DNA of 64,000 nucleotides from Rhodobacteraceae bacterium QY30. GTDB lineage: Bacteria; Pseudomonadota; Alphaproteobacteria; Rhodobacterales; Rhodobacteraceae. Position numbers and translations under genes: made by a program. The notes below the pieces were generated by a model that was not told the origin of the DNA, searched no databases, and was given only the letters and a program-made list of their open reading frames with translations. Location of the stretch: NCBI GenBank assembly GCA_002356635.1, contig CP023454.1:3022501-3086500 (forward strand). Direction: 5' to 3'. Below, one piece after another: positions 1-64,000 of the stretch. Positions within the stretch are counted from its first letter, which is position 1, and the number at the start of each line of letters is the position of its first letter.

Positions 1-293
1 TGATGGCCGCGCCACAGGCACAGGGCCAGGTCTACAACGTCGCCAACGACCAGGAAGTGACGATCCGGGCGCTGGCGGAACAGGTGATCGCCGCCACCGG
101 CTCGCGCTCGGAAATCCGGCTGGTGCCTTATTCGGATGTCTACCCGGAAGGATTCGAGGACATGGCCCGCCGCCTGCCGGATGTCTCGAAGCTGGAACGC
201 GCCATCGGTTTCCGCCCGCGCCGCCCGCTGTCCGAGATCATCGCCGATGTGGTTGCGGAGAAGCGCGCCCTGATGTCGGGGGAAACGGCATGA
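1..293 (+). CDS. NAD-dependent epimerase/dehydratase, C-terminal part (cut by window start)
   Basis: Only about 97 C-terminal residues are present; the frame is open to the left edge, so the gene begins outside the window. The visible part has the pattern of the end of sugar-nucleotide epimerases of the extended SDR family: a VYNVANDQEVTI stretch, a PDVSKLERAIGFRPRRPL segment (substrate-side loop followed by the typical 'lgf-P' motif) and a closing helix. The Rossmann fold and the catalytic YxxxK lie off-window, so the substrate cannot be named. It overlaps the next gene by four bases (ATGA), which puts it in the same transcription unit as the methyltransferase and glycosyltransferase of a polysaccharide locus. 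The family call is good; the exact reaction is unknown. Confidence 0.8.
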   Translation, partial: MAAPQAQGQVYNVANDQEVTIRALAEQVIAATGSRSEIRLVPYSDVYPEGFEDMARRLPDVSKLERAIGFRPRRPLSEIIADVVAEKRALMSGETA

Positions 294-1072
294 CGCCCGC
301 CGCCCGCCTGGAAAAGCTGGTGCGCGACACCGCCACCGTCCTGCTGCCGGAAAAGACCCGCAACTGGATCCGCGCGCAGCAGCGCCGTTACAAGCTGCAA
401 TCCGTGCCGGTGGGCAGCGTCGATTTCGGCGGGCTGCGGCGGCTGTCGCCGATCTCGGCGATCTTCGGCAAGGACCGCGACCTGCTGACGATCGAGCGCT
501 ATTACATCGAGCAGTTCCTTCAGGCCCATTCGGCCGATGTGAAGGGACGCTGCCTGGAAATGGGCGATCCCGCCTATACGAAGAAATTCGGCGGCGCGAA
601 GGTGACGCAGGCCGATGTGCTGAACTATGTCGAGGGCAACCCGCAGGCGACGATCGTTGCCGACCTGACGGATGCGCCCCATATCCCCGACAACACCTTC
701 GACTGCATCATCATCACCCAGACGCTGCAGATGATCTTCGAGGTCGACAAGGCCATCGCCACGCTGGCGCGCATCCTGAAGCCGGGCGGGGTGGTGTTGT
801 GCACCTCGCACGGGATGACGCGGGTGGCGCGGCGCGAAGGCGTCGATGACTGGGGCGAATACTGGCACTTCACCACCCAGTCGAAGCGGCGGCTGTTCCA
901 TGCGCATTTCCCGAAGGGCAACGTGCAGGTTTCGACCGTGGGCAATGTCTTTACCTGCATCTGCAACCTGCACGGCCTGGCCGCGTCCGAGATCGACCCG
1001 GTCGAGCTGAACACCCATGATCCGAACTACGAAATGCTGGTTCTGGTCCGCGCCGTGAAGCCCCTGTCATGA
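290..1072 (+). CDS. Class I SAM-dependent methyltransferase
   Basis: This 260-residue cytoplasmic protein has a methyltransferase type 11-like core. An acidic segment (ADLTDAPHIPDNTFDCIIITQTLQ) corresponds to the post-motif II/III region, and ILKPGGVVLCTSHG is the conserved strand that follows. The usual glycine-rich motif I is weak (CLEMGDPAYTKKFGG), a feature of several methyltransferases found in polysaccharide loci. The ATG overlaps the preceding epimerase stop, and the gene itself overlaps the glycosyltransferase downstream by four bases, so translation is coupled. It probably methylates a sugar or a lipid-linked glycan of the locus. The acceptor is not deducible from sequence. Confidence 0.75.
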   Translation: MTPAARLEKLVRDTATVLLPEKTRNWIRAQQRRYKLQSVPVGSVDFGGLRRLSPISAIFGKDRDLLTIERYYIEQFLQAHSADVKGRCLEMGDPAYTKKFGGAKVTQADVLNYVEGNPQATIVADLTDAPHIPDNTFDCIIITQTLQMIFEVDKAIATLARILKPGGVVLCTSHGMTRVARREGVDDWGEYWHFTTQSKRRLFHAHFPKGNVQVSTVGNVFTCICNLHGLAASEIDPVELNTHDPNYEMLVLVRAVKPLS

Positions 1073-2499
1073 CTTCGTCGCGCGATGGCGTGATCCTGGC
1101 CGCGATCCTGCTGGTCGCGCTGGCCTTGCGGGTCTGGGGCCTGAACGCGCCCCTCTGGTATGATGAGATCGTCACTGTCGACACGCACCTGCGCCTGCCC
1201 TGGGGCGAGATGCTGCGCGACTATTCGATGAACCATCACTACCTGCACAACCTGCTGGCCAAGGCCACGATGATCATCTTCGGGGACGCGCCCTGGGCCA
1301 TCCGCCTGCCGGCGCTGGCCTTCGGACTGGGCACGATCTGGGCCACCTGGGTTCTGGCCCGCGACATGGCCGACCGCCGGATCGCCCATGTCACCGCGCT
1401 GGTGATGGCGCTCAGCTACCATGAGATCTGGTTTTCCCAGAACGCGCGCGGCTACACCGGACTGGCGTTCTTCTCCACCCTCAGCCTGATCTTCTTCCTG
1501 CGCGGCATGGCGGCGCCGCGGCTCTCGCTCTGGATCGGGTTCGGCCTGACGATGGCAGCGGCGATCTTCACTCATCTGACGGGGGCGTTCTTCTACGTGG
1601 CCCTGGGTATCGTCTGGGCCGTCACGCTGATCCTGCGGCGGCAGGCGGGCGCGCTGCTGGTCCAGCCGCTGATCGGGGCGGGCCTTGGGCTTCTGCTGAC
1701 GGGGCTGGCCTACCTGCCGCTGGTGCCGGGCATGACGCGCACGGTGGCGGGCGTGGCCGAAACCTCGGCCGTGGACGAGATGCAGGAATACCAGAACCCG
1801 CTTTGGGCCGCGGCCGAAGCCATCCGCACCGGACTGGGCGAAGCCGGGCCGCTGAACCTGGTCGTCGGGCTGGCGGTGCTGGCGCTGTCTATCCTGGGCG
1901 CGGTTGCGATGCGCCGGCGGGAACGGCTGTTCGGCCCGATCGTGTTCCTGCACATCGCTGTCACCGTCGCGATCCTGATGGCGCTGGGAATGCGGATCTG
2001 GCCGCGCTTCTTCTTCGTCGACATCGGGTTTTTGCTGCTGCTGATCGTGGCCGGGGTCGAATGGGTCTGCCGGCGGCTGGGCGCCTTGGGCGGCCGCGGC
2101 GCCGGGCGCGGGCTGTTCGTGGTGGCCAGTATCCTGATGGTCGCCCTTTCGGCGCTGCTGGCCACGCGCAATTACCAGTTCCCCAAGCAGGATCTGGCCG
2201 GGGCCTTCGCCCTGGTCCAGGCCGAACGCCACCCCGGGGAGCGTGTCTATGCCGTCGGCTACGCGGGCAAGGTCTTTCAAAGCCATTTCGGCGCCGACTG
2301 GACCACGATCTTCACCCCCGCCGAATATGATGCCGCCATGCAGATGCCAGGTCCGGCGACTTTTGTTGTCGCCTTTCCGGCCCGCAGCTTCCGCGCCTTG
2401 CCGCAGTTGCAGGCCGACCGCGATGTGAAGCTGACCGAGCGGGTCTGGCTGCCCGGCACGCTGGGCGATGGCGGGGTGGTGATCCTGCAACGGAAGTGA
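1069..2499 (+). CDS. GT39/ArnT-like integral membrane glycosyltransferase
   Basis: The 476-residue protein has about ten hydrophobic membrane segments. Its N-terminal region, LNAPLWYDEIVTVDT, has the acidic residue in the first periplasmic loop (D/E after the first membrane helix) that is the hallmark of GT-C enzymes such as ArnT and PMT. An FSQNARGYTGLAFF segment matches the R-G-Y motif of this family. Such enzymes use polyprenyl-phosphate-linked sugars on the periplasmic side. The minus-strand operon at 9-17 kb encodes a GT2 enzyme of the type that makes such donors, so the two may cooperate. The gene overlaps the methyltransferase (ATGA) and is followed after six bases by the flavoprotein gene. 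Donor and acceptor are unknown. Confidence 0.75.
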   Translation: MTSSRDGVILAAILLVALALRVWGLNAPLWYDEIVTVDTHLRLPWGEMLRDYSMNHHYLHNLLAKATMIIFGDAPWAIRLPALAFGLGTIWATWVLARDMADRRIAHVTALVMALSYHEIWFSQNARGYTGLAFFSTLSLIFFLRGMAAPRLSLWIGFGLTMAAAIFTHLTGAFFYVALGIVWAVTLILRRQAGALLVQPLIGAGLGLLLTGLAYLPLVPGMTRTVAGVAETSAVDEMQEYQNPLWAAAEAIRTGLGEAGPLNLVVGLAVLALSILGAVAMRRRERLFGPIVFLHIAVTVAILMALGMRIWPRFFFVDIGFLLLLIVAGVEWVCRRLGALGGRGAGRGLFVVASILMVALSALLATRNYQFPKQDLAGAFALVQAERHPGERVYAVGYAGKVFQSHFGADWTTIFTPAEYDAAMQMPGPATFVVAFPARSFRALPQLQADRDVKLTERVWLPGTLGDGGVVILQRK

Positions 2500-2505
2500 C
2501 CGTCC

Positions 2506-4020
2506 ATGCTTCCTGACCTGGTCATCGGTTCTGGCCCGGCGGGGGTGTCGGTCGCGACGGCGCTGTTGGCGCGGGGGCGTCGGGTGGTGATGCTGGACGG
2601 CGGCAAGGATCTGCCCCCCGAGGCCGAGGCGCGCCGCGGCGCCTTGGCCGCGACACCGCCGGAACGCTGGCGCGAGGATCAGCGCACCGCTTGGCAGGCG
2701 GGCCAGTTCGACGCCGCCGGATCCGAGGTGCGCCGCTTCGGAACGGGCTATGCGATGGAACCCGCCGAGGCCACGTTCGCCGCAACCGACGGCCTTGCGC
2801 TCCGCGCCTCGCTGGCGGTGGGTGGCCTTTCCAACTACTGGGGCGCGGCAATGCTGCCCTACCGGCAGTCCGACATGGGGGGTTGGCCGATTTCCGAGGC
2901 GGACCTGGCACCGCATTATGCCGCGGTGTTGGATTTCGTCCCGATGGCGGGGGTCACGGACGCGCTGGCACCGCTGTTTCCCGCCGTGCCGATGGCAGGC
3001 CGCAGCCCGATACCACCCGGACCGCAGGCCCGCCGCGCGCTTTCCCGCCATTACCCTTCGGACCGGTTCCATCTGGGGTTGGCCCGGCAAGCCGTCGCGT
3101 CCGGCTGCACGGGTTGCGGGATGTGCCTGCACGGGTGTCCCTGGCGCCTGATCTGGTCGGCCCGCCAGCAGGTGGCCCGTCTGCGGCAACAGGAGGGATT
3201 CACCCACCGCCCCGGTCCGCCCGTTCTGTCGATCAGCGAAACCGGCAATGCAGCCACGGTGCATCTGGCCGATGGCACTTCCGTTGAGGGGGCGCGGGTC
3301 TATCTGGCGGCGGGGGTGCTGGGAACGGCCCCGATCCTGCTGCGGGCGCTGGACCTGCCCGATCTGGTGATGCGCGACAGCGCGCAAGGATTCCTGCCGA
3401 CGCTCCAGCTTGCGCGCACGGATGCCGCGCCTGACCGGATGCCCTTTCATACCCTGCCGCAGATGTTCGCGGAACTGACCGATCCCGCAGTTTCGCCGCA
3501 GACGGTCCATGCCCAGCTTTATGGTTGGAACGAATACTACGAACGCGACCTTCGCACGAATTATGGCAGCAAGCTTCCCTTCGCCGGTCCGCTCTGGCGC
3601 ACCTTGGCGCGGCGGCTGGTCGTGGCGCAGATCTTCCTGCATTCGGACCACTCCGCCTCGGCCCGCCTGGCGCTTGCGCCGGATGGCCGGTTGCAGGCCC
3701 ATGTCCTGAAGAACCCAGAAACCTGGGGGCAACTGAAACGCGCCGCCACCGCGATGGGCGGGCATCTGCGCCGCGCTGGCCTGCAGCCGCTGGTATTTGC
3801 CCTGCGCGCCGGCGCGCCCGGGTCCGGGTTTCACGCCGGGTCGACGCTGCCCATGACCCGAAACCCCGGCCCGCGGCAAAGCGATCCGCTGGGCCGGCCG
3901 GTCGGGCGGCAACGGCTGCATGTGGTCGATGCGTCCGTCCTGCCCGCGATTCCGGCAACGACAATCACCCTGGCCGTGATGGCCAACGCGCACCGGATCG
4001 GCGCCTATAACCCAGGTTAG
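2506..4020 (+). CDS. GMC-like FAD-dependent oxidoreductase with a 4Fe-4S-type cysteine motif
   Basis: This 504-residue protein begins with a dinucleotide-binding motif (VIGSGPAGVSVATAL) and ends with a GMC-oxidoreductase-like FAD closing segment (LHVVDASVLPAIPATTITLAVMANAHRIG). Around residue 200 it has CTGCGMCLHGCP, a Cx2Cx2Cx3CP arrangement identical in spacing to 4Fe-4S ferredoxin sites. The sequence therefore suggests a flavoprotein that also carries an iron-sulphur cluster, possibly passing electrons to or from another carrier. It sits at the end of the methyltransferase/glycosyltransferase unit, so a sugar alcohol or lipid-linked sugar is a plausible substrate, but this is inference. 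No signal peptide is seen. A 127-base non-coding gap follows. Confidence 0.75.
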   Translation: MLPDLVIGSGPAGVSVATALLARGRRVVMLDGGKDLPPEAEARRGALAATPPERWREDQRTAWQAGQFDAAGSEVRRFGTGYAMEPAEATFAATDGLALRASLAVGGLSNYWGAAMLPYRQSDMGGWPISEADLAPHYAAVLDFVPMAGVTDALAPLFPAVPMAGRSPIPPGPQARRALSRHYPSDRFHLGLARQAVASGCTGCGMCLHGCPWRLIWSARQQVARLRQQEGFTHRPGPPVLSISETGNAATVHLADGTSVEGARVYLAAGVLGTAPILLRALDLPDLVMRDSAQGFLPTLQLARTDAAPDRMPFHTLPQMFAELTDPAVSPQTVHAQLYGWNEYYERDLRTNYGSKLPFAGPLWRTLARRLVVAQIFLHSDHSASARLALAPDGRLQAHVLKNPETWGQLKRAATAMGGHLRRAGLQPLVFALRAGAPGSGFHAGSTLPMTRNPGPRQSDPLGRPVGRQRLHVVDASVLPAIPATTITLAVMANAHRIGAYNPG

Positions 4021-4091
4021 AGGCGCGCGCCTGCCTGCCGGAAACCCGTCGTAAGGAATTGCGCGACTCCCCCTGCAGCGGCGACAGTGGG

Positions 4092-4133
4092 AATGCTGGC
4101 GCTCACGGTGGTGGTGTGCCTTTCGCCAGCGTT
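4092..4133 (+). other. Stem-loop in the leader of the HupE/UreJ-like gene
   Basis: Arms at 4092-4101 (AATGCTGGCG) and 4124-4133 (CGCCAGCGTT) pair over ten positions with one G-U pair and a 22-base loop. It ends 14 bases before the start codon of the membrane protein gene and has no T-run, so it looks more like a leader structure than a terminator. I do not see a B12 box. Confidence 0.35.
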
Positions 4134-4147
4134 CAGGGGGTGGGCTG

Positions 4148-5323
4148 ATGTGGCGATTGGAAATGATGCGAGCCGGGGTTCGCATTCCGAACCGGCTGTT
4201 GGCGGCCGTCCTGGCCTTGCTGGCCATCGTCCTGTTCGGCCCTCCGGCCGCGGCACACGTCTTCCAGACCTCGGAGGCGCAGGTGTTCTTCGACCGCACC
4301 GGCCAAAGATACGGGCTGAAGCTGATCCTGAACCTGGAAGCGATCATCGCGGGGATTGACCCCGAGGTGAAGGACACATCGGAAAGCCCGAAAGCCACCG
4401 AATACAACCGCCTGCGGGCCCTGCCGCCCGATCAGTTGCGGGACGAATTCAGCCGATTCCAGAACCGGCTGGTCGAAGGGACGCATATCCTGCTGGATGG
4501 CAAGCCCGCACCGGTCAAGATCGTGTCGCTGGAATTCCAGCCGGTGGGCGACATGTCCAGGGCGCGGCGCACGCCGGTGGTGATGGAAGGATCCATGCCG
4601 CCGGGGACGCAGACCTTTACCTTCCAATGGGATCCGTCCTTCGGCAAGGTCTCGATCCGGACCATGGGCATCCGGTCCCGGACCATGCACCTTGAGGTGG
4701 TCGAGCGCGGACAGCAAAGCCAGCCGCTGGTGATCGACAACCTGAAGGCGCGAACCGTCACCGACATGGTCATCGACTTCGTCAAGATCGGCTTTACCCA
4801 CATCCTGCCTAAAGGCACTGACCATATCCTGTTCGTCGTCGGGATCTTCCTGCTGTCGACAAAGCTCAGGCCGATCCTGACGCAGGTCACCTCGTTCACC
4901 GTTGCCCATACGGCCACGCTGGGACTGGGAACCCTGGGATATGTGAACCTGCCCTCCAGCATCGTCGAGCCGCTGATCGCTGCCTCGATCGTCTATGTCG
5001 CGGTCGAGAACATCCTCCGCCCGACACTCAGTCCCTGGCGGCCCGTGGTGGTGTTCTGCTTTGGCCTGCTGCACGGCTTGGGATTTGCGGGCATCCTGAA
5101 GGAATTCGGCATCCCCGAGGGCGATTTCCTGGCGGGCCTGCTCAGCTTCAACGTCGGGGTCGAACTGGGACAACTGACGGTCATCGCCCTTTGCTATCTG
5201 CTGGTCGGCATCTGGTTCGGCAACAAGCCCTGGTATCGCCAGCGCATCGTGATCCCCGGCTCACTGCTGATTGCCGCGATCGGCGCCTTCTGGTTCGTGC
5301 AGCGCGTCGCGGGCGGGGCGTAG
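4148..5323 (+). CDS. HupE/UreJ-family membrane protein (putative metal transport)
   Basis: The 391-residue precursor has an N-terminal signal sequence ending near GPPAAAHVF. A soluble, presumably periplasmic domain of about 170 residues comes next, then six or so membrane helices. The membrane part carries the signatures of the HupE/UreJ_2 family: HILPKGTDHILF, SFTVAHTATLGL, a lone membrane Glu in VYVAVENI, LLHGLGFAG and NVGVELGQL. Family members are thought to move nickel or cobalt, mostly by gene-context arguments; the role of this long two-domain form is not settled. A second ATG at 4163 is an alternative start. It stands alone, convergent with the GT4 gene downstream. Confidence 0.8.
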   Translation: MWRLEMMRAGVRIPNRLLAAVLALLAIVLFGPPAAAHVFQTSEAQVFFDRTGQRYGLKLILNLEAIIAGIDPEVKDTSESPKATEYNRLRALPPDQLRDEFSRFQNRLVEGTHILLDGKPAPVKIVSLEFQPVGDMSRARRTPVVMEGSMPPGTQTFTFQWDPSFGKVSIRTMGIRSRTMHLEVVERGQQSQPLVIDNLKARTVTDMVIDFVKIGFTHILPKGTDHILFVVGIFLLSTKLRPILTQVTSFTVAHTATLGLGTLGYVNLPSSIVEPLIAASIVYVAVENILRPTLSPWRPVVVFCFGLLHGLGFAGILKEFGIPEGDFLAGLLSFNVGVELGQLTVIALCYLLVGIWFGNKPWYRQRIVIPGSLLIAAIGAFWFVQRVAGGA

Positions 5324-5377
5324 GGTTGGCCCTGTCGCCCGGGCCCGATCCTGGATGACAAGGCAAGGAAGCAGGGA

Positions 5378-6640
5378 TCAACGCGTCTCCAGCGCCCCGG
5401 CTTCCAGAGCGCGCTGCAACGGGCGGTTGCCCGCGCGTGCGGCGGCACGGGCAAGCGTGGCACCATAGGCCGCCATGACGCGATCCTCGCGCCAATGCGC
5501 CTCGAAGGCCTGACGGGCTGCTTCGGATTGCCGGGCACGCTCGGCCGGATCATGTTGCAGACGGCGCATCGCGCCGATCAGGTCGTCCCCGGATGTGAAA
5601 AGCGCGCCACCGCCAGCGGCCTCGACAATCTCGGGGAAGGGACCCAGGCGGCGCGCGATGACGGGTGTGCCCAGACGGAAGCTTTCGATCAGGATGATGC
5701 CGAAGGTTTCATAGCAGACCGAAGGCACGATCAGGCCAAGCGCGCCGCGATAGTAGCTGTCAAGTTCATCGGGGGTCTTACGCCCCAGGAACCGGATCCG
5801 CGGGTTGTCGGCCGCCAGCGCCTTCAACTCGGGCGCATAGTCCCCGTCGCCGCAGATCAGCAGGTCGGCGTCGCGGTAGCGGTCGAAGGCCGGGAACACA
5901 TCCTGCAGGCCCTTGATCTTTTCCAGGCGCCCGACAAACAGGAAATAGGGACGGGGATGATCCGCGTGCGGCGCGACGGCGCGGTGGTCGAGGTCGGGCA
6001 GGAAGTAGGGCAGCACCTCCATGTCCTGGCGCAGGCCGAATTCCCGGTGCTTCTGGCGGCTGAACTCGCTTTTGGCAAGGATCAGGTCCATGCCGTCCAG
6101 CGCCCGGTCCAGCGCGCCCGTGTAGCGCCAGAGTTGCGGCGGGCGCTTGTACCGCAGGGTGCAGGACAGGCAACGCCGGGCATCGCAGACCTCGCGCCCA
6201 TTGCGCCACAGGACATGGGTCGGACAGACAAGCCAGTGTTCATGCGCCTCGAACAGGCGCAATCCGCTGCCCATCTTCAACAGCCCCGGCCCGCCCACCA
6301 GAGAGATGTTGTTGTACCAGGTAATGTCGTGCCCCTCGGCCACGATTTCGGCGATGCGGGCCTGGTGGACAAAGGGCCGCCCGGTCTGCTGTGTGAGGAG
6401 GGTCGACACCAGCCCGTTGTGGGCCTTCAGGGCGACCGTGCGCACCCCATCCTCGGGGCCGGGGGCGCCCGGCTTGCCTCCCAGGGTCAGGAAGGCATCC
6501 TGGTCATGGACCACCGTCACCCGATGCCCCCGCGCCGCCAGCGCCCGCGCCATGCGCTGCGTGCCGATGGCATCGCCCCCGAAGGAATAGGGCGGGTAAA
6601 AAGTCGAGAACATCAGGATCTTGAGGGGGGTCATCGTCAT
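5378..6640 (-). CDS. Glycosyltransferase family 4
   Basis: A 420-residue GT-B fold enzyme. The N-terminal glycine-rich acceptor-side loop is STFYPPYSFGGDAIGTQRMARAL. The C-terminal half has the nucleotide-sugar site VPSVCYETFGIILIESFRLG, whose ETFGIILIE gives the E-x7-E motif of retaining GT4 enzymes. The start at 6640 is chosen because its ATG overlaps the stop of the flippase gene (ATGA); the frame is open further upstream, but that is antisense-like sequence within the flippase gene. A cysteine-rich patch near residue 165 (CPTHVLWRNGREVCDARRCLSC) is unusual and could bind a metal. It likely adds a sugar during polysaccharide assembly at the cytoplasmic membrane. Confidence 0.82.
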   Translation of the reverse strand: MTMTPLKILMFSTFYPPYSFGGDAIGTQRMARALAARGHRVTVVHDQDAFLTLGGKPGAPGPEDGVRTVALKAHNGLVSTLLTQQTGRPFVHQARIAEIVAEGHDITWYNNISLVGGPGLLKMGSGLRLFEAHEHWLVCPTHVLWRNGREVCDARRCLSCTLRYKRPPQLWRYTGALDRALDGMDLILAKSEFSRQKHREFGLRQDMEVLPYFLPDLDHRAVAPHADHPRPYFLFVGRLEKIKGLQDVFPAFDRYRDADLLICGDGDYAPELKALAADNPRIRFLGRKTPDELDSYYRGALGLIVPSVCYETFGIILIESFRLGTPVIARRLGPFPEIVEAAGGGALFTSGDDLIGAMRRLQHDPAERARQSEAARQAFEAHWREDRVMAAYGATLARAAARAGNRPLQRALEAGALETR

Positions 6641-8094
6641 TTCGCGGGGTGGGAGAAAAGGGACAGCAGCAGGCGCAGCCGGGGGCGCATCAAAAGAAGT
6701 GTATAGACCGCATAAAGCGCCACGCCAGCCAGGACGCCGATCAGGATCACCACGACCGGCCGCGCGCCGGGAAACGTATCCCAAAGCGCATCGGGAATCG
6801 GGACAACCAGCAAGGCCATCGGCACCGCCCCCAGCAGCGGCAGCACATGCGGGCGGAACAGCACGGGAACCGAAGCACCGGACAGCCGCGACAGGATGGC
6901 AACCCGGAACGGCCAGAACACCAGCAGCGTGCCGACGAAGCCTGCCGCAACGGCCGGCGTGCCCCAGCGCACCGCGACTTCGCACACAAGAAACAGCGCC
7001 GCGACCGAAGCCCAGCCCAACGCCGCGAAGGCCCCGGCGCGGCCCATAGCCAGCCCGAAGGAAAGCTGCACCTTCTCGACGCAGTAATAGGCGCCCGACG
7101 CTGCCAGAACCATCAGGGGCAGGGTCGAGGGACTCCACCCCGGGCCGAAGACCAGCAGCAGCATCGGCTTGGCCAGGGCGGCCAGCCCCGCGAAGGCCGG
7201 GAAGGCCAGAAAGCTTGCCAGGCGGGAAATATCGGTCAGCAGCTGGGCATGTCCCCCCTGCCCTTCGCGGCGCAGGGCGGCAAAGGCAGGTTGCGATGCC
7301 ATGCGCAAAGGCGTGACGATCAGGAACGAGGCAGTTTCGATCAGGCGCCAGGCCACGGTGTAGTAACCGGTGGCGACGGGGCCGAGGACGCGGCCCAGCA
7401 CGACCGTCGGCACCTGCGTGATCGCCAGTTCCGAGGCGCGCAGCAGCATGGCCTGGCTGCCGATCCGAAGGACGCGATGCAGGTGCAGCCGGCTGGTGCG
7501 CAGCCCCGGCCGCCAGGGCATCGCGATCCAGGCTACCAGCGCGTTGACCAGAACCTGCACCACGCGCTGCCCGACCAGCGCCCAGACCCCGTAGCCCGCG
7601 AAGGCCATCCCCAGACCGACCAGACCGCCGCCGATCACCCCCATGATCGCCCGGAGCGACAGGCTGCGGAAGGCCAGTTCGCGGCGCAGGACGGCGACGG
7701 GAACGGCCGTCAGGGCGGTCATCAGGATCGAGGGGACCATCCAGACGATCAGCGGGGCCACCAGCGCCTCGCCGTAGGCTTCGGCGATGGGCCGGGCCAG
7801 CGCCAGGATCACGGCGGTCAGGACTGTGCCGAGCACCGCCAGAGCCCAGAAGACGGCGTTGAAATCCTCGTCCCCCGGGGCGTCGTCGGCGATCAGATGT
7901 TCGGTCAGGGTTTCGCGGACCAGGAATTCGGCCAGGACGATCACGACCGACGCCATGGCCATCAACCCGAAGGCCGCAGAATCCAGGATCCGCGCCAGCG
8001 CGACGAACACGGCGAAGTTGACGGCCTGCTCGGTCCAGTTGCCCATCGCCATCCAGGCAACGCCGCGGCCGAATTTCTGCCGGACCGCCGCCAT
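6637..8094 (-). CDS. Oligosaccharide flippase (Wzx/MATE-like, polysaccharide transport family)
   Basis: The 485-residue protein is almost entirely hydrophobic, with about 12-14 predicted membrane segments. The N-terminal RGVAWMAMGNWTEQAVNFAVFVALARIL and the following GLMAMASVVIVLAEF segment are typical of the RfbX/Wzx-like polysaccharide transporters, which move undecaprenyl-linked oligosaccharide across the inner membrane. It is followed directly, with a four-base overlap, by a GT4 glycosyltransferase. A GGGGGG run upstream of the ATG serves as ribosome binding site. The gene is divergent from the GT4 gene at 8227, with 132 bases between the two starts holding their promoters; I could not resolve those. 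Confidence 0.83.
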   Translation of the reverse strand: MAAVRQKFGRGVAWMAMGNWTEQAVNFAVFVALARILDSAAFGLMAMASVVIVLAEFLVRETLTEHLIADDAPGDEDFNAVFWALAVLGTVLTAVILALARPIAEAYGEALVAPLIVWMVPSILMTALTAVPVAVLRRELAFRSLSLRAIMGVIGGGLVGLGMAFAGYGVWALVGQRVVQVLVNALVAWIAMPWRPGLRTSRLHLHRVLRIGSQAMLLRASELAITQVPTVVLGRVLGPVATGYYTVAWRLIETASFLIVTPLRMASQPAFAALRREGQGGHAQLLTDISRLASFLAFPAFAGLAALAKPMLLLVFGPGWSPSTLPLMVLAASGAYYCVEKVQLSFGLAMGRAGAFAALGWASVAALFLVCEVAVRWGTPAVAAGFVGTLLVFWPFRVAILSRLSGASVPVLFRPHVLPLLGAVPMALLVVPIPDALWDTFPGARPVVVILIGVLAGVALYAVYTLLLMRPRLRLLLSLFSHPAK

Positions 8095-8226
8095 TCAGGC
8101 ACCCCCCGCCCGGACGTGACGCTTGCGCGACACGAACGGTGTTTTGCCGGCACCACGGTCGATTGCGGCTGGCGCGCCGCCGATCCCCGACCCTAGTCTG
8201 GCGGCGATTGCGGCGACCGGATTCCG

Positions 8227-9339
8227 ATGATGCGTCTTTTGGAACTGCCCACGAACTTTCGTCCCGGCGGAATTCAGCGCCATGTGCTGGACCTGACGGC
8301 CTACCTGCGCGGGCGGGGCCATCAGGTCACGCTGGCAGGGGATGGCGGAGCCTGGGCAGGGGTCGGCCGCGACCCGGATCACCTGCACCTGGGGCTGAAT
8401 GATGTGGCGGAACTGGGTGGCGCCCTGCCGCGCAGGCTGGCGCACCTGCCGCTGCGGGCCTGGCAACTGCGCAAACTCCTGAAGGCGCGGCGGATCGAGC
8501 TGATCCACGCCCATGAAACCGCGCCGACGCTGGTGGCCGACCTGGCGCGCCGCGGCCTTGGCATCCCGCTGGTGATGACCTTCCACGGCTCCGCCCCCGA
8601 ACGAGAGGCCGCGGTGGCCGCGATGGGCCGGCGCGCCGACCTGGTGATCTCGCCCAGCCGCGCGGGGATCGAGGCGCTGGTCGCCAAAGGCCTGCCGCCC
8701 GCCAAGGCCCGGGTGCTGGGCCTGGGCATCACCCGCACGCCCGCGCCCCGGGCGGAGGAGGCGCTGACGCTGCGGCGCCAGATCCTGGACGGGCGCGACG
8801 GGCCGCTGATCCTGTCGCTGTCGCGGCTTCAGGTCCAGAAGGGCATCGACGTCATGGTCGAGGTTGCGGCGCGGGTGCAGGAACGGCACCCCGGCGTCGT
8901 CTTTGCGGTGGCAGGCGGCGGCCCGCTGGAGGCCGAGGTGCGCGCCTGGGCCGAAGCGGCAGGCGTGGCAGGCGCGATGCGCTTTCTTGGCCCGATCTCG
9001 ACCGTTCCGCTGCATCTGGCGGCGGCGGATCTGTTCCTGCTGACCTCGCGCTGGGAAAACCTGCCGATTTCCATCGTCGAAGCCTTTCGGGCCGGGCTGC
9101 CCGTCGTCGCCACCGACTGCGGCGGCGTGCGCGAACTTGTGGATGACACGGTGGGCCGTCTCTGCCGGGTCGAGGATGCTGCCGGAATCTCCGCGGACCT
9201 GAGCGCCCTGATCGAGGATCCGGTACTCCGGTCGCGCAAGGCGGCCGCGGCGCGGGCCCGGTCGGAGGAGGCGCGGTTCGACCCGGACGCCGTCCATGCC
9301 ACGTTCGAAGCAGCCTACCGAGATGTTCTGGGCCAGTAA
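8227..9339 (+). CDS. Glycosyltransferase family 4
   Basis: A 370-residue GT-B enzyme. The N-terminal NFRPGGIQRHVLDLTAYL has the GG loop of GT4 acceptor domains. LILSLSRLQVQKGIDVMVE is the start of the nucleotide-sugar domain, and SRWENLPISIVEAFRAGLPVV gives the E-x7-E motif. Tandem ATG codons at 8227 and 8230 make the exact start uncertain by one residue. It is a single-gene plus-strand unit, divergent from the flippase and convergent with the deacetylase, whose stop lies only 12 bases away. It probably builds the repeat unit of the same polysaccharide; the sugar transferred is unknown. Confidence 0.83.
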   Translation: MMRLLELPTNFRPGGIQRHVLDLTAYLRGRGHQVTLAGDGGAWAGVGRDPDHLHLGLNDVAELGGALPRRLAHLPLRAWQLRKLLKARRIELIHAHETAPTLVADLARRGLGIPLVMTFHGSAPEREAAVAAMGRRADLVISPSRAGIEALVAKGLPPAKARVLGLGITRTPAPRAEEALTLRRQILDGRDGPLILSLSRLQVQKGIDVMVEVAARVQERHPGVVFAVAGGGPLEAEVRAWAEAAGVAGAMRFLGPISTVPLHLAAADLFLLTSRWENLPISIVEAFRAGLPVVATDCGGVRELVDDTVGRLCRVEDAAGISADLSALIEDPVLRSRKAAAARARSEEARFDPDAVHATFEAAYRDVLGQ

Positions 9340-9350
9340 GGAACGCGCTG

Positions 9351-10109
9351 TCATAGCCCGGCCCAGGGTGACAAAAGCCGCGCCCGGGCGGCGCGAAGCG
9401 CGCGGCGCCGCAGCATGTAGCCGCGGCCGCGCCCCGCCAGATGGTCGGACCAGCGGTGGCGGTCCGCGAAATAGAACATCTCGATCCGCGGCAGGTCCAG
9501 CAGGTTGCTGTTGGGGGTGGCGCTGGCCAGACGGGTGCTGACCGACGTGGCGTAGCCCGCGCGCCCGATGGCGGCCCGCACCCGGGCGTCCGCCAGGCCA
9601 TAGGGCGGCGCGATGTGGCGGACAGGGCGGGCCAGCCGCGCCTCAAGGATCTGGCGCGACTGCGTTACCTCCCGGTCCAGTTCGGGTTCGGACAAGGATG
9701 TCAGTGCCGGATGGCTGAGGGTGTGGCTGCCAAAACCGCAGCCCGCCGCCGCCAGATCGTGCACCGTGTCCCAGTCCATCAGTGGACGGGGTGGCGATGC
9801 GATGCCGCGCCAGCCTTCGACGCTGCCCAGGTAATCGGTCGGCAGATAGACCATCGCCGGAAAGCCATGCCGCTTCAGAAGCGGCCAGGCGGTTTCCGCG
9901 AAATCCTGAAATCCGTCATCGAAGGTCAGGACAACGGCGCGGGGCACGCGGATGCGCCCTTCGGCCAGGTCGTCCAGCGTCAGCACGGGGACACCGGACG
10001 CGGCCAGAACCTCCATCTGCATCGCGAAGACCTCCGGCCCGATGGCGGTCGCGCCGCCCCGTTCCGAGATCGAGTGATACATCAGAATGTCGATGCGGCG
10101 ATCCGCCAA
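9351..10109 (-). CDS. Polysaccharide deacetylase (NodB-homology, CE4)
   Basis: A 252-residue CE4 enzyme that would remove acetyl groups from N- or O-acetylated sugars with a divalent metal. Visible motifs are MYHSI near the N-terminus, TFDDG (catalytic base and metal Asp, residues 62-66), SHTLSHP (metal His about 129 and 133) and IAPPYG (motif 3). The best start is a TTG at 10109, three bases after the stop of the FAD-enzyme gene and preceded by GAGGAC; no ATG fits before the MYHS motif. No signal peptide is seen, so it may act on a cytoplasmic or lipid-linked intermediate. It is the last gene of the seven-gene minus-strand operon. Confidence 0.82.
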   Translation of the reverse strand: MADRRIDILMYHSISERGGATAIGPEVFAMQMEVLAASGVPVLTLDDLAEGRIRVPRAVVLTFDDGFQDFAETAWPLLKRHGFPAMVYLPTDYLGSVEGWRGIASPPRPLMDWDTVHDLAAAGCGFGSHTLSHPALTSLSEPELDREVTQSRQILEARLARPVRHIAPPYGLADARVRAAIGRAGYATSVSTRLASATPNSNLLDLPRIEMFYFADRHRWSDHLAGRGRGYMLRRRALRAARARLLSPWAGL

Positions 10110-10112
10110 GGT

Positions 10113-11549
10113 TCAGTCCTCGACCCTGTGGCTTTCGAACTCCTGCCGGTGGGCGGCCCAGCGGTCATGGTCGATCCCACCTTCTGGGGTCAGGCTGTCG
10201 GCCGCACCATAGGCCATCGCGAAGGCATGGTGGGTGTTGTCATGCGCGAACAGACCCTGACGGCCAAAGCTGAGGAAGCCTTCAAGGCCCAGAAGCCAAC
10301 GGTCGATGGTTTCGAAGTGGCGCTGGTAATCCAGATCGTAGACCGGATATGCCTGCCCCAGCCGCCGTGTCTGGCACCCCAGGACCGGCACCGTCACCGG
10401 CAGGCCGACGCTGGCCAGCCAGTCGCAATAATGGCGGCCCAGCTCCTCGTCCGACATCGACCACCACTTTTCACCCGGATCGCAGGGCAGTTCCGCGCAG
10501 AGGATGGTGCGCCCCTTGGGTCCTGTGGCCGAGTTGTAGTTCTTCGGTTCGGACATGCGGCTGATCGGGATCGACAGTTCGGGGAAGTAATGCGCGTCAT
10601 ATTCGGTGAACTGGTCGGTCCCCAGGATCAGATAGACCAGGATCATCCCGCGGAACCGCATCGCCTGCGCGGCTGCCAGCACCTCGGGCGGCGGCGGGGG
10701 GTCCATCAGGCGGACCGCGGCCGTCAGGGGGATCGTCGAAAAGACCTGGTCGGCAGTGTGACGGACCTCGATCCCGTCGCGTCGGGACACAAGGCCCGTG
10801 ACGCGGTTTCCGACCCGCTCGATCCTCAGGATATCGGATCCCAGTTCCAGCCGCGCACCCCGGTCGCTGGCCGCCTTCATCATCGCCTGCGAGATCTGCC
10901 CGAAGCCCTGGCGCGGGTAATAGAACCGTCCTGTCGTGGCGCCGCGCATACCGGGCAGCATTCGGGCCATCTTCATCAGGATCTTTCCGACCGACCCGCT
11001 GGAAACCCGCCGTTCCGCCAGCGTCACGGCCAGCTTGTCGGGGTCAAGCCCCCAAAGCTTTCGGACATAGGGAAAGTAGAAATGTTCCGAAATGGTCCGG
11101 CCCAAGCCATCGTAGAGGATGGTCTTGAAGGTCCGCGGGCCCTTCGACTTGCCCCGCAGGGGCTTCAGCAGGCTGTCGGCGATCAGACTGGCTGCAAAAC
11201 GCTTGGGCAAGCGCCGCACTGCGTCGGCGGGTTTCAGCGGGAAGTGGATCCACTGGCCCCCCAGCCGGATCCGGCCATGCCGCGGCTGCAAAAGCAGGTC
11301 AGGCCCCAGCAGGCCCTTCACATCCTCGATCACCGAAGGATCGGCGACCGGGTGGAACCGGTGCGATCCATAGTCGCACCAGATGCCGTCGATCTGGAAC
11401 GAGGTCGAGTTGCCACCGACGCGATCCGCGCGCTCCAGCACCTCGACATGAGCCTGATCGTTCTTGACCAGCGCATAGGCGGCGGCGATGCCGGCCGGCC
11501 CCGCGCCCAGAATGGTGATGCGGGGTTTGCTGGGCATCGGTCGGTTCAC
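10113..11549 (-). CDS. FAD-dependent oxidoreductase (amine-oxidase / UDP-galactopyranose-mutase-like)
   Basis: A protein of about 478 residues with an N-terminal FAD site (ITILGAGPAGIAAAYAL), then the E-R-x5-GG motif (VLERADRVGGNS). A YYPRQGFGQISQAM segment matches the glycine-rich motif seen in flavin amine oxidase and Glf/protoporphyrinogen-oxidase-like proteins of polysaccharide loci. A GTG start at 11549 overlaps the upstream stop (GTGA); an ATG at 11537 is the alternative. Family members in such loci often rearrange or oxidise nucleotide- or lipid-linked sugars without net redox change, but the reaction cannot be fixed here. It is translationally coupled to the membrane protein upstream and to the deacetylase downstream. 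Confidence 0.75.
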   Translation of the reverse strand: MNRPMPSKPRITILGAGPAGIAAAYALVKNDQAHVEVLERADRVGGNSTSFQIDGIWCDYGSHRFHPVADPSVIEDVKGLLGPDLLLQPRHGRIRLGGQWIHFPLKPADAVRRLPKRFAASLIADSLLKPLRGKSKGPRTFKTILYDGLGRTISEHFYFPYVRKLWGLDPDKLAVTLAERRVSSGSVGKILMKMARMLPGMRGATTGRFYYPRQGFGQISQAMMKAASDRGARLELGSDILRIERVGNRVTGLVSRRDGIEVRHTADQVFSTIPLTAAVRLMDPPPPPEVLAAAQAMRFRGMILVYLILGTDQFTEYDAHYFPELSIPISRMSEPKNYNSATGPKGRTILCAELPCDPGEKWWSMSDEELGRHYCDWLASVGLPVTVPVLGCQTRRLGQAYPVYDLDYQRHFETIDRWLLGLEGFLSFGRQGLFAHDNTHHAFAMAYGAADSLTPEGGIDHDRWAAHRQEFESHRVED

Positions 11550-12517
11550 TGCATTCCATCCTTTACTGCCGGGCCGCGCGGAATCAGCCCGACGCCCGAA
11601 ACCATCAACACCAGCGCGCCCAGCAGGCCGCCGCTCCACAAGATCGCCTGCCAGGCCAGCCCGGCGGCGACGACCGGCGCGGCTGCTGCGCCGAAGGGTA
11701 CCAGAAGCGCCGCAAGCGTGCTTTCCCGCACACCCAGTCCGCCCATCGACACCGGAAGGGTGGCGATGATCTTGGCCAGCGGCCAGGCGAACAGCCAGGC
11801 GGCCACGGGGAGGTGGACCCCCATCACCTCGGCCAGGCGGATCGAAAGCCAGACCAGAAGCGCCTGGATAAGGGTGGACAGAACCAGGGTGCCGAACAGG
11901 CGCAGGGGCTGGCGTCCCAGCGTGGCGAAGGCATCCGACAGCCGCAGCACCAGCCCTTGTGCCGGCAGGCCCGGGTGCCGGGACCAGATCCCGCGAACCA
12001 CCGGCGGGAAAAGGTAAAGCGCCACCGCAAACCCGGCCACGACCAGACCCGCCGCGGTAAAGGCCAGCACGGCATTGCCGCCCTGCCCTCCGCCCAGCAG
12101 CAGCATTCCCGTCAGCGACAGGATGGCCAGCGCCATCAGGTCGATCATGCGGTCGCCGATGGCCCCCGCCGCCACGCGCGGCCCGTCGCGCATCGAGACA
12201 TGCGCCACCGCCGCCCGCACAGCATCGCCCCCCGCGGCACCGGGCAGGCATAGGTTGGCCGCAAGCCCCGCGAAATGCGCCCGTAGTGCCGTCGCGAAGG
12301 CAATGGGCCGGTCCATCAGCCACCACCATTTTGTCGCCGCCGCGACATGGGCGCAGCAGAACAGGGCCAGCGTCCCCAGGAACAGCGGCAGGGAAATCCG
12401 GCCGAAGCCTTCCATGATCGCCTGTTGCGGCAGGAACCAGAAGATCAGGCCCAGCGCGACCGCCGATCCGGCGGCGCGCATCCCCCACTTCCGCATGGCC
12501 TTTCCCCCGACCGCCAT
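11546..12517 (-). CDS. LPG-synthase-type membrane protein (UPF0104, flippase-like)
   Basis: A 323-residue integral membrane protein with about eight hydrophobic segments, matching the lysylphosphatidylglycerol synthase transmembrane family. Typical features are a KWWWLMDRP segment in the first third, LPGAAGGDAVRA (the conserved PG..GGD motif near residue 95) and GGLGVRESTLAALL in the C-terminal part. The soluble aminoacyl-transferase domain of MprF is absent, so it is the flippase-like half only. Next to a polyprenol-phosphate-type GT2 it could flip a lipid-linked sugar. It starts one base after the GT2 stop and overlaps the FAD-enzyme gene by four bases. Confidence 0.78.
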   Translation of the reverse strand: MAVGGKAMRKWGMRAAGSAVALGLIFWFLPQQAIMEGFGRISLPLFLGTLALFCCAHVAAATKWWWLMDRPIAFATALRAHFAGLAANLCLPGAAGGDAVRAAVAHVSMRDGPRVAAGAIGDRMIDLMALAILSLTGMLLLGGGQGGNAVLAFTAAGLVVAGFAVALYLFPPVVRGIWSRHPGLPAQGLVLRLSDAFATLGRQPLRLFGTLVLSTLIQALLVWLSIRLAEVMGVHLPVAAWLFAWPLAKIIATLPVSMGGLGVRESTLAALLVPFGAAAAPVVAAGLAWQAILWSGGLLGALVLMVSGVGLIPRGPAVKDGMQ

Positions 12518-12518
12518 G

Positions 12519-13460
12519 TCAGGGCCGCAGATGCAGGCGCGAGATCATGTCCGCGATCAGGCCCAGCGACCAGATGATCAGCGCCGAGAGGAAAGCGAAG
12601 ATCGTCGTCTCGGACAGGTTGTCCATCCAGATGTCATAGATGAACTTGACCGCGCCCAAACCCATCAGCACCAGCCCGAAGGGGATGAAGACCCGCAGCG
12701 GATTGAATAGGGTGGTCATCCTGAGGACCAGGATGATGAAGTTGATGAAGTCCACCGGGCGGATCTTCGACTTGCCCACCCGCTTGCCATACTGGATCGG
12801 CGTGTAGATCATCCGCTTGCCGTTGCACGACATGCAAAGCGTGATCGTCGTGGTGAAGCTGAACTTCTGCGGCAGAAGCGGGATGAAGGGCACCAGCTCG
12901 GACTTGCGGAACACGCGCAGGCCCGAGTTCAGATCGTTCAGCCGCCGCTCGGCCAGGAACGAGGCGAAGGTGTTCAGGATCCACTTCGCCGGCTTGCGGA
13001 TCATCGGCACATTCTTCATCGCGGCGCCACGATCGCCCACCACCATGTCCTGGTTGCGGCACATGGCCAGCATCGGCGGCAGATAGCGCGCCGGATAGGT
13101 GCCGTCGGCGTCGATGATCGCCACGTATTCGTATTGCGCCAGCCTGATCCCGCGCTTCAGACTGGCGCCATAGCCGGTGTTGACCTGGTTGCTATCGACG
13201 ATGGCGCCGGTTTCCCGCGCGATCTCCAGCGTCCGGTCGGTCGAGCCGTCGTCGATGACGATGATTTCATAGGGAATGCCCAAGGGTTCCAGCTCGGCCC
13301 GGATGTCCTCGACCGTGTGGCGCACCGCGCCTTCCTCGTTGTAGGCGGGGATCACCACCGACAGCGACATGCCGGTCACGTCGTGAACCGCAGCGTCGCG
13401 CGGCAGGGTTGCCGTTCCATCCATCACTCGTTCCTCTGTCTTTACGGTCACTTGGTTCAT
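12519..13460 (-). CDS. Glycosyltransferase family 2, polyprenol-phosphate sugar synthase type
   Basis: A 313-residue GT-A enzyme. SLSVVIPAYNEEGAV begins the nucleotide-binding half, VIDDGSTDRT carries the first Asp pair, and IIDADGTYPARYL is the DxD-like metal site. Two hydrophobic segments near the C-terminus (FIPFGLVLMGLGAVKFIY and the final FAFLSALIIWSLGLIADMI) are typical of the ArnC/GtrB/dolichol-phosphate-mannose-synthase group, which makes undecaprenyl-phosphate sugars. Those lipid-linked sugars are donors for GT-C enzymes such as the GT39 protein at 1069. The gene lies 18 bases after the preceding GT2 gene in the operon. Confidence 0.82.
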   Translation of the reverse strand: MNQVTVKTEERVMDGTATLPRDAAVHDVTGMSLSVVIPAYNEEGAVRHTVEDIRAELEPLGIPYEIIVIDDGSTDRTLEIARETGAIVDSNQVNTGYGASLKRGIRLAQYEYVAIIDADGTYPARYLPPMLAMCRNQDMVVGDRGAAMKNVPMIRKPAKWILNTFASFLAERRLNDLNSGLRVFRKSELVPFIPLLPQKFSFTTTITLCMSCNGKRMIYTPIQYGKRVGKSKIRPVDFINFIILVLRMTTLFNPLRVFIPFGLVLMGLGAVKFIYDIWMDNLSETTIFAFLSALIIWSLGLIADMISRLHLRP

Positions 13461-13478
13461 GGCGCGGTCAGCCCCCGG

Positions 13479-14489
13479 TCATGGAACATGCAGGCGGTTC
13501 TTCACGCCCAGCACGTGATATTCGAACAGGCACCAGGCGAAAGCCCCGGCGGAATAGATGTAGTAGATCTGGTGATAGGCCAGCGAAGCGGCGGCGAAGG
13601 CCAGGCCGCCCCGGGCATAAAGGAATTTCGCAAAGCGCCGGTTCACCGCAACGGCCAGCGCCGCCAGCGCCAGCGCTACGGGCCAGACCGCCGGCACGAC
13701 CGGCAATGCCAGCACCGACAGGACCAGCACCCCCGCCAGCACCGCCTTGGCCTTTTCCGCGTCCGAGGTGTTCAGGTCGTTCGTGACACCTTCGCGGGAG
13801 ATCATCAGCCGCGCCCATGGCAGCGCCCGGCGAAAGATGTCGGTGAAGATGGCGTTCCGGGGCGTCCAGACCTTCAGGTGCTTGCCCAGCAGCGTGGGGT
13901 CGACGGCAATCCGGGCGCCGGTGGCCCGGATGCGGTAGCCCAGTTCGATATCCTCGATCGAGGGCACCTTGTAGGTGTTCACATCGAACCCGCCGACCTT
14001 CTGGAACACATCCTTGCGGACGGCGCCGCAGCCCGCCCAGAAGGTCTGGGCATCGCGCCGCGCGGTCTGGTGGTAGAAACGGTGCGTCAGGTTCTTGTAG
14101 CGTGAAAACCACGGGGTGCCGTCGGGCGTGTCGTCATAGGATCCGAACACCGCGCCGATGGTCGGGTCAGCAAAGGCGGCGGCCACCTTCTGCGCGCCAT
14201 CCGGCCAGGCGATCACGTCGCTGTCGACGAACCACAGCACATCGCCCACCGCCTGTTGCGCGGCGTAGTTGCGCGCCGCGCCCGGCCCGCCGTTCTTCGG
14301 CATGGTCAGCACCCGGGCCCCAAGGCTGCGCGCCACCTCGGCCGTGCGGTCGGGCGAGACGTCATCGACCACGATCACCTCTGCCACCTCGCCGCGGGAC
14401 AGCATGCCGATCAGCGGTGCCAGAACCCGGGGCATGAGCTTTTCCGCGCCCCAGGCCGGCATGATCACCGAGATGCGGACGTTTGTCAT
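13479..14489 (-). CDS. Glycosyltransferase family 2
   Basis: A 336-residue GT-A enzyme: ISVIMPAWGAEKL, VVDDVSPDRTAEVARSLGARV and WFVDSDVIAWPDG (DxD) make the donor and metal site. FWAGCGAVRKDVFQKVGGFD and EDIELGYRIRATGARI (the ED catalytic-base motif) complete the acceptor side. Hydrophobic stretches in the C-terminal third suggest membrane anchoring. The ATG overlaps the stop of the upstream membrane-protein gene (ATGA). A processive or chain-initiating role cannot be separated from sequence alone. Confidence 0.83.
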   Translation of the reverse strand: MTNVRISVIMPAWGAEKLMPRVLAPLIGMLSRGEVAEVIVVDDVSPDRTAEVARSLGARVLTMPKNGGPGAARNYAAQQAVGDVLWFVDSDVIAWPDGAQKVAAAFADPTIGAVFGSYDDTPDGTPWFSRYKNLTHRFYHQTARRDAQTFWAGCGAVRKDVFQKVGGFDVNTYKVPSIEDIELGYRIRATGARIAVDPTLLGKHLKVWTPRNAIFTDIFRRALPWARLMISREGVTNDLNTSDAEKAKAVLAGVLVLSVLALPVVPAVWPVALALAALAVAVNRRFAKFLYARGGLAFAAASLAYHQIYYIYSAGAFAWCLFEYHVLGVKNRLHVP

Positions 14490-15976
14490 TCCACCCTCCG
14501 GTAGGGGCGCAGCGCCACCATCGTCATCAGCGTCGCCATCAGCGGCAGAAGCCAGATCACCCGCGCGCCGTAGCGCGTGGCGGGCTGCGAGATCCCGCCG
14601 CAGACCAGCGCATTGGCGAGGATTCCCGCCAGAACCACCAGCGCCAGCGCCCGCACCTCCGCCGGGATCCGTCCGGGCAACAGGGTCAGAAGCACGATCA
14701 GCAACAGCGCGGCGCCGTAAAGCACCGTCTGCACGAAGGTGACCGGTCCGATCCAGGCATCCATCGGCGCCAGCCGCCCCAGCGCCAGCGGTCCCGAAAG
14801 CGCGCCGGTCACGTCGACATTCGCGGTTTGCTGCGACGGCGTGGGAATGGTCATGTCGACCGAGAACATGGTCGTCTGGATCAGCATGTTCCGGACGAAG
14901 GCCAGCGTCGTCTGGACCGGCGCTTCCTTCAGCACGTCCAGGAAGAAGCGGACCTGTTCCTGCGCCACGCCCACCTGCTTCTCAGGCGGCAGCAGTCGGA
15001 AGGAGCCCAGTTCGGGGTTGGTCTGAAAGACGATGTGGCTGGCTGTGAACCGCATCGGATTGTCGGAATGGCTCAACGCCTCGGCCAGCGCGCAGGTGGC
15101 GATGGCGGGATCGGGACAATGGCGCTCCAGGTAGTTGCGGCCGGGGCCGTCCTGGATCAGGCGCGCGGTGATGAAGGGCTTGATGATGACATCGGATTTG
15201 GCCACGGCGCTGGCCGCCGCCCGCAGCGCCATCTGTTCGCCATATCCCACCGCCAGAACCGCCGCGACCAGCGTCGGCAAAAGCCACCAGCGCCGGTGAC
15301 CAAGGACCGCCCCGACGATGACCGCCACCGGAAGCATCAGAACCGCGATCGCCAGGTGGGACAGGTGCGACATGATGGCAAAGCTGGCCATCGCCAGCGC
15401 CAGTGCGATTTCCCACCACCGCATCTGCCGGCCATAGACGGACAAAAGCGCCAGGTTCAGGATCATGATCGGCGTCAACGCATCCGGCATCAGGTAGGCG
15501 ATGAAGAACGGCAGCGAACCCAGGCTGGCGACGATGATCGGCAGCGCGACGAAGGGCGCGACCCGCGTCCCCTGCCCTGAACGAAGGACGACGCGCGCCA
15601 TCAGCCAGACCGACAGGAAAACCCCGATCACGTTCAGCGCGATCAGCCCTTCCAGCGCGCCCAGCCGGTCGAACACCCCGGCAAACAGCGCATAGACCGC
15701 CGAGCGGGAACCATCGACGGTGCCCTTCACGGCCACATCTGCGGCCGGGGCTGCGGCGCCGTCCTGCCCGGGGGTGCTGACGGCGGGGATATCGGCGCGC
15801 CAGCCCAGCTGGCCCAGCGCGGTTTCGCCTTGGGCGACGTACCCCCCGGTGTCGAAATAGAACAGCGGCGCGCCGTTCAGGATCAGCACGGAAAGCATCG
15901 CAGCCAGGGCCATCGCGATCCAGACCGGGCCGGCCAGGACACGGGAGGCGACGGGACGATCGGACACAAGGCTCAT
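14486..15976 (-). CDS. Multi-pass membrane protein of unknown function in polysaccharide operon
   Basis: A 496-residue protein with an N-terminal membrane anchor ([25 protein letters not shown]), a soluble stretch rich in Ala/Gly, and eight or more further hydrophobic segments (for example [20 protein letters not shown] and [17 protein letters not shown]). After a large loop of about 150 residues, three C-terminal helices follow. I do not recognise the family. The topology resembles polymerases, ligases and GT-C glycosyltransferases of polysaccharide loci, and the big loop between helix blocks would then be periplasmic. The start at 15976 is chosen because its ATG overlaps the stop of the decarboxylase gene. 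Confidence 0.6.
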
Positions 15977-16950
15977 GGATGGGTGCCCTTGTCGGCCGCC
16001 AATGTCTGGCGAAGGTCGCGGAAGTAGGCGATGGTCGCGGCCAGCCCTGTTTCCAGGTCGACCGACGGCTCCCACCCCAGCCGGGTGCGGGCCTGGGTGA
16101 TGTCGGGCTGGCGCTGGACCGGATCGTCATGCGGCAGCGGCGCGTGGATCAGTTCGGAGGACGACCCCGTCAGGCGGATCACCGCCTCGGCCAGTTCGCG
16201 GATGGTCATCTCGACGGGGTTGCCGATGTTGATGGGGCCCGTGACCTCATCCCCCGTGTTCATCAGCCGCACCAGACCGTCGATCAGGTCCGACACGAAA
16301 CAGAAGGACCGGGTCTGCGTCCCTGCGCCGTAGATCGTGATCGGTTCACCCGCCAGCGCCTGCATGATGAAGTTCGACACGACCCGCCCGTCCTGCGGGT
16401 GCATCCGCGGACCATAGGTGTTGAAGATCCGGGCGACCTTGATGCGCAGCTTGTGCTGGCGGTGGTAATCGAAGAACAGCGTCTCGGCGCAACGCTTGCC
16501 TTCGTCATAGCAGGACCGGAAGCCGATCGGGTTGACGTTGCCCCAGTAATCCTCGGTCTGGGGGTGCACCACCGGATCGCCGTAGACCTCGGACGTGCTG
16601 GCCTGAAGGATCCTTGCGCGCAGGCGCTTGGCCAGCCCCAGCATGTTGATCGCGCCATGCACCGATGTCTTGGTCGTCTGCACCGGGTCGTGCTGGTAAT
16701 GGATCGGGCTGGCCGGGCAGGCCAGATTGTAGATCTCGTCCACCTCGACATACAGCGGGAAGGTCACGTCATGGCGCATGACCTCGAACCGCGGGCTGTC
16801 CATCAGATGCGCCACGTTCGACCGCCGGCCGGTGAAGAAGTTGTCGACGCACAGAACGTCGTGCCCCTCTCCAAGAAGCCGTTCGCACAGATGCGACCCA
16901 AGAAATCCTGCGCCGCCCGTAACAAGGATGCGCTTCGACGTGATGCTCAT
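15973..16950 (-). CDS. UDP-glucuronate decarboxylase (UDP-xylose synthase) or close SDR epimerase
   Basis: A 325-residue extended SDR enzyme. [11 protein letters not shown] binds [19 protein letters not shown] and the TSEVYGDP segment line the sugar site, and Tyr148/Lys152 in [10 protein letters not shown] form the YxxxK catalytic pair. The [11 protein letters not shown] and ACPASP stretches and the [21 protein letters not shown] block are characteristic of UXS enzymes, which convert UDP-glucuronate to UDP-xylose and CO2 through a 4-keto intermediate. Its substrate would come from the Ugd at 44723. It is the first gene of the minus-strand polysaccharide operon. Confidence 0.85.
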
Positions 16951-17008
16951 GCTTCCAACTTCCGCGTTTCTTCCGGGGCCTCCAAAGAGCGGAGCCCCGC
17001 CATCGCAG

Positions 17009-17043
17009 CACTGTTCCAGATTCTTCCGGTATCGGGAACAGTG
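17009..17043. repeat. Inverted repeat between CmoA-like and decarboxylase genes
   Basis: CACTGTTCC at 17009-17017 and GGAACAGTG at 17035-17043 are perfect nine-base arms separated by 17 bases. It lies in the 137-base gap upstream of the UDP-glucuronate decarboxylase start. No T-run follows on either strand, so an operator for the polysaccharide operon is as likely as a terminator. Confidence 0.35.
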
Positions 17044-17087
17044 TCGACAGAATTAAGACGAATCTTCATGATCCGCCTGCCTTCCGG

Positions 17088-17798
17088 TCACTTGATGGCC
17101 AGGAAGCCTTCAAAGCACAGGTATTTCTGGATCGAGACGACATCCTTGAACCCGGCCCGCGCCATCAGATCAAGGTTGCCCTGGGTGGAGAAGGGTTCAA
17201 GAACCCCCTTCAGGCTGCGGGATTTTTCGACGATCTCTTCGGCCGAGAAGCCGTTGCGGGTCTTGAAGTCATTGTAAAGCTGCGAAATGATGTCCTGGAA
17301 GCGGGCATCCGGGCCGCGGACCTTTTCGAACATCACGAAGGCCCCGCCCCAGTTCAGGTTGGCATAGATCTTGTCGAACAGTTCCTGGCGGTAACGCGGC
17401 GGAACGAACTGCATGGTGTAATAGCTGACGATCATGTCAGCCTTCTCCATGTCCAGGTGGCGGGCATCGGCGTTCAGGATCGTAATCGCGGGAACTTCGG
17501 CGCAGTGTTTCTCTGCCGCCTTCACCATTGCCGGCTCTACGTCCATGCCAATGAAGCGCGCGCCGGACTTGCGAGCGTTGTGCTCGGCCATCTTTCGGAT
17601 CAGCTCGCCGGTCGAGGTGCCGATCTCGTAGACGACGCTGTCGTTCTTCACGAAAAAATCGGTCAGCTGGCAGATCAGGTCATGGCCCGAGTCGTAAAGG
17701 GGCACCGACAGGCGAATGTGGTCCACGAAAGTGTCGGGGACATTGGCCCCGAACGTCCAGCCGGCATTTTCCGCCGCAATCTTCTGTCCAACACCCAT
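17088..17798 (-). CDS. CmoA-like SAM-dependent methyltransferase
   Basis: A 236-residue protein closely patterned on CmoA (carboxy-SAM synthase): VVYEIGTSTGELIRKMA is the cofactor loop, FIGMDVEPAMVKAAEKH the acidic strand, MIVSYYTMQFVPPRYRQELFDKIY the central motif (CmoA has LNFTLQFLEPSERQ here) and LNWGGAFVMFEKV the next strand. The glycine loop has EIGTSTG where most methyltransferases have D-x-G-x-G-x-G. CmoA makes the cofactor for tRNA U34 modification together with CmoB; no CmoB is visible here, so this may be a divergent relative acting on another substrate. The start at 17798 is the ATG at MGVGQK; a longer frame extends 17 codons upstream. Confidence 0.7.
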   Translation of the reverse strand: MGVGQKIAAENAGWTFGANVPDTFVDHIRLSVPLYDSGHDLICQLTDFFVKNDSVVYEIGTSTGELIRKMAEHNARKSGARFIGMDVEPAMVKAAEKHCAEVPAITILNADARHLDMEKADMIVSYYTMQFVPPRYRQELFDKIYANLNWGGAFVMFEKVRGPDARFQDIISQLYNDFKTRNGFSAEEIVEKSRSLKGVLEPFSTQGNLDLMARAGFKDVVSIQKYLCFEGFLAIK

Positions 17799-17869
17799 TT
17801 CACCACTCCCACACACCCCAGACCGCGGAGAGGCCGACCAACCGGGCACCCCCGACCTTTCCTGCTGCC

Positions 17870-17899
17870 AATATAACGGGAATCAATTGCTGCGTGCAA
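17870..17899 (-). promoter_or_regulatory. Sigma70-type promoter for the CmoA-like gene
   Basis: On the minus strand, TTGCAC (17899-17894) and TATATT (17875-17870) are separated by 18 bases, 72 bases upstream of the start codon. AT-rich hexamers stand out in this GC-rich DNA. Confidence 0.45.
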
Positions 17900-18036
17900 A
17901 GCACAATGCATCCCGGACCCCGGCGCGGCGGGATATTCCGGCGGGCGGGCCGGACATGGTTTCCGTGCCGCCCATAGTGACGATCCGTGGATGGATTGGT
18001 TCCAGAAACGAAAACGGACCGAGTCTCGGGCCGCGC

Positions 18037-19191
18037 TCAGGCGGTCAGGCTTTCAACCAGCCGCGCCAGCATCGCATCGCAGGCGGCAAGCTGGGCCCTT
18101 TCGATGAATTCGTCCGGCTTGTGGGCCTGGTCGATCCGGCCGGGGCCGCAGACCACGACCGCCGCGCCGGTTTCCGCGAAGAATCCGGCTTCGGTGCCAA
18201 ATCCCACCTTGGCCGTCGCCGTGCCACCCGTCCAGGACCGCACCTCGTCCACCGCGGGGTCATCGGCTGGGATGGCAAAGCCCGGATAGGTGTTGATCCG
18301 CTCGACCCGGATCGCGCCCGTGTCCCCGGCGGCGGCGGCGATGGCCGCGGCGCGCGCCGCGATGCGGGCTTCGATGGCCTCGGAGTCGTCGCCCGGCAGG
18401 TGGCGCAGTTCGAACTCGACGTCGGCCCGCTCCGGAACGATGTTCAGCACCACCCCGCCCGAGGCCAGCCCGGGATGCAGCGTCGAATGGGGGATGTCGT
18501 AGCCGTCATCCCGCACCCCGTCCCGGGCCAGGATCGCCTGTTCCTCGCGCAGCGCCAGAAGGAACTCGGCCATGGGGAAAAGTGCATTGCGGAAGCGCGG
18601 CGCCAGCGAGGAATGGCCCGCCTGTCCCGTCGCGGTCATCCGCCAGGCGACCTTGCCCTTGTGGCCGATGACGACCTGCATCCCCGTCGGTTCGCCCACG
18701 ATCACCAGGCGCGGCAGGCCGATCGTCGCTTCCAGCTGACCGATCATCTTTGCGATGCCGAGGCAGCCGACTTCTTCGTCATAGGATAGCGCGATCTTGA
18801 AAGGTTCGGCCAGGTTGGCACGTGCCGCCAGATCGGCGGCGGCCAGGACACAGGCCAGAAAGCCCTTCATGTCCGTCGTCCCGCGCCCGTACAGCCGCCC
18901 GCCGTCGCGGCTCAGCTCGAAGGGCGGCCGGGTCCAGTTCTGGCCCTCGACCGGCACGACATCGGAATGTGCCGACAGAAGCACGCCGCCCGGTCGGCGC
19001 GGGCCGATGCTGGCGAAAAGCCCGGCCTTCTGCCCGCCCTCGTCCGGGACAAGGTGGACGGCAAAGCCAAGGGTGCGCAGGTAATGTTCCACCCAGTCGA
19101 TCAGGCCCAGGTTGCTGTCGGCACTGGTCACGTCAAAGCTGACAAGGCGCGCCAGCAGGGCTTCGGTCTGGGTCGGGGCTTCTGGGTGCAC
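18037..19191 (-). CDS. argE: Acetylornithine deacetylase / M20 family metallopeptidase
   Basis: A 384-residue M20 zinc hydrolase. Motifs in order: HSDVVPV (zinc His75, catalytic Asp77), GRGTTDMKGF (bridging Asp107), YDEEVGCLG (catalytic Glu139 and zinc Glu140), then the dimerisation lid domain and the C-terminal zinc His in the GPGRIDQAHKPDE segment. It deacylates N-acetylornithine or related N-acyl amino acids. The start is a GTG at 19191 with GGAAAG six bases upstream. It lies 91 bases downstream of the peptide ABC importer operon on the same strand, which suggests it may process imported acylated amino acids rather than serve arginine synthesis; that is inference. Confidence 0.8.
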   Translation of the reverse strand: MHPEAPTQTEALLARLVSFDVTSADSNLGLIDWVEHYLRTLGFAVHLVPDEGGQKAGLFASIGPRRPGGVLLSAHSDVVPVEGQNWTRPPFELSRDGGRLYGRGTTDMKGFLACVLAAADLAARANLAEPFKIALSYDEEVGCLGIAKMIGQLEATIGLPRLVIVGEPTGMQVVIGHKGKVAWRMTATGQAGHSSLAPRFRNALFPMAEFLLALREEQAILARDGVRDDGYDIPHSTLHPGLASGGVVLNIVPERADVEFELRHLPGDDSEAIEARIAARAAAIAAAAGDTGAIRVERINTYPGFAIPADDPAVDEVRSWTGGTATAKVGFGTEAGFFAETGAAVVVCGPGRIDQAHKPDEFIERAQLAACDAMLARLVESLTA

Positions 19192-19282
19192 GATGATCTT
19201 TCCGGCAGGCCCCGTTCGCGGGGGCTGGCCACAGGTTCGTCCTGCCCTGCAACAGGGTCAAGGGTGGAAAGCGCCGCAGGGG

Positions 19283-20047
19283 TCAATCGGCCGGAGTATA
19301 GCCGCGCGAGGCCGCCAGCAGTTGCCGGGTGTAGTCGGTCGTTGCAGCCTTCGCGCGCAACTGATCGCGTGTCAGTTCCTCGACCCTGCGTCCGTGCTGC
19401 ATCACCATCAGCCGGTCGCACATATGCGCAACGACCGCCAGGTCATGGCTGACCATCACATAGGTCAGGCCGCGTTCGGCCCGGATGCGGTCCAGCAGGT
19501 TCAGCACCTCGGCCTGGATCGAGGCGTCAAGCGCGGATGTCGGCTCATCCAGCAGCAGGACCTGCGGTTCCAGGATCAGGGCACGCGCCACGGCAACCCG
19601 CTGACGCTGGCCGCCCGACAGCTGGTGCGGATAGCGGAAGCGGAAGCCTTCTCCCAGGCCGACTTCCGACAGCGCGCGTTCGATCCGTTCCTCGCGCCGG
19701 TCAAAGCCGTGGATCGCCAACGGTTCCGACAGCACGCGGTCGATCGTGTGGCGGGGATGCAGGCTGGCGTAGGGGTCCTGGAACACCATCTGGACGCGGC
19801 GATAGAAGGCGGCATCGCGCGGGGTTGGGATCGGTACGCCGTCCAGCAGGATCTGCCCGCCGCTGACCGGCGCCAGACCGCAGATCGCCCGCAGCACCGT
19901 CGACTTGCCCGAGCCGCTTTCGCCCACGATCCCGTAGCTTTCGCCGCGCCGGACCGAAAGCGAGACGCCCCGCACCGCAGGCACCCGGTCGCGGCCCCGG
20001 CGGAAGGTCACGTCCAGATCGCGGGTTTCCAGAAGCGGGTCTGTCAT
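19283..20047 (-). CDS. dppF: Dipeptide/oligopeptide ABC transporter ATP-binding protein (second ATPase)
   Basis: A 254-residue ATPase of the OppF/DppF type. GESGSGKST is Walker A, LSGGQRQRVAVARAL the ABC signature, VLLLDEPTSALD Walker B, and VSHDLAVVAHMC the H-loop. Its ATG overlaps the stop of the first ATPase gene by four bases. It would pair with that ATPase to power the permease dimer encoded upstream. It lacks the long C-terminal oligopeptide-transporter extension that many homologues carry, ending soon after the EELTRDQLRAKA segment. Confidence 0.85.
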   Translation of the reverse strand: MTDPLLETRDLDVTFRRGRDRVPAVRGVSLSVRRGESYGIVGESGSGKSTVLRAICGLAPVSGGQILLDGVPIPTPRDAAFYRRVQMVFQDPYASLHPRHTIDRVLSEPLAIHGFDRREERIERALSEVGLGEGFRFRYPHQLSGGQRQRVAVARALILEPQVLLLDEPTSALDASIQAEVLNLLDRIRAERGLTYVMVSHDLAVVAHMCDRLMVMQHGRRVEELTRDQLRAKAATTDYTRQLLAASRGYTPAD

Positions 20048-20883
20048 CGCGCCCAGGCCTCGTCTCGTTGCAGAACCGGCAGGGGCCGCACGTCCCGGTC
20101 GATCTGCGGCAGGCAGTTCATCAGGCCGCGGGTATAGGGATGGCTGGCCTTGTCCAGATCGCTGGCCTTCAGTTCCTCGACCACGCGGCCGGCATACATC
20201 ACCAGCACCCGGTCGCAGAAACTGCCCACCAGCCGCAGGTCATGGCTGATGAAGATCAGGCCCATGCCGCGGTCACGCACCAGCCGGTCCAGGATGCGCA
20301 GCACCTCGACCTGCACGGTCACGTCCAGGGCGCTGGTCGGTTCATCCGCGATCAGCAGGTCGGGTTCGGTGACCAGCATCATGGCGATCATCGCCCGCTG
20401 CCCCATGCCACCCGACAGTTCATGCGGATAGGCGCGGAACACCCGGTCGGGATCGCGAATCTGCACGGCTTCCAGCATCGCCAGCGCGGCGCGCTGTTTT
20501 TCGGCAGCGGACATGCGGGCATGAAAGCGCAGCATTTCCGTCAGCTGCTGGCCGATGGTCATGGTGGGATTCAGGCTGAACTTCGGGTCCTGCATCACCA
20601 TCGACAGCCGCGCCCCGCGCAATTTGCGCCACTGGGCCGGCGTGGCGCTGCGCAGGTCGATCCCGTCGAAGTCGAGCAGTTTCGCGGTCATCACCCCCGG
20701 GCGCGGGGTCAGCCCCAGGATCGCACGTCCGGTCTGCGACTTGCCCGAGCCGCTTTCGCCCACGATCCCCAGCCGTTCGCGACCCAAGGTGAAGCTGACA
20801 CCGCGCACCACCTCGGACGGGCCGCGGCGGGTGGGGAAGGTCACGCGCAGGTCTTCGACGGTCAGAAGCGGCGCCATGGTCAT
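20044..20883 (-). CDS. dppD: Dipeptide/oligopeptide ABC transporter ATP-binding protein (first ATPase)
   Basis: A 279-residue ATPase with Walker A GESGSGKSQT, signature LSGGMGQRAMIAMML, Walker B LLIADEPTSALD and H-loop ISHDLRLVGSFC. The C-terminal SHPYTRGLMNCLPQID segment is the peptide-transporter hallmark. The start at 20883 overlaps the permease stop (ATGA); an open frame continues upstream but runs antisense-like through the permease gene. The whole set from 24452 down to 19283 is a complete importer in the order binding protein, permease, permease, ATPase, ATPase. Confidence 0.87.
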   Translation of the reverse strand: MTMAPLLTVEDLRVTFPTRRGPSEVVRGVSFTLGRERLGIVGESGSGKSQTGRAILGLTPRPGVMTAKLLDFDGIDLRSATPAQWRKLRGARLSMVMQDPKFSLNPTMTIGQQLTEMLRFHARMSAAEKQRAALAMLEAVQIRDPDRVFRAYPHELSGGMGQRAMIAMMLVTEPDLLIADEPTSALDVTVQVEVLRILDRLVRDRGMGLIFISHDLRLVGSFCDRVLVMYAGRVVEELKASDLDKASHPYTRGLMNCLPQIDRDVRPLPVLQRDEAWAR

Positions 20884-21794
20884 TTCCTTGCCTTCGGGTC
20901 CAGCACGTCGCGCAAGCCGTCGCCCAGAAGGTTGAAGCCCAGGCTGACGATGAAGATCGCGATGCCGGGCATGGTGGCCACCCACCAGAAGTCCAGCAGG
21001 AATTGCCGACCACTGGCGATCATCGCGCCCCATTCGGGCTGCGGCGGTTGCGCACCAAGGCCCAGGAAGCCAAGACCCGCCGCCGTCAGGATGATCCCGG
21101 CCATGTCCAGCGTGACCCGGATGATGACCGACGACAGGCACAAGGGCGTCACATGCCCCCAAAGGATGCGCAGCGATGACGCCCCCTGAAGCCGTGCCGC
21201 ATTGATGAAATCGCTGTCGCGGATGGTCAGCGTTTCGGCCCGCGCCAGCCGCGCATAGGGCGGCCAGGACGTGATGGCGATGGCGATGATCGCATTCTCG
21301 ATCCCCGGCCCCAGCGCCGACACGAAAGCCAGCGCCAGGATCAGGCGCGGGAAGGCCAGGAAGATGTCGGTGATCCGCATCAGGATCGCATCGGTCCAGC
21401 CGCCGAAATACCCGGCGGTCGTGCCCACGATCATCCCGATGGGTGTGGCAATGACCGAAACCAGCGCCACCACCATCAGCGTCAGGCGCGATCCGTGGAC
21501 GATGCGGCTGAAGATGTCTCGCGCCTGATCATCGGTGCCCAGCAGATGCGCGCCCGATCCGGGCGGCAGGAACCGTTCGGTGCGCAGATCGCCGGGGATC
21601 AGCGGATCGAAAGGCGCGATCACGTCAGCAAAGATCGCCAGCAGGATCAGCAAGATCACGACGCCAAGGCCGACCATCGCCAGCCAGTTGCCGCGAAAGC
21701 CCAGCCAGGTGCGATAGGCCTGCCCCAGACGTGCCTGCCGGCGCGACGCGGGGTGATCCGACAGAAGCCAGTCACGGCGCGAAAGTTCGGTCAT
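20880..21794 (-). CDS. dppC: Dipeptide/oligopeptide ABC transporter permease (DppC-type)
   Basis: A 304-residue permease with an N-terminal cytoplasmic segment, a first helix (LAMVGLGVVILLILLAIFADVI), the FDPLIPGD loop typical of DppC/OppC, and LLGTDDQARDIFSRIVHGSR before the core. The coupling helix is the ARLARAETLTIRDSDFINAARLQGAS block, and five to six membrane helices are present. The start overlaps the other permease's stop by four bases. Confidence 0.87.
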   Translation of the reverse strand: MTELSRRDWLLSDHPASRRQARLGQAYRTWLGFRGNWLAMVGLGVVILLILLAIFADVIAPFDPLIPGDLRTERFLPPGSGAHLLGTDDQARDIFSRIVHGSRLTLMVVALVSVIATPIGMIVGTTAGYFGGWTDAILMRITDIFLAFPRLILALAFVSALGPGIENAIIAIAITSWPPYARLARAETLTIRDSDFINAARLQGASSLRILWGHVTPLCLSSVIIRVTLDMAGIILTAAGLGFLGLGAQPPQPEWGAMIASGRQFLLDFWWVATMPGIAIFIVSLGFNLLGDGLRDVLDPKARK

Positions 21795-22852
21795 GTGCGC
21801 CTCCGGATCCGGGGGTCAAGCAGACCGTACAGCAAGTCCGACAGCAAATTCAGCCCGATGAAGACCGCACCCACGACGATGGTCGCGCCCAGCACCGCAT
21901 TCATGTCGGCGCTTTGCAGGCTGTTGGTCAGGTAAAGCCCCAGGCCCGGCCAGGCAAAGACCGTTTCCGTCAGCACCGATCCTTCCAGCAACGTGGCATA
22001 GGACAGCGCCACCACCGTCACCAGCGGCACGGCCGCATTGCGCAGCGCATGGACCCAGATGATCCGCCATTCCGGCACGCCCTTCACGCGGGCGGTGGTG
22101 ATGTATTCCTGGCTGAGTTCGTTCAGCATGAAACTGCGGGTCATGCGGCTGATATAGGCCAGCGAAAAATAGCCCAGCAGCGAGGCAGGCAGCACAAGAT
22201 GCGACACCGCATTGCGGAACGCGTCCCATTCGCCTTGCAGCGCCGTGTCCAGAAGCATGATGCCGGTCTGCCGGGTGATGACATATTCATTGGATATGTC
22301 GATCCGCCCCGGCCCCGACACCCAGCCCAGCTTGGCGTAAAACAGCAAAAGCCCGACCAGCGCGAGCCAGAAGATCGGCGCGGAATAACCCACAAGCCCC
22401 AGCACGCGCACGATCTGATCGAAAAGCTTCCCCTGCCGCACCGCTGCCCAGACACCCACGGGGATGCCCAGGATCGTGCCGATCAGGATGCCAGCTGTCG
22501 CAAGCTCCAGCGTCGCGGGAAAGGTGCGGGCGATGTCTTCCAGGATCGGACGCTTCGTCATGAAGCTGGTGCCGAAATCGCCGGTGACGACCTTTTGCAG
22601 GTAGATCCAGAACTGTTCGGCCAGCGACTTGTCCAACCCCAGCGCCTTGTAGGCCTGGTCATAGGTCGATTGCGTGGCCCGGTCGCCCACGACTGCCAGA
22701 ACCGGGTCGATGGGGACCACGCGGCCAATCAGGAAGGTCGCCAGAAGCAGACCCAGAAAGGTCAGCGCCACCGTCACGACCAGCCGCCCGGCGCGGTTCA
22801 GAAAGGACAGAAGGGCGCTGTGGCGCCCCTCGTCTTTGGCATCCACAGCCAT
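21791..22852 (-). CDS. dppB: Dipeptide/oligopeptide ABC transporter permease (DppB-type)
   Basis: A 353-residue permease. The first membrane helix (LVVTVALTFLGLLLATFLIG) is followed by RVVPIDPVLAVVGDRAT, the standard DppB start of the periplasmic loop. YISRMTRSFMLNELSQEYITTARVKG is the EAA-type coupling segment. It begins four bases after the stop of the binding-protein gene and overlaps dppC. The N-terminal extension of about 20 residues before the first helix is slightly longer than usual. Confidence 0.87.
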   Translation of the reverse strand: MAVDAKDEGRHSALLSFLNRAGRLVVTVALTFLGLLLATFLIGRVVPIDPVLAVVGDRATQSTYDQAYKALGLDKSLAEQFWIYLQKVVTGDFGTSFMTKRPILEDIARTFPATLELATAGILIGTILGIPVGVWAAVRQGKLFDQIVRVLGLVGYSAPIFWLALVGLLLFYAKLGWVSGPGRIDISNEYVITRQTGIMLLDTALQGEWDAFRNAVSHLVLPASLLGYFSLAYISRMTRSFMLNELSQEYITTARVKGVPEWRIIWVHALRNAAVPLVTVVALSYATLLEGSVLTETVFAWPGLGLYLTNSLQSADMNAVLGATIVVGAVFIGLNLLSDLLYGLLDPRIRRRT

Positions 22853-22856
22853 TTCC

Positions 22857-24452
22857 TTACTTCGTCACATAGACGTAGTTGTTGTCATTGAACGACGGCC
22901 CGACGATGAAGCCCTTCACATTGCTCCGCAGGCCCGCGACCTCGATCTGCTGGAACATGATGACGTAGGGCGAATTGGCGAGGATCTCTTTCTGCATCTC
23001 CTGATACATCGCGGCGCGCTTGGCCGGATCGGCCTCCATCACCGCGGCGTCGACCTTGGCGGACAGGTCCTTCGGGTCCCAGGCGTTGCGCCAGGCCAGG
23101 GGCTTCGCCGTCGCCCCGTCGGAATTGTCGAGGTTCTTGGCGAAGGTGTCGGCGTTGGTGTGCGGGTCCTGATAATCCGGTCCCCAGACACCGATGTAGA
23201 TGTCATGGTTCCGGGCACGATACTTGGTCAGCGTCTGCTGACCGTCGCCCGGCACGATCTCGATCTTGATGCCGGCCTGCGCCATGGTGCCCTGGATCGC
23301 CTGCGCCATCCCGGTGATTTCGGGGGTGTTGCGGGTGTCCATCGTCACGGTGAAGCCATCGGGCAACCCGGCTTTCGCCAGCAGCTCCTTGGCCTTGGCC
23401 ACATCCAGCGAATAGGGGTTTTCATTCAGCGCGCCCAGGAAGCCTTCGGGCAGGAAGGTCTGGTGCACCTTCACCTTGCCGCGCATGATCGTGTCGGCGA
23501 TCGCCTGGTAGTCGACCAGATACTTCATCGCCTCGGCCACTTCCGGCTTGGCAAGCGTCTCGTTCTTCTGGTTGAGGCTGAAGTAGTAGAGCGTGCCCTT
23601 GGCACCTTCCTGGAAGGCGACATCCGGGTTCGACTTCAGCCCTTCGATTTCCTCGGCGCCCAGGTTGCGCGCGATGTCCACGTCACCCTTTTCCAGCATC
23701 AGCCGCTGCGTCGCGCCTTCGGGAACATGGCGGTAGATGACGCGCGCCATCGTGGCCTTTTCACCCGAATAATTCTCGTTCCGCTCCAGCACCGCCGCCT
23801 CGTTCGGGCGCCATTCGCGGATGATGTAGGGGCCCGACCCGGCATAGTTGGTTTTCAGCCATTCATAGCCGAAATCGCCGTTCACCTCATGCTCGGCCAC
23901 CAGCTTCTTGTCGACGATCGAGGCGACCGTGGCCGTCATGCAATACAGCACGAAGGACGGCGCATAGGCCTTGTCCATCTTGAAGTCGAAGGAATTGTCG
24001 CCGGTCTTGACGACCATCTGTTCGACATTGTCCGGCGTCAGGCCGAACTGGCCCAGGATGAAGGCCGGTGACTTGTCCATCTTGATCGTGCGGACAAAGG
24101 AATAGACCACATCATCGGCGGTGATGGGGTTGCCGCTGGCGAAGGTGCGGCCTTCCTTGATCTTGAAGCTGATGGTCTTGCCATCCTCGGATACCGTCCA
24201 GCTGTCCGCCACCTTGCCGAACAGCTTGGTCACGTCCTTGGGGTCATAGCCGATCAGGGTTTCATAGCTGTTGCCCAGCATTTCCGACGTCGAAAGCTCG
24301 AACACCTCGGCGGGGTCCAGGCTGATGATGTCGTCGATGGCCCAGGCCTGGACCAGCGTGTCGGCAGGCGTTTCCGCCGCAACCAGGCCCGGCCCGGCGA
24401 ACAGCGCGAAGACGGCAACCGAAGCCGCCAGCAGCTTGCGAGAATGGAACAT
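22857..24452 (-). CDS. Periplasmic solute-binding protein of a peptide-type ABC transporter (family 5)
   Basis: A 531-residue precursor of the SBP_bac_5 family. A signal peptide (MFHSRKLLAASVAVFALFAG, cleavage near VAA-ET) precedes the family signature region ISLDPAEVFELSTSEMLGNSYETL. DSWTVSEDGKTISFKIKEGRTFASG and SGPYIIREW are also typical. It would deliver dipeptides, oligopeptides or other amines to the DppBCDF-type importer encoded directly downstream. The ATG at 24452 follows a GGGGAAA ribosome binding site. The exact ligand is not readable from sequence. Confidence 0.86.
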   Translation of the reverse strand: MFHSRKLLAASVAVFALFAGPGLVAAETPADTLVQAWAIDDIISLDPAEVFELSTSEMLGNSYETLIGYDPKDVTKLFGKVADSWTVSEDGKTISFKIKEGRTFASGNPITADDVVYSFVRTIKMDKSPAFILGQFGLTPDNVEQMVVKTGDNSFDFKMDKAYAPSFVLYCMTATVASIVDKKLVAEHEVNGDFGYEWLKTNYAGSGPYIIREWRPNEAAVLERNENYSGEKATMARVIYRHVPEGATQRLMLEKGDVDIARNLGAEEIEGLKSNPDVAFQEGAKGTLYYFSLNQKNETLAKPEVAEAMKYLVDYQAIADTIMRGKVKVHQTFLPEGFLGALNENPYSLDVAKAKELLAKAGLPDGFTVTMDTRNTPEITGMAQAIQGTMAQAGIKIEIVPGDGQQTLTKYRARNHDIYIGVWGPDYQDPHTNADTFAKNLDNSDGATAKPLAWRNAWDPKDLSAKVDAAVMEADPAKRAAMYQEMQKEILANSPYVIMFQQIEVAGLRSNVKGFIVGPSFNDNNYVYVTK

Positions 24453-24518
24453 GCGATTTCCCCGTTGGTTCGTTTCGCCCCGCGCGATCACAGCCCCGCG
24501 AGACGTTCGTGAAACGGG

Positions 24519-24547
24519 ATTAACCATCCGGTAAAATTGCAAGTCAA
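24519..24547 (-). promoter_or_regulatory. Sigma70-type promoter of the peptide ABC importer operon
   Basis: On the minus strand, TTGACT (24547-24542), a 17-base spacer and GTTAAT (24524-24519) lie 67 bases upstream of the binding-protein start. The hexamers match the consensus at five and four positions. Confidence 0.55.
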
Positions 24548-24561
24548 GCTGTTTGCGCCGG

Positions 24562-25611
24562 TTACAGGATGGCGCGGGCGCTGCGCGGCGACACGCCAAA
24601 GCGTTCCCGAAAGACCTTGGCAAAGTGGTTGGCCGTCTCGAATCCCGTCGCGGCGGCGATCTCGGTCACCGAAAGCTCGGTCTCGAACAGCAGGCTTCGC
24701 CCCAGATCGATGCGCAGGTTGCGGTAGTAGCGGCTGGGCGTCTCGTTCAGCACGGCCCGGAACTGCCGCTCCAGCTGCCGGGTCGAATAGCCCGCCGCAT
24801 CCGCCAGCTCCTCCAGCGACAAGGGGGTCTCGAGGTTCCGCTGCATCAACCGGATCACCCGGATCAGCCGCGTGTTGCGCGACCCGATCGCCAGCGCCAC
24901 CGATGAGGTCTGCGGCGCCTCGGCCTTCCGCGGCGTCCCGTGCAGGCACATGTCGCCCACACGATGGGCGAACTCCTCGCCGTGGTGCCGGGCGATCACC
25001 GCCAGCATCATGTCGGTCGAGGCGGCACCGCCTCCACAGGTCATCAACGGCCCGTCGATCTCGTAGATCCGCGGACTCGGGTCATGGTCGACGAACAGCT
25101 CGCGAAATCCGGCCTGATTCTCCCAGTGCACGGTATAGCGCCGGTTCGCCAGCAGCCCCGCCCGCGCCAACGTGAAGGCGCCGGTGCAGATGCCGCCGTA
25201 CTCTCCCCCATGCGCCGCATGTTCCCGCAACCAGTCCAGCACCGGACGACCGGCCGCGTCATGCGCGTCGGTCCCCGAACAGACGATTACCGAGGTCGCG
25301 CGCGGCAAACCCACCAGCCCCGCCTGCACCTCGACCGAGATCCCTGACGATGAATTCACCGGCCGCCCGTCCTGCGACAGGACACGCCAGCGATACAGCG
25401 GCTTTTGCGACAGCTGGTTCGCGATCCGAAGCGGTTCCACGGCCGAGGAAAAGGCCAGAAGCGTGAAGCGCGGCAGCAGGACAAAGGCATAGTCCCGCGT
25501 CACCACCGGTCCCTTGATCGGAAAATGCGCGACACCGATCGGGATCACCCCGTCGTCGGTCGCTTCTCCCGCCGCCAGTGGCTCGGGGCGTTTCTGCACG
25601 TCTGCCTTCAT
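24562..25611 (-). CDS. GlxA-family transcriptional regulator (DJ-1/PfpI-like domain plus AraC HTH)
   Basis: A 349-residue regulator. Residues about 40-210 form a class I glutamine-amidotransferase-like domain whose GGICTGAFTLARAG places Cys142 at the nucleophile-elbow position. Residues about 240-349 form the AraC-type DNA-binding domain (SLEELADAAGYSTRQLERQFR and VTEIAAATGFETANHFAKVFRERFG). Characterised relatives sense carnitine, glycine betaine or arginine. It is encoded just upstream of the peptide-type importer on the same strand and likely activates it. The ATG at 25611 lies inside the recurrent GGATATTTGGACC motif. Confidence 0.83.
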   Translation of the reverse strand: MKADVQKRPEPLAAGEATDDGVIPIGVAHFPIKGPVVTRDYAFVLLPRFTLLAFSSAVEPLRIANQLSQKPLYRWRVLSQDGRPVNSSSGISVEVQAGLVGLPRATSVIVCSGTDAHDAAGRPVLDWLREHAAHGGEYGGICTGAFTLARAGLLANRRYTVHWENQAGFRELFVDHDPSPRIYEIDGPLMTCGGGAASTDMMLAVIARHHGEEFAHRVGDMCLHGTPRKAEAPQTSSVALAIGSRNTRLIRVIRLMQRNLETPLSLEELADAAGYSTRQLERQFRAVLNETPSRYYRNLRIDLGRSLLFETELSVTEIAAATGFETANHFAKVFRERFGVSPRSARAIL

Positions 25612-25612
25612 C

Positions 25613-25650
25613 TTGGTCCAAATATCCCGGGGTCCGGGGCAGAGCCCCGG
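25613..25650 (-). repeat. Recurrent intergenic motif plus CCGGGGC hairpin
   Basis: The minus strand reads CCGGGGC-TCT-GCCCCGG (25650-25634), then GGATATTTGGACCAA (25627-25613) immediately before the GlxA-type start codon. Related GAGTATT copies precede starts at 47543, 63625 and 29991. I take it as a repetitive leader element. Confidence 0.45.
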
Positions 25651-25704
25651 CAACGCCGGCCATCCTGCACGATTCCGACGTTGCTTTCCACCTGTCCTGA
25701 TGGA

Positions 25705-27414
25705 TCAGCCGATCACCTCGAAGCGATCCACGTCCACCAGCCCGTGGTCGGTGATCTTCAGGTGCGGGATCACCGGCAGGGCCAGGAAAGCCAGTTGCAG
25801 GAAGGGTTCCTCCAGCGTCACCCCCAGCGATCGGGCGGCGCTGCGCAGGGCATGGAGCTGGCGCTCCACCGCCTCGAAGGGCTCCAGGCTCATCAGCCCC
25901 GCAACCGGCAGCGCCAGTTCGGCGAGGATACGGCCCCGCTCGGCCACGACAAATCCGCCCTCGATTCCCGACAGTCGGTTCACGGCCAGCGCCATGTCGT
26001 CGTAATCTGCCCCCACGGCCACGATGTTGTGGTGGTCGTGGCAGACCGTCGCCGCGATGGCGCCGGACTGCATTCCGAATCCCGTCACGAAACCGATGGC
26101 GACGTGGCCGTTCCGCCCGTGCCGTTCGACCACCGCGATTCGCATCAGGTCGCGCGCCGGATCGGGACGCTTGTCGCCATCCTCGGCCACGATGGTTTCG
26201 ATCCGGTGCTCGGTGATGATCTTGCCGGGCATGATGCCGATGACCGGGGTCTCACTGTGGTTGGAGACCGAGCGGAACTGCCGCGCCTCGACCACCGGCG
26301 CCTTGACCGACTGCCGCCCCACCGGCGCGACCGTTCCGCGCGCGGCAAAGGCCGCCGCGTCCGCCACCACGCCCCCGGCCAGCACCATCCGCGCCCGGCA
26401 GCTTTCCAGACTGTCCAGCACCACGATGTCGGCACGCTTGCCCGGCGCGATCAATCCGCGGTCCTTCAACCCGAAAGCCTCGGCTGCCGAAAGGCTGGCC
26501 GCGCGGTAGACCGCCAGCGGATCGGCGCCCAGCGCGATGGCCGTGCGGATCATGTGATCCAGATGCCCCAGCTCGGCGATGTCCAGCGGATTGCGGTCAT
26601 CGGTGCAGAAGCAGATGTAGGGCGCGTGCCGCTCGGTGATGATCGGAGCCAGCGCGTGCAGGTCTTTCGAGACCGACCCTTCGCGGATCAGCACCCGCAT
26701 TCCCTTGCGCAGCTTCTCCATCGCCTCGGCGGCGCTGGTCGCCTCATGCTCGGTCCGGATGCCCGCCGCGACATAGGCATTCAGGTCGCGTCCTGTCAGC
26801 AGGGGGGCATGGCCGTCGATGTGGCGGCCGCGAAAGGCCTCCAGCTTTTCCAGGCAACCCGGATCGCTACCAAGGACGCCGGGATAATTCATGAACTCCG
26901 CCAGGCCGATCACCCGCGGATGGTCCATCAACGGCGCCAGGTCGGCGGCGCTCAGCTTGGCGCCCGTCGTTTCCATATGGGTCGAGGGCACGCAGGACGA
27001 CAGCTGCACCCGGATGTCCATCACCGTTTCGCCCGAGGCGCGCAGGAAATAGTCGATCCCCGCCAGCCCGCAGACATTCGCGATTTCATGCGGATCGCAG
27101 ATCGCGGTCGTGATCCCGCGCGGGGTGACGCAGCGGTCGAATTCGAAGGGCGTCACCAGGCTCGATTCGATATGCAGATGCGTGTCGATGAAACCCGGCA
27201 CAAGGACGGCGCCCGACACGTCGATCACCCGCCGGCCTTCATAGCCCGGCTCGAAGACGCCGACGATGGTATCGCCGCAGATCGCCACGTCGGTTTCCAC
27301 CAGATCGCCCGTGATCAGGTCAAACACCCGGCCGCCCCGCAGAACCATGTCGGCGGGTTCCTCCCCTCGGCCCTGGGCGATGATCGAGGCTAGCGGCGCA
27401 CGGGTTGCGGTCAT
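25705..27414 (-). CDS. ade: Adenine deaminase
   Basis: A 569-residue amidohydrolase-superfamily enzyme that deaminates adenine to hypoxanthine and ammonia for purine salvage or nitrogen use. Evidence: [12 protein letters not shown] (metal His79/His81 and the family's Glu), [43 protein letters not shown] with the metal Asp, and the adenine-deaminase C-terminal domain ([19 protein letters not shown]). The length is normal for the family. The ATG at 27414 has a perfect AAGGAG seven bases upstream. It is divergent from the dipeptidase gene with 175 bases between starts; the GlxA-type regulator gene follows downstream. Confidence 0.92.
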
Positions 27415-27589
27415 GGTGTTCTCCTTCGGTCGGGTGTCAGGACACGGCATCCCCCGGCCGCTGTCCAGCCCCTTCGCGCGGCGTGAAAAGGCGGCACCGG
27501 GGCCGGGGCGCCTGCCGCCCGGTACAGATGGGGCTTGAAATCGGCGCATCGGGGGGCGCAGTCTCGGCCCCGGAACAAAGGAACCCGCA

Positions 27590-28642
27590 ATGACCCCGAT
27601 CTTTGACGGCCACAACGACTTTCTCCTGCGTCTCTACCGCGCCCCCGCCGCGCGCGAGATGCTGTGGCTTCACGGCGACGGCACCGGCCATATGGACCTG
27701 CCGCGCTGCAAGGCGGGCGCCTTCGCGGGCGGCTTCTTCGCCGTCTACATCCCCAGCCCGGTTGATCCCGATGGCGTGGATTACGACCTGCTGATGGACA
27801 ACCCGCCCTACGAGGTGCCTTTGCCCAAGCTGATCGATCAGACGGCGGCCGGGCCTGTGGCGCTGGCCAAGGTCGGCCACCTGATGTGGATGGAGCGCAC
27901 GGGAACCCTGTCCATATGCCGCAGCGTGGCCGACATCCGCGCGGCCATGGCCGCAGGCCGCATCGCGGCGATCCTGCACTTCGAAGGGGCCGAGGCGATC
28001 GGCGCGGACCTGGATGCGCTGCATGTCTGGCATGGGGCGGGCCTGCGGTCGCTGGGGCCGGTCTGGTCGCGCCCGACGATCTTTGGCCACGGCGTGCCCT
28101 TCCGCTACCCCGGCACGCCCGACACCGGCGAAGGGCTAACGCCCGCAGGGATCGGGCTTGTCCGCGAATGCAACCGGCTGAAGATCATGGTCGACCTGTC
28201 GCACCTGAACGAAAAGGGCTTCAACGACGTGGCGGCGATTTCAGATGCGCCGCTGGTCGCCACGCATTCGAACGCGCATGCCGTCACGCCGTCGACCCGC
28301 AACCTGACCGACCGGCAGCTGCGCCAGATCGCCGAAAGCCGCGGCATGGTGGGGCTGAACTACGCGACCGTGTTCCTCGACCCGAACGGACGACAGAAGC
28401 CGTTTACGGGCTGGGATCCGATCCTGCGCCATCTCGATCACCTGCTGTCGATCCTCGGCGAGGACCACCTGGGTCTTGGCTCGGATTTCGACGGCGCGAC
28501 GGTGCCCACCGAAATTGGCGATGTCGCTGGCAACCCGAGGCTGCTGGATGCGCTGTGCCGCCACGGTTTCGGAGAGGCGCTCGTGGAAAAGATCGCCTGG
28601 CGGAACTGGCTTTCCGTGCTGGAACGCACCTGGGGCGGCTAG
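27590..28642 (+). CDS. Membrane dipeptidase (peptidase family M19)
   Basis: A 350-residue M19 renal-dipeptidase-like zinc hydrolase. FDGHNDFL holds the first zinc His8 and Asp10, HFEGAEAIG the bridging Glu, [10 protein letters not shown] and ATHSNAHAV the next His ligands, and GLGSDFDGA the substrate Asp. No signal peptide or membrane anchor is seen, as in most bacterial forms, so it is likely cytoplasmic. It splits dipeptides (or D-amino-acid and beta-lactam amide bonds in relatives), which fits the peptide importer nearby. AAAGGA precedes the ATG. The next gene begins four bases after its stop. Confidence 0.87.
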
Positions 28643-28645
28643 GCC

Positions 28646-29860
28646 ATGCTGCCGCGGCTGCCCAACGATCTGGCGCGGCGTGTCTGGCTGCACCGCAGCG
28701 GCCTGGGTGACGCGCCTGCGGGCAAGGCCACGGGGGCGGATCTTCTGGCGCTGATCGAACGGCTGGGCTTCGTGCAGGTCGACAGCATCAACACGGTCGA
28801 ACGCGCGCATCACATGATCCTGTGGTCGCGGCGGCCCGCCTACCGCCCGGCGAACCTGAAGCCGCTGCTGGAACGTGACAGGACGCTGTTCGAACACTGG
28901 ACCCACGACGCTTCGGTCATTCCGACCGCCTTCCTGCCGCATTGGCAACTGCGGTTCACCCGCCGCGCCGAGCGGCTGCGCGAACGCTATCGCAACTGGC
29001 AGGGGCCGGAGTTCGAACAGCGTCTGGAGGGGGTTCTGGCCCATATCCGCGACCATGGTCCCGTCGGCTCGGGCGAGGTGGGTCTGGATGAGGCGCGGGG
29101 CAAGGGCGGCTGGTGGGACTGGCATCCGTCGAAGGCCGCGCTGGAATTCCTGTGGCACACGGGCCAGGTCGCCGTGACCCGCCGCGACGGGTTCGCCAAG
29201 ATCTATGACCTGGCCGAACGTGTCTATCCGCCCCTGCCGGAAGTGCCGCCCGAGGAAACCATCGACTGGGCCTGCCGTACCGCGATGGCGCGCCTGGGCT
29301 TCGCCACCAGCGGCGAGGTGGCGGCGTTCTGGGACAAGGTCACGCCGGACGAAGCGAAGTCCTGGTGCGCCGCGCAGATGTCCGAGGGCCGCCTGGAACA
29401 GATCGAGGTCGAGGGCGCGGATGGCAGCCTGCGCCGCAGCTTCGCCCCGCCGGGGCTTTTGGCCGAAGCCCCCGACTTGCCCCCCGCGCCGGCGCGCATC
29501 CGCGTGCTGTCGCCCTTCGACCCCGCGCTCCGCGATCGCGCCCGGGCCGAGCGGCTGTTCGGCTTCCATTACCGAATCGAGGTTTTCGTTCCCGAAGCGC
29601 GCCGCCGCTATGGCTATTACGTCTTTCCGGTGCTGGAAGCCGAACGGCTGATCGGGCGGATCGACATGAAGACGCTGCGTCAGGAAGATGTGCTGTCCGT
29701 CACCGCCTTCTGGCCCGAACCGGGTTTGCGCATGGGCCGCGGGCGCATGGCGCAACTGTCGGCGGAACTGGACCGGTTGGCGCGCTTTTCGGGCGTGGGG
29801 AAAGTCCGCCTTGCGGATAACTGGCTGCGGGAAACCCCGCAATCTGTAACAGATTTATGA
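28646..29860 (+). CDS. YcaQ-type DNA glycosylase (winged-helix HTH_42 family)
   Basis: A 404-residue member of the AlkZ/YcaQ family of winged-helix DNA glycosylases, which open alkylated or interstrand-crosslinked DNA. GFVQVDSINTVERAHHMILWSR contains the Q-V-D catalytic triple (Gln44, Asp46) that marks the YcaQ subgroup, and HWTHDASVIP, GWWDWHPSKAALEFLW and RIRVLSPFDPAL are further family blocks. It lies four bases after the dipeptidase stop, so it shares the transcript, though no functional link is obvious. Confidence 0.83.
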   Translation: MLPRLPNDLARRVWLHRSGLGDAPAGKATGADLLALIERLGFVQVDSINTVERAHHMILWSRRPAYRPANLKPLLERDRTLFEHWTHDASVIPTAFLPHWQLRFTRRAERLRERYRNWQGPEFEQRLEGVLAHIRDHGPVGSGEVGLDEARGKGGWWDWHPSKAALEFLWHTGQVAVTRRDGFAKIYDLAERVYPPLPEVPPEETIDWACRTAMARLGFATSGEVAAFWDKVTPDEAKSWCAAQMSEGRLEQIEVEGADGSLRRSFAPPGLLAEAPDLPPAPARIRVLSPFDPALRDRARAERLFGFHYRIEVFVPEARRRYGYYVFPVLEAERLIGRIDMKTLRQEDVLSVTAFWPEPGLRMGRGRMAQLSAELDRLARFSGVGKVRLADNWLRETPQSVTDL

Positions 29861-29976
29861 CGCAAAGATTGCAACAATTCCCGAACCGGTATTAGCTTGG
29901 GGCGCCGGGCCTGTCGTGAAACTGTCACCGACGGTGCTTAGAGCGACAACGCGCAGGCTGCCGCCGCGCGACTTAT

Positions 29977-29990
29977 GGGGAGTATTTTTC
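29977..29990 (+). repeat. GGGGAGTATTT leader motif, short copy
   Basis: GGGGAGTATTTTTC sits directly before the ATG of the binding protein and supplies its ribosome binding site (GGGGAG). It resembles the GAGTATT motif before the starts at 63625, 47543 and 25611. Confidence 0.35.
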
Positions 29991-31094
29991 ATGATGATGA
30001 AACGTGTCGTGCTGGCTGCCAGCGCGGGTGCGCTTCTGGCTTCGACTGCCTTGGTCAGCGCCGAGACGCTGGCCGACATCGAGGCCGCCGCCAAGAAGGA
30101 AGGTCAGCTGACCACCATAGCGCTGCCGCATGACTGGTGCGGTTACGGCGCGGTCATCGAGGGCTTCAAGGCGAAGTACCCGGAAATCACCATCAACGAA
30201 CTGAACCCCGACGGCAGCTCGGCCGACGAGGTCGAGGCGATCAAGGCCAACAAGGACAACAAGGGCCCGCAGGCGCCCGACGTCGTGGACGTGGGTCTGG
30301 CCTTCGGTCCGCAGATGAAATCCGAAGGGCTTCTGATGCCCTACAAGGTGTCGACCTGGGACAGCATTCCGGAAAACCTGAAGGATGCGGATGGCGCCTG
30401 GTATGGCGACTATTACGGCGTGATGGCCTTCGGCGTGAACAAGGATCTGGTGGCGAATGTCCCGGCCGACTGGGCAGACCTGCTGAAACCGGAATACAAG
30501 GGCCAGGTCGCGCTGACCGGCGACCCCCGCGCCTCGAACCAGGCGATCCTGGCGATCATGTCCTCGGGCATGTCGCGCGGCGGCAAGGCGGGCAAGGAAT
30601 CGGGCGAGAAGGGCCTCGAGTTCTTCGCCGAGCTGAACAAGGCCGGCAACTTCGTTCCGGTTACCTCGAAGTCGGGCACCATCGCCCAGGGCGCGACCCC
30701 GATCGTCGCCGCCTGGGACTACAACCTGCTGGCCTGGCGCGATGGCATGAATGGCAACCCGCCGATGGACGTCGTGATCCCGTCCTCGGGCACGCTCGCG
30801 GGCGTCTATGTGCAGGGCATCAGCGCCTATGCGCCGCATCCGAACGCCGCGAAGCTGTGGATGGAATACCTTTATTCGGACGAAGGTCAGCTTGGCTGGC
30901 TGAAGGGCTACTGCCACCCGATCCGCTTCAAGGACCTGGTGGAGCGGAAGGTGATCCCGCAGGAAGTCATGGACAAGCTGCCCCCGGCGGCCGCCTATGA
31001 CGCTGCCTATTTCCCGACCGTGGAAGAGCAGGCCGCCAACAAGGAAGCCGTGACCGGCGGCTGGGACACCGTCGTCGGCGCGAAAGTCGAATGA
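29991..31094 (+). CDS. Periplasmic solute-binding protein of ABC transporter (Fe/polyamine-type fold)
   Basis: A 367-residue precursor. The signal peptide runs MMMKRVVLAASAGALLASTAL with cleavage near VSA-ET, and ADIEAAAKKEGQLTTIALP is the normal N-terminus of the AfuA/PotD-like binding proteins (families 1/6/13). YGVMAFGVNKDLV and ISAYAPHPNAAKLWMEYLYSDEGQ are typical. It feeds the two permeases and ATPase downstream. Ligands of this group include Fe3+, thiamine, polyamines, 2-aminoethylphosphonate and other amines. The neighbouring amine-type catabolic genes favour a small amine or amino alcohol; that is inference. Only the ATG at 29991 gives an intact signal peptide with a ribosome site. 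Confidence 0.83.
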   Translation: MMMKRVVLAASAGALLASTALVSAETLADIEAAAKKEGQLTTIALPHDWCGYGAVIEGFKAKYPEITINELNPDGSSADEVEAIKANKDNKGPQAPDVVDVGLAFGPQMKSEGLLMPYKVSTWDSIPENLKDADGAWYGDYYGVMAFGVNKDLVANVPADWADLLKPEYKGQVALTGDPRASNQAILAIMSSGMSRGGKAGKESGEKGLEFFAELNKAGNFVPVTSKSGTIAQGATPIVAAWDYNLLAWRDGMNGNPPMDVVIPSSGTLAGVYVQGISAYAPHPNAAKLWMEYLYSDEGQLGWLKGYCHPIRFKDLVERKVIPQEVMDKLPPAAAYDAAYFPTVEEQAANKEAVTGGWDTVVGAKVE

Positions 31095-31098
31095 TCCT

Positions 31099-31130
31099 TT
31101 GGCCGGCCCCGGGCAACCCGGGCCGGCCAA
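31099..31130 (+). terminator. Intra-operon stem-loop after the binding-protein gene
   Basis: A nearly perfect GC-rich hairpin: left arm 31099-31113, loop CAA, right arm 31117-31130, with one bulged C. It has no T-run. Such structures between a binding-protein gene and its permeases usually stabilise the upstream message or partly terminate, giving excess binding protein. Confidence 0.6.
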
Positions 31131-31147
31131 TCCCCGGGGGAACCAGT

Positions 31148-32008
31148 TTGCGCACCAATGTCCCGAAGCTGCTGAGCCTATGGGCCGGGCTCTTGCCCTT
31201 CCTGCTGTTCTGCCTGCTGTTCCTGATTCTTCCGACGTTCAAGATCGTCACCGGCGCCTTCCAGGCGCCTGACGGCACGTTCACTCTCGACAACATCCGG
31301 ATGATGAACTCGGGGAACATTCCCTCGGCCTTCTGGGTGTCGATCAAGATTTCCTTCGTCTCGGCCCTGCTGGGCGGAGTCGCCGGTTTTGCCGTTAGCG
31401 CGGCGCTGGCCTTCGGCGCGGTTCCGAAGGCGCTGCGCGGGGCGGCAACGACATTTTCAGGCGTGGCCGCGAACTTCGCCGGCGTGCCGCTGGCCTTTGC
31501 CTTCATTGCGACGCTGGGTCCGGTGGGCCTTGTGAACGTCATGCTGCGCTCGAACAACATGGCGACGCTGCAACAGATGGGCTTCAGCATCTACGGATTC
31601 TGGGGCCTGACGATGGCCTATGTGTTTTTCCAGTTGCCGCTGATGATCCTGATGATCCTGCCCGCGCTGGACGGGCTGAAGCGCGAATGGCGCGAGGCGG
31701 CGGCGATCCTGGGGGCAAGCGGTGCGCAATACTGGCGGATGATCGCGCTGCCGATCCTGACGCCGGCGCTTCTGGGCACCTTCGCGCTGCTGTTCGCCAA
31801 TGCCTTCGGCGCCGTTGCCACGGCCATGGCGCTGACCGGCGCGAACCTGAACATCGTGCCGATCCTGCTTTTCGCGCAGATCCGCGGCGACGTGCTGGGC
31901 AATCCCCACCTGGGCTATGCGCTGGCCTTCGGGATGATCGTGGTCACGGCGGTGGCGAACACACTTTACATCTGGCTGCGCGTCAGATCGGAACGGTGGC
32001 TGAAATGA
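31148..32008 (+). CDS. ABC transporter permease 1 (polyamine/amine type)
   Basis: About 286 residues with six membrane helices. The first is LLSLWAGLLPFLLFCLLFLIL, and EWREAAAILGASGAQYWRMIALPIL is the EAA coupling loop. Two starts compete. An ATG at 31091 overlaps the binding-protein stop but would translate through the hairpin at 31099-31130. A TTG at 31148 follows GGGGGAACC, after the hairpin. I favour the TTG. The stop overlaps the second permease's ATG. With its partner it forms the channel for the substrate brought by the binding protein at 29991. Confidence 0.75.
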   Translation: MRTNVPKLLSLWAGLLPFLLFCLLFLILPTFKIVTGAFQAPDGTFTLDNIRMMNSGNIPSAFWVSIKISFVSALLGGVAGFAVSAALAFGAVPKALRGAATTFSGVAANFAGVPLAFAFIATLGPVGLVNVMLRSNNMATLQQMGFSIYGFWGLTMAYVFFQLPLMILMILPALDGLKREWREAAAILGASGAQYWRMIALPILTPALLGTFALLFANAFGAVATAMALTGANLNIVPILLFAQIRGDVLGNPHLGYALAFGMIVVTAVANTLYIWLRVRSERWLK

Positions 32009-32796
32009 ACCTCTGGGTCCGCATCACCGGCTGGCTGGCCTTCGTCCTGGCGGCGGGCTACATGCTGGTGCCGCTGTTCGGCATGACGGAGTTTTCGCTG
32101 AAGGCACGTCGCGGGGTCTATTCTCTGGACGCCTATGCGCGGGTGATCGGCGACACCGAGTTCCAGGCAACCTTCGGCTATTCGGTGACGTTGGCGCTGG
32201 CCACCATCGTCCTGGGCGTGCTGATCGTGGTGCCAACGGCCTTCTGGGTACGCCTGAAGATGCCCTGGGCGCGGCCCTTCGTCGAATTCCTCACGCTTTT
32301 GCCGCTGGTCATTCCGGCCATCGTCCTCGTGTTCGGCTACATCCGGCTTTACAACACCTCGAGCTTCCTGCCGCTGACCGGTTCGGCGGCTGGCACGAAC
32401 CTGCTTCTGGCCCTGGGCTACACGGTGCTGGCGCTGCCCTACATGTACCGCGCCATCGACACGGGCCTGCGCACGATCGATGTGCCGACCCTGACCGAGG
32501 CGGCGCAGAGCCTGGGCGCGGGCTGGGTGACGATCCTGTGGCGGATCGTCCTGCCCAACGTGATGGTCGCGGTGCTGTCGGGCGCGTTCCTGACCTTCGC
32601 CATCGTCATCGGCGAATACACCCTTGCCGCGCTTCTGGATCGGCCCGCCTTCGGCCCCTACCTGCAGCGCATCGGCACGAACAAGCCTTATGAACCCTTC
32701 GCTCTTTCGGTGATTTCCTTCGCGATCACCTGGGCCTGCATGGGCTTGATCCAGCTGGCCACCCGGCTGTCCAAACACACGAAAGCACAACGCTGA
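32005..32796 (+). CDS. ABC transporter permease 2 (polyamine/amine type)
   Basis: A 263-residue permease with six predicted helices (first: ITGWLAFVLAAGYMLVPLFGM). The coupling segment is TLTEAAQSLGAGWVTILWRIVLPNV, and GAFLTFAIVIGEYTLAALL matches PotC/AfuB-type permeases. The ATG at 32005 overlaps the first permease's stop (ATGA), and the stop shares its last base with the ATPase start. The frame is open farther upstream, but that stretch lies inside the other permease gene. Confidence 0.83.
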   Translation: MNLWVRITGWLAFVLAAGYMLVPLFGMTEFSLKARRGVYSLDAYARVIGDTEFQATFGYSVTLALATIVLGVLIVVPTAFWVRLKMPWARPFVEFLTLLPLVIPAIVLVFGYIRLYNTSSFLPLTGSAAGTNLLLALGYTVLALPYMYRAIDTGLRTIDVPTLTEAAQSLGAGWVTILWRIVLPNVMVAVLSGAFLTFAIVIGEYTLAALLDRPAFGPYLQRIGTNKPYEPFALSVISFAITWACMGLIQLATRLSKHTKAQR

Positions 32797-33848
32797 TGTC
32801 CTTCCTGACGATCGAGCATCTGGAAAAGAGCTTTGGCACCAACCGCGTGGTCCAGAACTTCAATTTGACCATCGAGAAGGGGGAGTTCGTTTCGCTTCTG
32901 GGTCCGTCCGGCTGCGGCAAGACCACCGTTTTGCGCATGGTCGCCGGGTTCGAGACCCCTTCCACCGGGCGCATCGTCATCGGCGGGAAGGACGTGGTGA
33001 ACCTGCGCCCGAACCAGCGCAATATCGGCATGGTGTTTCAGGCTTATGCGCTGTTTCCGAACCTGACGGTCGCCGACAACATCGGCTTCGGGCTGAAGGT
33101 CGCAGGCAGGCCCCGGGCCGAACGCACGGCCCGCGTGGCCGAGATGCTGAAGCTGATCGGCCTGCCCGACCTGGGCGACCGGTTTCCGTTCCAGCTGTCG
33201 GGAGGCCAGCAGCAGCGTGTCGCGCTGGCCCGGGCGCTGGCGCCCAGTCCGCAGGTGCTGTTGCTGGATGAACCGCTGTCGGCGCTGGACGCGAAGGTGC
33301 GGGTGTCCTTGCGCAACGAGATCCGCGCCATCCAGAAAAAGCTGGGCATCACCACCATCTTCGTGACCCACGACCAGGAAGAGGCGCTGTCGATGTCCGA
33401 CCGGGTCGTCGTGATGCACGGCGGCCGGGCCGAACAGGTGGGCACCCCATTCGAGGTCTACAACCGGCCGGCGACGAAGTTCGTGGCCAATTTCGTCGGC
33501 ATGCTGAACACGCTGGAAGCCGATGTGATCGACCCTGCCACGGGCCGCGTCCGCATCGGCGGAACCGAGACCAGCTTGCGGCGTGCCCTGCCCGCCGGCC
33601 GGGTGACGCTGGCCGCCCGGCCCGAGATGATCGCGCTGGGGGTGCAGCCGGGCCGCGATACGATTCTGGAGGGCAAGATCACTTCGGTCGATTTCCTGGG
33701 ATCGGTCATCCGCATCCGGGCGCGGGTCGACGGGTCGGAACTGGCCTTCGACACCTTCAACAGCACCGATGCGCCGCCCCCGGCGCCGGGGTCCGATGTG
33801 CGGCTGTCGCTTCTGGCCAGTGACCTGCTGCTTCTGCAAGACCCGTAG
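32796..33848 (+). CDS. ABC transporter ATP-binding protein (PotA/FbpC-like)
   Basis: A 350-residue ATPase: Walker A GPSGCGKTTVLRMVAG, signature LSGGQQQRVALARAL, Walker B VLLLDEPLSALD, H-loop THDQEEALSMSDRV. A C-terminal TOBE domain (residues about 240-350, ending in LLASDLLLLQD) is typical of polyamine, iron and sugar importers. The gene is the fourth and last of the importer operon and stops only eight bases from the convergent RpiR-type gene, leaving no room for a separate terminator. Confidence 0.86.
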   Translation: MSFLTIEHLEKSFGTNRVVQNFNLTIEKGEFVSLLGPSGCGKTTVLRMVAGFETPSTGRIVIGGKDVVNLRPNQRNIGMVFQAYALFPNLTVADNIGFGLKVAGRPRAERTARVAEMLKLIGLPDLGDRFPFQLSGGQQQRVALARALAPSPQVLLLDEPLSALDAKVRVSLRNEIRAIQKKLGITTIFVTHDQEEALSMSDRVVVMHGGRAEQVGTPFEVYNRPATKFVANFVGMLNTLEADVIDPATGRVRIGGTETSLRRALPAGRVTLAARPEMIALGVQPGRDTILEGKITSVDFLGSVIRIRARVDGSELAFDTFNSTDAPPPAPGSDVRLSLLASDLLLLQDP

Positions 33849-33856
33849 GGGCGGGG

Positions 33857-34726
33857 TCACTTCTGCCGGCGAAAGACACGGGCGCGCGTATACAGGTCTT
33901 CCAGGCGCTTCATCCGTGCCTGCGTGCTGTCCCAGGATCGCGCCTCGACCGCCGCCAGCAGGGTCTCGACAAGCACATGAATCACGGCCGTCGAATCCCA
34001 GGCGGAAGGCGCCTCGACATGGGCCGACAGGCGGAAGCGCGCCCGTTCGGCGGCGGGGGAAACCCACTGGTCGGTGATCACGACCACCTCGGCCCCCTGT
34101 TCGGCCGCCATCTCGACCAGTTGCAGGATCGAGCTGCCATAGCGGCGGATGTCAAAGACCAGAAGCACCGCGCCCGGCCCCATGTCGATCAGCGCGGGCC
34201 AGGCGTTGGTGGTGTCCGTGATCAGCGTCACGCCGGGGCGCATCACTTGAAGGTGGCTGACGAAGTAATCCGCCATCGCCTGCGTCACGCGCCCGCCGGC
34301 GGCAAAGATACGACGCGCCGGATCGGCCATCAGATCGGCGACGGCGTCGAAATCGGCGTGGTCGATCTGCCCCAGCGTCGCCTGAAGGTTGGCGACGACG
34401 GCATCGGCAAAGCGGTTGAGGATGTGGGTATCGGGCACGCCACCCGCCCAGCGGTCATGCTTGACCAGCGGTGAGATCAACCGCTCTTCAACCTCGGCGC
34501 GCAGATGGGACTGAAGATCGGGATAGCCCTTGAAACCCAGCTTCTGTGCCAGCCGCACGACTGTAGGGGTCGAGACCTCGGCGGCCCGCGCCAGCGCGGT
34601 GATCGACCCCAGCGCCGATACCGGGTAGTTCCGCGTGATGTGGCTGGCAAGCTGCCGCTCGGCCCGGGTGAGGCCGTCGAAGGACTGCCTGATCTGCTGT
34701 TCCAGCGTAGTTCCGGTTCCCACCAT
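33857..34726 (-). CDS. RpiR/MurR-family transcriptional regulator
   Basis: A 289-residue regulator. An N-terminal HTH_6 domain has ITALARAAEVSTPTVVRLAQKLGFKGY. A C-terminal SIS domain (about residues 120-260) has RRIFAAGGRVTQAMADYFVSHLQ and EVVVITDQWVSPAAERARFRL. SIS domains usually bind phosphorylated sugars, but several RpiR proteins govern amine or amino-acid catabolism. The ATG at 34726 is preceded by AGAAGG; a longer start at 34762 has no ribosome site. It is divergent from the amidohydrolase/ligase operon and convergent with the importer, so it probably controls one or both. Two direct repeats in the divergent gap are likely sites. Confidence 0.83.
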   Translation of the reverse strand: MVGTGTTLEQQIRQSFDGLTRAERQLASHITRNYPVSALGSITALARAAEVSTPTVVRLAQKLGFKGYPDLQSHLRAEVEERLISPLVKHDRWAGGVPDTHILNRFADAVVANLQATLGQIDHADFDAVADLMADPARRIFAAGGRVTQAMADYFVSHLQVMRPGVTLITDTTNAWPALIDMGPGAVLLVFDIRRYGSSILQLVEMAAEQGAEVVVITDQWVSPAAERARFRLSAHVEAPSAWDSTAVIHVLVETLLAAVEARSWDSTQARMKRLEDLYTRARVFRRQK

Positions 34727-34774
34727 CGGCCGCCTTCTGCCCCGCTTCCGCCGGGAGAGCATAGCGCGGACCGT

Positions 34775-34816
34775 AACGATCTTAACAGAGGAACATTTCT
34801 GAAACGATCTTGACAG
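34775..34816. promoter_or_regulatory. Tandem direct repeat, candidate operator of the RpiR-type regulator
   Basis: AACGATCTTAACAG (34775-34788) and AACGATCTTGACAG (34803-34816) match at 13 of 14 positions and are 28 bases apart, so they face almost the same side of the helix. They lie between the divergent regulator and amidohydrolase genes. The second contains TTGACA, a -35-like hexamer for the plus strand. Confidence 0.5.
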
Positions 34817-34862
34817 GCAGGGGCGCGGCAATGGAACCTCTGGCGCAGGGAGGACTGGCTGC

Positions 34863-35648
34863 ATGCAGGACAGGGCAGACGACAGCAATGGGATTCTGAC
34901 GGTCGTGGCGCCGGGTGCGCCCGGTCCGTTCGTTCTGGTCTGCGAACATGCCTCGAACCGCTTTCCCGTGGAATATGGCACGCTTGGCCTTACCGAGGAG
35001 GCGCGTTCAGCCCACATTGCATGGGATCCCGGCGCATTCGGATTGGCGCGGGCGCTGTCGCGGCGGCTTGACGCGCCGCTGGTCGCCGCCGATGTCTCGC
35101 GGTTGATCTACGATCTGAACCGCCCGCCCCACGCCCCCGGCGCGATGCCCGCGCAAAGCGAGGTCTACGCGATTCCGGGCAATGCGGATCTGGATGCGGC
35201 CGAACGCCTGCGCCGGACGGAAGCGATCTATATCCCCTTTCATGAACGGGTGCGCCGGGAACTGGCCCGTCGGACCGCGCTGGCCACCCGCCCAGCGCTT
35301 CGGCCGGTTCTGGTCACGGTCCACAGCTTCACCCCGGTCTTCCACGGCGAGCCGCGCAGCGTCGAATTCGGGGTGATTCACGACGCGGACCCGCGGCTGG
35401 CACAGGCCGTGGTCGATGTGGCCCGCGAAGCGACCACGCTGATCACGGCGCTGAACGAACCCTATTCGGCCGCGGACGGCGTGACCCATACGCTGCGCCT
35501 TCAGGCCACGCCCTGCGGACTGCTGAACGTGATGCTGGAAATCCGCAATGACCTTATCGCCACGCCGGACGCGCAAGAGCGGATGGCGGAATTGCTTGCC
35601 CCTGTCCTGACCGCGGCGCTGACGCGGACGTGCGACGGGGCGGAATGA
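34863..35648 (+). CDS. N-formylglutamate amidohydrolase family protein
   Basis: A 261-residue FGase-family (PF05013-type) zinc hydrolase. Blocks seen: VLVCEHASNRFP, HIAWDPGAFGLARAL, DVSRLIYDLNRP and VLVTVHSFTPVFHG, which carry the presumed metal and substrate residues. The founding enzyme cuts N-formyl-L-glutamate in histidine breakdown, but no hut genes are nearby. Here it precedes a glutamine-synthetase-like ligase, an aldehyde dehydrogenase and an alcohol dehydrogenase, so it could release glutamate from a gamma-glutamyl intermediate (inference). GGGAGG precedes the ATG. Confidence 0.8.
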   Translation: MQDRADDSNGILTVVAPGAPGPFVLVCEHASNRFPVEYGTLGLTEEARSAHIAWDPGAFGLARALSRRLDAPLVAADVSRLIYDLNRPPHAPGAMPAQSEVYAIPGNADLDAAERLRRTEAIYIPFHERVRRELARRTALATRPALRPVLVTVHSFTPVFHGEPRSVEFGVIHDADPRLAQAVVDVAREATTLITALNEPYSAADGVTHTLRLQATPCGLLNVMLEIRNDLIATPDAQERMAELLAPVLTAALTRTCDGAE

Positions 35649-35689
35649 ACGGTCCCGAAGATGGACCGGAACAGATCAGGGAGACAAGA

Positions 35690-37054
35690 ATGCCGGCCAA
35701 TCTGACGCTCGAATCGCTGCGCTCTGCCTATGACGCGGGCGAAATCGACACGGTGGTCGCCTGCTTTGCCGACATGCAGGGTCGCCTTCAGGGCAAACGC
35801 TTCCACGTCGCGCATTTTCTTCATGGCGGGTGGGAGGAAACGCATTGCTGCAATTACCTTCTGGCCACTGACATGGAGATGGTGACGGTCCAGGGCTACA
35901 AGTCGACCTCGTGGGAGGCGGGCTATGGCGACTATGTGATGAAGCCCGACCTGGCGACCCTGCGCCGCGCCGCCTGGACGCCGGGCGTGGCACTGGTGAT
36001 CTGCGACATCCTGGATCACCACACGCATGAACCCGTGCCGCACGCGCCGCGCAACCTGCTGAAGCGTCAGGTCGAACGTGCAAAGGCGATGGGCTACGAC
36101 GTCCTCATGGCGACCGAACTGGAATTCTTCCTGTTCGAGCAGTCCTATGCAGAGATGTTCGACACGGGCTTCCGCAGCCCAACGCCCGTCGCGCGCTACA
36201 ACATCGACTACAACATCTTTGGTTCGGCGCGCGATGAACCGGTGATGCGCGCGCTGCGGAACGGCCTGCACGCCTCGGGAATCCCGGTCGAGAACTCGAA
36301 AGGTGAGGCCGAGGCGGGCCAGGAGGAAATCAACGTCCGCTATTCCGACGCGCTGGATACGGCGGACATGCACAGCATCATCAAGCTCGCCACCAAGGAA
36401 ATCGCCCAAAGCCACGGCAAATCCGCGACCTTCATGGCGAAATACGACCACCGCCGCGCCGGATCGTCCAGCCACATCCACCAGTCACTGTGGAAGGATA
36501 GCCAGCCCGCCTTCCTGGACGAAGGCGCCGAATATGGCATGTCGCCCCTGATGCGCAGCTTCATGGCGGGCCAACTGGCCCATGCCCGCGAGATCACCGC
36601 CTGCCTTGCGCCTTTCGTCAACAGCTACAAGCGTTTCGTAGTCGGCATGTTCGCCCCCACCAAGGCGGTCTGGAGCCTGGACAACCGCACTGCGGGCTTC
36701 CGCGTCTGCGGGGCGCACAGCAAGGCTATCCGCGTCGAATGCCGGATCGGCGGCGCGGACCTGAACCCCTATGTGGCGATGGCCGCGCTTCTGGCGGCGG
36801 GACTGGAGGGTATCGAGCAGAAGCTCGAACTTGAGCCCGAAGCTTCGGGCGACCTGTACCAGGCTGGCAAGGTGCGCGAAGTGCCGAAAACCCTTCAGGA
36901 AGCCGCCGACCTGATGCAGGGCTCGGCTTTCCTGCGCCGTGCCTTCGGGGAAGATGTGGTCGACCACTACACCCACGCCGCACGATGGGAGATCGCCGAA
37001 CAGAACCGTGTCGTGACCGACTGGGAAGTGGCGCGCGGGTTCGAGCGCGCCTAG
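35690..37054 (+). CDS. Glutamine-synthetase-like ligase (gamma-glutamyl amide synthetase, PuuA/IpuC type)
   Basis: A 454-residue glutamine-synthetase superfamily enzyme. Metal and substrate residues: ATELEFFLF (Glu143, Glu145), GEAEAGQEEIN, GSSSHIHQSLW (His262), NRTAGFRV and RIGGADLNPY. The sequence departs from GlnA at the ammonia and tyrosine-adenylation regions and resembles the enzymes that ligate glutamate to amines (PuuA, IpuC, GMAS). It would form a gamma-glutamyl amide using ATP. The ATG at 35690 follows CAGGGAG; an ATG at 35645 overlapping the preceding stop is a longer alternative. Substrate identity is unproven. Confidence 0.82.
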   Translation: MPANLTLESLRSAYDAGEIDTVVACFADMQGRLQGKRFHVAHFLHGGWEETHCCNYLLATDMEMVTVQGYKSTSWEAGYGDYVMKPDLATLRRAAWTPGVALVICDILDHHTHEPVPHAPRNLLKRQVERAKAMGYDVLMATELEFFLFEQSYAEMFDTGFRSPTPVARYNIDYNIFGSARDEPVMRALRNGLHASGIPVENSKGEAEAGQEEINVRYSDALDTADMHSIIKLATKEIAQSHGKSATFMAKYDHRRAGSSSHIHQSLWKDSQPAFLDEGAEYGMSPLMRSFMAGQLAHAREITACLAPFVNSYKRFVVGMFAPTKAVWSLDNRTAGFRVCGAHSKAIRVECRIGGADLNPYVAMAALLAAGLEGIEQKLELEPEASGDLYQAGKVREVPKTLQEAADLMQGSAFLRRAFGEDVVDHYTHAARWEIAEQNRVVTDWEVARGFERA

Positions 37055-37119
37055 CATTTCAGAGACTCCGGCCGCGCCCGCTTTTAACGGGGGTGCCGCC
37101 GCCAGATGGGAAAACCAGG

Positions 37120-38511
37120 ATGACAAAGACCATTCAACTGATTTCACCAGCCGACGGGCGCGTCTATGCCGAACGCCCCGCGTTGACCCTGGCCGAGGCC
37201 GAAGCCGCCGTTCAACGCGCCCGCGCCGCGCAGCCCGGCTGGGCCGACCGTCCGCTGGAAGACCGCATCGCGCTGGTCAAGGCCGGTGTGGCAAAGCTGA
37301 ACGAGATGAAGGATGTACTGGTCGAGGAACTGGCCTGGCAGATGGGCCGCCCGGTGCGCTACGGCGGCGAATTCGGCGGGGTAAACGACCGCACGAACTA
37401 CATGGCTGAAATCGCCGCCGAAACGCTGGCGCCGATGGTGGTCGAAAACTCGAACCTGTTCGAACGCCGGATCGAACGCGAACCGCATGGCATCGTCTTC
37501 ATCGTCGCGCCCTGGAACTACCCCTACCTGACCACGATCAACACGCTGGTGCCGGCGCTGATTGCCGGCAATGCCGTGATCCTGAAACACGCCACCCAGA
37601 CCCTGCTGGTGGGCGAACGGCTGGCCGAGGCGTTCCATGCCGCCGGCGTTCCGGCGGACGTGTTCCAGAACGTGGTGCTGGATCACCCCACGACCGAGGC
37701 TCTGATCGGCAACCGCGCCTTCGGCTTCGTGAACTTCACCGGATCGGTGGGCGGTGGCGTGGCGATGGAAAAGGCCGCTGCGGGCACCTTCACCGCACTG
37801 GGGCTGGAACTGGGTGGCAAGGACCCCGGCTATGTCATGGACGACGCCGATCTGGATGCCGCCGTCGACAGCCTGATGGACGGCGCGATGTACAACGCCG
37901 GCCAGTGCTGCTGCGGGATCGAACGGATCTATGTCCACGAAAGCCTCTATGACGCCTTCGTCGAAAAGGCGGTGGCATGGGTGAATGGGCTGAAGCTTGG
38001 CAATCCGTTTGAACCCGACAGCACCCTTGGACCGATGGCCAACCGCCGTTTTGCCGATGTTGTGCGCAGCCAGGTGGCCGATGCGATCACGGACGGCGCC
38101 CGCGCGCTGATCGATCCGGCCCGCTTCCCCGCCGATACCGGTGACAGCGCCTATGTCGCGCCGCAGATCCTGGTCGATGTGAACCACGAAATGCGGATCA
38201 TGCGCGAAGAAAGCTTCGGCCCCGTGGTCGGCATCATGCCGGTCAAGGACGACGAAGAGGCGATCGCGCTGATGAACGACTGCGCCTATGGGCTGACCGC
38301 CTCGCTCTGGACCCGCGACAGCGACCGAGCGGCGCGGATCGGGCGGCGGCTGGAAACCGGCACCGTGTTCCAGAACCGCTGCGATTATCTGGACCCGGCG
38401 CTGTGCTGGACCGGCTGCAAGGACACCGGCCGGGGCGCGGCGCTTTCGCCCTTGGGCTTCCATTCCGTGACGCGTCCGAAATCCTACCATCTGAAGAAGG
38501 TGACGAAATGA
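37120..38511 (+). CDS. NAD(P)-dependent aldehyde dehydrogenase
   Basis: A 463-residue ALDH. VAPWNYPYLTTINTLVPALIAGN is the cofactor-binding entry, FVNFTGSVGGG the glycine loop, LGLELGGKDPG carries the general base (Glu230) and NAGQCCCGIER the catalytic Cys (Cys264). In context it would oxidise the aldehyde made by the iron-type alcohol dehydrogenase that follows. It is 65 bases after the ligase gene and overlaps the next gene by four bases. The pairing matches PuuC/IpuH roles in gamma-glutamylated amine breakdown; the true aldehyde is not known. Confidence 0.86.
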   Translation: MTKTIQLISPADGRVYAERPALTLAEAEAAVQRARAAQPGWADRPLEDRIALVKAGVAKLNEMKDVLVEELAWQMGRPVRYGGEFGGVNDRTNYMAEIAAETLAPMVVENSNLFERRIEREPHGIVFIVAPWNYPYLTTINTLVPALIAGNAVILKHATQTLLVGERLAEAFHAAGVPADVFQNVVLDHPTTEALIGNRAFGFVNFTGSVGGGVAMEKAAAGTFTALGLELGGKDPGYVMDDADLDAAVDSLMDGAMYNAGQCCCGIERIYVHESLYDAFVEKAVAWVNGLKLGNPFEPDSTLGPMANRRFADVVRSQVADAITDGARALIDPARFPADTGDSAYVAPQILVDVNHEMRIMREESFGPVVGIMPVKDDEEAIALMNDCAYGLTASLWTRDSDRAARIGRRLETGTVFQNRCDYLDPALCWTGCKDTGRGAALSPLGFHSVTRPKSYHLKKVTK

Positions 38512-39659
38512 TCCCGCATCGCAACTGGTCCTATCCGACCGCGATCAAATTCGGCAACGGCCGCATCAGCGAACTGGCCGATCACTGCAAGGCCGCCGGG
38601 ATCACCCGGCCGCTTCTGGTCACCGACAAGGCGCTGGCCAGCCTGCCGATCACGGCCAACGCGCTGGATCTGCTGGACCAGGCCGGATTGGGCCGCGCGG
38701 TCTTTTCCGACGTCGATCCGAACCCGAACGAGGCCAACATGGCCGACGGGATCCGCGTCTACCTGGCGGGCGGCCATGACGGCGTGGTGTGCTTCGGTGG
38801 CGGCTCGGCGCTCGACCTGGGCAAGATGATCGCGCTGATGGCGCACCAGCGCGCCGATCTGTCGGTCTGGGATCTGGAAGACATCGACGACTGGTTCACC
38901 CGTGCCGATGCCGCGAAGATCGCCCCGATCGTCGCCGTCCCCACCACCGCAGGCACGGGCAGCGAGGTTGGCCGCGCGGGCGTGCTGACCAACAGCGCCA
39001 CCCACAAGAAGAAGATCATCTTCCACCCCAAACTTCTGCCGACGGTCACCATCTGCGACCCGGAACTGACGGTGGGAATGCCGCGCTTCATCACCGCGGG
39101 CACGGGAATGGACGCGCTCGCCCACTGCCTGGAAGCTTACTGCAGCCCCCACTACCACCCGATGAGCCAGGGCATCGCGTTGGAAGGGATGCGGCTGGTG
39201 TTCGAAAACCTGCCCAAGGTCTACGCCAATGCCCATGACCTGACCGCCCGCGCCCATATGATGAGCGCGGCCGCCATGGGCGCGGTGGCTTTCCAGAAGG
39301 GGCTGGGCGCGATCCATTCGCTCAGCCACCCCGTGGGCGCGATCTATGGCACCCACCACGGCACGACGAATGCAGTGGTGATGCCGATGGTGCTGGATTT
39401 CAACCGCCCCGCCATCGAAGGCATCATCGAACGCGCCGCCGCCTACCTGGGCATCGCGGGCGGCTTCGATGGGTTCAAGCAGGCCATCCTTGATCTGCGC
39501 CGCACACTTGACATTCCGCAGAACCTCACCGCGATGGGCGTCGATCCTGCGCGTCTGGACGAGATGACGGACATGGCGCTGGAAGACCCGTCCTGCGGCG
39601 GCAACCCGGTCGAGATGACGCGCGAAAATACCCGTCGCCTGTACGACGCCTGCATGTAA
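38508..39659 (+). CDS. Iron-containing (group III) alcohol dehydrogenase
   Basis: A 383-residue Fe-ADH. FGGGSALDLGKMIAL is the nucleotide loop and VPTTAGTGSEVG the second conserved block. The metal ligands Asp202 and His206 (GMDALAHCLEAY), His270 (GAIHSLSHPVG) and His284 (YGTHHG) keep the family spacing of 4, 64 and 14. All four ligands are present, so the enzyme should be active with Fe2+ (or Zn2+). The ATG overlaps the aldehyde dehydrogenase stop. In the pathway proposed here it would oxidise the hydroxyl group of a gamma-glutamyl amino alcohol. A strong terminator follows 23 bases after the stop. Confidence 0.87.
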   Translation: MIPHRNWSYPTAIKFGNGRISELADHCKAAGITRPLLVTDKALASLPITANALDLLDQAGLGRAVFSDVDPNPNEANMADGIRVYLAGGHDGVVCFGGGSALDLGKMIALMAHQRADLSVWDLEDIDDWFTRADAAKIAPIVAVPTTAGTGSEVGRAGVLTNSATHKKKIIFHPKLLPTVTICDPELTVGMPRFITAGTGMDALAHCLEAYCSPHYHPMSQGIALEGMRLVFENLPKVYANAHDLTARAHMMSAAAMGAVAFQKGLGAIHSLSHPVGAIYGTHHGTTNAVVMPMVLDFNRPAIEGIIERAAAYLGIAGGFDGFKQAILDLRRTLDIPQNLTAMGVDPARLDEMTDMALEDPSCGGNPVEMTRENTRRLYDACM

Positions 39660-39681
39660 GTGGCGCTTGCGCAAGGCGCCG

Positions 39682-39716
39682 GCCCCGCCGCCGCAAGGGG
39701 GATGGCGGGGCTTTTT
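39682..39716 (+). terminator. Rho-independent terminator of the catabolic operon
   Basis: GCCCCGCC (39682-39689) pairs perfectly with GGCGGGGC (39704-39711) and is followed by TTTTT (39712-39716). It ends the amidohydrolase-to-alcohol-dehydrogenase operon. Confidence 0.8.
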
Positions 39717-39826
39717 CCTTCCCGATACGCCTTCGCGGCCTGCCACTTCCGCCAGCCGGCCTGCGGGGCACCAAGTGCACCCGGGCAACACGGCGCCGGA
39801 CCCATTCCCTGTCCTGTTCTTTGCAC

Positions 39827-39854
39827 TTAAAGCCCGGGCCAAACCCTGTATATT
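39827..39854 (+). promoter_or_regulatory. Putative promoter of the yjbH-yjbF operon
   Basis: TATATT (39849-39854), preceded by TG, is the only AT-rich hexamer upstream of yjbH. TTAAAG (39827-39832) lies 16 bases before it. The -35 match is weak. Confidence 0.4.
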
Positions 39855-39883
39855 GCACCAACAAGAAACGAGGGCGGGGCAGA

Positions 39884-41992
39884 ATGGCAGGAACAGCGAC
39901 ACGGCTGCTGGGCAGCGTTTCGGCAGTCTTTCTGCTGTCCGCTGGCGCTTGGGCTGAAACGGGCGCGGAAATTCCGCGCAATTCCTTCGGCCTTCCGGGC
40001 CTGATCGACCTTCCCTCCGCCGAGAGTGCGCCCGAAGGCTTCATCAGCGGGTCGATCTTCCGCTTCAAGGGCGCAGGTCGCACGACGCTGTCCTTTCAGG
40101 TGACCGAACGGCTGAGCGGCGCCTTCCGCTACTCGAAGGTGCCCGGCCTGAACGTCGGGGGAACCGACCTGTGGGACCGGTCCTTCGACCTGCACTACCG
40201 GATGGTCGATGAAGGCCGCATCCGGCCCGCCATCGCGATCGGCCTGCGGGACTTCGTGGGCACCGGCATCTATTCATCGGAATACCTGGTCGCCACCAAA
40301 AGCCTGACGCCCGGCCTGAAACTGACCGCGGGTTTGGGCTGGGGGCGCCTGGCCAGCCGCGGCGACATCGGCAGCCCCTTCGGGGACCGGCCGCCGCTGG
40401 ATTTCGGCGAAGGCGGCAAGGCCAACACCGACCAGTGGTTCCGCGGCCCCGCCGCCCCCTTCGCCGGGATTTCCTGGCAGGCGACCGAGAACCTGACCTT
40501 CAAGGCCGAATATTCCCCGGATAATTACGCGCTTGAAGTGGCCGCGGGCGAGCTTGAGGTGAATTCGCCGATGAACTTCGGCGTGGATTACCGCGTGAAG
40601 GACATGTTCACGCTTTCTGCCTATTACATGCAGGGCACGGAACTGGGCCTGCAACTGCATTTCGACATCGATCCGCGCCGTTCGCCCTATCCAAGCGGCC
40701 TGGAAACCGCCCCCTTGCCGGTGCGCCCCCGTCCGGCCCCCGCCGCCGATCCCGAAGGCTGGTCCGGCGCCTGGGCCAGCGACCCGCAGGTCCAGCCGGG
40801 GGTGCAGGACGCCGTCGCGAAGGCGCTGGCGAAGGACGGACAGGAACTGGAAGGGATGTCGCTTTCGGCCACCCGGGCCGAGGTTCGGGTTCGCAACCTG
40901 CGCTACCTGGCCCATCCGCAGGCCGTGGGCCGCACGGCCCGCATCCTGACGCGGGCCTTGCCGCCCTCGGTGGAAACGCTGGTCATCACCTCGATGGTCA
41001 AGGGGATGCCCACCTCCTCGGTCACGTTCCGCCGCAGCGATATCGAGGCGCTGGAGGACGAGGGCTCGCTGGAGATCCTGCGCCGTGCGCGCTTTGACGA
41101 TCCGCTGGCGGTGGCGCAGCCCGGCCTGGTTCGCGCCGACGGCGTCTATCCGAAATTCGCCTGGTCGCTGAACCCGGCGATGTCGGTCAGCCTGTTCGAC
41201 CCGAACAATCCGCTACGCGCCGACCTGAACCTGCGCCTGGGCGCGACCTACGAACTGCGGCCGGGCCTGATCCTGGCCGGATCGGTCACCAAGAAGCTGG
41301 TGGGCAACACCGACCAGCTGGACCGGGTGAACACGTCCCTGGCGCCGCATGTCCGCACCGACCTGCCCTACTACCTGAAGGAAGGCGATCCGGCGATCAA
41401 CAGCCTGACGATGGCCTGGTACGCGCGGCCGGCCGAAAACCTCTATAGCCGGGTCACGGTCGGTTATCTGGAGCGGATGTTCGGTGGCGTTTCGGGCGAG
41501 CTTCTGTGGAAGCCGGTCGACAGCCGCCTCGCGCTGGGGGTCGAGCTGAACTACGTCAAGCAGCGCGATTACGACCAGATGCTGGGCTTCCGCGACTACG
41601 AAGTCGCGACGGGCCACGCATCGGCCTATTACGACTTCGGCAAGGGCTTCCTGGGCCAGATCGATGTCGGACGGTATCTGGCGGGGGATATGGGGGCCAC
41701 GGTGTCACTGGACCGACAGTTCGCGAACGGCTGGAAGGTGGGCGCCTTCGCGACCTTCACCGACATGTCGGCGGCCGAATTCGGGGAAGGCTCCTTCGAC
41801 AAGGGCATCCGCGTGACCGTGCCGCTGGCGCTGGCCCTGGGCAAGCCCACGGCCAAGACCTTCACCTCGACCATCAAGCCGCTGAACCGCGACGGCGGCG
41901 CGCGCCTGAACGTGGACGGTCGCCTGTACGAGACGATCCGCGACACCCATCAGGGCACGATGCAGGACCGCTGGGGCAGGTTCTGGAGATGA
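39884..41992 (+). CDS. yjbH: YjbH/GfcD-like outer-membrane exopolysaccharide protein
   Basis: A 702-residue precursor with a signal peptide (LLGSVSAVFLLSAGAWA, cleavage before ETG). The mature start NSFGLPGLIDLPSAESAPEGFISGSI is the classic YjbH/GfcD opening. Beta-strand-rich repeats, a middle POTRA- or OmpA-like region (residues about 300-400) and a C-terminal beta domain follow, consistent with an outer-membrane barrel. E. coli yjbEFGH promotes an extracellular polysaccharide. Here yjbF follows with a four-base overlap and no yjbG lies between. The start at 39884 is the ATG just ahead of the signal peptide, after a GGGCGGGG purine run. Confidence 0.85.
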   Translation: MAGTATRLLGSVSAVFLLSAGAWAETGAEIPRNSFGLPGLIDLPSAESAPEGFISGSIFRFKGAGRTTLSFQVTERLSGAFRYSKVPGLNVGGTDLWDRSFDLHYRMVDEGRIRPAIAIGLRDFVGTGIYSSEYLVATKSLTPGLKLTAGLGWGRLASRGDIGSPFGDRPPLDFGEGGKANTDQWFRGPAAPFAGISWQATENLTFKAEYSPDNYALEVAAGELEVNSPMNFGVDYRVKDMFTLSAYYMQGTELGLQLHFDIDPRRSPYPSGLETAPLPVRPRPAPAADPEGWSGAWASDPQVQPGVQDAVAKALAKDGQELEGMSLSATRAEVRVRNLRYLAHPQAVGRTARILTRALPPSVETLVITSMVKGMPTSSVTFRRSDIEALEDEGSLEILRRARFDDPLAVAQPGLVRADGVYPKFAWSLNPAMSVSLFDPNNPLRADLNLRLGATYELRPGLILAGSVTKKLVGNTDQLDRVNTSLAPHVRTDLPYYLKEGDPAINSLTMAWYARPAENLYSRVTVGYLERMFGGVSGELLWKPVDSRLALGVELNYVKQRDYDQMLGFRDYEVATGHASAYYDFGKGFLGQIDVGRYLAGDMGATVSLDRQFANGWKVGAFATFTDMSAAEFGEGSFDKGIRVTVPLALALGKPTAKTFTSTIKPLNRDGGARLNVDGRLYETIRDTHQGTMQDRWGRFWR

Positions 41993-42675
41993 TCGCGCGC
42001 CTTACCCTTATCGCGGCCCTGTCCGTGCTGACCTTGGGTGCCTGCGGTTCGGACAGGCAGGCCACCGAAGGCGCGAACGTGTTCAAGGCGCTGGCGTCCG
42101 CCGCGAAATCCGGAATTGCCGGGCGCAAAGGGGCGGCGGCCGAACCCGTCGATACCGAGGCGATGGCCGCTTCGGCCCGCAAGACAGTCAAGAGCTCGAT
42201 CCTGATCGCCCAGTTCGAGCGGAACAGATACACGACCGTCCTGGGCCAGATCGGCGAGAACGGCAACCTACGCACCTATGCGACCCCCGACCAGAAGGCA
42301 ATGCTGGTCAAGGGCGGCGTCGTGGTGGGGACGCGGGGGTTCGGGGATGACCTGATGTCCTCCAGGGCGGATGACGCGATAAGGCTTATCCGATCGCGTT
42401 CGGCAGGGTCCGTCAAACGGACCTACCGCTATCTGGACGGCGAAGGCATCGAACGCCCCTTGCCGATGACCTGCACCATCGCGCCCGGCGGACCGCAGGC
42501 GCTGGCCTTCGGCGGGCAGCGGTTCGCAACCGTGCAGGTGGCCGAAACCTGCGTGAACGGCGCGCTGTCGATCACCAATGGCTACTGGGTCACCGGCGAC
42601 GGCACGATTGTCATGTCCCACCAGTGGATCGGCCAGGCGATGGGCTTTGCCGACATTCAACTGATCCGCCCCTGA
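41989..42675 (+). CDS. yjbF: YjbF-like outer-membrane lipoprotein
   Basis: A 228-residue lipoprotein: the signal peptide ends in the lipobox LGAC (lipidated Cys19). The mature protein has SSILIAQFERNRYTTVLGQIGENGNLRTY and TPDQKAMLVKGGVVVGTRGFGDDLMS, both diagnostic for YjbF/GfcB. It likely works with YjbH in export or anchoring of an exopolysaccharide. The ATG overlaps the yjbH stop, and a bidirectional terminator follows after 17 bases. Confidence 0.83.
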   Translation: MIARLTLIAALSVLTLGACGSDRQATEGANVFKALASAAKSGIAGRKGAAAEPVDTEAMAASARKTVKSSILIAQFERNRYTTVLGQIGENGNLRTYATPDQKAMLVKGGVVVGTRGFGDDLMSSRADDAIRLIRSRSAGSVKRTYRYLDGEGIERPLPMTCTIAPGGPQALAFGGQRFATVQVAETCVNGALSITNGYWVTGDGTIVMSHQWIGQAMGFADIQLIRP

Positions 42676-42692
42676 CCAGGCGCCGGAAACAA

Positions 42693-42718
42693 AAAAGCCG
42701 CCCCAGGGGGCGGCTTTT
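42693..42718. terminator. Bidirectional rho-independent terminator
   Basis: AAAAGCCGCCCC (42693-42704) pairs with GGGGCGGCTTTT (42707-42718). The A/T tails on both sides let it end both yjbF (plus) and the small surface-protein gene (minus). Confidence 0.82.
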
Positions 42719-42736
42719 CATAGCTATTTCGAGGCT

Positions 42737-42961
42737 TCAGCGCGGCTGGTCCGGCGTCGTCCCGTCCGAGCTGTCGTTGCTGGCGACTGCAGCCACCACG
42801 ACCAGCGCCAGCAGCGCCGGAACCAGGATGCCGCCCGACGGCGCCGCCGCGGCTTCCACGGCCACCGGCTCGGCCTCGATCACCGGGGCGGCGTAGCCAC
42901 CGGCCAGCGCGACAGATGCGCTGGACAGAACCAGTGCGGCGCTGACTGCAAATTTCATCAT
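42737..42961 (-). CDS. Small secreted YjbE-like protein, paralogue A
   Basis: A 74-residue precursor. The signal peptide (MMKFAVSAALVLSSASVALA) is followed by GGYAAPVIEAEPVAVE, a short hydrophobic stretch (GGILVPALLALVVVAAVAS) and an acidic, polar tail (NDSSDGTTPDQPR). This plan (secretion signal, short Ala/Gly/Val-rich body, Ser/Thr/Asp/Asn tail) resembles E. coli YjbE, encoded beside YjbFGH. It is the most divergent of three paralogues here, with EAAAAP in place of EKKASS. The ATG follows AGGAG seven bases upstream. Function is unknown. Confidence 0.7.
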   Translation of the reverse strand: MMKFAVSAALVLSSASVALAGGYAAPVIEAEPVAVEAAAAPSGGILVPALLALVVVAAVASNDSSDGTTPDQPR

Positions 42962-43085
42962 GACGGATCTCCTGTTTTTCGACTGTCCCAGTCCCGCCCC
43001 TGCCGGACGGGCTTCGCGAGGGAAGCTACAGGATAACATTTCCGGAATCCACGCAGATTTTACCGCGCGACCGGTGCCGGAAACC

Positions 43086-43123
43086 GGAAAGGAAAAGGCC
43101 GGGCCGTTATCCGGTCCGGCCTT
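43086..43123 (-). terminator. Terminator of paralogue B
   Basis: On the minus strand AAGGCCGGACC (43123-43113) pairs with GGCCCGGCCTT (43105-43095), with one G-U pair, followed by TTTCC-rich sequence to 43086. It starts seven bases after the stop. Confidence 0.72.
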
Positions 43124-43129
43124 CCTGGA

Positions 43130-43357
43130 TCAGTTCGCCGGGGTCGACGGGGTGTTGTTGTTGTCGTCGCCATTGCTGGCGATGGCGGCGGCGACGGCCA
43201 CCAGCAGCAGCGCCGGAACAACCCAGCCGCCCGACGAGCTGGCTTTCTTTTCGACGACGACCGGCTCGGCCTCGACGACCGGGGCGGCATAGCCACCGGC
43301 GAAGGCGCTGGCGGTGGTGGAAGCGACGAGGGCCGCTGCGAGTGCGATTTTCTTCAT
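43130..43357 (-). CDS. Small secreted YjbE-like protein, paralogue B
   Basis: A 75-residue precursor: signal peptide MKKIALAAALVASTTASAFA, then GGYAAPVVEAEPVVVEKKAS, a hydrophobic segment (GGWVVPALLLVAVAAAIAS) and NGDDNNNTPSTPAN. It is almost identical to paralogue C; only residues 4-6 and the last few differ, while the DNA carries many silent changes. GGAGCAGGAC precedes the ATG. The hydrophobic segment could insert in a membrane or pack in a polymer. It has its own terminator downstream. Confidence 0.72.
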   Translation of the reverse strand: MKKIALAAALVASTTASAFAGGYAAPVVEAEPVVVEKKASSSGGWVVPALLLVAVAAAIASNGDDNNNTPSTPAN

Positions 43358-43500
43358 GTCCTGCTCCATAACTTCATGACAGCTCTGAAAAATGGCTGCC
43401 TGCCCGACACATCGCATGTTGCTGCCCCGCTTCAAAGTTGGTCCTTCCTTCTGATGGGGAAGTGTTGCCTGATCCGCACACGGGGGCACTGCCCGCCTGA

Positions 43501-43533
43501 AAAGGAAAACGCCGGACAAGCGATTGTCCGGCG
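43501..43533 (-). terminator. Terminator of paralogue C
   Basis: On the minus strand CGCCGGACAA (43533-43524) and TTGTCCGGCG (43519-43510) form a perfect ten-base stem with a four-base loop, followed by TTTTCCTTT (43509-43501). Confidence 0.82.
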
Positions 43534-43565
43534 TCACGCGATCCATGGGAATGAGGACGGAAGCC

Positions 43566-43796
43566 TCAGCCGCCGGTACCCGGGGTCGACGGGGTGTTGT
43601 TGTCGTCGCCATTGCTGGCGATGGCCGCGGCAACCGCCACCAGAAGCAGCGCCGGAACGACCCAGCCGCCGGACGAGCTGGCTTTCTTCTCGACGACGAC
43701 CGGCTCGGCCTCGACGACAGGGGCAGCGTAGCCACCAGCAAAGGCGCTGGCGGTGGTGGAAGCGACGAGAGCCGCCGCAATCACGAACTTCTTCAT
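43566..43796 (-). CDS. Small secreted YjbE-like protein, paralogue C
   Basis: A 76-residue precursor (signal peptide MKKFVIAAALVASTTASAFA) with the same body as paralogue B and a NGDDNNTPSTPGTGG tail. AAGGAG lies eight bases before the ATG. A promoter-like pair lies upstream at 43846-43875 and a strong terminator downstream, so it is probably its own transcription unit. High identity to B at protein level but many third-position changes at DNA level indicate selection on the protein after an older duplication, or partial gene conversion. Confidence 0.74.
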   Translation of the reverse strand: MKKFVIAAALVASTTASAFAGGYAAPVVEAEPVVVEKKASSSGGWVVPALLLVAVAAAIASNGDDNNTPSTPGTGG

Positions 43797-43845
43797 GTTT
43801 CCGCTCCTTGGATGAAAGCCGCCACGATGGCGTGCGGCATCTGGT

Positions 43846-43875
43846 TTAGTGTGGCACGGCTGAAAAAACGGTCAA
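43846..43875 (-). promoter_or_regulatory. Putative promoter of paralogue C
   Basis: On the minus strand TTGACC (43875-43870), an 18-base spacer and CACTAA (43851-43846) lie about 50 bases upstream of the start codon. Confidence 0.45.
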
Positions 43876-43925
43876 CGATTGTCTGTAGCGGCCCGCAATC
43901 ACAGCCGTGGTGTTGCCGAACTGCC

Positions 43926-44558
43926 TTACCCCGCAAAGTCCTGCGAGACGAAGAACTGGCCGCAGTAGGGCGCGTTCGGCTGAAATCCCGCGCCCGTGGC
44001 GACCATCGACACCTTCGGATCCAGGATGTTGCGCCGGTGGCCGGAGGATCCCATCCACAACCCGACCATCTGGCGCGCCAGCGAATGATAGCTGTGCGGT
44101 GCGATCGGCTGGCCGCCATTGGTGGCAAAATCGCAGGCCGCGCTGTTGCGGATGCGGAAAGACCCGCCGTCGATCTGGAAGCGGTGGACCATGCCGATGT
44201 TTTCCGATCCGGCGCGGATCGGGATGCCCGATGCGATGATGCGCGCCTTGACGGTGGACTGTCCCGCAACGGTGGATTTGTGGCTGACGGTGGCAGCACG
44301 CGCCATCCAGTTGGCGTGGGTCTGCGCCACGCGCGCCAGGCTGGGTGCCGCAGACAGCGGCTTCAGGCCAGATTTGCAGCGGTGGTAGTTCACCTCGGCG
44401 CGAATCGCTGCATCGAACACGCGCTGGTCAAACTTCCCGCTCGCCGCGACAATTGTATTGGCGCCTGAAACAGTCGGGCGGCTGCACGCGCTGGCTGCAG
44501 TTGCCAGGCCAAAGATCGAAAACAATCCGACGATGATCGAAACGACACGGATCTGCAT
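43926..44558 (-). CDS. CAP-domain (SCP-like) secreted protein
   Basis: A 210-residue precursor with a signal peptide (VVSIIVGLFSIFGLATAASA, then CSRP, so lipidation is conceivable). The mature part is a single CAP domain: EVNYHRCKSGLKPLSAAPSLARVAQTHANWMA, SENIGMVHRF and WMGSSGHRRNILDPKV hold the conserved His and Glu cavity residues. Bacterial CAP proteins are extracellular or periplasmic, with roles that are mostly unknown. AAGGGGG precedes the ATG. It is divergent from ugd, with 164 bases between the starts. Confidence 0.83.
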   Translation of the reverse strand: MQIRVVSIIVGLFSIFGLATAASACSRPTVSGANTIVAASGKFDQRVFDAAIRAEVNYHRCKSGLKPLSAAPSLARVAQTHANWMARAATVSHKSTVAGQSTVKARIIASGIPIRAGSENIGMVHRFQIDGGSFRIRNSAACDFATNGGQPIAPHSYHSLARQMVGLWMGSSGHRRNILDPKVSMVATGAGFQPNAPYCGQFFVSQDFAG

Positions 44559-44722
44559 GGCGGACCCCCTTCATGGCAGCAGAGGCGGAACTCCCGGCAG
44601 ACAATCATATTCGGGCGGCAGAATAAGGGCAGGCAATGCCACCAATTCGCCACAGTGGTTGACTAGTGCGCCCGCGCAAGACATGCCATTGCGCAGCCTC
44701 GCTGCGTTTGAAGGACTTCGAC

Positions 44723-46027
44723 ATGAAGATTGCGATGATCGGAACCGGTTACGTCGGACTGGTTTCAGGCGTTTGTTTTTCCGATTTCGGTCACGATGTG
44801 GTCTGCGTCGACAAGGATCCGCGCAAGGTCGAGATGCTCAAGCGCGGCGAAGTGCCGATCTACGAGCCGGGTCTTGACCAGCTGATGGCGAAGAACGTGG
44901 CCGCGGGGCGGTTGTCGTTCACACTGGACCTGAAGGCGGCGGTCGATGGCGCGGATGCGGTCTTCATTGCCGTGGGAACGCCAACTCGGCGCGGCGACGG
45001 TCACGCGGATCTGACCTATGTAATGGCCGCCGCCGAGGAGATCGGCCGCGCACTGACGGGCTATGCCGTCGTCGTCACCAAGTCCACCGTGCCGGTGGGC
45101 ACCAACGCCGCCGTGCGCGAAGCCGTGCTGCGCGCCGCGCCGGATGCCGAATTCGACGTGGCCTCGAACCCCGAATTCCTGCGCGAAGGTGCCGCGATCG
45201 ACGATTTCATGCGGCCCGACCGGGTGGTCGTGGGCGTCACCTCGGAGCGCGCCAAGGGTGTGATGGGGGAAATCTATCGTCCGCTGTTCCTGCGCGAATT
45301 CCCGATCCTTTACACCGATCTGGAAACCGCCGAGATGATCAAATACGCGGCGAACGCCTTCCTGGCCACGAAGATCACCTTCATCAACGAAATTGCCCGG
45401 CTGTGCGAAAAGGTCGGTGCGGATGTGAAACAAGTGTCGAAGGGCATCGGTCTGGATGGCCGGATCGGGAACAAGTTCCTGCACGCCGGGCCGGGCTACG
45501 GCGGATCGTGCTTCCCCAAGGACACGCAGGCGCTGGCGCGGATGGGGCAGGAACACGCCGCACCGATCCAGATCGTCGAGACGGTCATCAAGGTCAACGA
45601 AGAGGTCAAGCGCCGGATGGTCGAAAAGGTGCTCGACCTGTGCGGCGGCTCGGTCAACGGCAAGACCATCGCGGTGCTGGGCGTGACCTTCAAGCCGAAT
45701 ACCGACGACATGCGCGATGCACCGTCGCTGACCATCGTGCCGGCGCTGGTGGGCGGCGGGGCCAAGGTGCGCGTGGTCGATCCGCAGGGCCGGCGCGAAG
45801 GCGAACACCTGCTGCCGGGCGTGACCTGGATGGACGACGCCTATGCCGCCACCCGGGGCGCCGACGTGGTCGTGCTGCTGACCGAATGGAACGAATTCCG
45901 CGGGCTGGACCTGGCGCGGATGGCCAAGGGCATGGAGACGCCGCGCATGGCCGATCTTCGCAACATCTACTCTGCCAGGGATGCCGAAAAGGCCGGCTTC
46001 GTCGCCTATTCGGCCGTCGGTCGCTGA
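44723..46027 (+). CDS. ugd: UDP-glucose 6-dehydrogenase
   Basis: A 434-residue enzyme oxidising UDP-glucose to UDP-glucuronate with 2 NAD+. GTGYVGLVSGVCFSDFGHDV is the NAD fold, FIAVGTPT and TKSTVPVGT are family blocks, SNPEFLREG lies near the active site, and GPGYGGSCFPKD carries the catalytic Cys263. The C-terminal UDP-binding domain includes GVTFKPNTDDMRDAPS. It supplies the decarboxylase at 15973 and acid polysaccharides. AAGGAC six bases before the ATG supports the start. It lies in the exopolysaccharide-export region but is a single-gene unit. Confidence 0.92.
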   Translation: MKIAMIGTGYVGLVSGVCFSDFGHDVVCVDKDPRKVEMLKRGEVPIYEPGLDQLMAKNVAAGRLSFTLDLKAAVDGADAVFIAVGTPTRRGDGHADLTYVMAAAEEIGRALTGYAVVVTKSTVPVGTNAAVREAVLRAAPDAEFDVASNPEFLREGAAIDDFMRPDRVVVGVTSERAKGVMGEIYRPLFLREFPILYTDLETAEMIKYAANAFLATKITFINEIARLCEKVGADVKQVSKGIGLDGRIGNKFLHAGPGYGGSCFPKDTQALARMGQEHAAPIQIVETVIKVNEEVKRRMVEKVLDLCGGSVNGKTIAVLGVTFKPNTDDMRDAPSLTIVPALVGGGAKVRVVDPQGRREGEHLLPGVTWMDDAYAATRGADVVVLLTEWNEFRGLDLARMAKGMETPRMADLRNIYSARDAEKAGFVAYSAVGR

Positions 46028-46033
46028 TCCTTC

Positions 46034-46056
46034 CGGGGCCGCGTCAGGCGGCCCCG
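46034..46056. terminator. Hairpin at the convergent ugd / malonyl-CoA synthetase ends
   Basis: CGGGGCCGC (46034-46042) pairs with GCGGCCCCG (46048-46056) around a five-base loop. It overlaps the stop codon of the minus-strand gene. It has no T-run, so termination is not certain. Confidence 0.45.
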
Positions 46057-47543
46057 AAGACGCCTGCCAGTTCCGCCCGCAACAGCGCCTTTTGCACCTT
46101 GCCCATGGTGTTGCGCGGCAACTCGCTGCGCAGCACGATGTGGCGCGGCTGCTTGAAGCGCGCCAGACGCCCCGCAAGGGCCGCGACCAGTGCCTCGGGC
46201 GTCAGCTGCGCGCCGGGCTCCGGCACCACCACCGCCACCACCCCCTCGCCCAGATCGGGGTGCGGCGCGCCGATGACCGCGCTTTCCAGCACCCCCGGCA
46301 GGTCATCCAGCGCCAACTCGATTTCCTTGGGATAGACGTTGAACCCGCCCGAGATCACCAGATCCTTGCCGCGCCCGACGATCGTCAGATAGCCGTCCGC
46401 CGAGAACTCTCCCAGATCGCCGGTGATGAAGAAACCATTGTCGCGCAGTTCCTGACGGGTCTTGTCCGGCATCTGCCAGTAGCCCTGGAAGACGTTCGGC
46501 CCGCGCACCTCGACCATCCCGATCTGACCCGCCGGAAGCACCGCGCCCCCGTCATCGCAGACCCGGACCTCGATCCCCGGCAGAGGTCGGCCCACCGTGC
46601 CCGCGCGGCGTTCGCCGTCATAGGGGTTCGAGGTGTTCATGTTCGTCTCGGTCATGCCATAGCGTTCCAGGATCACATGGCCCGTGCGCCCCTGCCACTG
46701 CCGGTGCGTTTCCGCCAGCAAGGGGGCCGAGCCAGAGACGAACAGCCGCATCCCCGCAACCAGATCGCGGTCCAGGCGCGCGTCCTCCAGAAGACGGGTG
46801 TAGAAGGTCGGCACCCCCATCATCACGGTGGATTTCGGCAGCCAGGCAATCACCTGTTCCAGATCGAACTTCGGCAGGAACACCATCGGACAACCGGCCA
46901 GAAGCGCCACGTTGGTGGCAACGAACAGGCCGTGGGTGTGGAAGATCGGCAGCGCATGCAGCAGCACGTCCCGGGGGCCGAAGCGCCATTCATCGACCAG
47001 AACCCTTGCATTGGACAGAAGGTTCGCGTGGCTCAGCATCGCGCCCTTTGACCGACCCGTGGTCCCCGACGTGTAAAGGAACGCCGCCAGATCGCCGGCT
47101 TCGCGCGCCTCGGTCGGGTAGGTCACGGGGGCGGCCCGCGCCAGATCACCGAAGCTGCCTGCCCCATCCACCGCCAGCGTCCGAACCTGCGGCGCAACCG
47201 GCGCAAGGATGGATTCGGACTTCGGGTCGCAGATCAGCAGCCGCGCACCCGAATTCTCGACGAAATAGCCGACCTCGGCCGCGGTATAGGCCGTGTTCAG
47301 CGGCAGGAAGATCACGCCCGCCTGGATTGCCCCCGCAACGGCGGCCAGCATGTGGACGGACTTCTCCAGATGCAGGGCCACCCGGTCGCCCGGCTTGACC
47401 CCCGCCGCGCGCCAGGCATGGGCGTGCTGCGCCGCCAGCCCCACGAAGCCCGCAAAGCTGATCCGCGTCCCGTCTGGCAGGATCAGGAAATCGGCCGCGT
47501 TGTCCCGGTGCCGCCCGAACAACGCATCATAAAGGCAGTTCAT
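46044..47543 (-). CDS. matB: Malonyl-CoA synthetase (acyl-CoA synthetase family)
   Basis: A 499-residue ANL-family ligase that activates malonate (or methylmalonate) with ATP and CoA. The P-loop-like LYTSGTTGRSKGAM, LPIFHTHGLFVATNVALLAG, ERYGMTETNMNTSNPYDGERRAGTVG, GDLGEFSADGYL, GRGKDLVISGGFNVYPKEIE and the C-terminal lysine motif RNTMGKVQKALLR are present. The HGLF and MNTSNPYDGERRAGTVG stretches are typical of MatB rather than fatty-acid ligases. No malonate decarboxylase or transporter is adjacent. A recurrent GAGTATT motif lies upstream of the ATG. Confidence 0.85.
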   Translation of the reverse strand: MNCLYDALFGRHRDNAADFLILPDGTRISFAGFVGLAAQHAHAWRAAGVKPGDRVALHLEKSVHMLAAVAGAIQAGVIFLPLNTAYTAAEVGYFVENSGARLLICDPKSESILAPVAPQVRTLAVDGAGSFGDLARAAPVTYPTEAREAGDLAAFLYTSGTTGRSKGAMLSHANLLSNARVLVDEWRFGPRDVLLHALPIFHTHGLFVATNVALLAGCPMVFLPKFDLEQVIAWLPKSTVMMGVPTFYTRLLEDARLDRDLVAGMRLFVSGSAPLLAETHRQWQGRTGHVILERYGMTETNMNTSNPYDGERRAGTVGRPLPGIEVRVCDDGGAVLPAGQIGMVEVRGPNVFQGYWQMPDKTRQELRDNGFFITGDLGEFSADGYLTIVGRGKDLVISGGFNVYPKEIELALDDLPGVLESAVIGAPHPDLGEGVVAVVVPEPGAQLTPEALVAALAGRLARFKQPRHIVLRSELPRNTMGKVQKALLRAELAGVFGAA

Positions 47544-47574
47544 CGGGGGCCCCCAAGCTTTGGCTGTTTCTTCC

Positions 47575-47587
47575 GTCCCGAATACTC
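47575..47587 (-). repeat. GAGTATT leader motif, divergent copy
   Basis: The minus strand reads GAGTATTCGGGAC, followed by a GAAGAAA stretch, 32 bases upstream of the malonyl-CoA synthetase start. It matches the copy before 63625 with two changes in the core. Confidence 0.35.
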
Positions 47588-47604
47588 AAAGTCCGTCAGC
47601 GACG

Positions 47605-48387
47605 CTAGCGCCGCGCGCCGAAGGGCAGCGCCAGGAGGAAAAGCCCCGCCGCCGCGGCCACGATCGAGGGCCCGGCCGGCGTGTCCAGCCGCAGCGACAA
47701 CCCCAGACCGGACAGAACCGCCAGCGCCCCCGCCAGAGTGGCCCGCAGCGCCATCCCCTCGGGCGAGCGCGAGAGCCCCCGCACCGCCGCCGCCGGGATG
47801 ATCAGCAGGGCCGCAATCAGCAGCGCACCGACGATCTTGATCGCCACCGCCACCACCGTTGCCATCGCCACCGTCAGGATCAACCGCTCCACCCTGGGGT
47901 TGACCCCCGATGCCTGGGCCAGATCCTCGTTCACCGTCGCGTCCAGAAGGCCCTGCCAACGCCAGACCAAAAGCATGAGGACCAGCGCCGCGCCGCCCCA
48001 GATCCAGGCCAGGTCGGCCGTGGAAACGGCCAGGATGTCACCGAAAAGCCAGGCCGACAGATCCACCCGCACCCCCGGCAGGAACGACACCGCCAGAAGG
48101 CCGAAGGCCAGCGCGGAATGGGCCAGAACGCCCAAGGCGGTGTCCATCGCATGGCCGCGACCGGCCATTGCCGACACGGTCATCGCCATGGCAATCGCCA
48201 CGACCAGCGTTCCGGCATAGATCGGCAGACCGGTCGCGAAGGCCAGCGCCACGCCCAGGATCGCGGCATGGGCGGTTGCATCGCCGAAATACGCCATCCG
48301 CCGCCACAGGACGAAGCAGCCCAGCGGCCCGGTCGCCATCACAAGGCCAAGCCCCGCCAGTCCGGCGCGGATCAGGAATTCAGGCAT
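47605..48387 (-). CDS. znuB: Zinc ABC transporter permease ZnuB
   Basis: A 260-residue family ABC-3 permease with about eight membrane helices. GCFVLWRRMAYFGDATAHAAILGVAL (the conserved F-G-D-x-x-x-H-A block), FGDILAVS and KIVGALLIAALLIIPAAAVRGLSRS (coupling region) are diagnostic of ZnuB. The start at 48387 gives an eight-base overlap with the ATPase gene. It forms the inner-membrane channel for Zn2+ delivered by ZnuA. Confidence 0.9.
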   Translation of the reverse strand: MPEFLIRAGLAGLGLVMATGPLGCFVLWRRMAYFGDATAHAAILGVALAFATGLPIYAGTLVVAIAMAMTVSAMAGRGHAMDTALGVLAHSALAFGLLAVSFLPGVRVDLSAWLFGDILAVSTADLAWIWGGAALVLMLLVWRWQGLLDATVNEDLAQASGVNPRVERLILTVAMATVVAVAIKIVGALLIAALLIIPAAAVRGLSRSPEGMALRATLAGALAVLSGLGLSLRLDTPAGPSIVAAAAGLFLLALPFGARR

Positions 48388-49186
48388 GATGGGCCCCTTC
48401 CGGATGATGGGCGTCGTGGTCATGGGCGTGGCTGTCGTCGTGGTCGTGGCTGTGGCCGCCATCATGATCGTGGTCATGGACATGGCGGTAGAGCGCCAGC
48501 GCCCCGCCCGTTCCCTGCCCGAACAGCGCCCGGTATTCCGGTGCCGCGGACACCACCTGCGGGGTTCCCTCGCAGCAGACGTGGCCGTTGAGGCAGATCA
48601 CCCGGTCCGAGGCGGCCATCACCACATGCAAGTCATGGCTGACCATCAGCACCGCCGCGCCGGTTTCGGCCCGCACCTCTTCGATCAGGTGGTAGAACGC
48701 CGCCTCGCCCGGCTGGTCAAGGCCTTGGGTCGGTTCGTCCAGGACCAGGATTTCCGGCCGCGCCAGCAGCGCCCGTGCCAGCAGCACCCGCTGCAACTGA
48801 CCGCCCGAAAGCGCCGCCATCGGCCGGTTTTCCAGCCCGTCGACACCCACCCGGGCCAGCGCCCCGGCAATATCGGCAGCGGCCGGACGGCGCGGCAGCG
48901 ACAGGAAGCGCCGGACCGTCATCGGCAGCGTCGGGTCGATGCTCAGCCGCTGGGGAACATAGCCCACACGCAATCCGTCTCGCCGTGTGACCCGGCCTTC
49001 GGCGCCGCCGTCCAGGCCCATCAGCGCCCGCAGCAGCGTCGACTTGCCGGAACCGTTGGGGCCGACCACCGTCACGATCTCGGATGGGCGGATATGGAAT
49101 TGCACGTCGCTCAGTACGGTGACGTCGCCGTGGCGCACGGTCAGCCCCTCGGCCGCGATCAGGGTGTCATCGGCAACCGGCATCAT
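48380..49186 (-). CDS. znuC: Zinc ABC transporter ATP-binding protein ZnuC with His-rich tail
   Basis: A 268-residue ATPase: Walker A GPNGSGKSTLLRALMG, signature ALSGGQLQRVLLARAL, Walker B ILVLDEPTQGLD, H-loop VSHDLHVVMAASD, and the VYCLNGHVCC-type segment (VICLNGHVCCEGTP) of zinc ATPases. The last 35 residues are packed with His and Asp (HVHDHDHDGGHSHDHDD and onward), an appended metal-binding tail that could sense or buffer zinc. The ATG at 49186 overlaps the zur stop, so regulator and transporter are one unit. Confidence 0.9.
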   Translation of the reverse strand: MMPVADDTLIAAEGLTVRHGDVTVLSDVQFHIRPSEIVTVVGPNGSGKSTLLRALMGLDGGAEGRVTRRDGLRVGYVPQRLSIDPTLPMTVRRFLSLPRRPAAADIAGALARVGVDGLENRPMAALSGGQLQRVLLARALLARPEILVLDEPTQGLDQPGEAAFYHLIEEVRAETGAAVLMVSHDLHVVMAASDRVICLNGHVCCEGTPQVVSAAPEYRALFGQGTGGALALYRHVHDHDHDGGHSHDHDDSHAHDHDAHHPEGAHHA

Positions 49187-49689
49187 GCGGCCTCGGCCTG
49201 TTGGCAGGCGGGACAAAGGCCCAGCGCCTCGGCATTGGTGGCCTCGATCACGAAGCCCAGGTCCAGGGCGGCGCCCTCCATGGCGGCGCGCACCGGTTCG
49301 CCCGGGGCCTCGGCCACCAGCTTGCACAGACGGCAGATGAAGAAGGCGGGGCTGTGCGCTTCACCGGGGTGCATGCAGGCGGCGAAGGCGTTCAGACGGC
49401 GGATTCGATGCGCGAATCCCTGTTCCTCCAGGAACTCCAGCGCGCGGTAGGCCACGGGGGGCTGGTTGCCGAAGCCCTCGTCGGACAGCCGTTCCAGCAC
49501 GTCATAGGCGCCCATGGCGCGATGCGATTCCAGCAGGATTTCCAGCGTGCGGCGCCGAACCGGTGTCAGGCGGACCCGCCGGTCACGCGCCATCTGGTCG
49601 GCGCGCAACAGCAGGTCGCCGCAGCAATGCGAATGATCGTGCGGCGCGAAGGCCGGAGCCGGTTGCGAAGGATCGCCGGTGCGGGGCAT
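49183..49689 (-). CDS. zur: Zinc uptake regulator Zur (Fur family)
   Basis: A 168-residue Fur-family repressor. RRVRLTPVRRRTLEILLESHRAMGAYDVLERL and PPVAYRALEFLEEQGFAHRI form the winged helix, and CRLC and CPAC are the two CxxC pairs of the structural zinc site. The N-terminal HDHSHCCGD gives extra ligands. It represses zinc uptake when zinc is plentiful. The start codon lies within one of two Zur-box-like palindromes, so the gene is probably autoregulated with znuCB and, divergently, znuA. Confidence 0.9.
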   Translation of the reverse strand: MPRTGDPSQPAPAFAPHDHSHCCGDLLLRADQMARDRRVRLTPVRRRTLEILLESHRAMGAYDVLERLSDEGFGNQPPVAYRALEFLEEQGFAHRIRRLNAFAACMHPGEAHSPAFFICRLCKLVAEAPGEPVRAAMEGAALDLGFVIEATNAEALGLCPACQQAEAA

Positions 49690-49731
49690 GTTATACTATC
49701 ACAAATCCATTGACATGTTATGACATAACAA
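49688..49731. promoter_or_regulatory. Two Zur-box-like operators in the zur/znuA divergent promoter
   Basis: Site 1, ATGTTATACTATCACA (49688-49703), and site 2, ATGTTATGACATAACAA (49715-49731), follow the ATGTTATA-n-TATAACAT Zur pattern. Their centres (49696 and 49723) are 27 bases apart. Site 2 holds a perfect palindrome at 49716-49730 and follows TTGACA at 49710-49715. Confidence 0.75.
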
Positions 49732-49769
49732 TTCATAGACGGTCCGGCAATGGCATGAAAGGCAATTCC

Positions 49770-50693
49770 ATGATCCGCCCCCTTCTTCTGTCGTCCGTCG
49801 CCCTTTGCCTGTCGCTGACCGCGGCCTCGGCCAAGGTGCCGCAGGTCGCCACCGACATACCGGTGGTCCAGTCGCTGGCGGCGATGGTGATGCAGTCCCT
49901 CGGGTCGCCGATGGTTCTCATGGATGCCGGGGCGGATGCGCATGACTACCAGTTGCGTCCCTCGCAGGCGGCGGCACTGGAGGACGCGGACCTGCTGATC
50001 TGGATCGGTCCGGAAATGACCCCCTGGCTGGAACGTGCCGCAGCGGCCCGCCCGGCTGGCGCGACGCTGGGCCTGTTGGCCGATCCCGCCACGCACCGCC
50101 GCAGCTACGCAACCGAGGACCCTGCCGAAGCGGACCATGCCGCCGATGACCACGCGGACCACGACCACCAGGGAACCGATCCTCACGCCTGGCTGGATCC
50201 GACCAATGCCGCGGCCTGGCTGGGGTTGATTGCGGATTCCCTGGCCGCGCAGGACCCCGAACACGCCGCGACCTACCGGGCCAATGCCGATGCGGCGCGG
50301 GAACGGTTGGCAAGGCTGGATGCCGAGACTGCCGCCCGTCTGGCCGTCGCCCGCCAGAAGCCGCTGATCCTGGGCCATGACGCCTATGGCTACCTGGCGG
50401 AACACTACGGCCTGACGGTCGCCGGAACCATTGCCACCGGAGACGCCACCAGCCCCGGCGCGGCGCGTCTTTCGGCGCTGCATGACCTGGTCGCGCGGTC
50501 GGGCGCGGTCTGTTTCCTGCCTGATGTGGGACAGCCGGCCAACATCATTCAGGTGCTGACCGATGGTGCCTCGATCCGGGTTGGTCGTCCGCTGGACCCG
50601 GAGGGGCGCGCAGAGGCTCCGGGCCCGGGGCTTTATCCCGAACTTCTGTCGAAGATCGCCGCCTCGATCACCGATTGCGTTACGGCCCCCTGA
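49770..50693 (+). CDS. znuA: Zinc ABC transporter periplasmic binding protein ZnuA
   Basis: A 307-residue precursor with a signal peptide ending near AASA-KVP. Zinc ligands are suggested by GADAHDYQLRPSQ, DPHAWLDPTNA and LGHDAYGYLAEHYGL. The family's His/Asp-rich loop is HAADDHADHDHQG. The ATG at 49770 has AAAGG seven bases upstream; an earlier ATG at 49755 has no ribosome site. It is divergent from zur-znuCB across a shared 80-base control region with two Zur boxes. galM follows on the same strand after 52 bases. Confidence 0.9.
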   Translation: MIRPLLLSSVALCLSLTAASAKVPQVATDIPVVQSLAAMVMQSLGSPMVLMDAGADAHDYQLRPSQAAALEDADLLIWIGPEMTPWLERAAAARPAGATLGLLADPATHRRSYATEDPAEADHAADDHADHDHQGTDPHAWLDPTNAAAWLGLIADSLAAQDPEHAATYRANADAARERLARLDAETAARLAVARQKPLILGHDAYGYLAEHYGLTVAGTIATGDATSPGAARLSALHDLVARSGAVCFLPDVGQPANIIQVLTDGASIRVGRPLDPEGRAEAPGPGLYPELLSKIAASITDCVTAP

Positions 50694-50745
50694 CGCCGGG
50701 CGGCCTTTGGCGCTAACCTTGCGCAAAGGCGCGAAGGGGGAACCG

Positions 50746-51750
50746 ATGACCGGCAGGGTACGGCAGTTCGGCGTGACGGATGACGGGAAGCCGGTCGCGG
50801 TGATCGACCTGAAAAGCAGCCAGCTTCACGCCCGGGTGCTGACCTATGGCGCAACGCTTCAGGATCTGCGGCTGGCCGGTGTTCCCTGGCCCCTGACGCT
50901 GGGCAGCGACCTGCTGGCCGCCTATCAGGGGCCGATGCGCTATGCGGGGGCCATCGTCGGGCCGGTGGCCAATCGCATCGGCGGGGGCGTGGCCGTCATT
51001 GGCGGACGCCCTTGCACCTTCGATCTGAACGAGCCGCGCGCAACGCTGCACGGCGGGGTCGGCGGAACCTCGGCGCAGGTGTGGCGGATCGAACAGGTCA
51101 ACGACAGTGCGGCGACACTCGCGCTGGACCTGCCCCATGGACTGGGGGGCTTTCCGGGCCACCGGCAGATCCGCGCGCACTATGCGCTGGACGGCAAAGC
51201 GTTGACACTGACGCTGGAGGCCACCACCGACGCGCCCACGCTGATGAACCTGGCGCCGCACAGCTACTGGGCGCTGGACGGACGTCCCACCACCGAGGGC
51301 CAGATCCTGACCGTTGCCGCGGACCGCTACACGCCCACGGATGATGACAAGCTGCCCACCGGCGCCGTCGACAGCGTGGCGGGCACGGTCTTCGATCTGC
51401 GGCAGGGCCGGCGGCTGGAACCGGTGGCGCATCATGACATCAACTTGTGCCTGGCGGATGCGGCCGGCCCCCTCAGGCCGGTGGCGCGGCTGCAAGGGCT
51501 GTCGGGCGTGACACTGACACTGGCGACCACGGCGCCGGGCCTGCAGGTCTACGACGGGGCCGGGCTGGATACGGGGCATTTTCCCGGGCTGACCGGGCAG
51601 GCGCACCGAGCATTTGCCGGGATCGCACTGGAACCGCAACTTTGGCCCGATGCGGTTCACCACCTTGGATTTCCTTCGCACTTGTTAGAAAAGGGGGAAA
51701 CCTTTCGTCAGGTGACACGTTACATCTTGGACCGCCCCGAACCGGCCTGA
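50746..51750 (+). CDS. galM: Aldose 1-epimerase (galactose mutarotase)
   Basis: A 334-residue mutarotase that interconverts alpha and beta anomers of aldoses. Visible: NRIGGG near the start of the sheet, ATLHGGVGG (first His), NLAPHSYWAL (catalytic His) and GIALEPQLWPDAVHH with the catalytic Glu. GAAGGGGG lies just before the ATG. The previous gene is znuA and the next a MarR/GbsR-type regulator on the same strand; no sugar operon is nearby. Confidence 0.87.
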   Translation: MTGRVRQFGVTDDGKPVAVIDLKSSQLHARVLTYGATLQDLRLAGVPWPLTLGSDLLAAYQGPMRYAGAIVGPVANRIGGGVAVIGGRPCTFDLNEPRATLHGGVGGTSAQVWRIEQVNDSAATLALDLPHGLGGFPGHRQIRAHYALDGKALTLTLEATTDAPTLMNLAPHSYWALDGRPTTEGQILTVAADRYTPTDDDKLPTGAVDSVAGTVFDLRQGRRLEPVAHHDINLCLADAAGPLRPVARLQGLSGVTLTLATTAPGLQVYDGAGLDTGHFPGLTGQAHRAFAGIALEPQLWPDAVHHLGFPSHLLEKGETFRQVTRYILDRPEPA

Positions 51751-51803
51751 TCCGGCCGCACCGACCCCGGATCGCTGGCCATGCTGCTTCTGAAGGATCA
51801 CCG

Positions 51804-52307
51804 ATGCCCACATCGTCCATGCCTGCATTGCCGGTGATTTTCGGTGACTTCGCCGCGATGTTCGGGCTGTCGCGGCCGGCGGGGCAGTGTTTCGCGGCCA
51901 TCTGGCGGCAGGCGTCGAACCCTTGCGCGGACGATCTGGTCGAATCGCTGGGCCTGTCGCGGTCCAACGTCTCGACCGCGCTGAAAGAGCTTCGCGGCTG
52001 GGGCCTGATCTCGATCGCCCGCGTCCCCGGCGACCGGAGGGAGTTCTTCGTGGCCCCGGACGATCCGTGGGAGGTGTTGCGCCTGATCTTCGCGGCGCGC
52101 CAGCGGCGGGACTTTTCGGTTCTGGCCGACCGGTTGGCGCCCCATGCCGACGAAGATGCCGCCACCCGCGGCGCCTACGAAATGGTGGCGGCACTGTCCG
52201 GGTGGATGGCGCATCTGGCGTCACTTGATGCCGCCGGCCTGCAGGCGGCGATGACCGGTGGTGAAACGACCGACCGGACCGCCAAGAAAAAGAAGAAGAA
52301 GCACTAG
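51804..52307 (+). CDS. MarR/GbsR-type winged-helix transcriptional regulator
   Basis: A 167-residue regulator with a winged-helix domain: CADDLVESLGLSRSNVSTALKELRGWGLI is the HTH and VPGDRREFFVAPDDPWEVLRLIF the wing and GbsR-like continuation. An unusual C-terminus follows, a run of six lysines and a final His (TAKKKKKKH), likely from an A/G-rich DNA tract. It has AAGGA six bases before the ATG. The target is unknown; galM just upstream is one candidate. Confidence 0.75.
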   Translation: MPTSSMPALPVIFGDFAAMFGLSRPAGQCFAAIWRQASNPCADDLVESLGLSRSNVSTALKELRGWGLISIARVPGDRREFFVAPDDPWEVLRLIFAARQRRDFSVLADRLAPHADEDAATRGAYEMVAALSGWMAHLASLDAAGLQAAMTGGETTDRTAKKKKKKH

Positions 52308-52313
52308 GGGGAC

Positions 52314-55300
52314 TCAGTCCCCGCCTGTCCGTCCCCAGCCGCCGCCGCCCGGTGTCAGCATCTCGAACAGGCTGCCAGCCGGCAATGTCCGCTCATCATT
52401 CCCTTCCAGCCGTTCGTGTCGGCCGTCCGGCGAGATGACCGCATTGACGCCCACTGCGCCAGGCTGCCCTCCTGCCCCGCCAAAGGGCGGAACCCGGCGC
52501 GACGAACACAGCGTCGTCACGGTGACGGGCACAAGGAACCGCATGACCCGCCGCGCGCCGTGGCCGCCGCGCCACGTGCCGGCGCCGCCCGATCCGTCGC
52601 GGATGGAAAACTCCTCAAGTCGGACGGGGAAGCGGCGTTCCAGCACTTCGGGGTCGGTCATGCGGGTGTTGGTCATGTGGCTTTGCACCGCGTCGCAGCC
52701 CGCAAAGCCCGGCCCCGCGCCGGTGCCGCCCGCGATGGTTTCGTAGTTCTGGAAATCGGCGTTGCCCCAGACGAAGTTGTTCATCGTGCCCTGACTGCCC
52801 GCCAGCACCCCCAGCGCGCCATAAAGCGCGTTACAGGCGGCCTGGCTCACCTCGGTGTTCCCGGCGATCACGGCGGCCGGATAACGCGGGTTCAGCATGG
52901 ATCCTTCGGGGACGATTACCGTCAGCGGCCTGAGGCAGCCGTCGTTCAGGGGGATGTCCTTGCCCACCAGCGTGCGGAAGACATACAGCACCACGGCCTG
53001 CGCGATGGCGCGCGGCGCGTTGTAGTTGCCGGGGTTCTGCGGGCTGGTGCCGGTAAAGTCGATGGTCGCGGCCCCCTGCGCCCGATCCACCCGGACGGCC
53101 ACGCGAATCTGGCTGCCGATGTCCATCGGATAGGTGAAATCGCCGTCGTGAAGCCGCCCGATCACCTCGCGCACGCAGGCTTCAGCATTGTCCTGCACAT
53201 GGCCCGCATAGGCCGCCAGCACATCCGCACCCCAGCCTTCGGCGGCGCGCAGCAGTTCACGCCGCCCGGTTTCATTGGCGGCGACCTGCGCCTTCAGGTC
53301 AGCCATGTTCTGCGTGACGTTCCGGCAGGGATAGCGGCCGGACGACAGCAGCGCCCGCGCCTGCGTTTCGCGCAGGCGGCCCTGTTCCACCAGCAGGAAG
53401 GGGTCGATCACCACGCCTTCTTCTTCGATATGGCGGCTGTCGGGCGGAGAAGACCCCGGCGTGCGTCCCCCGATATCGGCATGGTGCCCGCGTGACCCCA
53501 GCCAGAAACGCGGCACGCCGTCCATGAAGACCGGCGTCACCACGGTCACGTCTGGCAGGTGTGTTCCACCCTGGTAGGGGCTGTTCAGCATCCAGGCATC
53601 GCCCGGGCGAATGCTGTCGCCTGCCACCCGCATGATGGTGCGGATGGAGTCTGACATCGACCCAAGATGCACCGGCACATGCGGCGCGTTCGCCACCAGA
53701 TTGCCGCCCGCATCGAAGATCGCGCAGGAAAAGTCCAGCCGTTCCTTGATGTTGACCGACCACGACGTGTTGGCCAGCGTCGCACCCATCTGGTCGGCAA
53801 TCGACATGAAAAGGTTCGACATGACCTCAAGCGTGACAGGGTCGGCCGTGGTGCCTGCGGCGGCGCTGCGGGTCGCAGAGACGGCGCGGGTCAGGATCAG
53901 GTTGCCGGTGCCATCGACTTCGGCCCGCCAGCCGGGTTCGACGACCACGGTGCCGGTGGTTTCGGTGATGATCGCCGGCCCCTCGATCCGCACCCCTGCG
54001 CCCAGGCGGGCGCGGTCGTGGAACGGCACATCGCGCCAAGCGCCCGCCATCCAGACGGGGGCCTGGTCTACCGGATCGGGCAAAGGCGCGGGCGCGATCT
54101 GCGGTTCGGCAAGGGCTGCGCCGCCGCCGATCGCCTCGACGGCCAGGACATCGAAAAGGATCGCGCGTTCCGGCGAGGTGAAGCCGAAGCGAGCTTGATG
54201 GGCGGCCTCGAAGGCGGCGCGCATGGCGTCCGCAGTGCCGAAAGGAACCTCCAGCGTCTGGTGCGATCCGTCGTAGCGCAGATGCGCCCGCGCCTCGGTC
54301 GTGATGTCCCGGACACCCTGCGCGGCCACTTCGGCCCGGGCGTCGCGGACCAAGGGTTCCAGCGCGGCGCTGGCGTCGGCGTCAAGCGGCGCTTCGAACT
54401 GCGCCTCGCGCAGCGCGCGGATGTCGGCCAGGCCCATGCCATAGGCCGACAGGACACCCGCGAAGGGGTGCAGGAACACCCGGCGCATTCCCAGCGCATC
54501 CGCCACCAGGCAGGCATGCTGCCCCCCTGCACCGCCGAAGCATTGCAGCGCATAGGTGGTCACGTCATGGCCGCGTTCCACGCTGATCTTCTTGATGGCA
54601 TTGGCCATGTTGGCCACCGCGATGGTCAAAAAGCCTTCGGCGGTCGCCTCGGGCGATTGCGGCGCCGCCCCGGTTGCCGCCGCGATCTGGGCGGCCAGAT
54701 CGGCAAAACGGGCGCGCACCACATCGACGTCCAGCGGCTGATCGCCGTCCGGCCCGAAGACCGGCGGGAAGTGGCGGTGCGAGAGCTTGCCCAGCATGAC
54801 GTTGCAATCCGTCACCGTCAGCGGGCCACCGCGCCGATAGGCGGCAGGCCCCGGATTGGCGCCGGCGCTTTCCGGCCCCACCTGACTGCGGCCATCGCGG
54901 AACGACAGGACCGAACCGCCCCCCGCCGCGACAGTGTGAATATCCATCATCGGCGCGCGCATCCGCACGCCTGCGACTTCGGTTTCGAAACTGCGTTCGT
55001 AGGTACCGGCATAATGGCTGACATCGGTCGAGGTGCCGCCCATGTCGAAGCCGATCAGCCGTGTTTCCCCCGCCGCTTCGGCAGTGCGGACCATGCCGAC
55101 GATGCCGCCCGCAGGGCCCGACAGGATCGCATCCTTGCCCTGAAAGCGCGACGCCTCGGTCAAGCCGCCGTTCGATTGCATGAACATCAGCCGGTCGCAG
55201 GCCCGCCCCATGTCCAGCGCGCTCGCCACCTGATCGACATAGCGGCGCAGGATCGGCGAAAGGTAGGCATCGACCACCGTCGTATCGCCGCGCCCGACCA

Positions 55301-55898
55301 GCTTGATCAACCGGCTGACCTGATGGCTGAGAGAGACCTGCGTGAAGCCGATCTCGGCCGCGATCCGGCCCAGCCGCAGTTCATGATCCGGGTTCAGATA
55401 GCCGTGCATCAGGGCAATCGCCACGGCGCGGATGCCTTGGTCATAAATAGCCTGCAGATCGGCGCGAGCGGCGGCTTCGTCCAGCGGGATCAGGACAGCG
55501 CCTTCGGCATCCAGCCGCTCGGGCACTTCGCGGACCGTTTCGTAAAGCAGTTCGGGCCGGCGGATGTTCAGATCGAAAAGCCGCGGCCGGGTCTGGTAGC
55601 CGATCCGCAACAGGTCGCGGAAGCCCTGGGTGATGAACAGCGCTACGCGTTCGCCCTCGCGTTCCAGAAGCGCGTTGGTGGCGACGGTGGTGCCCATCTT
55701 CACTGCCGCGATCGCGCCATCCGGGATTGGTTGGCCCGCCGTCAGGCCCAGAAGGTCGCGGATGCCCTGGACGGCGGCATCGCGGTAGCGTTCGGGGTTT
55801 TCCGACAGTAGCTTGTGCGTGACCAGACGCCCATCGGGACCGCGCCCGACGATATCGGTGAAGGTTCCGCCCCGGTCGATCCAGAATTCCCACGCCAT
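52314..55898 (-). CDS. Fused hydantoinase A/B or 5-oxoprolinase (ATP-hydrolysing)
   Basis: A 1194-residue enzyme. Residues about 1-640 are HyuA-like: [21 protein letters not shown]-like [23 protein letters not shown] and [17 protein letters not shown]. Residues about 655-1194 are HyuB-like ([64 protein letters not shown]). The full-length HyuA-HyuB fusion is the architecture of eukaryotic-type 5-oxoprolinase, which opens 5-oxo-L-proline to glutamate with ATP. The alternative is an N-methylhydantoinase. A near-consensus ribosome site (AAAAAGGAGGG) precedes the ATG. It lies 71 bases after the ALDH16-type gene. Confidence 0.82.
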
Positions 55899-55937
55899 AG
55901 GCTACCCTCCTTTTTCAGGGGCAGAGTTGGCGGCAGA

Positions 55938-55967
55938 GGCGGCGCGGTGTCAACCGCTCGCGCCGCC
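55938..55967 (-). other. Stem-loop between the ALDH16-type gene and the oxoprolinase gene
   Basis: GGCGGCGCG (55938-55946) and CGCGCCGCC (55959-55967) pair perfectly with a 12-base loop, three bases after the aldehyde dehydrogenase stop. No T-run follows. It may partly end the upstream message or stabilise it. Confidence 0.4.
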
Positions 55968-55969
55968 CG

Positions 55970-58318
55970 TCATTCGCCGTAGGGCACCCAGATGTTCTTG
56001 ATCTGCGTGGCGCGCAGCAAAAAGCCGCGCCCTTGCCCTTCGGACCCCAGCCAGTTGCGGTTGGCCACGATCCAGGTGGATTTCAGGTTCCCGGCGCTTT
56101 CTTCCTCGACCATGCGGGCCGAGGGGCCGGAATACCAAAGCGCCACCACGTCATCATGCTGCGCCAGCGTCTTGGCCAGTTCATCCCGCGCGCCGGTCAC
56201 GATGTTGACGACGCCGCCCGGCAGGTCCGAGGTTTCGAAGACCTGATACAGATCGGTCGCCGCCAGCGGCATGTTCTGCGACGGCACCGCCACCACGCGG
56301 TTGCCCATGGCAATGGCGGGAAGGACAAGGCTGAGGAACCCCAGAAGCGGCGCATCGGCCGGGCTAGCAATCCCCATCACGCCGAAAGGTTCGGGCATGG
56401 CCAGCGTGACATTGGCGGTCTTTGTCGAATGCACCGCCCCGTCGAACTTGTCGGCCTGCGCGGCATAGTAGAAAGCGCGGCGGATCGATACCGCCACCTC
56501 CTCCGCTGCGTCTGGCACGCCGGCCTCGGCCAGACGGCGCGCGAATTCGGCTTCGCGCTGCGCCAGGTTTTCCGCCAGGAAATACAGCACCTGCGCGCGG
56601 TTGTGCCCCGTCGCCTTGCCCCACCCTTTCGCGGCATGGGCGGCCTCAACGGCGTTGCGGATGTCCTTTCGGTTGCCAAGCCCGGCAAGGCCCAGCGTGT
56701 GCCCGCCCGCGACGACCGCGTAGGAATAGCCGGAATCGGGCCGTTTCTGCGCACCGCCAATATAAAGCTTGGCCGTCCGGTCGATGCCCGTGGCAATCGC
56801 CGGCGCATCGGGATGGGGCGCGGTGTCGGGCGGGATCGGGGCGGTTTCCTGACGCACCGCAACCGCAGGGTCGGACAGATAGGCCAGCATCCCTTCCCGC
56901 CCGCCTTCGCGGCCAAAGCCGCTTTCGCGGTAGCCGCCAAAACCGGCGCCGGCGTCAAAGACATTGGTGCAGTTGATCCACAAGACCCCGGCCTTCACCT
57001 GCGAGGCCAGATCCAGCGCCAGATTGATGTTTTCCGACCAGACGCTGCCAGCCAGGCCGTAGCGGGTGTTGTTGGCCAGCTCTACCGCCTCATCGGGGGT
57101 GCGGAAGGTGGTCAGCGTGGCGACGGGCCCGAAGATTTCTTCCTGCGCGACGATGTTGGCGGGGGCGACATTGGTGAAGAAGCCGGGCGCAAAGAAGCTG
57201 CCCGTCTGCGGCAGGGCGCATTGGGCCTGATGCAAGGTCGCACCTTCGGCTTCGCCCTGCGCCACCAGATCGCGGATGCGGGCCAGTTGCACCGGATCGA
57301 CGATCGCGCCCATGTCGGTGGATTTGTCCAGCGGATCGCCGACCCGCAGCTTCGCCAGCCGCGCCTTCAGTTTCGCGGTGAAGGCGGTTTCGACGCTTTC
57401 CTGCACAAGGATGCGCGACCCGGCGCAGCAGATCTGGCCTTGGTTGAACCAGATCGCATCGACCACGCCTTCGACGGCGGCATCCAGATCCGCGTCGGCG
57501 CAGACGATGAAGGGCGACTTGCCGCCCAGTTCCAGCGTCAGCTTCTTGCCTGTGCCGGCGGTGGCCCTGCGGATGATCCGCCCCACCTCGGTCGAGCCGG
57601 TGAAGGCGATCTTGTCCACATCCGCCGCGACCAGCGCCGCGCCGGTGGCGCCATCGCCAGTGACGATGTTGACGACGCCCTTGGGCAATCCGATCTCGGC
57701 CAGCATCTCGGCGAAGGCCAGCGCCGTCAGCGGCGTATATTCGGCGGGCTTCAGCACGACCGTGTTCCCCGCCGCCAATGCGGGGGCGATCTTCCAGGCC
57801 AGCATCAAGAGCGGGAAGTTCCAGGGGATGATCTGGCCACAGACGCCCACCGGGCGGTGGCCGGGAAATTCCTCGGCCAGCATCTCGGCCCAGCCGGCGT
57901 GGTGGTAGAAATGCCGCGCCACCAGCGGCACGTCGATGTCGCGGGTTTCGCGGATGGTCTTGCCGTTATCCAGCGTTTCCAGCACCGCGAAGAAGCGTTC
58001 GCGTTTCTGGATGCCGCGGGCGATGGCATAAAGCCAGCGGGCGCGATCATGGCCGGGCAGCGCAGACCAGCCCGGTAGCGCCGCGCGGGCGGCGGCGACG
58101 GCAGCCTGAACGTCGGTGTCCGAGCCTTGGGCAACCTGCGCCAGTTCCGTGCCGGACGCGGGGTTATAGACAGCAAAGTATTCGCTGCCCGGAACGAAGG
58201 CGCCGTCGATGAAATGACCAAAGGGGCCATGCGCGCGCAGCCATTTGTCGACCTCGGCGGTCGCTTCCGGGGCGGGGCCATAGTCCATGGTTTCCAGGAT
58301 CTCGGTCACGGTGGGCAT
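55970..58318 (-). CDS. ALDH16-type tandem aldehyde dehydrogenase
   Basis: A 782-residue protein, about 1.6 times a normal ALDH. The first domain (residues about 30-500) is complete: IIPWNFPLLMLAWKIAPALA, AFTGSTEVGR, LELGGKSPF (general base Glu263) and FNQGQICCAGSR (catalytic Cys297). The second (about 515-782) is ALDH-like (YIGGAQKRPDSGYSYAV, GVVNIVTGARDELAKTL) but has neither the GQxC nucleophile nor the ELGG base, so it is a pseudo-domain. That arrangement defines ALDH16. It begins nine bases after deoC and would remove the acetaldehyde made by deoxyribose-phosphate aldolase. Confidence 0.86.
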   Translation of the reverse strand: MPTVTEILETMDYGPAPEATAEVDKWLRAHGPFGHFIDGAFVPGSEYFAVYNPASGTELAQVAQGSDTDVQAAVAAARAALPGWSALPGHDRARWLYAIARGIQKRERFFAVLETLDNGKTIRETRDIDVPLVARHFYHHAGWAEMLAEEFPGHRPVGVCGQIIPWNFPLLMLAWKIAPALAAGNTVVLKPAEYTPLTALAFAEMLAEIGLPKGVVNIVTGDGATGAALVAADVDKIAFTGSTEVGRIIRRATAGTGKKLTLELGGKSPFIVCADADLDAAVEGVVDAIWFNQGQICCAGSRILVQESVETAFTAKLKARLAKLRVGDPLDKSTDMGAIVDPVQLARIRDLVAQGEAEGATLHQAQCALPQTGSFFAPGFFTNVAPANIVAQEEIFGPVATLTTFRTPDEAVELANNTRYGLAGSVWSENINLALDLASQVKAGVLWINCTNVFDAGAGFGGYRESGFGREGGREGMLAYLSDPAVAVRQETAPIPPDTAPHPDAPAIATGIDRTAKLYIGGAQKRPDSGYSYAVVAGGHTLGLAGLGNRKDIRNAVEAAHAAKGWGKATGHNRAQVLYFLAENLAQREAEFARRLAEAGVPDAAEEVAVSIRRAFYYAAQADKFDGAVHSTKTANVTLAMPEPFGVMGIASPADAPLLGFLSLVLPAIAMGNRVVAVPSQNMPLAATDLYQVFETSDLPGGVVNIVTGARDELAKTLAQHDDVVALWYSGPSARMVEEESAGNLKSTWIVANRNWLGSEGQGRGFLLRATQIKNIWVPYGE

Positions 58319-58327
58319 CGGTCCCCC

Positions 58328-59299
58328 TCAGGCAAGCGCGTGGCGCGACGAAGCGGCGTAGCGCCCGGTCAGGTGGTGTTCAAGCTGGCGTTCGATATCG
58401 CCCAGCATCGAGGAAGCGCCCAGCCGGAACAGGTCCGGTTGCAGCCAGGCGTTGCCCAGTTCTTCCTTCATCAGGATCTGCCAGGCGATGGCATCCTTCG
58501 CCGACCGCATCCCGCCCGCCGGTTTGAAACCGATGCGAAAGCCGGTTCGGTCCCGATAGTCGCGCAGCGCGCGGACCATCACCAGGCTGACCGGCAGCGT
58601 GGCGTTCACGCCTTCCTTGCCGGTTGATGTCTTGATGAAATCCGCCCCCGCCTGCATGGCGACCATGCTGGCCTTGTAGACATTCCGCAGCGTCTTCAGA
58701 TCGCCCGTGGCCAGGATCGCCTTCAGATGCGCCGCGCCGCAGGCTTCGCGCATCTGCGCGACCTCGTCATACAGCGCCTGCCAGTCGCCGTTCAGCACAT
58801 GGGCGCGGGTGATGACGATGTCGATCTCCTCTGCGCCCTCGTCCACGGCATAGCGGATTTCGGCCAGCCGCAGCGGCAGCGGCATCAGTCCCGCCGGGAA
58901 CCCCGTCGCGACCGAGGCGACAGGAATGGAAGTGCCCTTCAGCGCCCTGACCGCGGCGGGAACCATCGTCGGATAGACGCAGACCGCGCCGGTGTGCAGC
59001 CTCTCCAGCCCCAGCCCTTCCAGGATATGCGGCGCAAGCGGCTGGCGGGCCTTGGCGCACAGCCGTTCGACCCGGTGGGGCGTGTCGTCGCCCGACAGCG
59101 TCGTCAGGTCGATGCAGCGGATGGCATTCACCAGCCAGGCGGCCTGCCATTCCTTCTTCACCGTCCGCCGGGTGGTCAGCGTGGCCGCGCGGCGTTCCGC
59201 AGCCTGGGTGTTGACGGCGACCTGCTCAAACCAGTCGGTCTGAAGCACCACGCCGGGGTTGCGTTCGTTGCCATGGGGCGCGGCCTTGGTGGTCGCCAT
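58328..59299 (-). CDS. deoC: Deoxyribose-phosphate aldolase
   Basis: A 323-residue class I aldolase splitting 2-deoxyribose-5-phosphate into glyceraldehyde-3-phosphate and acetaldehyde. GADFIKTSTGKEGVNAT holds the Schiff-base Lys223, IGFKPAGGMRSAKDA the second active-site Lys, and EIDIVITRAHVLNGDW the conserved Asp. It is longer than E. coli DeoC by an N-terminal extension of about 60 residues, as in the eukaryote-like group. An operator-like palindrome overlaps the promoter 73-92 bases upstream. The ALDH16 gene follows closely. Confidence 0.88.
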   Translation of the reverse strand: MATTKAAPHGNERNPGVVLQTDWFEQVAVNTQAAERRAATLTTRRTVKKEWQAAWLVNAIRCIDLTTLSGDDTPHRVERLCAKARQPLAPHILEGLGLERLHTGAVCVYPTMVPAAVRALKGTSIPVASVATGFPAGLMPLPLRLAEIRYAVDEGAEEIDIVITRAHVLNGDWQALYDEVAQMREACGAAHLKAILATGDLKTLRNVYKASMVAMQAGADFIKTSTGKEGVNATLPVSLVMVRALRDYRDRTGFRIGFKPAGGMRSAKDAIAWQILMKEELGNAWLQPDLFRLGASSMLGDIERQLEHHLTGRYAASSRHALA

Positions 59300-59360
59300 T
59301 CCGGGTGCCTGCTGTTGTCACTGTCCTTCGGGCGGAAGACTAGTCCTTCCTCTGCGCCCG

Positions 59361-59389
59361 ATCAATCACGAGTTTGACCAGATGGTCAA
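59361..59389 (-). promoter_or_regulatory. Putative promoter of the deoC operon
   Basis: On the minus strand TTGACC (59389-59384) is 17 bases from ATTGAT (59366-59361). The -35 hexamer lies inside the palindromic operator, so a bound repressor would block RNA polymerase. Confidence 0.45.
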
Positions 59390-59391
59390 AC
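59372..59391. promoter_or_regulatory. RutR-type operator upstream of deoC
   Basis: GTTTGACCAGATGGTCAAAC is a palindrome with nine-base arms and a two-base centre. Its core (59374-59389) matches the RutR consensus TTGACCAnnTGGTCAA at every fixed position. It overlaps the deoC -35 element and the stop codon of the DUF1523 gene. Confidence 0.7.
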
Positions 59392-60033
59392 CTTCTTTCG
59401 CCAGCTGTTCAGCCAGTTCTTCGCGCGCTTGCCCGCCATTTCCGCCCGCCCGCTGGCCTGATCGAAGGCACCGCCGACGTCGTCCAGCATCGGGTCGATC
59501 GACCGTTCACGGAACTGCAGCCAGACGCGCCGCAGGAACAGCGCGATGATCCCCAGCATCACGAAGAAGAAGATGTTGAACCACGGGATGATGGTCACAT
59601 CCGGCCCGGCGACCGGACGGATCGCGGTGGCGTTCGGGAAGATCGAGATCAGTTCGTTGCGCCAGCCGTAATGGGTGATGACCGCCCATTTCGGCGCTTC
59701 CTTGCTGGATTTCAGATCGTCCGCCTCGGTCTGGAGACTGGCGGTATCGAACTTGAAATACGGCGGCCAGGACCAGCCGGTATCTTCGTTGCGATAGACC
59801 ATCGTCTTGCCATTGGCCTTGATGGTCGAGATGAACTGCACGTCCCGGTTCGTAAGCGTGCCCGATTGGTCGTCGGGATTGGACCAGAAGATCTTGGTCC
59901 AGTCCGTCAGGTCCTGGCGTTCCTGATAGGTGTTTACCACCCGCACGATGTCATGCTGCGGAAGGGTATAGTGCAGGAAGCCGAAGACGATCAGCGCAAG
60001 CACGGCAAGGATGGTCCATTTCACATAGCGCAT
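59386..60033 (-). CDS. DUF1523-family membrane-associated protein
   Basis: A 215-residue protein with an N-terminal helix (WTILAVLALIVFGFLHYTLPQHDIV), a periplasmic-type soluble domain (INSERT-free DUF1523 pattern: VVNTYQERQDLTDWTKIFWSNPD and DTGWSWPPYFKFDTASLQTEA), a second helix (PWFNIFFFVMLGIIALFLRRVW) and a short basic C-terminal tail. This is the DUF1523 family, common in Rhodobacterales and without known function. It is the last gene of a minus-strand set with a small membrane protein, a DUF6638-like protein and an AAA+ ATPase; seven bases separate it from its upstream neighbour. Confidence 0.75.
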   Translation of the reverse strand: MRYVKWTILAVLALIVFGFLHYTLPQHDIVRVVNTYQERQDLTDWTKIFWSNPDDQSGTLTNRDVQFISTIKANGKTMVYRNEDTGWSWPPYFKFDTASLQTEADDLKSSKEAPKWAVITHYGWRNELISIFPNATAIRPVAGPDVTIIPWFNIFFFVMLGIIALFLRRVWLQFRERSIDPMLDDVGGAFDQASGRAEMAGKRAKNWLNSWRKKV

Positions 60034-60040
60034 CGGGGCC

Positions 60041-60322
60041 TCACAGGACGGTATTGTAATAAAGGACCGCCATCAGCAGCCCCATGGGAATGATGTAGAC
60101 CAGCCAGATCAGCTTGCGCCGAAGGCTGTGGGCATAATCGCGCATCCCGGCTTCGATATAGGCATTGCGGGCCTCTTCGGCAGCCCCTTCGTTCGCGGGA
60201 TCGCCATCCCATTCCTTTTCCAGCCGTTCGCGTTCGACGGACCGGGAGTAGATGCCGATGATGAAATAGGCCACCGTCAGCACGGCAAAGCCCATGACCA
60301 CCAGTCGCAAGAAGCCGATCAT
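60041..60322 (-). CDS. Small two-helix membrane protein, hypothetical
   Basis: A 93-residue protein with two predicted membrane helices (LRLVVMGFAVLTVAYFIIGIY and KLIWLVYIIPMGLLMAVLYY) joined by a charged loop (SVERERLEKEWDGDPANEGAAEEARNAYIEAGMRDY), which is probably cytoplasmic. I do not recognise a family. Its ATG overlaps the stop of the DUF6638-like gene (ATGA), so the two are co-translated. It may anchor the ATPase or its partner at the membrane; that is conjecture. Confidence 0.65.
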   Translation of the reverse strand: MIGFLRLVVMGFAVLTVAYFIIGIYSRSVERERLEKEWDGDPANEGAAEEARNAYIEAGMRDYAHSLRRKLIWLVYIIPMGLLMAVLYYNTVL

Positions 60323-61659
60323 CTGCGTTCCTTCCGCACGGCGCCCCAGGGGCCGACCAGTTCGATCTCGGTCCGGGGGGGTGCCTCTTCCATCCCCGGT
60401 TCAGGGCCGAAAAGATCGCGCCGCATCCCCGCCTTGTCGATCTGGTACTCGCGTTCCAGATAACTCGCAACGAAGTCCTTCTTGGCGTCGGACCAGCCGG
60501 AATACAGACGGTAGAACAGATCCTTGTGCAGGATGAACAGCTGGCGCACATCCAGGGGCGACAGCTCGGCCAGCAGCCGGTTGACCAGATCGCGGTCTGA
60601 CCGGGGTGTGGCGCGCAGGCTGTAGAAATAGGCCGGATGTTCGGACGTGATACGCGGCCAGGCGCCGCCGACCTCGACCCAGCGCAGAAGGGCCGCAAGC
60701 GCGGTGAATTCGGGCGGAAGCTTCGATCCCAAGGTATTGGCGATGGCGCGCAGGTCGCGGCGCGATCCGGTTCCAAAGTCGATCCCGGCCGAGGCCGCGG
60801 CATCGACAAGGATGAAATCCATCTTCTGACGGAGGATCGCCCCCGCATCGGCATCGCGCGCCTTGACGATGGGTTCGGCCAGTTCGTTCACTTCAAGGAA
60901 CTTCGCGATTTCGTTGCGATTGGCCAGGCCGATCTGCGGGATCGGCAAAAGGCCAAGCGGCTCGACCGACTGGCTGACGATCGCCGCCGGGTACTTCACG
61001 TCGCGAAAGATGTAGATCCCGCCGAAATGCGCAGTCCAGAAATTCGGCTGCGGGACTTCGGTGTTCTTCAGCCGGACCGGATGGCGCATCACATCGCCGG
61101 TCTTTTTCGCCAGTCCGATCATGTCGGCGATCAGCACATCGTCATACCAGGCGTCCGGTTCCTTCCGGAAGCAGTCGATCAGGTTGCCCAGCTTTTCGGC
61201 CTCGGCAAGATGGGCGCCGGTCGTGTCGGCCGTAACCGTCACGCGGCGGATATCGAAAAGCTGTTCGGCGCGGTCCAGCGCGAAGATGCCGTTGTCCACC
61301 TCGCCCACCACGGCGTCCCGGGCGGTCAGCGCGAACAATTGCGCCTCGTTCGCCGCGATGAACTGGCGCAGGATGCCACGCGTGGTCGAGAACTTCGGCT
61401 GCAGAAGCGGGGCAGACTGCTGATCGGTGGTCAGCAGGATGAACTGCAGGTTCATGCCGTTGGGGTTCAGGTAATGGTGATCGCCCAGCTCATCCCCCAC
61501 CTCGGGCGAATACCCCGAGATGTCGATATGGAAATCCGGCAGCGCGGTGACCTTGCCCGTCAGCTTTTTCAGCGCGCGGTTATACCGTTCGACCAGCGCC
61601 GGGCTTTCGACGGGCACCAGGTTGCCGAACATCAGGCCCTTTTCGATCAGGCGTTTCAT
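60319..61659 (-). CDS. DUF6638-like conserved hypothetical protein
   Basis: A 446-residue protein without signal peptide or membrane helices. Conserved-looking blocks include GLMFGNLVPVESPALVERYNRAL, FHIDISGYSPEVGDELGDHHYL, FILLTTDQQSAPLL and HPAYFYSLRATPRSDRDLVNRLLAEL. It appears to match the DUF6638 family seen beside AAA+ ATPase genes in Rhodobacterales; no function is known. The ATG at 61659 is preceded by GGAAAGG, and the ATPase gene ends 28 bases upstream. Its position between an ATPase and membrane proteins suggests an adaptor or substrate role. Confidence 0.65.
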   Translation of the reverse strand: MKRLIEKGLMFGNLVPVESPALVERYNRALKKLTGKVTALPDFHIDISGYSPEVGDELGDHHYLNPNGMNLQFILLTTDQQSAPLLQPKFSTTRGILRQFIAANEAQLFALTARDAVVGEVDNGIFALDRAEQLFDIRRVTVTADTTGAHLAEAEKLGNLIDCFRKEPDAWYDDVLIADMIGLAKKTGDVMRHPVRLKNTEVPQPNFWTAHFGGIYIFRDVKYPAAIVSQSVEPLGLLPIPQIGLANRNEIAKFLEVNELAEPIVKARDADAGAILRQKMDFILVDAAASAGIDFGTGSRRDLRAIANTLGSKLPPEFTALAALLRWVEVGGAWPRITSEHPAYFYSLRATPRSDRDLVNRLLAELSPLDVRQLFILHKDLFYRLYSGWSDAKKDFVASYLEREYQIDKAGMRRDLFGPEPGMEEAPPRTEIELVGPWGAVRKERR

Positions 61660-61687
61660 CGGGCGGCCTTTCCGGCTGGCGCGGTGC

Positions 61688-63625
61688 TCATCCCTTCCCC
61701 TCCAGAAAGCGCCGCTTGGCCTCTTCGGTGCGGCGCATGTCGCGCAGCATGGCGTCAATCGCGGCCTCATCGCTTTTGTCGGCATAGCGGAATTCGCTGT
61801 CGGCGTAGCGGTTGATTTCCTGCACAAGCATTTCAACCGTAATCGGGCGGCGCAATTCCGCGATCATCGCCTTCTTGGTGTCATAGTCCCTGAACAGGAA
61901 CAGGTCGGGCTTTTCCATCCATTCGTCCGGCAGCTCGAAATCCATCGCCCGGACCTTCACCGCATCGGTGATGTTCTTGATCGCCCGGCCGGTAAAGCGG
62001 GGGTCGGCCTCCTGGATGGCTTTCAGATAGGTGCCGAGCTTGGCCAGGGTGTCCAGCGGCCCCAGCTTTGCCTGCACCTCGGCAAAGACGCGCGCCAGAC
62101 CTTCTTCCTGCGGCTTGCTGTGCGCCTCGAAACTGTCCGCCACGGCGCGCTGGATTTCCTGGGCGGCGTACAGATCATGTTCCCCCACCGGGATGGCGTG
62201 GTTCTTGCCCAGAAGCAGCGCCAGGATGTCGATGTAATCGCCGCGCGTCTGCGGCCCGTCGACCAAAAATCGTGCGCCCGCCCGCTGGCGCAGCGCGTCA
62301 TCGACGTTTTCGGGATAGTTCGAAAACATGCCGAAGGTGCAGTTGCCGCGCACCACGGTATTGGCACCCGCAAAGGCCTCCATCAGCACGGCGGTGATTT
62401 CCTGCTGCCCGGCCGAAGATCCACGCTCACCCCGCTTGCCAGCCACCTGATCGATGTCGTCGATGGTGCCAAAGCCGATGACAGACGGATCCATCACCGA
62501 CTGGATGAAGGCCTTGGCGTTCTGGCCGGACTTGCCCTGATAGCTGTCGACCGTGTCGATCGACAGGTTCTGGTACCGGAACGGATAGCCCGCCACCTTG
62601 CAGTAGCCATCGATCAGCCCGGCCATCATCTGGATCAGCGTCGTCTTGCCCGTGCCGGGCCTGCCGTCGCCCATGAAGGTGAAGATGAAGCCGCCCAGCT
62701 CGGCAAAGGGATTGGCCTTCCGCGTGAAGTCATAGGCCATCAGCATCTTGGCCAGCCGCATCGCCTGATACTTCGCGATATGATTGCCGATCACCTCCTC
62801 GGGCCGTTTGAAAGCCATGGCCAGCGCCGCGCCGCGCGCCTTCCGGGCCGGGGTAAAGCCGGAAATCGGGAGGTCATCGGCGGCGACGCGGTAATTCGCG
62901 CCCGTGAAGGCCTCGATCCGCGCCGCCGTTTCGCCGCGCGCGCGGACCTTGCCCATCAGCTGTTCGGCATAGGCCAGCACAGTCGCAACCAGGCTGCTGT
63001 CATCCCGGGCAAACAGTGCGATGTCCTGGTCCAGTTCCCACAGCGCCCCCTGCAAGGCCAGGATCGGATTGTCGGTCAGCACTTCCTCGACTTCGCCCAC
63101 CTCGACTGGCGTGGTCCCCGCATGCGGCGCCAGCAGGAAGGCGGTGGCATTGGCAAAGACCGACAGTACCGCCAGCGCCTCTGAGGTCAGAAGCTCGGTG
63201 AATTCGGCGGATCTCTGGTTCGGCAGGCGCCCTTCCAGATTGGCTTTCTTCAGCTCGGTCAGGCCGGTGCGGGCCGAAAAGGCCTCTCCGACCGCCAGCG
63301 CGATGGACAGGCTTCGACGCAGGGATTGCAGGACCGTGGCCTCGATGGGCGACGGCAGCGGGTCCCTGCCGCCGGCCGCATGGGTCCGTTCGACCAGCCG
63401 CACGCCCGAGGGCCGGGCCGGGGTGCGGGTGGCAAGGCCGGGTGTGGTGGACCGGAACCGCGGCCGCGCCGCCACCCCCGGTGACAGGTCGGGCGCCGGC
63501 GCATCTGCCTGCGCCTTCGCCAGACGCGGCGCGTGGTCAAACCCCGCCAGCAGCGCTTCGGCGGCCGGATACTGGGCGCGGATCGCTTCTTCCTTCAACT
63601 CCATCTCGTCGCGCGCCGCACTCAT
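61688..63625 (-). CDS. AAA+ ATPase (MoxR-like) with long N-terminal domain
   Basis: A 645-residue ATPase. Residues 1-100 are Ala/Pro-rich and low in complexity, about 100-290 are helical, and the AAA module starts near residue 310: Walker A GDGRPGTGKTT (about 319-329), Walker B FGTIDDIDQVAG (about 385-396, with tandem Asp), the sensor FGMFSNYPENVDD and an arginine-finger-like ALRQRAGARFLV. The sequence suggests a remodelling ATPase acting with the genes that follow. The ATG at 63625 has CAGGTGAG upstream; a GTG at 63664 gives 13 more residues. Substrate and role are unknown. Confidence 0.72.
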   Translation of the reverse strand: MSAARDEMELKEEAIRAQYPAAEALLAGFDHAPRLAKAQADAPAPDLSPGVAARPRFRSTTPGLATRTPARPSGVRLVERTHAAGGRDPLPSPIEATVLQSLRRSLSIALAVGEAFSARTGLTELKKANLEGRLPNQRSAEFTELLTSEALAVLSVFANATAFLLAPHAGTTPVEVGEVEEVLTDNPILALQGALWELDQDIALFARDDSSLVATVLAYAEQLMGKVRARGETAARIEAFTGANYRVAADDLPISGFTPARKARGAALAMAFKRPEEVIGNHIAKYQAMRLAKMLMAYDFTRKANPFAELGGFIFTFMGDGRPGTGKTTLIQMMAGLIDGYCKVAGYPFRYQNLSIDTVDSYQGKSGQNAKAFIQSVMDPSVIGFGTIDDIDQVAGKRGERGSSAGQQEITAVLMEAFAGANTVVRGNCTFGMFSNYPENVDDALRQRAGARFLVDGPQTRGDYIDILALLLGKNHAIPVGEHDLYAAQEIQRAVADSFEAHSKPQEEGLARVFAEVQAKLGPLDTLAKLGTYLKAIQEADPRFTGRAIKNITDAVKVRAMDFELPDEWMEKPDLFLFRDYDTKKAMIAELRRPITVEMLVQEINRYADSEFRYADKSDEAAIDAMLRDMRRTEEAKRRFLEGKG

Positions 63626-63643
63626 CCGCTCACCTGTTTCTTC

Positions 63644-63659
63644 TTTGTCCAAATACTCC
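63644..63659 (-). repeat. GAGTATT leader motif
   Basis: The minus strand reads GGAGTATTTGGACAAA, followed by GAAGAAA, 19-34 bases upstream of the AAA+ gene start. It is the best-preserved of four related copies. Confidence 0.45.
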
Positions 63660-63686
63660 TGCACCGCGGGACGACCCCGCGCCGCA

Positions 63687-64000
63687 TCAGCCGTAGACGA
63701 CCACGCGGCCTTCGCGCCCCACGACGTATTTCCGAACCGACCGGAACCCCTCGGGGTCCTTCTCGGCCAGCACCTGATAGGGACGCTGAGGCAGGATCAG
63801 GCTGCGCGTCACCCGTGTTGCGCCGGTTTCCGCGCCGCGACCGGCGAACGGATCCAGGCGGAACACCTGCCGCTCGGTCGAGGAGAACCAGCCTTTCTCC
63901 GTCTCGACCCGTTCGCTTTCCAGGTCCTCGATTGTCCAGGCCATGGCCCAGTCATCGCCCGGCTGCGCCCTTACCTCTTCCAGAACCTCGCGGATCGGGC
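63687..64000 (-). CDS. Hypothetical protein, C-terminal part (cut by window end)
   Basis: About 104 C-terminal residues are visible; the frame is open through the right edge, so the true start lies beyond it. An in-frame ATG at 63944 is internal, because coherent protein sequence (IREVLEEVRAQPGDDWAMAW) precedes it. The rest is soluble and charged (TIEDLESERVETEKGWFSSTERQVF, then an RVTRSLILPQRPYQVLAEKD block). I do not recognise it. It is 61 bases upstream of the AAA+ gene on the same strand and probably belongs to the same set. Confidence 0.6.
   Translation of the reverse strand, partial: PIREVLEEVRAQPGDDWAMAWTIEDLESERVETEKGWFSSTERQVFRLDPFAGRGAETGATRVTRSLILPQRPYQVLAEKDPEGFRSVRKYVVGREGRVVVYG

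Follow-up and report, generated by a model that had tools for sequence, protein, structure and literature searches.

The window, a 64 kb stretch of DNA from Rhodobacteraceae bacterium QY30, carries four adjoining open reading frames on the plus strand whose Pfam scores lie far over the cut-offs. The first (34863-35648) encodes a hydrolase of the N-formylglutamate amidohydrolase family (PF05013, FGase, 141.8 bits), which specifies the 'family hydrolase' of a preliminary description of this locus and which we propose to be a gamma-glutamylglycine amidohydrolase (GGAH). After a gap of 41 bp follows the gene for a glutamine-synthetase-like ligase (35690-37054; PF00120, Gln-synt_C, 351.2 bits), the proposed ethanolamine gamma-glutamylase (ETAGA); unlike in the usual eto cluster, no importer genes lie between the two. 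The remaining genes encode an aldehyde dehydrogenase with a gamma-glutamyl aldehyde as proposed substrate (GAADDH; 37120-38511; PF00171, Aldedh, 402.8 bits) and an Fe-type alcohol dehydrogenase, the proposed gamma-glutamylethanolamide dehydrogenase (GETADH; 38508-39659; PF00465, Fe-ADH, 152.0 bits; PF25137, ADH_Fe_C, 145.0 bits). A gene for an RpiR/MurR-type regulator (33857-34726, minus strand, with an inferred start at 34726; HTH_6 63.5 and SIS 56.1 bits), proposed to regulate the operon, is divergent from it and convergent with the genes of an ABC importer (29916-33848, plus strand), namely an SBP_bac_6 binding protein, two permeases and an ATPase. Open reading frames and profile matches agree with the preliminary description on the content, order and strand of the four-gene operon, on the convergence of rpiR with the ABC genes and on the absence of a monooxygenase and a PuuD-type hydrolase from the operon.

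The one solved relative found for the hydrolase was Atu2144 (2odf, 260.6 bits). An assignment as the N-formylglutamate deformylase HutG was rejected, as the protein scores 28 bits against a TIGR02017 cut-off of 278.75.

Genes for an aldehyde dehydrogenase and an Fe-type alcohol dehydrogenase stand directly 3' of the ligase gene in 74 of the best 80 of 576 relatives, so the arrangement is not a matter of chance; five of the other six loci are close to the end of their contig, L037 being the exception. Further architecture was counted at 66 of the 80 loci, the other 14 having less than 5.2 kb of upstream DNA. An RpiR homologue is present somewhere in 53 of the 66, and it is divergent from and adjoins the operon at those loci whose layout was listed. 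TRAP genes between hydrolase and ligase are absent in 11/66 relatives having the hydrolase, and an importer at this position is therefore usual and not defining. We also compared 18 plasmid neighbourhoods, two of them unannotated records. The order RpiR-GGAH-EtoV-EtoW-EtoX-ETAGA-GAADDH-GETADH is found on plasmids of Paracoccus sp. TOH, P. denitrificans PD1222, Qingshengfaniella, Marinovum and Ruegeria sp. B32, while FGase is missing from the plasmid loci of P. alcaliphilus and P. albus, and TRAP genes are missing from those of Aminobacter, Ruegeria conchae and Salipiger. Salipiger abyssi pPABY1 carries the same four genes followed by glyA and an L-serine ammonia-lyase gene, and the S. meliloti locus has an amino acid permease (APC type) where the TRAP genes usually stand. 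Other gene sets were seen in Thermomicrobium, Allomeiothermus, Arthrobacter U41 and Rhizobium CB3171, as well as in P. phenoliruptrix, which has no dehydrogenases beside the ligase.

A two-part control element and a distant TRAP importer

Upstream of the operon lies a two-part element, GAAA..TAACAG / GAAA..TTGACAG (34773-34818, plus strand), which overlaps a TTGACA -35-like box and is a probable RpiR operator, although promoter function may account for part of its conservation. Among 64 related loci, 55 have the element between rpiR and the hydrolase gene; two of the 64 intervals are rpiR-TRAP rather than rpiR-FGase. A weight matrix was built from these 55 loci (the other nine did not fit), with the same-genus locus L144 included in the training set and the window and the displaced EtoVWX locus left out of it. 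The element in the window scores 45.2 and the next distinct site in the 64 kb scores 2.6. Across the host genome, the exact pattern matches at two sites only, one upstream of the operon and one upstream of the genes for a TRAP importer, EtoVWX; the reversed pattern, used as a control, gave 0 matches. Among 17 relatives picked because their eto sites fit the exact pattern, which excludes relatives with variant sites such as Cypionkella, every genome has a match at its own eto locus. A GAA nine bases 5' of TTGACA is present at 17/17 of these eto sites and missing from the 8 other matches in the same genomes. The bare pattern is imperfectly specific, as its reversed form gave 12 matches across 6 of the 17 genomes. 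We found no description of a published operator for this RpiR regulator in the open-licence literature.

EtoVWX is encoded about 1.05 Mb from the operon. Both TRAP permease genes adjoin the EtoX gene (C1:2014331-2015365), whose product is 79% identical to P. denitrificans EtoX and whose nearest solved relative is the Csal_0678-ethanolamine structure 4UAB, with 241 of 316 residues identical. The host genome yielded no EutB (the control matched in E. coli) and, in a search without positive control, no APC-type ethanolamine permease. A related EtoX query matched in 161 of 295 genomes; in 11 relatives with the enzymes and no TRAP genes at the locus, no EtoX was found at E 1e-60 (0/11), the search having no positive control within it. 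The split two-site arrangement is not general, because all nine displaced TRAP operons scored in other genomes, and the canonical cluster L177 scored alongside them, are without the element upstream.

The neighbouring ABC importer

The preliminary description had regarded the ABC importer next to the operon as dedicated to it. This view is unsupported, because the importer shares no element with the operon, is weakly linked to the ligase and has a counterpart elsewhere in the element-bearing, ethanolamine-type EtoVWX. None of 28 stretches upstream of ABC importer loci contained the element (best score 13.0 against 45-46 at true sites; a 29th locus offered no upstream stretch to score), and membership of the importer in the regulon was rejected on this ground. 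The importer lies less than 15 kb from the ligase gene in at least 7 of 47 genomes carrying it, or at least 7 of 40 when only genomes also having the ligase are considered. These linkages were counted by eye, with the ligase position in G217 taken from locus L177, and represent a lower bound since genes on different contigs were scored as unlinked, likewise those in G021, G028 and G219.

We consider it unlikely that the ABC importer nevertheless serves as an additional uptake route dedicated to ethanolamine or a relative, for instance a gamma-glutamyl amide. The linkage does exceed what position would produce by chance, estimated at well under one genome, and the importer lies near EtoX in two further genomes. 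Moreover, a same-genus genome has a second FGase paralogue between the ABC ATPase gene and rpiR, and the FGase in the window groups with this ABC-side paralogue (0.992). Against this stand the 28 upstream stretches devoid of the element and the gene neighbourhoods of the importer, in which no shared pathway clearly recurred in 18 loci; the 20 neighbouring proteins scanned (EamA, aminotransferase, FGGY kinase, arginase, M20 and others) formed no clear pattern. The ABC binding protein itself has only below-cut-off likeness to binding proteins for 2-aminoethylphosphonate, polyamines and sulfate. The presence of an ABC-side type of FGase in the operon may point to a further substrate entering the same pathway. 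In general, proximity alone is a poor ground for assigning the nearest ABC importer, and a shared control element can reveal an importer where the gene neighbourhood does not.

Ligase relationships, apparent mosaic ancestry and the proposed ethanolamine pathway

In a phylogenetic tree, the ligase falls into a group of 17 rows (94/95) with ligases of Rhodobacterales clusters and with PDB 5dm3, nested in clades of 21 and 27 rows that are both supported at 100/99. The clade check suggested in the preliminary description was run for GlnA and PuuA only, and the ligase belongs to neither clade, being separate from E. coli PuuA, E. coli GlnA and the five other glutamine synthetase paralogues of the host. 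Its best solved relative is 5dm3 (618.8 bits), which we take to be Csal_0679 of Chromohalobacter salexigens. In a residue alignment with GlnA, the ligase retains E129, E131, E212, E220, H269, R321, R339, E357 and R359, and has F in place of Glu327. No weight was given to GlnA positions 50 and 53, near which the alignment is weak. Close relatives of the ligase occur in 181 of 295 sampled genomes of the family, and identity to actinobacterial relatives (Embleya, two Arthrobacter) is 47-51%. Because the two clades supported at 100/99 also contain proteins from other gene settings, e.g. those of P. phenoliruptrix and Arthrobacter U41, the ligase clade alone is insufficient to fix the substrate.

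Compared with a same-genus genome, the parts of the system differ in their divergence. The aldehyde dehydrogenase (93%) and the Fe-type alcohol dehydrogenase (91%) are, together with EtoX and EtoW, 89-93% identical to their homologues, versus 74% for the ligase, 68-72% for the FGase and 75% for RpiR, and the host ligase and its same-genus counterpart do not cluster together. The operon thus looks mosaic, with a divergent regulator-hydrolase-ligase block beside genus-like dehydrogenases and importer. We lean towards the view that RpiR runs a split regulon, in which the regulator-hydrolase-ligase block would have been swapped for a divergent one and the native TRAP operon, carrying an operator copy of its own, would have come to lie 1.05 Mb away.

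The low identity of regulator, hydrolase and ligase next to well-conserved dehydrogenases, and the separation from the same-genus ligase, make it conceivable that the same chemistry serves another primary amino alcohol, be it alaninol, 3-aminopropanol or one with a longer chain, through a shift in ligase specificity. We regard such a shift as quite improbable, given that the ligase is nested among Rhodobacterales cluster ligases and that the sole other element-bearing operon is for an importer with a binding protein similar to ethanolamine-bound 4UAB. It is hardly credible that the gene product is simply a glutamine synthetase, or else a ligase for putrescine, and that the dehydrogenases are incidental: the top NCBIfam matches of the protein are indeed of these types (GlnA 260.8, type III 246.7, GGputSyn 192.9 bits), but the scores are far under the cut-offs (429.15, 469.6 and 650, respectively), tree position and residues differ, and the dehydrogenase genes follow the ligase gene in nearly all of the best 80 relatives.

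We are largely confident that the locus is a chromosomal eto-type ethanolamine catabolic operon, as is suggested by the grouping of the ligase, the two dehydrogenase genes directly downstream, the FGase-family hydrolase with its divergent RpiR and the presence of EtoVWX in the genome. This homology to eto operons supports the earlier proposal that an amino alcohol is gamma-glutamylated, ethanolamine being one of the candidates named. Going by homology and by what has been published on related organisms, ethanolamine is very probably the substrate in this organism. Another of the candidates, 1-amino-2-propanol, fits poorly, since successive alcohol and aldehyde dehydrogenase steps require a primary alcohol and this compound would presumably yield a ketone. 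We infer the enzyme activities, as well as the action of RpiR on the element, from sequence. Ethanolamine would be taken up via EtoVWX and joined to glutamate by the ligase in an ATP-dependent reaction, giving gamma-glutamylethanolamide. The two dehydrogenases would oxidize the alcohol group of this intermediate, producing gamma-glutamylglycine, from which the hydrolase would release glycine and return glutamate. Both unlinked operons are probably under the control of the divergent RpiR, acting at the shared two-part element.

Ethanolamine is a common membrane-lipid headgroup and serves as a nitrogen source. The host operon extends the known route for its catabolism, and the predicted operator makes the RpiR regulon testable. 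A study on marine bacteria stresses the role of ethanolamine in the ocean (PMC10132767).

Several known pathways resemble the proposed one. The Puu pathway of E. coli likewise comprises glutamylation, oxidation at the far end of the amine and release of glutamate, but it uses the oxidase PuuB and the hydrolase PuuD in place of Fe-ADH and FGase. As a candidate for this locus, the putrescine pathway was rejected, since open reading frames, profiles and tree revealed no PuuA-type ligase, PuuB or PuuD in the operon. The gamma-glutamylethanolamide synthetase GlnA4 of Streptomyces coelicolor catalyzes an equivalent first step, and a formylglutamate amidohydrolase family enzyme is also proposed for the last step of that route, whereas its cluster has a short-chain dehydrogenase and differs in its regulator and permease genes (PMC6529630). 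Further counterparts are found in C. salexigens and Agrobacterium tumefaciens, whose ethanolamine pathway is cited as demonstrated in PMC10132767; proteins of these species are the nearest solved relatives of EtoX (4UAB) and of the hydrolase (2odf), although the lineages differ. The preliminary description had held that the gene set differs from known routes. However, the ethanolamine cluster published for Phaeobacter sp. MED193 (MED193_10021-10056, RpiR-GGAH-EtoV-EtoW-EtoX-ETAGA-GAADDH-GETADH) has these enzymes in identical order; there, five eto proteins become more abundant on phosphoethanolamine, and the Kd of EtoX for ethanolamine is 7.9 uM (PMC10132767). Compared by gene description, regulator family, hydrolase, ligase, both dehydrogenases and gene order are alike in MED193 and the host; EtoVWX lies inside the operon in the former and far away behind a copied element in the latter. 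The pathway is thus already known in marine bacteria, and the novelty lies in the physical separation of importer and enzyme genes, together with the operator predicted here.

Identity of the operon and its ligase

Within the window (C1:3022501-3086500 of a 3.55 Mb genome) we confirmed, at the positions and on the strand first assigned to them, all four genes of the operon proposed in the preliminary description: an FGase-family hydrolase (34863-35648, +), a glutamine-synthetase-like ligase (35690-37054, +), an aldehyde dehydrogenase (ALDH; 37120-38511, +) and an iron-type alcohol dehydrogenase (Fe-ADH; 38508-39659, +). The RpiR gene lies on the minus strand, divergent from the operon and convergent with the ABC importer genes (29916-33848, +). 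The guess at gamma-glutamylation of an amino alcohol was also correct in kind. The gene set, apart from the TRAP importer genes, matches the published ethanolamine operon. Judged by sequence, the operon very probably encodes this already known pathway; what is new and testable is the split arrangement of operon and importer with a predicted operator.

The comparison of the ligase with GlnA and PuuA, suggested at the outset, was carried out by maximum-likelihood phylogeny of 34 proteins. The ligase fell into a 17-member group (94/95) of Rhodobacterales-type cluster ligases and PDB 5dm3, its best solved relative, nested in clades of 21 and 27 rows (100/99 each); it was separate from GlnA, from PuuA and from the genome's five further glutamine synthetase paralogues. 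Because the wider clades include ligases from other gene settings, the tree supports the substrate without proving it, and long branches make the branching order outside the ligase clade unsure. Among the matches listed, the closest named relatives were mostly from Rhodobacteraceae. All nine catalytic or metal positions examined are kept. The position of GlnA Glu327, which we take to serve the ammonium site, holds F in the ligase and Y in PuuA. All NCBIfam models for glutamine or putrescine ligases scored far under cut-off.

A displaced TRAP importer and a shared putative control element

The gene for EtoX, the binding protein of the ethanolamine TRAP importer EtoVWX, lies some 1.05 Mb away from the operon, at C1:2014331-2015365, and is preceded by both TRAP permease genes. 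This EtoX is 79% identical to that of P. denitrificans and shares 241 of 316 residues with 4UAB, the structure of Csal_0678, in which ethanolamine is reported to be held by Glu220 and aromatic residues (PMC12410723). The glutamate closest to that number in the 4UAB chain (position 217; Glu218 in our protein) is conserved and probably corresponds to the published Glu220. A search of the genome for EutB found none. CheA-like and MCP genes lie downstream of EtoVWX, and an acyl-CoA dehydrogenase gene lies upstream on the opposite strand.

In 55 of 64 loci, the DNA separating rpiR from the gene that opens the operon carried a two-part element (consensus GAAAAGATTGTAACAGAA and AAGAAAAATTCTTGACAGAA, spaced by 29-30 bp). 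A weight matrix trained on these 55 loci, with the window and the displaced EtoVWX locus left out, scored the window site (34773-34818, spacing 28) at 45.2 and the site before EtoV at 46.5; the same window site on the opposite strand scored 10.4 and the next-best distinct place in the window 2.6. The displaced operon (L143:6244-9369, the fetched own-genome locus; C1:2012243-2015368) has its own copy. The exact pattern TAACA-N21-25-TTGACA occurred at two places genome-wide, before these two operons (reversed control, 0), and once at the eto locus in each of 17 chosen relatives. The bare pattern is imperfectly specific, with 12 reversed-control hits spread over 6 of these 17 relatives. The full element is much more specific: the 8 extra forward hits lacked the GAA that stands nine bases before TTGACA in all 17 eto sites. 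Conservation may partly reflect a promoter -35 box, because TTGACA lies inside the second half. Nine displaced TRAP operons checked in other genomes carried no such element, which counts against the generality of an element-linked split.

The ABC importer and the history of the operon

The proposal that the neighboring ABC importer serves the pathway was not supported: the best score among 28 stretches upstream of ABC genes was 13.0, so that the element is absent there, and linkage to the ligase is far from constant. Its binding protein is present in 47 of 295 family genomes. In 7 of them it and the ligase are no more than 15 kb apart, and two others have it close to EtoX; by our estimate this linkage exceeds what position alone would yield. 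An adenine deaminase gene (25705-27615, -; TIGR01178, 585.1 bits, above the curated cut-off) and an M19 dipeptidase gene (27590-28642) lie side by side in the window.

Compared with a same-genus genome (G275), identity is high for ALDH (93%), Fe-ADH (91%), EtoX (93%) and EtoW (89%), and lower for the ligase (74%), RpiR (75%) and FGase (68-72%). EtoX (0.997) and ALDH (0.999) each branch as sister to their G275 counterpart; neither the ligase nor FGase is sister to the copy in the G275 operon. The window FGase groups (0.992) with a second G275 paralogue, not with the FGase heading the G275 eto operon. This second paralogue (L144:7225-8007, the G275 locus) lies directly after the ABC ATPase gene and before rpiR. 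The simplest reading of these sequences is that the RpiR-hydrolase-ligase block was replaced and the native importer retained elsewhere.

Proposed pathway and comparison with known clusters

Drawing every step from homology and cited work, we propose that ethanolamine would enter via EtoVWX and be converted by the ligase to gamma-glutamylethanolamide, which the alcohol and aldehyde dehydrogenases would oxidize to gamma-glutamylglycine, to be cleaved by the hydrolase into glycine and glutamate. On Salipiger abyssi pPABY1 (L142:8256-15650), genes for serine hydroxymethyltransferase (glyA) and L-serine ammonia-lyase, which together make a route from glycine to pyruvate, come after the four pathway genes. 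On Aminobacter aminovorans pAA03 (L015:8190-18372), a plasmid typed as conjugative, the four genes adjoin the bhcRABCD glyoxylate assimilation genes. Both neighborhoods are consistent with glycine as product.

For S. coelicolor, the first step is reported as demonstrated for GlnA4, and a formylglutamate amidohydrolase family enzyme is proposed for the last (PMC6529630). The Phaeobacter sp. MED193 operon is described as comprising RpiR, gamma-glutamylglycine amidohydrolase, the TRAP importer EtoVWX, ethanolamine gamma-glutamylase and aldehyde and alcohol dehydrogenases; phosphoethanolamine reportedly raised five of its proteins, and a Kd of 7.9 uM is given for the binding of ethanolamine by EtoX (PMC10132767). 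Eight genes in MED193 order lie on plasmids of two Paracoccus, Qingshengfaniella, Marinovum and Ruegeria sp. B32, and gene content at this locus varies on other plasmids examined. Among the best 80 of 576 ligase relatives, both dehydrogenases directly follow the ligase in 74. Sufficient upstream DNA was available for 66 of these 80, and there we found hydrolase with TRAP in 40, hydrolase alone without TRAP in 11, hydrolase with an APC permease in 1, TRAP alone in 5 and neither in 9. EtoX was not found in the eleven genomes whose loci hold hydrolase, ligase and dehydrogenases without TRAP (L050, L053, L055, L056, L062, L063, L068, L073, L080, L088, L099). The window operon is like the MED193-type cluster in its gene set, but the TRAP genes are missing from it.
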